Virus record (IMG/VR): IMGVR_UViG_3300050821_009903
Location: 1-20,715 of that record
Reading direction: 5' to 3' (one strand)
DNA from: a virus
DNA: 20,715 nucleotides
Shown: piece by piece, positions 1 to 20,715 of the stretch
Layout of the letters: every line of letters begins with the position of its first letter
How positions within the stretch are numbered: the stretch's first letter is position 1
Program-made: the position numbers and the translations under genes
The notes under the pieces: model-generated
Told to the model about the DNA's origin: nothing
Databases searched by the model: none
What the model saw: the letters and a program-made list of their open reading frames with translations, nothing else

Positions 1-404
1 GCGCAACTGGTACAGAAACCTTCACTCCCATTGGCGAGTTGAACGATTTCAAGTTCGACAGCATCAAGCGCTCGACCACGAACAATACGAACTTTGATTC
101 TGGCCAGGTTGTGCAGAAGCTCGGCACTCTGCTTGACTTCGGCACTCTCTCGGGCACCTACAACCGCGTGTCCACCAACGCCGGGCAGCTTGCCCTTATC
201 GCGGCCAACGCGAACGGCGCTGCATACGACTTCAAACTTCAGCTGCAGCCGAATCCTCTCATCAATCAGACGACCACCGGCGACATGTACGAGATGTCCG
301 GAATTGTAACCGAAGCCGGAGCATTCGACCTCTCGCAGACCAAGGTATCCACCGGCACATTCACCGTGGACCTGAACTCCGTTGTCTTCACGGCCGGCAG
401 CTAA
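1..404 (+). CDS. Phage major tail tube protein (5' end outside window)
   Basis: This is probably the major tail tube protein of a siphovirus, the subunit that stacks as rings around the tape measure to form the tail shaft. The reading frame is already open at base 3 and has no upstream stop or convincing start, so the N-terminus is missing. The visible part, about 134 residues, opens with TFTPIGELNDFKFDS and then has a soluble, Thr/Asn/Gly-rich beta-sandwich-like sequence with no membrane segment, which fits lambda gpV-type tube proteins. Position is the strongest argument: it lies directly upstream of a frameshifted G/GT chaperone pair and the tape measure gene, where siphoviruses place the tube gene. 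A small hairpin follows the stop codon. A related tail-sheath-less minor tail protein is the main alternative. Confidence 0.7.
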   Translation, partial: ATGTETFTPIGELNDFKFDSIKRSTTNNTNFDSGQVVQKLGTLLDFGTLSGTYNRVSTNAGQLALIAANANGAAYDFKLQLQPNPLINQTTTGDMYEMSGIVTEAGAFDLSQTKVSTGTFTVDLNSVVFTAGS

Positions 405-421
405 ACCTTCCACTTCTGGGT

Positions 422-448
422 GTCCGGTCGCTCCGGACCTTCTTGTTT
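422..448 (+). terminator. Hairpin with T-rich tail after the tail tube gene
   Basis: GTCCGG (422-427) pairs with CCGGAC (433-438) around a 5-nt loop, followed by CTTCTTGTTT. The 6-bp GC-rich stem and imperfect T-run suggest a weak terminator or attenuator. Such an element would let the abundant tube protein be made in excess over the downstream tail genes. It could also be a processing or stability hairpin. Confidence 0.45.
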
Positions 449-477
449 CAAACACACATAAATGGAGACACACTCTA

Positions 478-864
478 ATGGCTAAGGCCAAGCAGATCGC
501 GCACAATCCTGAACTCGACCCCACCATGCCGAAGATCGAAATCAAGCTCGGCGACAAGTCCTACTTCCTTTGCTTCACATTCAGTGCCATCGCACTGGCA
601 GAGGCGAAGCTACGCGCCGCCGGTACGCCAGCGAATCTGATTCACGCTCTTGACTTGAGCACGATGGATGCATCGAAGATCGTTCCTCTCTTCTACGCTG
701 CGCTCATCTCACATCAACCTGACATCAAGCCAGAGGTAGCAGCATCTCTCGTCACGATGAAGAATCTGGGCACGATCTTCCAGGGCATCGCCGACGCCTA
801 CATTGCTTCACTCTCTGACCCTGAAGAGACTGCGAAGACAGAGGGAAAAGGACAGCCGGAGTAG
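478..864 (+). CDS. Tail assembly chaperone, gpG-like (zero-frame product)
   Basis: A 128-residue tail assembly chaperone equivalent in position to lambda gpG, which coats the tape measure protein during tail assembly and is absent from the virion. The start is the ATG at 478, preceded by GGAGA at a suitable distance; an in-frame ATG at 382 overlaps the tube gene and has no good ribosome site. The protein is soluble and mostly helical (residues around SAIALAEAKLRAAG) with an acidic end rich in Glu, Lys and Gly. No sequence family is obvious by eye. The identification rests on its place between tube and tape measure genes and on the -1 frameshift signal at its 3' end, which joins it to the next frame (GT fusion, 478-1226). 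The TAG stop (862-864) lies inside the frameshift hairpin. Confidence 0.8.
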   Translation: MAKAKQIAHNPELDPTMPKIEIKLGDKSYFLCFTFSAIALAEAKLRAAGTPANLIHALDLSTMDASKIVPLFYAALISHQPDIKPEVAASLVTMKNLGTIFQGIADAYIASLSDPEETAKTEGKGQPE

Positions 865-877
865 AAATTACTCCGGC
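843..877 (+). promoter_or_regulatory. Programmed -1 ribosomal frameshift signal (G to GT)
   Basis: The heptamer GGGAAAA (843-849) fits X XXY YYZ in the zero frame (G GGA AAA) and resembles the lambda G-T site GGGAAAG. After a 5-nt spacer comes a perfect 9-bp hairpin: GCCGGAGTA (855-863) pairs with TACTCCGGC (869-877) around GAAAT. A -1 slip reads GGG AAA AGG ACA GCC GGA GTA and continues without a stop into the frame that ends at 1226. Slippery site, spacer and stem together are what is expected of an efficient -1 site. Confidence 0.88.
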
Positions 878-881
878 GCAA

Positions 882-1226
882 GTGTGGATGAACTTCTGGT
901 CGGCTGCAGTCTATGACCTCAAGTTGACCCCTGATGAGTTCTACGCTCTCACCCCACGGCAATACGATGCGTTGCTGAAACGACATAAGAGCAGCACTGA
1001 GCGTAGCGAGTTCATGCTCGGGCAGATAACGTCGTGGATCGCAAACACCGGATTCAGGACTGCGAAGGAACCAACAACCCCCTTCGACTTCATGCTCAGT
1101 CGCCAGCAACAGAACACCAAGAAAGAAGCTCCTAAGCGCGTACGCATGTCGGCTAAACGCCGCCACAACATCGGGCTCGCTCTGCGGGCAACCCTCATGC
1201 AAGTAGCAACGGTGAAGAATGCCTGA
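882..1226 (+). CDS. T portion of the GT tail assembly chaperone (made by -1 frameshift)
   Basis: This open frame is the C-terminal extension of the tail assembly chaperone, read only after the -1 slip at 843-849. The first in-frame start-like codon is GTG at 882, but it has no ribosome binding site, so independent initiation is unlikely; the expected product is the fusion 478-1226. The T part is about 120 residues, with a helical, aromatic-rich start (ITPAQVWMNFWSAAVYDL) and a basic end (KKEAPKRVRMSAKRRH). In lambda the T domain recruits the tail tube protein to the chaperone-coated tape measure. The frame overlaps the next gene by 8 nt (ATG at 1219), which suggests translational coupling. 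Confidence 0.82.
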   Translation: MWMNFWSAAVYDLKLTPDEFYALTPRQYDALLKRHKSSTERSEFMLGQITSWIANTGFRTAKEPTTPFDFMLSRQQQNTKKEAPKRVRMSAKRRHNIGLALRATLMQVATVKNA

Positions 1227-1716
1227 TTCCATCTCTATCGATATCGTCGGCCTCACTGATGTGAAGGCAATGCTCGAAGACCTTGGCACCAAAGCCGCCG
1301 ACAGAGCCATTCGCAAAGCTCTCAAGGCAGGCGCGGCAATCGAGCAAGCTGCTATCGAGGAACGAGCACCAGTCAACGTGCCCGGTGGCGGTGGATCACT
1401 TCCACGCGGCGCTCTGGCTGCTGACATTACCGTCACCATGACCCGCAGCGATCAGGGAAACATCGCCGCGATTGTGCAGCCGGGAAAACTGACTCGTCAC
1501 GTGGCGGAATGGGTCGAATACGGTCACAGACAAGTCCACGGTGGCAGATCAACCAAACTCGCCAATGGCAAGACTCGCGGTCCAGGCGTCGAGATTGGCA
1601 ACGTTCCAGCCCATCCATTCATTCGGCCGGCCTATGAAGCCACCGCTGAAGAGGTGGCGAACACCATCGCCACCGTCCTCGCCGAGGAAGCAACGAAAGC
1701 AAGCAAGGAAAGCTAA
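1219..1716 (+). CDS. HK97 gp10-like phage protein (tail/neck component)
   Basis: A 165-residue protein that looks like the HK97 gp10 family of tail or neck completion proteins. Visible hallmarks are the N-terminal helical part (GLTDVKAMLEDLGTKAADRA), the middle 'APVNVPGGGGSLPRGAL' stretch in which a new protein is adapted to a ring, the 'WVEYGHRQVHGG' segment, and near the C-terminus the signature PAHPFIRPAYEAT followed by a helix. The order is unusual: gp10-type genes normally lie upstream of the tail tube gene, whereas here it sits between the chaperones and the tape measure. It overlaps both neighbours (8 nt upstream, 1 nt as TAATG downstream), so translation is probably coupled. A tail-terminator role cannot be excluded. 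Confidence 0.75.
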   Translation: MPDSISIDIVGLTDVKAMLEDLGTKAADRAIRKALKAGAAIEQAAIEERAPVNVPGGGGSLPRGALAADITVTMTRSDQGNIAAIVQPGKLTRHVAEWVEYGHRQVHGGRSTKLANGKTRGPGVEIGNVPAHPFIRPAYEATAEEVANTIATVLAEEATKASKES

Positions 1717-4013
1717 TGCCAGCAGGCAATGTCCAAGTCGTCCTCTCTGTAAATCAGGCCAACTACACGAAGGCCATGCAGGAGGCGCAACGCCAGCTTG
1801 ATACATTCGCTGGCAAGGCCAAGGATGCTGGGCACTCCACTGTATCGGGGATGCAAGCCGCGTCCGCGTCGATCCGCTTGCTGGAGAATCCCCTCGGAGC
1901 AAACATCCGCTCCATCGAGCGGCTCGTCTCGCAGTCTAAGCTACTCTCAGGAATCCTCCAGACAGCATTCCCGCTGGTGGGAGGAATCGCCCTGGCTGGT
2001 CTGTTCGTTCGTCTCGGGACAGAAGTAGCTACCTTCGTATCGAAGGTGAACGGGATGCCGAATGCGATTGCTCAGGGCTTCGCTGCGCTGAACCTAGCTT
2101 CAAAGACATCTATCGATCAGCTACAACTAGCGAACGATACGCTCCAGAACTCAATCAACAAGCTCTCGGGCAAGCCACAGAATAACGTCGCCATTGCCGC
2201 GGACGAAGCTCGTCTCGCGATGGACAAGCTGTCTGAATCCATCATCAACAGCAACAACAAGCTGAATGAGCTGCTTTCAAAGAACCATCTCAGCGCGTGG
2301 GCTGCTCTGCTGGGAAAAGGTGGCACGGCTGACCGTGAAGGCACTGCAAAGGCATTCGCCGACCAAGCGAATGACAACGCCTATGAACTCGCCAATGCCA
2401 CAACTCCAGAACAGGTAGCTTCGGCACAGAAGAAACTGCGGGACACACAGAACGCTCAACTCGCTGAGGCGCGACGCGATCTAGTGAACCGGCAGGTAGG
2501 TGAGAAGGGTGACGGCACCGATCAGGGCGCCAACATCGCTATCGACAAAGACGTCATCACTTCCATTCTGAATCAGCAGAAGCAACAGGCCGATGAGCTG
2601 TTAAATGCTGACCTGACGGCCCGTAACAAGAAACTGGAAGCGGACAAGGCTGCAGCAACAGCAGCACAGACTGCTGCGAGGAAAGCCGCCGAAGCTCAGT
2701 TGCAGGAGTGGGAGACAGAGAACTCCGACTGGAAATCAGAGCAGGATAGATCGCTCCTTCAGGATGCTGCATGGTGGCAGGCGAAGCTCGACACCTTGAA
2801 TAAGGGTTCGCTGAACTTCAACGCCGTCCAGCGCAAGGTCAACTCCGACAACATCGAGCAGAACCGGCAGAACAACGAAGCCGTCCAGAAGTTCAGCACC
2901 GACTACTTCCAGGACTTCTTCAAATCGAATGGGCTGTCGTCAGACGATACGAGCAATCTGAAGTTGCAGGGCGATTCAGCCAATGCATACATCCAGGCGC
3001 TTCGTGCATCAATCGATCTTCAGAAGCAGAACGGCACAGCCCTTGCCGAGTCATCTATCCAGATGGCCGTTGCTACCGGCAACATGACGAAGCTGGATGC
3101 AGCGCAGCTGCTGGCTAACCTCCACACTCAGGACTACACCGCTGCACTGCAAGCACTGAAGGACCAGCGTGACGCCATCAGTGCGTCGCCGCAGTACAAC
3201 AACAATCCGCTTGCTCGATCCGCTGCGCTACAGGACAACACCAACCGTGTGAATGCTCTGAACGCAAACCGCTCGATTCAGTCGGCGCAAGATAATCTGT
3301 CGATCAATCCCGGTGCTTCATCTCCATTCGTCGGTGCCACAGACGCGCTAAATGAGTTCACTATCGCATCTCGTGACGGCGCAACACAGATACGTGAATT
3401 CACCACTAGTACGATTAGTGGATTCAACAACGTTCTGCTGAACATTCTGACGACCCGCTCAACCGGCTTTCAGAATCGTCAAGCTCTCGGCAATTATGGC
3501 GCCGGTCTCGCGCGATCAGTTGCAGGTATCGGTCTGCAACACGCTGAAGGTACCGTGCTCGGTGCTCTCGGGTTCGGTGGTAAGCCGGATGGGTCAGCAA
3601 GCAAGCCGCTCTATGTTCGCATTGCCGGTGGAATTGCTGGAGCAGCTACTTCGGCTGCATCCACTGTTGGCTCAACCATCAGCAACTCTGGTGGCCTGCT
3701 GAAATCGCTCGTCAACTTCCTACCTCACTTCGCGGCCGGTGGACCTATCAACGGTCCAGCGCTCGTCGGTGAGAATGGACCGGAGATATTCAACCCCGGC
3801 ATGAGCGGAACGATCATCCCCAACCATCAGCTATCGAACGTGACAGCCAGTACTGGCCATACGTTCAACATCGATGCACGCAGTTCAACTGATCCAGCGC
3901 AAACAGCGGCACTTGTTCAGCGAGGAATCATGCAGCTGCTACCACATATCGCTCCTATTGCTGTCAATGCCGTAGCTGATGACCGTCGCCGTCGCTCCTC
4001 TTTCTCTAGCTAA
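1716..4013 (+). CDS. Tail tape measure protein
   Basis: A 765-residue tape measure protein, which sets tail length and is ejected during DNA entry. Residues 1-60 are helical and polar. Residues 67-105 form a hydrophobic stretch (LLSGILQTAF, PLVGGIALAGLFVRLG), as expected for the membrane-active part. A long Gln/Ala/Asn-rich coiled-coil region covers about 200-500. The C-terminal segment 671-704 (HFAAGGPINGPALVGENGPE, then IFNPGMSGTIIPN) matches the typical end of lambda-type tape measures. At about 0.15 nm per residue the tail would be near 115 nm. The start ATG overlaps the previous stop (TAATG), and the gene lies directly downstream of the chaperones that would coat it. No lysozyme or peptidase insert is evident. 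Confidence 0.92.
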   Translation: MPAGNVQVVLSVNQANYTKAMQEAQRQLDTFAGKAKDAGHSTVSGMQAASASIRLLENPLGANIRSIERLVSQSKLLSGILQTAFPLVGGIALAGLFVRLGTEVATFVSKVNGMPNAIAQGFAALNLASKTSIDQLQLANDTLQNSINKLSGKPQNNVAIAADEARLAMDKLSESIINSNNKLNELLSKNHLSAWAALLGKGGTADREGTAKAFADQANDNAYELANATTPEQVASAQKKLRDTQNAQLAEARRDLVNRQVGEKGDGTDQGANIAIDKDVITSILNQQKQQADELLNADLTARNKKLEADKAAATAAQTAARKAAEAQLQEWETENSDWKSEQDRSLLQDAAWWQAKLDTLNKGSLNFNAVQRKVNSDNIEQNRQNNEAVQKFSTDYFQDFFKSNGLSSDDTSNLKLQGDSANAYIQALRASIDLQKQNGTALAESSIQMAVATGNMTKLDAAQLLANLHTQDYTAALQALKDQRDAISASPQYNNNPLARSAALQDNTNRVNALNANRSIQSAQDNLSINPGASSPFVGATDALNEFTIASRDGATQIREFTTSTISGFNNVLLNILTTRSTGFQNRQALGNYGAGLARSVAGIGLQHAEGTVLGALGFGGKPDGSASKPLYVRIAGGIAGAATSAASTVGSTISNSGGLLKSLVNFLPHFAAGGPINGPALVGENGPEIFNPGMSGTIIPNHQLSNVTASTGHTFNIDARSSTDPAQTAALVQRGIMQLLPHIAPIAVNAVADDRRRRSSFSS

Positions 4014-4030
4014 CTCTCGGAGTCCATGTA

Positions 4031-6193
4031 ATGAAGAATCTTCTCAAGGTGCTTGTGTGCCTTTGTCTCAGCGTGCCAGTTTTCGGCCAGATGGTAACCG
4101 TCTCAGGGTCGAATCTAACCGACAGCTCCGGCAACGCCGTCAGCAACGCCACCATTACGTTCACTCCGACTCTCCTCAACGGGCAGCCCATCGGCTTCCG
4201 CAAGGGCACGTCGGGTGGACAGGCGACAGCGACTCCTGTCTCGGCAACGGTGACCGCTGGTGCCTTCTCCCTCACCGTGGCCGACACTGCACTGACCTCT
4301 CCAACAAACGTCTGCTACAACGTGACGGTGACGGACAACGTTACCGGCAACAACCTGCTCGGCAAAGGCTACGGATGTGTTCAGCCCGCCAGCACGGGCA
4401 TCAGTGCAGCGTCGTGGTGCGCGTTATCTGGTGCGGTGACAGTATGCAACTTTGACACCTACACGCCGAACCTTTCCGCACAGGTGGCAACAGAAGCTGG
4501 CCCCGTTGGCCCTACAGGTCCCCCGCTGCAATTCCTCGGCACATGGAGCGCCACCACCACCTACCAGTTTGGCGCAACGATCAGCTTCAACAATGTCGTA
4601 TACATCTCTCTCATCAACGCGAACACCGGCAACAACCCAAGCTCCAGTCCCGCTGACTGGGCGATCCTGTACGCCTCACCGATCACGGGCATAATCAACG
4701 TCTCAAGCTTTGGTGGTGTGGACATCTGCGCGAAGATCAACGCCGCTGCGCTCGCCAACCCTGGGACGATCCTCGATGCTCGGCAGTTCGATGGAATCCA
4801 GCCGTGCGCCAGCAATCCCTTCGCGTCGACCACAGGTGACATCGTCGTGTTGCTGAACAACGTCACGATCCAGACTAAGGTGCCCTGGGTGACCAACTCT
4901 GCGTTCAATGCGCTCATCTTCGGTGCCGGTCGCGGCTCGAACGGACGCGGAACTACCATCCAGGCTGGCACTGGATTCCCGGCAACATGCGACGGCCTCA
5001 GCGTTGGATGCCCGATCCTGCGCTTGGGGAACGGTACAGCGCCGACCTTCGGCAACCGCATCGAGAACCTGACGCTTGATTGCAACGGCCTGGCCGGCTG
5101 TATCGGACTGTACTCGAACGAAATACAGGAACAGAGCGGTGCGCGTCACTTCCAGGTAATCAACTTTCCCGTGTACGGAATCTTCATGGATGGCACCGGC
5201 GGTCCCGGCATCGGTGCTGAGAACTATGTCCTGGAGGACGGTGAGCTATACGCTGCGAACGCGGGAACAAGCTCAACAATCGGAATCTTGATTACGAGCA
5301 ATCTGGCCTCCTCGAATGGCCCACGTCTTCTTTCCAACCTAACTGCTAATGGGGCTGCGGGTCACATCATCCTATCCAGCTACATGCTCCAAGGCGTCAC
5401 CTCTGGCGTTCTCCAGGGCCTGAATGCAGAGAGTGCGGTCACCGGATACACCATCGGCCCGAACGGATCGCAAGGTTCGCAGGCGCTTTCCCTTGATAGC
5501 GTTCAGTGCAATGTGGTCAGCACCACGTGCGTATGGCTGCAGTCAGCGGTCAACGACATATCCATCCGGAACATTCTCAACGGCGGTCTGGCGACTCCTA
5601 CCACCCTCAAAGATGACTCCACCGGCACCAACCTGACCGACTTCACGGTCGCGCTCTACGTTATAGGTAGCGGCGGAACATTCCGCATCAACTCCGGTGG
5701 TATCGGGTCACAGTTGTTCAAGGGCTTAAGCGTCATCAATAAGGCTGATGCGGTTCTGAATGTCACGCTCGGCAGCGGTGTCACCGCCTCACAGGGGCAG
5801 ACGATCATCTTCGCCGACCGTAACACCAACAAGTGGAATATCGCCAACACCAACGCCAACGCATTTCAAATCTTCGACTATGCGAACAATTTCACTCGTC
5901 TTGCGTTTGACGCTGCTGGGAACGTATCGCTGAACTCGTTCGGAGCTCAAGCTGTTCTGATTAACGACAATCCGGGCAGCGGTTCAGGCGGGCTGCTGAT
6001 ATGCACGGGTGGCGCAACTCCTGCTTGCCCGACCTCTATCGGCAGCTCGGGTGTTACGACCATCCAACTTGTGCCCGGTTCCATCACGACTCCTACTGGA
6101 TCATGCACCGGTGTCACCAACGGCACGCTGGCGCTTGGCCAGGACGGGCACGCCGCATCGTGCGTATCCGGCACTTGGACCTCGCGCTGGTAG
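4031..6193 (+). CDS. Secreted tailspike/fibre-like protein with carbohydrate-binding module and beta-helix
   Basis: A 720-residue protein that probably binds or cuts a surface polysaccharide. Its layout is a Sec signal peptide (residues 1-20, MKNLLKVLVCLCLSVPVFGQ); an Ig-like module of about 100 residues (TVSGSNLTDSSGNAV, NGQPIGFRKG, VADTALTSP); a short collagen-like GPVGPTGPP; a CBM5/12-like module at about 168-213 (GTW, TTTYQFGATISFNN, VYIS, PADWAIL); and a region from about 220 (SSFGGVDICAKINAAALANP) typical of pectate-lyase-type right-handed beta-helices. The C-terminus is rich in Gly, Thr and Ser. The ATG at 4031 has CGGAG upstream. The signal peptide is odd for a virion protein, and the place between tape measure and tip genes is unusual for a spike. 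Alternatively it is a secreted lysogenic-conversion protein that travels with the tail operon. Confidence 0.7.
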   Translation: MKNLLKVLVCLCLSVPVFGQMVTVSGSNLTDSSGNAVSNATITFTPTLLNGQPIGFRKGTSGGQATATPVSATVTAGAFSLTVADTALTSPTNVCYNVTVTDNVTGNNLLGKGYGCVQPASTGISAASWCALSGAVTVCNFDTYTPNLSAQVATEAGPVGPTGPPLQFLGTWSATTTYQFGATISFNNVVYISLINANTGNNPSSSPADWAILYASPITGIINVSSFGGVDICAKINAAALANPGTILDARQFDGIQPCASNPFASTTGDIVVLLNNVTIQTKVPWVTNSAFNALIFGAGRGSNGRGTTIQAGTGFPATCDGLSVGCPILRLGNGTAPTFGNRIENLTLDCNGLAGCIGLYSNEIQEQSGARHFQVINFPVYGIFMDGTGGPGIGAENYVLEDGELYAANAGTSSTIGILITSNLASSNGPRLLSNLTANGAAGHIILSSYMLQGVTSGVLQGLNAESAVTGYTIGPNGSQGSQALSLDSVQCNVVSTTCVWLQSAVNDISIRNILNGGLATPTTLKDDSTGTNLTDFTVALYVIGSGGTFRINSGGIGSQLFKGLSVINKADAVLNVTLGSGVTASQGQTIIFADRNTNKWNIANTNANAFQIFDYANNFTRLAFDAAGNVSLNSFGAQAVLINDNPGSGSGGLLICTGGATPACPTSIGSSGVTTIQLVPGSITTPTGSCTGVTNGTLALGQDGHAASCVSGTWTSRW

Positions 6194-6243
6194 CTGACAC
6201 GTAACAATCACCCCTCCCGCCCCAACACCGAAAAGAGCACCAC

Positions 6244-6891
6244 TTGATCAACACAATCACATTGGACGGCAATGCCGTCTCCGTTGTCACGCTCCCTCAT
6301 GACATCGGCTCGGCGGCATCGGTGGAGTTCTCGTTCTCGGACGCGGTGGCGATTGTCTCGTCCCCATTCACGGGTCAGACGCAGGCGCAGCAGTGGCCGG
6401 GTGCGGATATGTGGACGGGGACAGTGACGCTCCCTCCGCTGACCCAGAACCAGGCTGATGATTGGATCTCGTTTCTTATGGAATGCCGGGGCATGGCCAA
6501 CGCCTTTCAAATCGGCGACCCCATGAAGCGTATGCCGCGGGGTGCTGTGTCAGGTGTGCCGGTGGTCGACGGCTCAGTGACGGTGGTGGCAGGTGGTCAG
6601 ACGCTATTAACGCGCGGCTGGACAGCTTCGAGGTTCCGTCTGCTTGTTCCAGGCGACTACCTCCAGGTGGGCTTCCGCCTGCATCGCGTCCTGGACGTCG
6701 TGAACTCGGATGCGAACGGCAAGGCAGCTATCAGCATCTGGCCATCGCTTCGTGAGGTGCCGACGGATGGCGAAGCGATCGTCCTCAACAATCCTGTCGG
6801 GTTATTCAGACTCGCAGCCAACAAGCGCACATGGTCCTCGGATTACACCGCCCTCACCCGGCTCTCGTTTCAGGTCATGGAGTACCGATAG
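6244..6891 (+). CDS. Phage minor tail (tail tip) protein
   Basis: A 215-residue soluble protein in the position of lambda gpM/gpL, between the tape measure region and the tip peptidase. It is likely a tail-tip component linking the shaft to the hub. The sequence is beta-rich, with Trp-containing segments (QWPGADMWTGTVTLPPL, WISFLMECRGMANAFQIGDP) and a second half with 'FRLLVPGDYLQVGFRLHRVL' and 'IWPSLREVPTDGEAIVLNNP', a pattern seen in siphovirus distal-tail proteins. The start chosen is TTG at 6244 with a purine-rich AAAAGAG about 7 nt upstream; no ATG is available at this end. Its TAG stop (6889-6891) is followed at once by the next ATG, so the two are cotranslated. No enzyme motif is visible. 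Confidence 0.65.
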   Translation: MINTITLDGNAVSVVTLPHDIGSAASVEFSFSDAVAIVSSPFTGQTQAQQWPGADMWTGTVTLPPLTQNQADDWISFLMECRGMANAFQIGDPMKRMPRGAVSGVPVVDGSVTVVAGGQTLLTRGWTASRFRLLVPGDYLQVGFRLHRVLDVVNSDANGKAAISIWPSLREVPTDGEAIVLNNPVGLFRLAANKRTWSSDYTALTRLSFQVMEYR

Positions 6892-7446
6892 ATGAGAAAC
6901 CTTGACCCAAACATGGCGGCGGCGCTGTCCTCCGGCCTGATCCGACCTGTCTTCCTCGCAGACCTGACATTCAGATCGGCGACACGGCATGTGTGGACTG
7001 GCGTAGGGAACATCGTCTTCAACGGCAACACGTATGAAGGAATCGGTTCATTCGGAAGCCTCGGCGCGATCAATGAAGGTGTTGAAGTCAAGGCCGACAC
7101 GACCACCATCAGTCTCAGCGGAATCGACCCTGTATTGCTCGGTGAGAGTCTGACGGACATTCAGCAAGGCGCACCGGCTGTCGTCTATTTCGGTTTGATG
7201 TCCAACACCGGAACGTTTCTGGGCTCGCCGTACAAGTCTTTCGCCGGTATGGTCGATGTCCCTTCCGAGAGCATTGGCGGCGACACCATCACGATCTCAC
7301 TGTCGCTTGAGAACTCGTTTGTGGACGGGCAACGCGCGAGCAATCAGCGATACACATCCGCAGACCAGAGAATCAAGTTCCCCGACGACACAGGCTTTCA
7401 ATTCGTGGAATCGCTCAACGATATCGATGTTCGGTGGGGGAGCTAA
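6892..7446 (+). CDS. Phage minor tail protein (tail hub associated)
   Basis: A 184-residue protein of a type common just upstream of the NlpC-like and gpJ-like genes in siphoviruses and gene transfer agents. Visible signs are the start 'MRNLDPNMAAALSSGLIRPV', a beta-rich middle (LADLTF, HVWTGVGNIVFNGNTYEGIG), 'VKADTTTISLSGID', and the end 'RYTSADQRIKFPDDTGFQFV' followed by 'DIDVRWG', which is very characteristic of this family. I recognise the pattern but cannot assign a Pfam number with certainty. It is probably a structural part of the distal tail to which the gpJ-like trimer attaches. It begins directly after the previous stop codon and ends 2 nt before the next start, so it is a tightly packed operon member. 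Confidence 0.7.
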   Translation: MRNLDPNMAAALSSGLIRPVFLADLTFRSATRHVWTGVGNIVFNGNTYEGIGSFGSLGAINEGVEVKADTTTISLSGIDPVLLGESLTDIQQGAPAVVYFGLMSNTGTFLGSPYKSFAGMVDVPSESIGGDTITISLSLENSFVDGQRASNQRYTSADQRIKFPDDTGFQFVESLNDIDVRWGS

Positions 7447-7448
7447 CC

Positions 7449-7883
7449 ATGAGCTTGAATAAAGGCCGGTCTACCGTGCCGTTCACCACTTTCCTGAAGC
7501 AGGCTAAGTCAACGCCTTTCAAATGGGGTAGCAATGATTGCTGCTTATTCGCCGCCAACGCAGTTATGGCGATCACGGGAGTGGATCTCGCTGACGACTT
7601 CAGGGGAAAGTACACCGATGAGGCATCCGCCTTCGCGCTGATCAAGACCGTAACCGGTGGCACTACCGTAGCTGACGCAGCGGCGCATTGCGCGACGAAG
7701 CACGGCCTCACCGAGTACGCGCACCCGCTCATGGCGAAGCGCGGCGACCTTGTCGTCATTCAGAACGGATCGAACCTCATTGCCGGCGTTGTTCATTTGA
7801 ACGGTCGTCAGGTGGTGTCTGTCAACGATCAGGGAATCGTCCGTCTGCCAATCACAGCAATCACCCGTAGTTGGAGTATCTAA
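7449..7883 (+). CDS. NlpC/P60-like tail tip protein (DUF6950 type)
   Basis: A 144-residue protein resembling the DUF6950 branch of NlpC/P60-like cysteine peptidases, in the position of lambda gpK. Such proteins sit at the tail tip and may cut peptidoglycan during DNA entry or act structurally. The key segment is FKWGSNDCCLFAANAVMAITG, with Cys31 (after Asn-Asp) as the likely nucleophile. KRGDLVVIQNG follows, and then a His in AGVVHLNGRQVV as a candidate second catalytic residue. The ATG at 7449 is preferred because GGGGAG lies 6-7 nt upstream; an in-frame GTG at 7434 is less likely. The stop overlaps the next ATG by 1 nt (TAATG). Confidence 0.75.
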   Translation: MSLNKGRSTVPFTTFLKQAKSTPFKWGSNDCCLFAANAVMAITGVDLADDFRGKYTDEASAFALIKTVTGGTTVADAAAHCATKHGLTEYAHPLMAKRGDLVVIQNGSNLIAGVVHLNGRQVVSVNDQGIVRLPITAITRSWSI

Positions 7884-10705
7884 TGTCACGCGCAGTCACA
7901 GGAGCAGTCGAACTCGCCGGAGCCGCAATCGGTCTAGCGGCGATCACCTTCGCAACTGGTGGTCTTGGTGCGCTCGTCAACACTCCGCTATTCATGAACC
8001 TTGTAGGCGGGTTGGCGCTGACCGGCGCCACGATGGAAGCTGGTGCAATCGCGTCTGCTCTCACTGCGAACCGCGGGATGAACATCACCACCCGTCAGGC
8101 CGCTGCGAATCGCCAGGTCATCTACGGGCAGCAGCGCGTCGGCGGCGTCGAGGTCTATCTTTCAACGACCGGCAGCGAGTTGGACCAATACAACTACATC
8201 GTCTTGCTGGCCGGACATATTTGTCACTCGATTCAAGCCCTCTATCTGGACGGTCGTGAAGTTTTCTGGCTGGGCAGTGGACCTGGTTACTCGGTGCGCA
8301 ACGGCATCGGCTTCGGAGGCGTGGCCGACAACAACAGCCACACCGGACCTTCGGGACAGCAATACAATTTCGGCGGCACCGGACATTCCGGAATCTTCGC
8401 CGAGGCTCGCTACGGCGATCAGGTCAGCGGGGACTTCTTCACGTCGCTACAGGCGAACGATCCTAACTGGGGACCCACAGCAAACGGCAATCCTTATGTA
8501 GGTGGCTGCACGGTCATCTATTTAAAAGTTGAATTCAACACCAACTTGTTTCCTACCCCGCCTGAAATCAGAATCACCGTAAACGGCAAGGATACGATCT
8601 TCGATCCTCGAACCGGGACAACTGGCTTCACTTCGAATTGGGCTTTGATCGCCGCCGATGTGATAACCGATCCCGTCTTCGGGATGGGGGACAACTCCGT
8701 CAATCAGGCTCAGTTGATCGCCGCGGCAAACGTATGCGACGAGCAGGTCCCCTTGGCTGCTCTACCGGGGCAGACCGAATCACGCTATTCAACGAACTAC
8801 CACTTCGACACCTCCGTCGCGCCCATCGACGCGCTTCAAGCAATGATGCCGGGAGCCGCAGGCCGTATCAGCCGAGTAGGTGGTGAGTGGTTCCTGTGGC
8901 CAGCGTTCTGGCAGGGACCGTCTTTCACGTTCGATCAGAATGCTCTTACCGCACCAGCTCAGTGGTCTGGATTCAGGAGCCGCCGCAATCTATTCAACCG
9001 CGTGGGGGGAACCTACATCGCGCCTAACTTCCCCTTCAACGTGGCTGGTAATGCGTACGACGGCAACGGGTTCGACTCTGATGGTCAGGCGCAGAATAAC
9101 TTCGAGCTGGAATGGACTCCAACCAACTATCCGCAGTACGCGTCCGACACTCTGCACGGATTCGCGTCTGACCAGTTTCTAAACGAAGACGGAATTCCAC
9201 TTTATAAGGAGGTCGGCTACCAGACTGTTATCTCCGTGACTCAGGCGCAACGCTGCAGCAAAATCGCTCTTCTGCGCAATCGGCAGCAGGGATCGGGAAC
9301 TTTCGAGATGGCTATGGCTGCGTATCAGATGCAGCCGACGGATGTAATGGAGTTCACATTCCCGGAACAGGGATGGAGTGAGAAGACGCTCGAAGTGAAC
9401 GGAATCAACTTTCGTGTCGTCCAGGATGATAGTGGAGCGCCGAGCGTTCGTTGTTCCGTGCCCGTGATCGAGACGGACGAATCGGTCTACGACTGGAATC
9501 CGACAACAGAGGAATTAACGATCCTCGATGTCCCCGCGAGCCCAAACCAAGTCCCCCGTACCCCCGCTCCTCCGACTGACCTGATCCTGACATCGGGTGC
9601 ATCGACTGCGGTCGTCAATGCAGACGGCACCGTAACTCCGCGTATCGAGGTTCAGTGGAGCACACCCCAGGACGTACTCACGACACAGATTCAAATCCAG
9701 TATCAGCAGGTGGGTGCGGCGGTCTGGCTGTCGGCTCCGTCCGTAGATGTCAGCCTCAACCTCGGCTTCATCACCGGCGTGATCGCTGGTCAGGCGTATA
9801 ACGTCCGCATCAGGTCAGCGCGAGCTAACGGTGCGGTGTCTGCCTTCGAAGAGATCGATGGCTTCACGGTCAGCCTCACGCTGTCTGTGCAAGGGATCGT
9901 TGCACTCGATCCGGGCTCTTTGATCGCCAATGCATTCACCGATGGAACTGCGTCGATTGAGGTGTTTCCGTTCATCGCACGGGTCGGTCAGGTCAGCGTA
10001 CCTATCCTGCCCGCTGGTCCGTTCACGCTATTCGGACTAGCGCAGGGGACTCTCTACTTCGTTTACTATGTCGACCCGAACTTCACCGGCGGGGCCATCA
10101 CACCGATCGCCACGACGAACACATCCGACTTCCTCAACAAGCCGGGGTTCTTCCTGATCGACTCAATCGTCACTCCGTCTCTGTCATCCGGCGGCGGGAC
10201 CAAGCTGAGCCCAAGCGCGTTTGCGGATATGGGTAGTCGCACCACAAGTACTCCGGCGGCAGCATTCGACGGAAACCTCGCGACATCAGCGGTAGTGTCT
10301 GGATCATTCTTCGTGATTCCCGACAACTCCGGCTTAACCGGCATCGGCGGCAACCAGGGCACACTGTCCGGCACCGGCGATCCGGGGACAACCGCATCCT
10401 CGTTTGGGGCATGCACATGGTCCGGCTTCCCCAGCTTCGTCACGACAGCGCCGATGAACCTGAACGTGGTTGCTGCGGTGTCTGTTGTTCCGGCGGGTAA
10501 CGCTTCGATCACGCCGACTATACCCGGTGTGTCGACTAGCCCGACGTCATTCACCACCACGGCTGCAAGTACGACGTATACGTTTGCCATCCCCGTCGGC
10601 ACTCAGATCAGCGGTGTCGCCGTGGCGGTTAGCGCTAATCCAGCTACTACCCCCGGCAGCTCTAGCTCCGTCGCCGTCTCCGTCACCGAAATCTTCATCG
10701 CGTAA
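7883..10705 (+). CDS. gpJ-like central tail tip / host specificity protein
   Basis: A 940-residue tail tip protein equivalent to lambda gpJ, expected to form the trimeric hub and central fibre that contacts the receptor. The N-terminal 60 residues are hydrophobic ([33 protein letters not shown]). Residues about 70-600 carry the Phage-tail_3-type hub: [20 protein letters not shown], a long Gly/Asn-rich loop, '[18 protein letters not shown]', '[14 protein letters not shown]' and '[14 protein letters not shown]'. From about residue 555 ([12 protein letters not shown]) fibronectin type III-like domains follow. The last 200 residues, Gly/Ser/Thr-rich with '[15 protein letters not shown]', are the likely variable receptor-facing end. 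The start ATG overlaps the upstream stop. Length is somewhat below lambda gpJ (1132 residues). Confidence 0.85.
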
Positions 10706-10721
10706 CTCCCAAAGGCACAAA

Positions 10722-12203
10722 ATGAATAAGCTCCTCAAGGCAGTCGCTGCCCTCGTATGCCTCGCGGCGGGCATCGCACATGCGCAGCTCACCACGATCA
10801 CCGCCTCCAAGATCAGCATGGGAGGCGTGCCCATCGCCTCCGGTGTTGTCACGTTTGCCCCGGTCGACGTAAATGGTCAGCCGATATCTTTCGTCCAGGG
10901 CGGAGGCGGCCTCAACTCGCCTAAGGCGTTTGCATGCCGAATCACTGCCGGAGCCATCACTGGCGTGTGTCAGGTTCCGGATGCTGCGCTCACCGCTCAG
11001 GCCAACATCCTGTACGCCATCCAGATCACCGGCAACGGCCAGTCATTCGTGCTGGGACCGGTCCCCAACATCACGGGTCCCACGTGGGCGCTCGATGATT
11101 ACGCGCAGCCTGCTACGACCACAAATGTGGAGCCGATCCAGGTCGCGTACGGCACCGCTGCACCGCCGAGCCCATGCGCTACTCCGTCGTTTTACATTCA
11201 GAACCTTGACGGCGGTCTCCTCTACATGTGCGTAGCCGGTGTTCCTGTGCTCGTTACTGGCAACGGTACTGGCACTGGTGGAGTCGGCCCACAAGGTCCT
11301 GCCGGTCCAACTGGGCCTCAAGGTCCGATTGGGCTTACTGGAGCGACAGGTCCGCAGGGTCCTATCGGCTTGACTGGCGCGACCGGGCCTCAAGGCCCGA
11401 TCGGTCTGACAGGTGCCACAGGACCCACCGGTGCAACTGGCCCGCAAGGGGCAACTGGCTCGACTGGTCCCCAGGGCAGCCAGGGTGTAGCTGGCGCGAC
11501 GGGATCGACCGGACCAACGGGCGCTACTGGTCCAGCGGGAGCTGCTGCAACAATCGCCGTCGGTACGGTCACGGGACTATCCGCCGGTGCGACTCCGACA
11601 GTTACAAATTCGGGATCATCGTCCGCAGCGACATTCAACTTCGGTATCCCCGCCGGAGGCACAGGAGCAACAGGTCCCACGGGGCCAACTGGTGCCACCG
11701 GTCCTTCGGGTAGCACAGGCGCGACCGGGCCAACGGGCGCGGCCGGCGCTGCGGCAACCATAGCGGTCGGCACAGTCACGGCGTTGGCGCCAGGTGCGAC
11801 ACCGACGGTGTCGAACACAGGTTCAAGCTCGGCTGCTGTATTTGCATTCGGCATTCCCTCGGCGGGCACTCCCACATTCAGCACGCTGACGGACAGTTCT
11901 TCGGTGACTTGGGCTATCGCCTCCGCCATCGTAGCCAACTCGACGTTGACGCTTGCGCACACGACCGCAACGCGCTCGATCAATCTCACCGGTCTGGTCA
12001 ACGGCGGTACTTACGTCGTGGTCCTGAAGCAAGACTCGACGGGTGGGGCAGCGGCAACTCTAGGCACCGGATGTACGTGGTTCCAAGGTGGCTCGGCGGG
12101 ATTCACTGCCTCAACGACACTCGCCTTGACCACCACCGCATCCGCAATCAACATCCTTGCCTTCATCTATGACGGCACCAACTGCTACGCAAATCTGCGT
12201 TAA
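10722..12203 (+). CDS. Secreted collagen-like tail fibre protein
   Basis: A 493-residue fibre-like protein. Residues 1-22 are a clear Sec signal peptide with an AHA-Q cleavage site. The next module (about 23-115) resembles that of the protein at 4031-6193: both have NGQPI(S/G)F, a TAGA segment and (V)xDxALT. Residues 189-275 and 312-344 are collagen-like G-X-Y tracts, each followed by a segment of the type [10 protein letters not shown]...GATPTV...GSSSAA...FGIP, which recurs in many phage fibres. The C-terminal 110 residues look like a beta-sandwich head. The ATG at 10722 (AAAGG upstream) gives the signal peptide; the frame is open further upstream, but that part overlaps the gpJ-like gene and is not coding-like. 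It may be a long trimeric fibre. Confidence 0.75.
11286..11753 (+). repeat. Collagen-type G-X-Y coding repeats with two interspersed copies of a fibre module
   Basis: Within the fibre gene, 29 consecutive G-X-Y triplets (11286-11546) and 11 more (11655-11753) are encoded. The first tract holds three copies of a 12-residue unit, [12 protein letters not shown] or close to it. Synonymous codons differ between copies, so the repeat is kept at protein level rather than being a recent DNA duplication. The segment between the tracts and the one after the second are diverged copies of the same ~38-residue module. Confidence 0.85.
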
Positions 12204-12212
12204 GGACTGACT

Positions 12213-13004
12213 ATGAAACGACTCATCGCAACGCTGCTCTTCATCTTCTGGCCTGGTCTAGTGCTGTCTCCGGCGCAACGGTCTGTCTTCTTCGGGCTTA
12301 ACACTAGAGCCGCAGGCGGCTCCTGCGCAGACGGCCCCACCACGAACATGATTGGTAGATTCGATGCCTCTAGCATCACATTATGCTCTGGTGCCGTGGG
12401 AATCTGGACGAGCGGCTTCGGAGCAGCTATCGTAGCAACCGGCGTCAACGGCCCAACCTGCGTTGCCAATGTTTTCGGCTCTTCAAACGGAGTTCTATTA
12501 GCATCGGCCAGTAGCCAGTCCTTCTCGCTGTCGTCAAATGGGTACGCCTATGGCTCCGGGATGACGATCATGGTCGTCTTCAAACCGGTGACGACCTCTG
12601 CAAAGCAGACGTTTACGGGTGGTGATTCAGAGAACGGTGGGAGTGTCTTTGCTTATTGGATGTTTAACGGTGGTACCACGCAGGGTCTAGATTCTTCCGG
12701 TACCGCGCAGCTCGGGGCAGGTACGGCAACTATTACCGCGGGAAATATATACCAGACCAATGTATCTATGATCGGTACCGGACCCCCGACGTTTCGCTTC
12801 AATAAAGCGGTGGATGCGACAGTCGGCGGTTCCACCGGCACCATTTCAAACAACATACGAACCCTCGGAGCGAGTTCACTCGGGGATGGGAGTGAGTTTG
12901 TAGACGGCTACATCGGGGCGATCTACCTGTTCTCACCGGCCCTCACCACCGCCGACATCCAGACGTGGGAAGCCACCTTAAGCTGCCGATATCCGGGAGC
13001 ATAA
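12213..13004 (+). CDS. Secreted LamG/concanavalin-like protein, probable fibre tip or carbohydrate-binding protein
   Basis: A 263-residue protein with a Sec signal peptide (MKRLIATLLFIFWPGLVLSP, cut near PA-Q). The mature part looks like a LamG/concanavalin A-type jelly roll: 'RFDASSITL' at the start, 'SLSSNGYAYGSGMTIMVVFK' in the middle, and the very typical ending 'FVDGYIGAIYLFSPALTTAD' followed by 'IQTWEATLSCRYPGA'. Such domains bind glycans. It lies 9 nt after the collagen-like fibre gene with AAGGA between them, so the two are probably translated together and may form one fibre or receptor-binding unit. It is not clear whether it is in the virion or is exported by the lysogen. Disulfides are possible (Cys near residues 34, 52, 83 and the C-terminus). 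Confidence 0.65.
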   Translation: MKRLIATLLFIFWPGLVLSPAQRSVFFGLNTRAAGGSCADGPTTNMIGRFDASSITLCSGAVGIWTSGFGAAIVATGVNGPTCVANVFGSSNGVLLASASSQSFSLSSNGYAYGSGMTIMVVFKPVTTSAKQTFTGGDSENGGSVFAYWMFNGGTTQGLDSSGTAQLGAGTATITAGNIYQTNVSMIGTGPPTFRFNKAVDATVGGSTGTISNNIRTLGASSLGDGSEFVDGYIGAIYLFSPALTTADIQTWEATLSCRYPGA

Positions 13005-13059
13005 GGACTACGGTCCCAACCATTGACCCTGCCACGCCCATTACGACAAAGGACGACCC

Positions 13060-13332
13060 ATGCCCGAATCTACACAAGACATCATCCTCGGAGAACTCCG
13101 CGCTCTGCGGGGTGAATTCAATACATTCGCTCGTGACACCGGTGAGCGCGTCTCGGTGCTGGAAAACGATGTTCACTCGCTCGTTGGCAACGGCCGGCCG
13201 GGTCGAGTCGACCGGCTGGAGTCTGCGGTTCAGCGATTGAAGCAATGGCGATGGTGGATGGTTGGCGCGGCTGCTGGTGGAAGCTGCGTTATCTCTGCGG
13301 TGGCCTGGGTGGTAAGCGAAGCGAGGAAGTAA
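13060..13332 (+). CDS. Small membrane protein, holin-like (XhlA-type architecture)
   Basis: A 90-residue protein with a soluble heptad-rich N-terminus (about 1-62, coiled-coil pattern ILGELRALRGEFNTF, LESAVQRLKQW) and one C-terminal transmembrane segment (about 67-85, WMVGAAAGGSCVISAVAWVV). This is the layout of XhlA-like lysis accessory proteins and of some single-span holins. It lies directly before the endolysin (TAA followed by ATG without a gap). That endolysin has no signal peptide and so needs a holin, which supports a lysis role. AAAGGA precedes the ATG. No second holin gene is apparent in the window, so this is the only candidate. A spanin or unrelated membrane protein is possible. 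Confidence 0.6.
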   Translation: MPESTQDIILGELRALRGEFNTFARDTGERVSVLENDVHSLVGNGRPGRVDRLESAVQRLKQWRWWMVGAAAGGSCVISAVAWVVSEARK

Positions 13333-13794
13333 ATGCAGATATCGACGGCTGGATTGAATCTCATCAAGACAGCAGAGGGATTCAAGCCGCACCTGTATAA
13401 CTGTCCAGCAAATGACTGTTCCATCGGATACGGTCATCTCATCCACAAGGGTCCGGTGTGTGGCGCAGCTTCAGAGCTGCCGTATGTATCCGGCATCGAT
13501 GAAGCTCACGCAAGCGCCCTGTTACTCGGTGACGTTGCTTACGCCGAACATGCTGTCTCTCATCTGGTGACTGTCTCTCTGACACAAGGACAGTTCGACG
13601 CTCTGGTGTCCTTCACGTACAACGAAGGCGCAGGTAGGCTGCAGTCTTCGACGTTGCTGAAGGTACTGAACGCGGGAGACTATGCCGGCGCTGCCGGTCA
13701 GTTCGGCCTGTGGGTTTACGGTGGCGGGGTGAAGCTGCCTGGGCTGATGACGCGACGGGCGGCGGAGACTGCGCTGTTCGAGGACGAGAGCTAG
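13333..13794 (+). CDS. Phage endolysin, T4-type lysozyme (GH24)
   Basis: A 153-residue GH24 lysozyme that should cut the MurNAc-GlcNAc bond of peptidoglycan at the end of infection. The catalytic region is TAEGFKPHLYNCPANDCSIG followed by YGH. Glu15 is the general acid. The position of the T4 Asp20 is Cys24, and that of Thr26 is Ser30 (E-x8-C-x5-S). The Asp-to-Cys change is common in the 'YxCPAGxxTIGYGH' branch of this family, while the Thr-to-Ser change is less usual. Further family marks are 'LTQGQFDALVSFTYNEGAG', 'STLLKVLNAGDY' and 'LPGLMTRRAAETALF'. There is no signal peptide or SAR segment, so release depends on the upstream membrane protein. Length is typical for the family. Confidence 0.93.
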   Translation: MQISTAGLNLIKTAEGFKPHLYNCPANDCSIGYGHLIHKGPVCGAASELPYVSGIDEAHASALLLGDVAYAEHAVSHLVTVSLTQGQFDALVSFTYNEGAGRLQSSTLLKVLNAGDYAGAAGQFGLWVYGGGVKLPGLMTRRAAETALFEDES

Positions 13795-13810
13795 TTATTC
13801 AAAGCGGACT

Positions 13811-14224
13811 TCATTTCTTGCAGGGGTATGACTGCTGCAACGCCGTGAATGTGCCATCCCATCGGTTTTCGTCCAGGTACTTCGGGTGTGTGTCCATGAA
13901 CCTGACGTAGACGTGCATGATTGTCCCCATCGTGGAGTGAGGGCCTAAGCAGACACCTCCTGCCGGCTCCACGACTGACAGCGCCTCTGTCATCCCTTGG
14001 AAGTATCTGAGGCACTTCGTAGCCGTGTCCACTTCATCAGAGGTGCTGTGCTCCAAGTCGTCACCGACCTTGATAGCAACCTTGCACTCGCGATAGAGAC
14101 CTGACCCTCGGTCAGATTCGAGGATGGCACCGTCTGTCTTCTGAGTAGAGGGATGGGCGGGTGATAGGAGGACCAAGGTTAGGGTCAGAGCGAGGGGTAC
14201 AAGCAGCTTTCTCATGCCAGACAT
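13811..14224 (-). CDS. Rap1a/Tai-like periplasmic immunity protein
   Basis: A 137-residue exported protein: a signal peptide (about residues 4-25, MRKLLVPLALTLTLVLLSPA) followed by a small helical domain with four cysteines (47, 71, 92, 135). The pattern C...C-L-x-Y-F-x-G-M and later C-L-G-P, then 'HVYVRFMDTHPKYLDENRWD' and a terminal 'YPCKK', matches the Rap1a/Tai immunity family, whose members block peptidoglycan amidase effectors of type VI secretion systems in the periplasm. Here it lies convergent to the endolysin with 16 bp between stop codons and is the first accessory gene. No cognate effector is nearby. The start could be Met1 (14224) or Met4 (14215); neither has a strong ribosome site. 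Family assignment is by pattern only. Confidence 0.68.
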   Translation of the reverse strand: MSGMRKLLVPLALTLTLVLLSPAHPSTQKTDGAILESDRGSGLYRECKVAIKVGDDLEHSTSDEVDTATKCLRYFQGMTEALSVVEPAGGVCLGPHSTMGTIMHVYVRFMDTHPKYLDENRWDGTFTALQQSYPCKK

Positions 14225-14334
14225 ATTACAGGTACCCGTTTAGGAGGGCGGCGCGCGGCGGAGGCTGCTCTGTTAGAAGCCACATAAAGCAAGGTCTTCG
14301 ACAGTGCTGGGTAGAGTTACACTTCTAGCATCCT

Positions 14335-15030
14335 ATGAACCCCATCAGAACGACTAAAAGCACCCGTCTGCGCCGACTGGAGATGTATCGAGAAGATCTT
14401 GACGAGCTCGTCGCTTTGTTTCGTGACAACTGTAAACTTGTAACGGTTTCCGATGACAAGTTCCAATACGATTCGCTGGGCGAGATGCAAAAACGAACCG
14501 GGAATAAGGTCAAGCACTTAGATATTCGTGGGGTGGAACCGGCGGTTCACTTCACCTTGAACCGGGAGGAAGCAACTCAGACAGGCTTCCCTCCAACTCA
14601 AGGAAAAACCACGTTCAATGAAATTAGGACGGAGGAGATAGACGACAAGGCCGACGCGCTCTACTACCGCATAAGAGATTTTCTAGAGACAAAGCAGCGA
14701 CCGAATTACTCCAGACCTGGGTTACTCTTTGTTTCCATCCTTGCTTTTGCCTTCTCAATTGTGTGGTTCGTCGCAGCCAACGCTATAGGTGCTCCTGGCT
14801 TTTCTCGCACTCAAGGTGGGATCGACGCCTCTCTGTTCGTGCTTTCCTTCGTATTGTTCTTTTTCTCTGCCTCACTGAACAACCTCATCTATCTCACCAC
14901 TAGGGCAGAGTCACCGTCTTTCTGGCAGAGAAACCAAGACGACATACTGAGCAAAGGCATCGTCGCTCTCTCAAGCACTTTGATGGGGGCGATTCTAGGA
15001 TTCATAATCGGCCGTTTATCCAAGCATTGA
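14335..15030 (+). CDS. Accessory membrane protein of unknown function (three transmembrane segments)
   Basis: A 231-residue protein I do not recognise. The first 125 residues are charged and soluble, with a helical start (STRLRRLEMYREDLDELVAL) and a possible beta region (VKHLDIRGVEPAVHFTLN). Three hydrophobic segments follow at about 130-150 (LLFVSILAFAFSIVWFVAA), 166-187 (SLFVLSFVLFFFSASLNNLI) and 208-226 (IVALSSTLMGAILGFIIG). It stands alone, with its own strong terminator 30 bp downstream, and is divergent from the Rap1a-like gene. Weak promoter-like hexamers (TTCGAC at 14297, TACACT at 14318) lie just upstream. Base composition looks lower in GC than the tail genes. Its place among phage cargo suggests superinfection exclusion or another membrane-level role, but the sequence does not show this. 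Confidence 0.7.
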   Translation: MNPIRTTKSTRLRRLEMYREDLDELVALFRDNCKLVTVSDDKFQYDSLGEMQKRTGNKVKHLDIRGVEPAVHFTLNREEATQTGFPPTQGKTTFNEIRTEEIDDKADALYYRIRDFLETKQRPNYSRPGLLFVSILAFAFSIVWFVAANAIGAPGFSRTQGGIDASLFVLSFVLFFFSASLNNLIYLTTRAESPSFWQRNQDDILSKGIVALSSTLMGAILGFIIGRLSKH

Positions 15031-15060
15031 GTTCACGCGACATAGATGTGGGATTAATCG

Positions 15061-15092
15061 AAGCCCTTCTGCTCTTAGCAGAGGGGCTTTTC
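15061..15092 (+). terminator. Rho-independent terminator after the membrane protein gene
   Basis: AAGCCCTTCTGCT (15061-15073) pairs with AGCAGAGGGGCTT (15077-15089) around a 3-nt loop (CTT), with one G-T wobble, followed by TTC. The long stem and position 30 bp after the stop at 15030 make this a convincing terminator. The T-run is short. Confidence 0.75.
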
Positions 15093-15166
15093 ACGTGTGG
15101 ATCTGCAATATCCCCCGGCTTCACCCCAAGCCGTTGTGGTCCCTCCTGAGTCCACAACTAGACCGC

Positions 15167-15194
15167 TTGTATTCGCCTTATCTTCGCCTACAAT
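15167..15194 (+). promoter_or_regulatory. Sigma-70-like promoter for the zinc-ribbon gene, possibly leaderless
   Basis: TTGTAT (15167-15172), 16-bp spacer, TACAAT (15189-15194). Transcription would be expected to start about 7 nt further on, which coincides with the A of the ATG at 15201, so the mRNA may lack a leader. No Shine-Dalgarno sequence fits between the -10 box and the ATG. Confidence 0.45.
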
Positions 15195-15200
15195 TCGGAC

Positions 15201-15362
15201 ATGACACGACAGCACCGTCACCGCAGACCAGTCTTTCCCCGACACGGTGAGACTTGTCCACACTGTCTCGTCTTTATCTCCGTGATTGAGATTCGACGCG
15301 TTGATCGCGAATACGGTCTATGCCCGTATTGCGGGTGCATCTACTACGTCGAGGTTGACTGA
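15201..15362 (+). CDS. Small zinc-ribbon protein (53 residues)
   Basis: A short gene for a 53-residue basic protein with a CPHC knuckle (Cys19, Cys22) and a CPYCGC knuckle (Cys41, Cys44, Cys46), the four-cysteine layout of a zinc ribbon. The N-terminus is rich in Arg and His (MTRQHRHRRPVFPRHG), suggesting nucleic-acid contact. A good promoter lies just upstream and the gene ends 3 nt before the ATG of the next frame, so the two are probably one unit. Zinc ribbons of this size in phages often serve as transcription or host-takeover factors, or are fragments of larger proteins; nothing in the sequence decides which. Confidence 0.6.
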   Translation: MTRQHRHRRPVFPRHGETCPHCLVFISVIEIRRVDREYGLCPYCGCIYYVEVD

Positions 15363-15365
15363 GCG

Positions 15366-15674
15366 ATGGGCGCACACTTCTGCTTTCAGGGAGCTATCAA
15401 GCGGGTCACACGACATCGCGTTCTGATGAAGTTCATGTGCCGTCGCGGCTGGCACATCAGCTTCCTGGAAGAGGACTGCCGCACGTCACTTCCGCTGCGA
15501 CTCACCTTCGCAATGCCGGACAAGATCTTGGAGATGCAGGAGCGATGGGGAGAGGATCGAACCGTCGCGGCGCGGAGTCGACTGGAGGGAGACGTCAAGA
15601 TCGGTCGTCCGGGTAGCGTGTGGCTCATCCTCACGCCAGAGGAGTACCGAAAGCTTAGCAGCGGCGCGAGATGA
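15366..15674 (+). CDS. Hypothetical protein downstream of the zinc-ribbon gene
   Basis: A 102-residue protein I do not recognise. The N-terminal half is basic with three cysteines (FCFQGAIKRV, FMCRRGWHISFLEEDCR), the middle is LPLRLTFAMPDKILEMQERW, and the end carries a beta-strand-like VWLILTPEEYRKL. There is no signal peptide or membrane segment, so it is likely cytoplasmic. The ATG is 3 nt after the stop of the zinc-ribbon gene, with GAGG about 12 nt upstream inside that gene, which supports coupled translation. The overlapping reading frame on the other strand lacks any start signal and is treated as a shadow. It may act together with the zinc-ribbon protein. Confidence 0.55.
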   Translation: MGAHFCFQGAIKRVTRHRVLMKFMCRRGWHISFLEEDCRTSLPLRLTFAMPDKILEMQERWGEDRTVAARSRLEGDVKIGRPGSVWLILTPEEYRKLSSGAR

Positions 15675-15763
15675 GGAATAAGAAAGCCGAGCGAGGTGGC
15701 ACCGGAAGACGCTGCTAAGGCGTTTGTGAAGGCTTGTCCGGCGTTCTAGTTCAAACGCTCCTA

Positions 15764-16420
15764 TTAGGGAATCGGCTTACCCCCAACGGTCAAGTAGAGG
15801 GCTGCGTCTGGTAGGGTTGGGTCATATTTGAAATCCATTTGTATGCCCGCGGCGTCTCGCAATCTCTTGGCTTTCACGGCAACCGCAACCTCTTCGTTCC
15901 GCACCGTGGCAGTCAATCCGATGGCATCCGGCATGCTACCGCCGGTAGAAGTATGACTGACGGGCTGGGTATGCCATCCGGCATCGCGAAACAGAGAGTA
16001 CAACTGTTCTGCGTATCGTGAGGATTCGGGTGTGCTATTTGGGGCGAGTATAGCGACATATAATTGCTGCCCAGCAATCGGCCTCAATTGCTTTATCAGA
16101 TCATCGCGTTTCCCTGGAGTAATAGAGCGAGGCGCACCTTGTTCTATGCAATCGTTGAGTCGAGCCATGATGTCGGCGTTATCCTGTTTCTCCTGCCGTA
16201 GCATCTTCACTAAAAATGAAGGAATATCGTGCAGTAATTTCGCTTGCTCAGGCGTCAATCCAGAACAGGAAAATGTCGCGACCCCGCCATTTATAACGAC
16301 ATTGCTACACGTGGCCGTATTTGCTTGCTGCGTTTGTGCATCGCATGAACAGGTTAGGGATGCAATAAGTAAAGCGACTTTAGTGATTGCTCTTTGGAGT
16401 CGTGGGTATACTCGGCTCAT
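15764..16420 (-). CDS. Exported protein of unknown function
   Basis: A 218-residue protein with an N-terminal signal sequence (about 1-28, ITKVALLIASLTCSCDAQ); cysteines there could also form a poor lipobox, so periplasmic or lipoprotein location is likely. Residues 37-51 carry CSNVVINGGVATFSC, resembling a motif in the upstream gene product. A helical stretch follows (LTPEQAKLLHDIPSFLVKML). The C-terminal domain (about 113-216: QLYVAILAPNSTPESSRYAE, LFRDAGWHTQPV, VAVAVKAKRLRDAAG, YLTVGGKP) looks like a small alpha/beta fold of unknown role. AAGGAG lies 7 nt before the ATG, within the upstream gene, with which it overlaps by 41 bp. The two genes are surely coexpressed. Confidence 0.7.
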   Translation of the reverse strand: MSRVYPRLQRAITKVALLIASLTCSCDAQTQQANTATCSNVVINGGVATFSCSGLTPEQAKLLHDIPSFLVKMLRQEKQDNADIMARLNDCIEQGAPRSITPGKRDDLIKQLRPIAGQQLYVAILAPNSTPESSRYAEQLYSLFRDAGWHTQPVSHTSTGGSMPDAIGLTATVRNEEVAVAVKAKRLRDAAGIQMDFKYDPTLPDAALYLTVGGKPIP

Positions 16421-16688
16421 TCGTCTTCTCCTTGTCGTCTACTTTGCAGTCGATTGTGCCCCCCTGATTTACGATGTTGCCGCATTTCGCTTCCACTGCC
16501 TTTTGATGGATGTCGCTCTGAGTTTGAGCTGGGCTGCTCGCTGGGATTCCAGCAAGGTGAACCGCGAAAAGAACGAATATCCTCCATGCCGCTCCACCAG
16601 CAAGCGCAGCAATTAGAGACGACCAATACGGGTATCTCGCTCCCCATGTTTGTGCAAACCAAGTAGCAATTTCTTTCATGGTGTCCAT
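16380..16688 (-). CDS. Small membrane protein, first gene of a two-gene envelope unit
   Basis: A 102-residue protein with an amphipathic start (MKEIATWFAQTWGARYPYW), one hydrophobic membrane segment (about 22-48, LIAALAGGAAWRIFVLFAVH) and a hydrophilic C-terminal tail that carries KCGNIVNQGGTIDCKVDD, with two cysteines 12 residues apart. The same C-x-N-(I/V)-V-x-x-G-G...C pattern is present in the partner gene product. The downstream gene overlaps it by 41 bp. Met1 (16688) or Met4 (16679) may be the start; neither has a strong ribosome site. The function is unknown. A membrane anchor with a periplasmic cysteine loop that pairs with the partner protein is plausible. The overlapping + strand frame has no credible features. 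Confidence 0.62.
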   Translation of the reverse strand: MDTMKEIATWFAQTWGARYPYWSSLIAALAGGAAWRIFVLFAVHLAGIPASSPAQTQSDIHQKAVEAKCGNIVNQGGTIDCKVDDKEKTNEPSIPTTPKSNH

Positions 16689-16862
16689 GTTGGGTAACTG
16701 TGCCTTTCTTTGTTACGCGCACGATACTGAGGCAAGCCGTGGTGCGTGTCAACGGTTATTTAACTTGGGTACGGGTATGCGACAGATGGTGGTCTGCTGT
16801 CCAGGCTGCGGAAGGTTCTTCACCTCAAAATGACTGGAAAATGATGCTACGCTGGCTGAATA

Positions 16863-17321
16863 ATGGCCAAACGTAAACAAACCGCCGAGCCCGAGCTATC
16901 GCCTATGCCGAGGGTGGGCGACAAGGTGAAGCCAGGCCGCTCTGAGATGGTCTACGAGATCCTCCATGTGTATGAGGGAGGCGACGAGGTGGATCTACAC
17001 GTCCCCGGCATAAACCTCCAGCGTTTCCGCGTGAGGACCGACAGCCTCACCTTTGTCGAGCGCAAGCCGCAGCCCAAGACCTCCAACCCTTTCACCACTC
17101 CCGAGCCTGAGATAGACACTGCCGAAGTGATGGAGCGGATAGCCACGGTCCAGCAAGAGAGTCTGAAGCAGTTGGACGACAACATAGACATTCTGAAGGC
17201 ATACCTGAAGACGCAGGGTGCACCTAAAGCCGCGATTTCTACGCTTGAAGGGCTGACGGTCGAGCAGCACGTGATCTGGAAGAAGGCCATCAAAAAGATC
17301 GAGGAATTGCTGGAGGAGTAA
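16863..17321 (+). CDS. Hypothetical protein coupled to the Ntn-hydrolase-like gene
   Basis: A 152-residue soluble protein with no family I recognise. It has a basic N-terminal tail (MAKRKQTAEPELSPMPR), a small beta-rich part (about 15-67: VGDKVKPGRSEMVYEILHVY, VDLHVPGINLQRFRVRTDSL) that could be an SH3-like barrel, a proline-rich linker, and a helical C-terminal half (85-152) with coiled-coil character (VMERIATVQQESLKQLDDNI; AIKKIEELLEE). The stop TAA is followed directly by the ATG of the next gene, so the pair is translationally coupled. A -10-like TACGCT ends 9 nt before the ATG, leaving little room for a leader. It may regulate or accompany the partner, but there is no direct evidence. 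Confidence 0.65.
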   Translation: MAKRKQTAEPELSPMPRVGDKVKPGRSEMVYEILHVYEGGDEVDLHVPGINLQRFRVRTDSLTFVERKPQPKTSNPFTTPEPEIDTAEVMERIATVQQESLKQLDDNIDILKAYLKTQGAPKAAISTLEGLTVEQHVIWKKAIKKIEELLEE

Positions 17322-18086
17322 ATGCGGATTACCAACGTTGCATTCTTTGTGCTTGTTCTGACCTCGGCCGAGGGATCTAGTACTTCCATTTACTCTCGAT
17401 ATAAGACTCCAGCTATCTATGTCGGTGCGGACACGCTCGGATCATCCGGGACAGGTTCGGATGCCACCGCGTGCAAGATGTTTGCGAACGACCAATATGT
17501 TGTAGCGTTCTCTGGTGAAATTGGAGCGCGCCCATTCCTCGACCCGCAAGGTAAACGGCGGACTATAACAGAAGGGACGTATGAGATGGGCATTCTTCTT
17601 GGCGCAGCACGAACGCCTGGACAGATACTTGAAGTCGTTACGTGGATCGTGATGAATATTCAAAAAGCATTGCTTCCGGCCTTAGCGAAACGCTATATGG
17701 TCACGACTGCTTCTTTCTACTGGTTTGAATCTGGCAAGCCACGAAACATTGTGATTGACTTCGAATCGGATGTCATCGGGGATAAGATTCAATTTCACCA
17801 CGACATAGTGAGAAACCAACTCCTCGTGGACGGCGATATTAGTTCGCCGCCCCGCGACTTTCACAAAGTCTTGGATCAGCCGGAACTGCTTCAGACCGCT
17901 AAAGTCATCGACGACCCTAAAGATCAATTGAATTTCATACTCGGCAAAGAGACTGACCTCAACAATCGCCAGGACGTCGGGCCTCCGTTTACGATCTACA
18001 AACTTACCCCTGGGGGCGGAGAATGGGCGCAAGATGTAGGTGAAATATGCGGCGCGAGCAATACTTTCAATTCTCATTCGAAATGA
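17322..18086 (+). CDS. Exported proteasome-like Ntn-hydrolase homologue
   Basis: A 254-residue protein with a hydrophobic N-terminus (MRITNVAFFVLVLTSAEGSS) followed by TSIYSRYKTPAIYVGADTLG. If cut before Thr21, the new N-terminal Thr lies 16 residues before Asp37, exactly the T1-D17 spacing of HslV and proteasome beta subunits. Lys52 (ACKM) falls at position 32, next to the expected Lys33, and FSGEIG (Gly65, position 45) matches the conserved glycine after the oxyanion strand. The rest (about 90-250) is alpha/beta and not diagnostic. This suggests a secreted Ntn-hydrolase, perhaps a peptidase or amidase, made with the upstream 152-residue protein (start directly after its stop). The length exceeds HslV (about 175). 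No HslU or other ATPase is nearby. A catalytically dead homologue is possible. Confidence 0.62.
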   Translation: MRITNVAFFVLVLTSAEGSSTSIYSRYKTPAIYVGADTLGSSGTGSDATACKMFANDQYVVAFSGEIGARPFLDPQGKRRTITEGTYEMGILLGAARTPGQILEVVTWIVMNIQKALLPALAKRYMVTTASFYWFESGKPRNIVIDFESDVIGDKIQFHHDIVRNQLLVDGDISSPPRDFHKVLDQPELLQTAKVIDDPKDQLNFILGKETDLNNRQDVGPPFTIYKLTPGGGEWAQDVGEICGASNTFNSHSK

Positions 18087-18128
18087 AACCATTACCAGAC
18101 CGATGTTACGGTTGAGGCTGGCTCCTTC

Positions 18129-18929
18129 ATGTGCGGTCGCTACTACAGTCTCTTCGATAAGCAGCAGGTTGCCGAGCACTTTCATGTGCGGCACACCGCC
18201 GATAACGTCGGCATCATCGCACCAAACTACAACGTGGCACCTGGTGACCCCCAGCCTGTCATTCGTCGGAGCCGTGAGACGGGAAAGCGCGAATTAATAA
18301 TGATGCGTTGGGGCATCGTGCCTTGGTTTGCCAAGAGCGAAGACGAGTTCAAAGCTCTCTCGACCATCAACGCCAAGAGCGACCGACTCACAGACAGCAG
18401 GATGTGGCGCGAACCATTCGCGAAGCGTCGCTGCCTTGTTCCCGCAAGCGGCCTCTATGAGTGGCCTAAGCCTGGACATGTCATCTCACCCACTTACGAG
18501 CCAGAGGAGCCTGCCGCCGAGGCCTTCTTCGGAGACCTCTTCGGTATGCCGCCGCCGGCAAAGAAGACGAAGGCAGCCAAGCCCGTCAAGCGCGTCTTCG
18601 CGATCACCACCGTCGAGCCTGGACCGTTCGCCTTCGCCGGCATCTGGGACGCATGGAAACGGCCGGACGGCAGCTATCTCGAAACCTTTGCGCTGGTCAC
18701 CACAGAACCCAACGAACTCGTCGCGCAGATTCATGATCGTCTTGCGCTCATCCTTCACCCGAGGGACTATGACCGATGGCTTGGAATAGATGACAAAGGC
18801 GGCGATCCCCGGCCTCCGCTTGATCTGCTACACCCCTATGACGCCAGCAAGATGAAGATGACTCCCGCCAACCCTGCAGTTGGGAACTGGCGAAACAACG
18901 GCCCAGAGATGCTGGACGGGCCGCAATGA
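18129..18929 (+). CDS. SOS response-associated peptidase family protein (SRAP; YedK/HMCES)
   Basis: A 266-residue SRAP protein. These proteins use Cys2 to form a thiazolidine DNA-protein crosslink with abasic sites in single-stranded DNA, shielding them during replication. Cys2 must follow the initiator Met, which fixes the start at 18129 (MCGRYY). Other motifs are NYNVAPG (33-39), RWGIVPW (60-66), INAKSDR (80-86, Asn81), RRCLVPASGLYEW (100-112, Glu111 catalytic), AFAGIWDAW (168-176) and HDRLALIL (202-209, His202). Between Glu111 and the FAIT strand there is an extra segment of about 40 residues, acidic then Lys/Pro-rich, which explains the length above the E. coli YedK (222 residues). SRAP genes are common in phages and beside DNA repair genes. 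It ends 63 bp before the TIR gene. No LexA-type box is obvious. Confidence 0.93.
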   Translation: MCGRYYSLFDKQQVAEHFHVRHTADNVGIIAPNYNVAPGDPQPVIRRSRETGKRELIMMRWGIVPWFAKSEDEFKALSTINAKSDRLTDSRMWREPFAKRRCLVPASGLYEWPKPGHVISPTYEPEEPAAEAFFGDLFGMPPPAKKTKAAKPVKRVFAITTVEPGPFAFAGIWDAWKRPDGSYLETFALVTTEPNELVAQIHDRLALILHPRDYDRWLGIDDKGGDPRPPLDLLHPYDASKMKMTPANPAVGNWRNNGPEMLDGPQ

Positions 18930-18980
18930 TCGTCCAACCGCATAAATGTGCGATTGCTGCACCCAGAGGAACTATTGGGA

Positions 18981-18986
18981 TACAGT
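18981..18986 (+). promoter_or_regulatory. Candidate -10 box (TACAGT) for a leaderless TIR transcript
   Basis: TACAGT lies 6 nt before the ATG at 18993, the same distance as the TACAAT box of the gene at 15201. No ribosome binding site fits at a normal distance. A good -35 box is not visible: TTGCTG at 18954 gives a 21-bp spacer. The call is therefore weak. Confidence 0.25.
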
Positions 18987-18992
18987 GTCTGC

Positions 18993-19829
18993 ATGAACGT
19001 ATTCCTGAGCTGGTCCGGTTCAAAGAGCGAAGCTATAGCGGAGATTCTAAAGAAGTATTTGCCCAGCATCATCAATCAAGTGAAACCGTGGCTGTCCAGT
19101 CAACATATAGACGCTGGTTCTAGATGGAGCGCTGAAATTGCCAAGAACCTCGAGCAATCTAATGTCGGCATTTTATGCGTTACGGCAGACAACCAGACCG
19201 CACCCTGGATTCTGTTCGAGGCGGGCGCTATATCGAAGCTAACCACCGTCGGCTTAGCTATCGTAGTTCGTATCGATCTAAAAGCGTCGGAGGTACTCCC
19301 TCCCTTGAGCCAGTTCCAAAGCATCAGTCTGGAACGAGAAGACATCTGGAAAATGATCACAACGATCAACAAGGCAGGATCGACTTTAGTACCCGAAACG
19401 ATCTTAGAAACGACATTCGACGCCTTGTGGGACCGGATAAACTCCGAGATGGAAGGAGCACTCAGCGCACACGCTACCAAAGCACCCGCAAAGCGTTCGG
19501 ACAAGGAAATGATTGAAGAAGTGCTGGAGTTGGTACGTCGCCAGGATGTCGCCTTTCAACTTCTCGATTCCCGTCTGGAAATAATCGATCTGCGCCTCGA
19601 ACATAGGGAGACATGGAAGGGTCTGCCTATAACTTCGGCATCTGATTACAAAAACTTGTACACGCTTTCAAATATGGCACTTTCGAAACCGGGCTCAATT
19701 GCGGACCTGATCAGACCTCTGGCGAACGTGAACTCCATCTATTCCGGGTTAATGGATACTGTTTCCAAAGATATAACTGACGCCCCTCCGATTAGTGATG
19801 ATGGTACGAACCACGACAAGAAAGAGTGA
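18993..19829 (+). CDS. TIR-domain protein, probable NAD-targeting phage defence effector
   Basis: A 278-residue protein. Residues 1-140 form a TIR-like domain: MNVFLSWSGSKSEAIAEILK (strand A and helix A), 'WLSSQHIDAGSRWSAEIAKN' (BB-loop area), VGILCVTADN (strand C), then PWILFEAGAISK with Glu76 in the position of the catalytic glutamate of NAD-cleaving TIRs. Later 'LSQFQSISLEREDIWKMITT' is typical of this bacterial TIR branch. Residues 155-278 are helical with coiled-coil character (MIEEVLELVRRQDVAFQLLD, EIIDLRLEHRE) and could oligomerise or sense a trigger. The ATG at 18993 is preferred to an in-frame GTG at 18948, because the TIR fold begins with MNVFLSW. In phage cargo regions such genes commonly protect the lysogen from other phages. 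No Thoeris ThsA, CBASS cyclase or Argonaute gene is next to it. Confidence 0.85.
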   Translation: MNVFLSWSGSKSEAIAEILKKYLPSIINQVKPWLSSQHIDAGSRWSAEIAKNLEQSNVGILCVTADNQTAPWILFEAGAISKLTTVGLAIVVRIDLKASEVLPPLSQFQSISLEREDIWKMITTINKAGSTLVPETILETTFDALWDRINSEMEGALSAHATKAPAKRSDKEMIEEVLELVRRQDVAFQLLDSRLEIIDLRLEHRETWKGLPITSASDYKNLYTLSNMALSKPGSIADLIRPLANVNSIYSGLMDTVSKDITDAPPISDDGTNHDKKE

Positions 19830-19846
19830 TTGACGGAACACTGATT

Positions 19847-20026
19847 TCAGTCGTCGGCCCGCATCTGAGCTGCCAGCTCTGTCTTGATGGGGACTATTCG
19901 ACGGACGAGTTCGGCGTAGAACGTTATGCGGTCCACCGGATCAAATCGGACAGCGTATCTCTGAAGGATAGTCATCACACGTTCGGCTGCACGAGCATCA
20001 TCTCCAGGTTCGATGATCGGTGTCAT
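19847..20026 (-). CDS. Small conserved-looking protein of unknown function (59 residues)
   Basis: A 59-residue acidic to amphipathic helical protein (starts MTPIIEPGDDARAAERVMTI; later LQRYAVRFDPVDRITFYAEL) with no signal peptide or membrane segment. The ATG at 20026 is supported by a full AAGGAG 9 nt upstream (complement of 20036-20041). It is convergent to the TIR gene with 17 bp between the stops. The overlapping + strand frame (19826-20029) lacks a comparable ribosome site and its product looks less protein-like. It could be a small regulator or a phage-encoded inhibitor; nothing specific can be seen. Confidence 0.55.
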   Translation of the reverse strand: MTPIIEPGDDARAAERVMTILQRYAVRFDPVDRITFYAELVRRIVPIKTELAAQMRADD

Positions 20027-20070
20027 TGACGCCAACTCCTTCGACTAGGTAATGAGCCCGACTACCAAAT

Positions 20071-20109
20071 GAATCGACCCTGGCGTCTGTCCAGGGTCGA
20101 TTCTTGTTT
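20071..20109 (+). terminator. Strong Rho-independent terminator
   Basis: GAATCGACCCTGG (20071-20083) pairs perfectly over 13 bp with CCAGGGTCGATTC (20091-20103) around a 7-nt loop, followed by TTGTTT. On the + strand it would stop read-through from the TIR gene. On the minus strand the T-run is poor. Its stem shares the GACCCTG core with the second terminator at 20316. Confidence 0.8.
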
Positions 20110-20185
20110 ACAACAAATGCTCGTCGCAAGAGCACGCATTCGTACCGCGATTTTACACTCGAACCCGGAACTCGATTTGGTTGCG

Positions 20186-20446
20186 GCATCTACTTATGCG
20201 TGGAAATCTTGGGGTCGGCTGCAACTACTTATGCGTGCAAACGTGCCGGGATCGGCTCGTACTTCGGAAACGATCCTGTCGCGACTCAAAATCAACATAA
20301 CAAAGAGCAAAGAACGACCCTGACGGAATTGTCAGGGTCTTTTCACATTGGATGCGATATCTACTTATGCGTGGAAATGTGGCGGTCGCTGCAACTACTT
20401 ATGCGTGGAAATGCAGTTCTCGCTGCATCTACTTATGCGTGGAAAT
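20186..20446 (+). repeat. Direct-repeat array, period about 34 bp, five clear copies
   Basis: The word CTACTTATGCGTGGAAAT or a one-base variant occurs within copies at 20186-20207, 20221-20242 (GTGCAAAC variant), 20357-20378, 20391-20412 and 20425-20446. Starts are 35, 136 (4 x 34), 34 and 34 bp apart. The 12-13-bp linkers also share an ending close to TCGCTGCA. A degenerate copy (GCTCGTACTTCGGAAACG) lies at 20255-20272, in phase. A terminator sits in the gap. Short linkers and variable conservation argue against CRISPR. Likely protein-binding iterons, for example integrase or excisionase arm sites. Confidence 0.85.
20316..20344 (+). terminator. Rho-independent terminator inside the repeat array
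   Basis: GACCCTGAC (20316-20324) pairs perfectly with GTCAGGGTC (20331-20339) around a 6-nt loop (GGAATT), followed by TTTTC and preceded by an A-rich stretch. It lies between the second and third clear repeats. Together with the terminator at 20071 it would shield the chromosome from phage transcription, or the reverse. Confidence 0.78.
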
Positions 20447-20617
20447 GCTGGTCACGCTCAGTTTGCTTGGTGCATGTAGTGGTGCATGTTCCAGTTCGTA
20501 TTCACTGCATCTCTGTGCGACATAGAGCTACTTCGATGTGCTCCGTAAGTGATTGACTATGATACGGTTATGCTGCATTGTGCTACGTAGTGCAACATCC
20601 TGCGTTTATGCTGAAAA

Positions 20618-20676
20618 CGGACTCAAAATCCGCCGAGGGCAACCTCGTGGGGGTTCGACCCCCCCTCCCGGCACCA
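20618..20676 (+). tRNA. 3' fragment of tRNA-Leu(CAA), phage attachment site
   Basis: The sequence folds as the 3' part of a class II tRNA. The anticodon loop is CTCAAAA (20622-20628) with anticodon CAA at 20624-20626, the stem is CGGA/TCCG, and a long variable arm GAGG-GCAA-CCTC follows (20635-20646). The T arm GGGGG-TTCGACC-CCCCC (20649-20665) leads to the acceptor strand TCCCGGC (20666-20672), discriminator A and encoded CCA (20674-20676). No matching GCCGGGA acceptor or D arm lies upstream, and the pair below the anticodon stem (20617 with 20633, A and C) is broken. Homology therefore starts at about 20618. This is the trace left by integrase-mediated insertion into a tRNA gene; DNA after 20676 is probably host chromosome. 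Confidence 0.85.
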
Positions 20677-20715
20677 ACAAAATAAATGGTTTAGACTTAA
20701 AACGGCCTCTCGAAG

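Follow-up and report, generated by a model that had tools for sequence, protein, structure and literature searches.

The DNA analysed here (the window, 20,715 bases) is a linear IMG/VR virus record that appears to comprise the tail-to-lysis end of a siphophage-like genome, followed by cargo genes. A tail protein matches phrog_5616 and relatives of the central tail fibre J. Because relatives of one tail protein (4031-6193) occur in Bryocella elongata and a Granulicella metagenome assembly, the virus very probably infects a member of the Acidobacteriota, class Terriglobia. The record is presumed to represent a prophage; no integrase was identified within the 20,715-nt window. The genes and codons discussed below are as follows:

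13333-13794, phage lysozyme (endolysin), assigned by domain match
16863..17321, + strand, 152-aa partner protein, predicted to form a small SH3/KOW/Tudor-like beta barrel with a helical tail, without a leader
17312..17318, + strand, GGAGGAG at the 3′ end of the partner ORF, a putative ribosome-binding site of the hydrolase ORF
17322..18086, + strand, 254-aa putative proteasome-like (T1-type) Ntn hydrolase, probably exported (ORF, 18-member family, and profile matches)
17322..17381, + strand, hydrophobic, signal-peptide-like leader (residues 1-20) 5′ of the nucleophile codon (maximal 12-residue hydropathy 2.27; cleavage-site scan)
17382..17384, + strand, Thr21 codon, predicted N-terminal nucleophile (Thr1), invariant in 18/18 members and aligned with residue 1 of mature chains
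17430..17432, + strand, Asp37 codon (Asp17 equivalent), invariant in 18/18, offset of 16 from Thr
17472..17474, + strand, Cys51 codon, proposed disulfide partner of Cys243, Cys in 16/18
17475..17477, + strand, Lys52 codon (Lys33 equivalent), invariant in 18/18
17514..17516, + strand, Gly65 codon of FSG (putative equivalent of the oxyanion-hole Gly47), Gly in 16/18
18048..18050, + strand, Cys243 codon in the C-terminal W...C motif
18129..18929, + strand, SRAP protein (context; Pfam SRAP, E 2e-55)
18948..19829, + strand, TIR-domain protein (context; Pfam TIR_2, E 3.4e-10; PADLOC TIR-TM, E 8.8e-58)

The TAA of the 152-aa ORF abuts the ATG of the 254-aa ORF, and the latter encodes Thr21, Asp37 (with 15 residues in between), Cys51-Lys52, and Phe63-Ser64-Gly65. 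Both ORFs, their direct stop-to-start abutment, and the Thr21/Asp37/Lys52/FSG (63-65) pattern had been described in an initial annotation of this DNA, and all of them were confirmed. The hydrolase had also been described as phage-carried, in agreement with the tail genes and endolysin of this virus record and with a further copy on a second phage contig (L056).

Several other features of the window were noted. The TIR gene (18948-19829) lies immediately 3′ of the SRAP gene and is a possible phage-borne defence effector. Five imperfect 41-nt direct repeats with the common core CTACTTATGCGTG and a spacing of 34-136 nt occur at 20177-20456. A 231-aa membrane protein encoded at 14335-15030 resembles, by eye, gp92 of phage Tunturi_4 (L095, 5160-5804), which adjoins the Tunturi_4 copy of the 152-aa partner and points to cargo common to acidobacterial phages.

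When used alone, the window hydrolase gave no match above curated cut-offs in scans of Pfam, NCBIfam, PHROG, and PDB, the best single-protein match being phrog_1040 ('peptidase HslV family', E 0.16), which fell on the right stretch. Single-sequence scans of viral contigs, genome contigs, phages, and plasmids returned no relative. One clear relative (L009, E 1.1e-4) was found among 399 genomes centred on a Terriglobia genome; it is 28% identical to the window hydrolase in an alignment that spans the whole protein from leader to C-terminus. The weaker matches of this first class search (L010-L027, E 0.002-0.1) were mostly unrelated proteins on reading, and one of them, L023 (G226), was recognised later through L030 as the C-terminus of a true relative. 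The family was then grown by iterated profile searches with two-, four-, fourteen-, and sixteen-row alignments, giving a final set of 18 intact members: the window copy, the copy on phage contig L056, and 16 copies from Acidobacteriota genomes. The phylum of the genome relatives is that of the search scope (Acidobacteriota), to which the sampling corresponds.

Relatives are 14-24% identical to the window hydrolase, and the gene is rare, with eight strong matches in 7 of 396 genomes. Judged by sequence, genes of this type are scattered through the chromosomes of Acidobacteria, and a virus of soil Acidobacteria appears to carry a distant cousin of the cutting subunit of the proteasome. The neighbours of the chromosomal relatives (Mrp/ApbC-like, acetyltransferase-like, TrkA-like, transporter-like, and others) have no common theme. 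Some individual copies deserve mention. Two members of 314 and 332 aa carry insertions (L039 and L040), and both are located 3′ of the same gene (resembling, by eye, the C-terminus of a ribonucleotide reductase) in two genomes, a conserved synteny that marks one chromosomal subtype. A frameshifted copy occurs at L088 (G987:C113, 1162-2115, - strand) in a genome that also has the intact L092. An ORF starting with VTLCIAAICDDGAKVIGISDRMIT (L050, 2604-3455, - strand) adjoins a leaderless family member and looks like a further type of Ntn hydrolase.

In the 18-member alignment, the only invariant columns are Thr21, Asp37, and Lys52, together with Met1. The Thr-Asp offset is 16 in all 18 members; the Thr-Lys offset is 30-36, except that a long loop extends it to 43 in one member. 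Glycine is found at position 65 (FSG motif) in 16 members of 18, including the window copy. It was reported that Thr1, Asp17, Lys33, and the oxyanion-hole Gly47 are positions common to proteasome-like proteins (PMC8665760). Homologues without Thr21, Asp37, or Lys52 would have spoken against the assignment; they were looked for, and all three residues are kept throughout the 18. Since these residues never change, the motif is not a chance pattern, and since the triad had been proposed before any relative was known, it was a real prediction that passed.

Profile comparisons point in the same direction. Pfam PF00227 (Proteasome) matches the N-terminus of 6 of 10 relatives at the same place, with E-values of 7e-4 to 0.04 that lie below the curated cut-off. 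Searched against PDB, the 18-row profile matched the beta-proteobacterial proteasome homologue (BPH) 5ovu best (E 1.9e-5), followed by proteasome beta (1.6e-4) and HslV (2e-4), and every one of the 60 matches listed is to a proteasome, HslV, or BPH chain. In those BPH, HslV, and proteasome chains that were deposited in mature form, residue 1 is aligned with the Thr column of the profile. In genomes, the family profile also retrieves genuine HslV (L044, 265 bits to TIGR03692) and genuine BPH (A11, which matches 5ovs at 1.7e-65), and hhalign gave values of 94.7% to HslV and 95.3% to BPH, compared with 0.2% to the alignment of the unrelated partner. The homology to PDB chains is significant over about the first 50-90 mature residues only, the C-terminal half being unmatched except that one proteasome beta chain shows a weak counterpart of IDIVRLTKEGAEW. 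For the window hydrolase, in which the alpha-beta-beta-alpha fold of T1 hydrolases would be expected, a single-sequence AF2 prediction gave a poor model (pLDDT 34.6). The invariant Thr/Asp/Lys and the matches to proteasome, HslV, and BPH bear out the earlier assignment to the T1-type (proteasome/HslV-like) Ntn hydrolases.

The closest known structures belong to BPH (PDB 5ovs, 5ovt, and 5ovu; PMC5777263), which has Thr1, Asp17, and Lys33 in common with the new family and apparently has no dedicated unfoldase (PMC8665760). However, BPH proteins are about 190 aa in length, start with Met-Thr or Met-Ser-Thr without a leader, and have neither the Cys pair nor the C-terminal VGPP...W...C region. Acidobacteriota also carry BPH genes, which are placed outside the new family in the tree. 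In a quick tree, the 18 members were placed on one side of a branch, with HslV and BPH on the other (SH-aLRT 99), which, together with the leader, rules out identity as BPH. The two phage copies (window and L056) were not grouped together, with long branches limiting any reading inside the family, and the branch of the window copy is among the longest, so this copy may have lost its activity even though the triad is kept.

HslV likewise has the T1 nucleophile and triad, and its genes are retrieved by the family profile. The window hydrolase itself has no match to the HslV models TIGR03692 and NF003964, and identity as HslV is ruled out by the best relative (17.9 bits versus a cut-off of 137), the separate tree branch, and the leader. 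No HslU ATPase was found beside the hydrolase in the window, where the flanking ORFs encode SRAP, TIR, and proteins of unknown type. The initial description as an HslV-like enzyme without an ATPase holds as to homology and to the absence of an HslU neighbour in the window, but the protein is not HslV.

Fuchs, Alva and Lupas (2021) described 22 further proteasome-like subfamilies, including the phage-carried PPH and AAH (PMC8665760). These resemble the new family in being divergent T1 homologues, some of them phage-spread, for which no AAA+ partner was found (PMC8665760), whereas PPH differs in its length of about 140 aa. According to PMC8665760, propeptides are confined to proteasome beta and HslV; signal peptides, periplasm, secretion, and Acidobacteria are not mentioned in its main text. 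The comparison with those clusters covers their description in the text, and one of them may contain some members of the present family. Current model libraries miss this branch, which was found here across Acidobacteriota.

The N-terminus was judged by hydropathy (a 12-residue stretch above 1.6 before Thr) and by the -3,-1 rule. A hydrophobic leader is present in 14 of the 18 members. Two cysteines, one beside the catalytic Lys and one near the C-terminus after a conserved Trp, are both found in 14/14 members with a leader and in 1/4 without (Fisher p 0.005, an indicative value as the members are related). The strict signal-peptidase pattern (Ala at -1, small residue at -3) occurs directly 5′ of Thr in 6 of the 14 leader members, which is the commonest position scanned, and a looser rule fits 10 of 14; the decayed G105 copy also has ASA|T. 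These leaders and the leader-linked cysteine pair suggest an exported form of the hydrolase, as had been proposed from the sequence alone. Export would not be universal, since four members have no leader, among them L037, which starts with Met-Thr like BPH. It had further been proposed that removal of the leader exactly exposes Thr21. This fits several relatives (AxA|T). The strict site of the window protein, however, is TSA|EGSSTSI and precedes Thr by four residues, the site at Thr itself being the looser GSS|T. As the most canonical site lies four residues early, trimming or self-cleavage may be needed in this copy, while signal peptidase could plausibly expose Thr21 on its own.

Homologues of the 152-aa partner were found in six loci: the window, L056 (69% identical), L031 and L055 (both in G105), L054 (G032), and gp91 of Tunturi_4, a cultured Tunturiibacter phage. 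Three of the six (window, L056, and L031) adjoin a hydrolase or its relic. The hydrolase is downstream of the partner in the window, a very divergent hydrolase lies upstream of it in L056 at a distance of 13 nt, and a frameshifted hydrolase relic is located 3′ of it in L031. No hydrolase was found beside the partner in L055, L054, or Tunturi_4, and no partner beside the chromosomal hydrolases inspected. Since the hydrolase is rare, adjacency in three of six loci greatly exceeds the chance expectation, and the pairing is real but optional. In an AF2 model of the partner based on two sequences, residues about 13-68 form a small barrel of five strands, which is accompanied by a helical tail (mean pLDDT 63.8, about 80 in the barrel). 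The Foldseek matches of this model (ribosomal L14e/KOW, Spt5, and Tudor) have E-values above 1e-3 and are too weak to indicate more than a small barrel. The partner, which has no leader, looks like a cytosolic, SH3/KOW-like protein. In L055 its neighbours are Ku and SRAP, and this company in G105 points to a nucleic-acid role and not to one in the envelope. In L090 (G105:C1, about 4680-12000), the partner gene lies amid SRAP, Ku, and genes that by eye resemble those for ImuA, ImuB, and a DnaE-type polymerase, with an integrase-like gene near this stretch.

The claim that the two genes form a coupled pair thus stands only in part: they abut in the window and are paired in three of six loci, but three loci have no hydrolase. 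Were the two genes a dedicated system, with the 152-aa protein as adaptor or regulator of the hydrolase, this would add to the main reading and not replace it; such a system is rather improbable. It would account for the abutment, for the hydrolase 13 nt upstream of the 69%-identical partner in L056, and for the relic 3′ of the G105 partner, but it would call for constant pairing, whereas L055, L054, Tunturi_4, and the inspected chromosomal hydrolases lack one or the other gene. Moreover, as the partner has no leader, the two products would end up in separate compartments. The adjacency is most simply explained as shared phage cargo.

The other alternatives concern the hydrolase itself. It may stay in the cytoplasm or membrane as a T1-type Ntn hydrolase, its N-terminus being a propeptide or anchor that is self-cleaved as in proteasome beta. 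Gly before Thr, which is typical of proteasome self-cleavage, occurs in five members (L033, L036, L045, L050, and L056), L037 starts with Met-Thr, and the N-terminus of L050 has only seven residues. Nevertheless, this explanation is unlikely in view of the 14 hydrophobic leaders, the small-x-Ala sites 5′ of Thr in 6 of 14, and a cysteine pair distributed (14/14 versus 1/4) as expected for an oxidising compartment. The window copy might instead be a proteasome-like gene in decay that has lost its function and is carried along on a phage fragment, which would agree with its very long branch and with the existence of decayed copies (the frameshifted relic 3′ of the G105 partner and the frameshifted L088 in G987). 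This is very unlikely, however, given 254 open codons and an intact leader, triad, oxyanion Gly, both Cys, and C-terminal VGPP...W motif. Finally, the Thr/Asp/Lys likeness might be a coincidence in an unrelated secreted protein, as searches with the window protein alone gave no significant library match; this is extremely improbable and is already contradicted by the profiles, with triad invariance, Pfam, the PDB profile, and hhalign in independent agreement. The protein is thus probably an exported, ATPase-free T1-type Ntn hydrolase that represents a new branch of the proteasome-like family.

For this enzyme, we infer export, processing, disulfide, catalysis, substrate, and benefit in the following scheme. 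Briefly, the leader, taken as a Sec-type signal, would direct Sec-dependent export and be removed by signal peptidase, with trimming or self-cleavage finishing the process if needed, so that Thr21 becomes free. Thr21 would then act as the nucleophile on the substrate, assisted by Lys52 and Asp37, with Gly65 contributing to the oxyanion hole. Outside the cytoplasm, the domain would be stabilised by a disulfide between Cys51 and Cys243. Because no ATP is available there and no ATPase gene adjoins, the likely targets would be accessible or unfolded peptide bonds in the envelope, cut without ATP. Alternatively, peptide bonds might be ligated or transferred, by analogy with connectase, a proteasome-like enzyme that works without an ATPase and provides a precedent for non-degradative chemistry (PMC8665760). 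Connectase is different in that it is methanogen-specific and has a helical insertion over the active site, and it is absent among the matches listed. The phage gene would be accessory, lysogenic cargo, located beside a small phage gene, SRAP, and a TIR-TM-like protein.

Enzymes of the proteasome type are seen as chambers in the cytosol, fed by ATPases, and to our knowledge none acts outside the cell interior. No exported proteasome homologue was found in the literature searched, of which the coverage was partial. The full picture is offered tentatively, at a little under an even chance: a separate proteasome branch that is ATP-free outside the cytoplasm, stabilised by a disulfide, and switched on at its Thr by signal peptidase during export, which has been kept in Acidobacteria and is carried by phages as a lysogeny-borne envelope-processing enzyme. 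If this is true, the proteasome fold would be at work in an ATP-free compartment, with its activation coupled to export instead of assembly. It would also add an exported member to the phage-borne proteasome homologues and supply profile models for proteins that the libraries miss.
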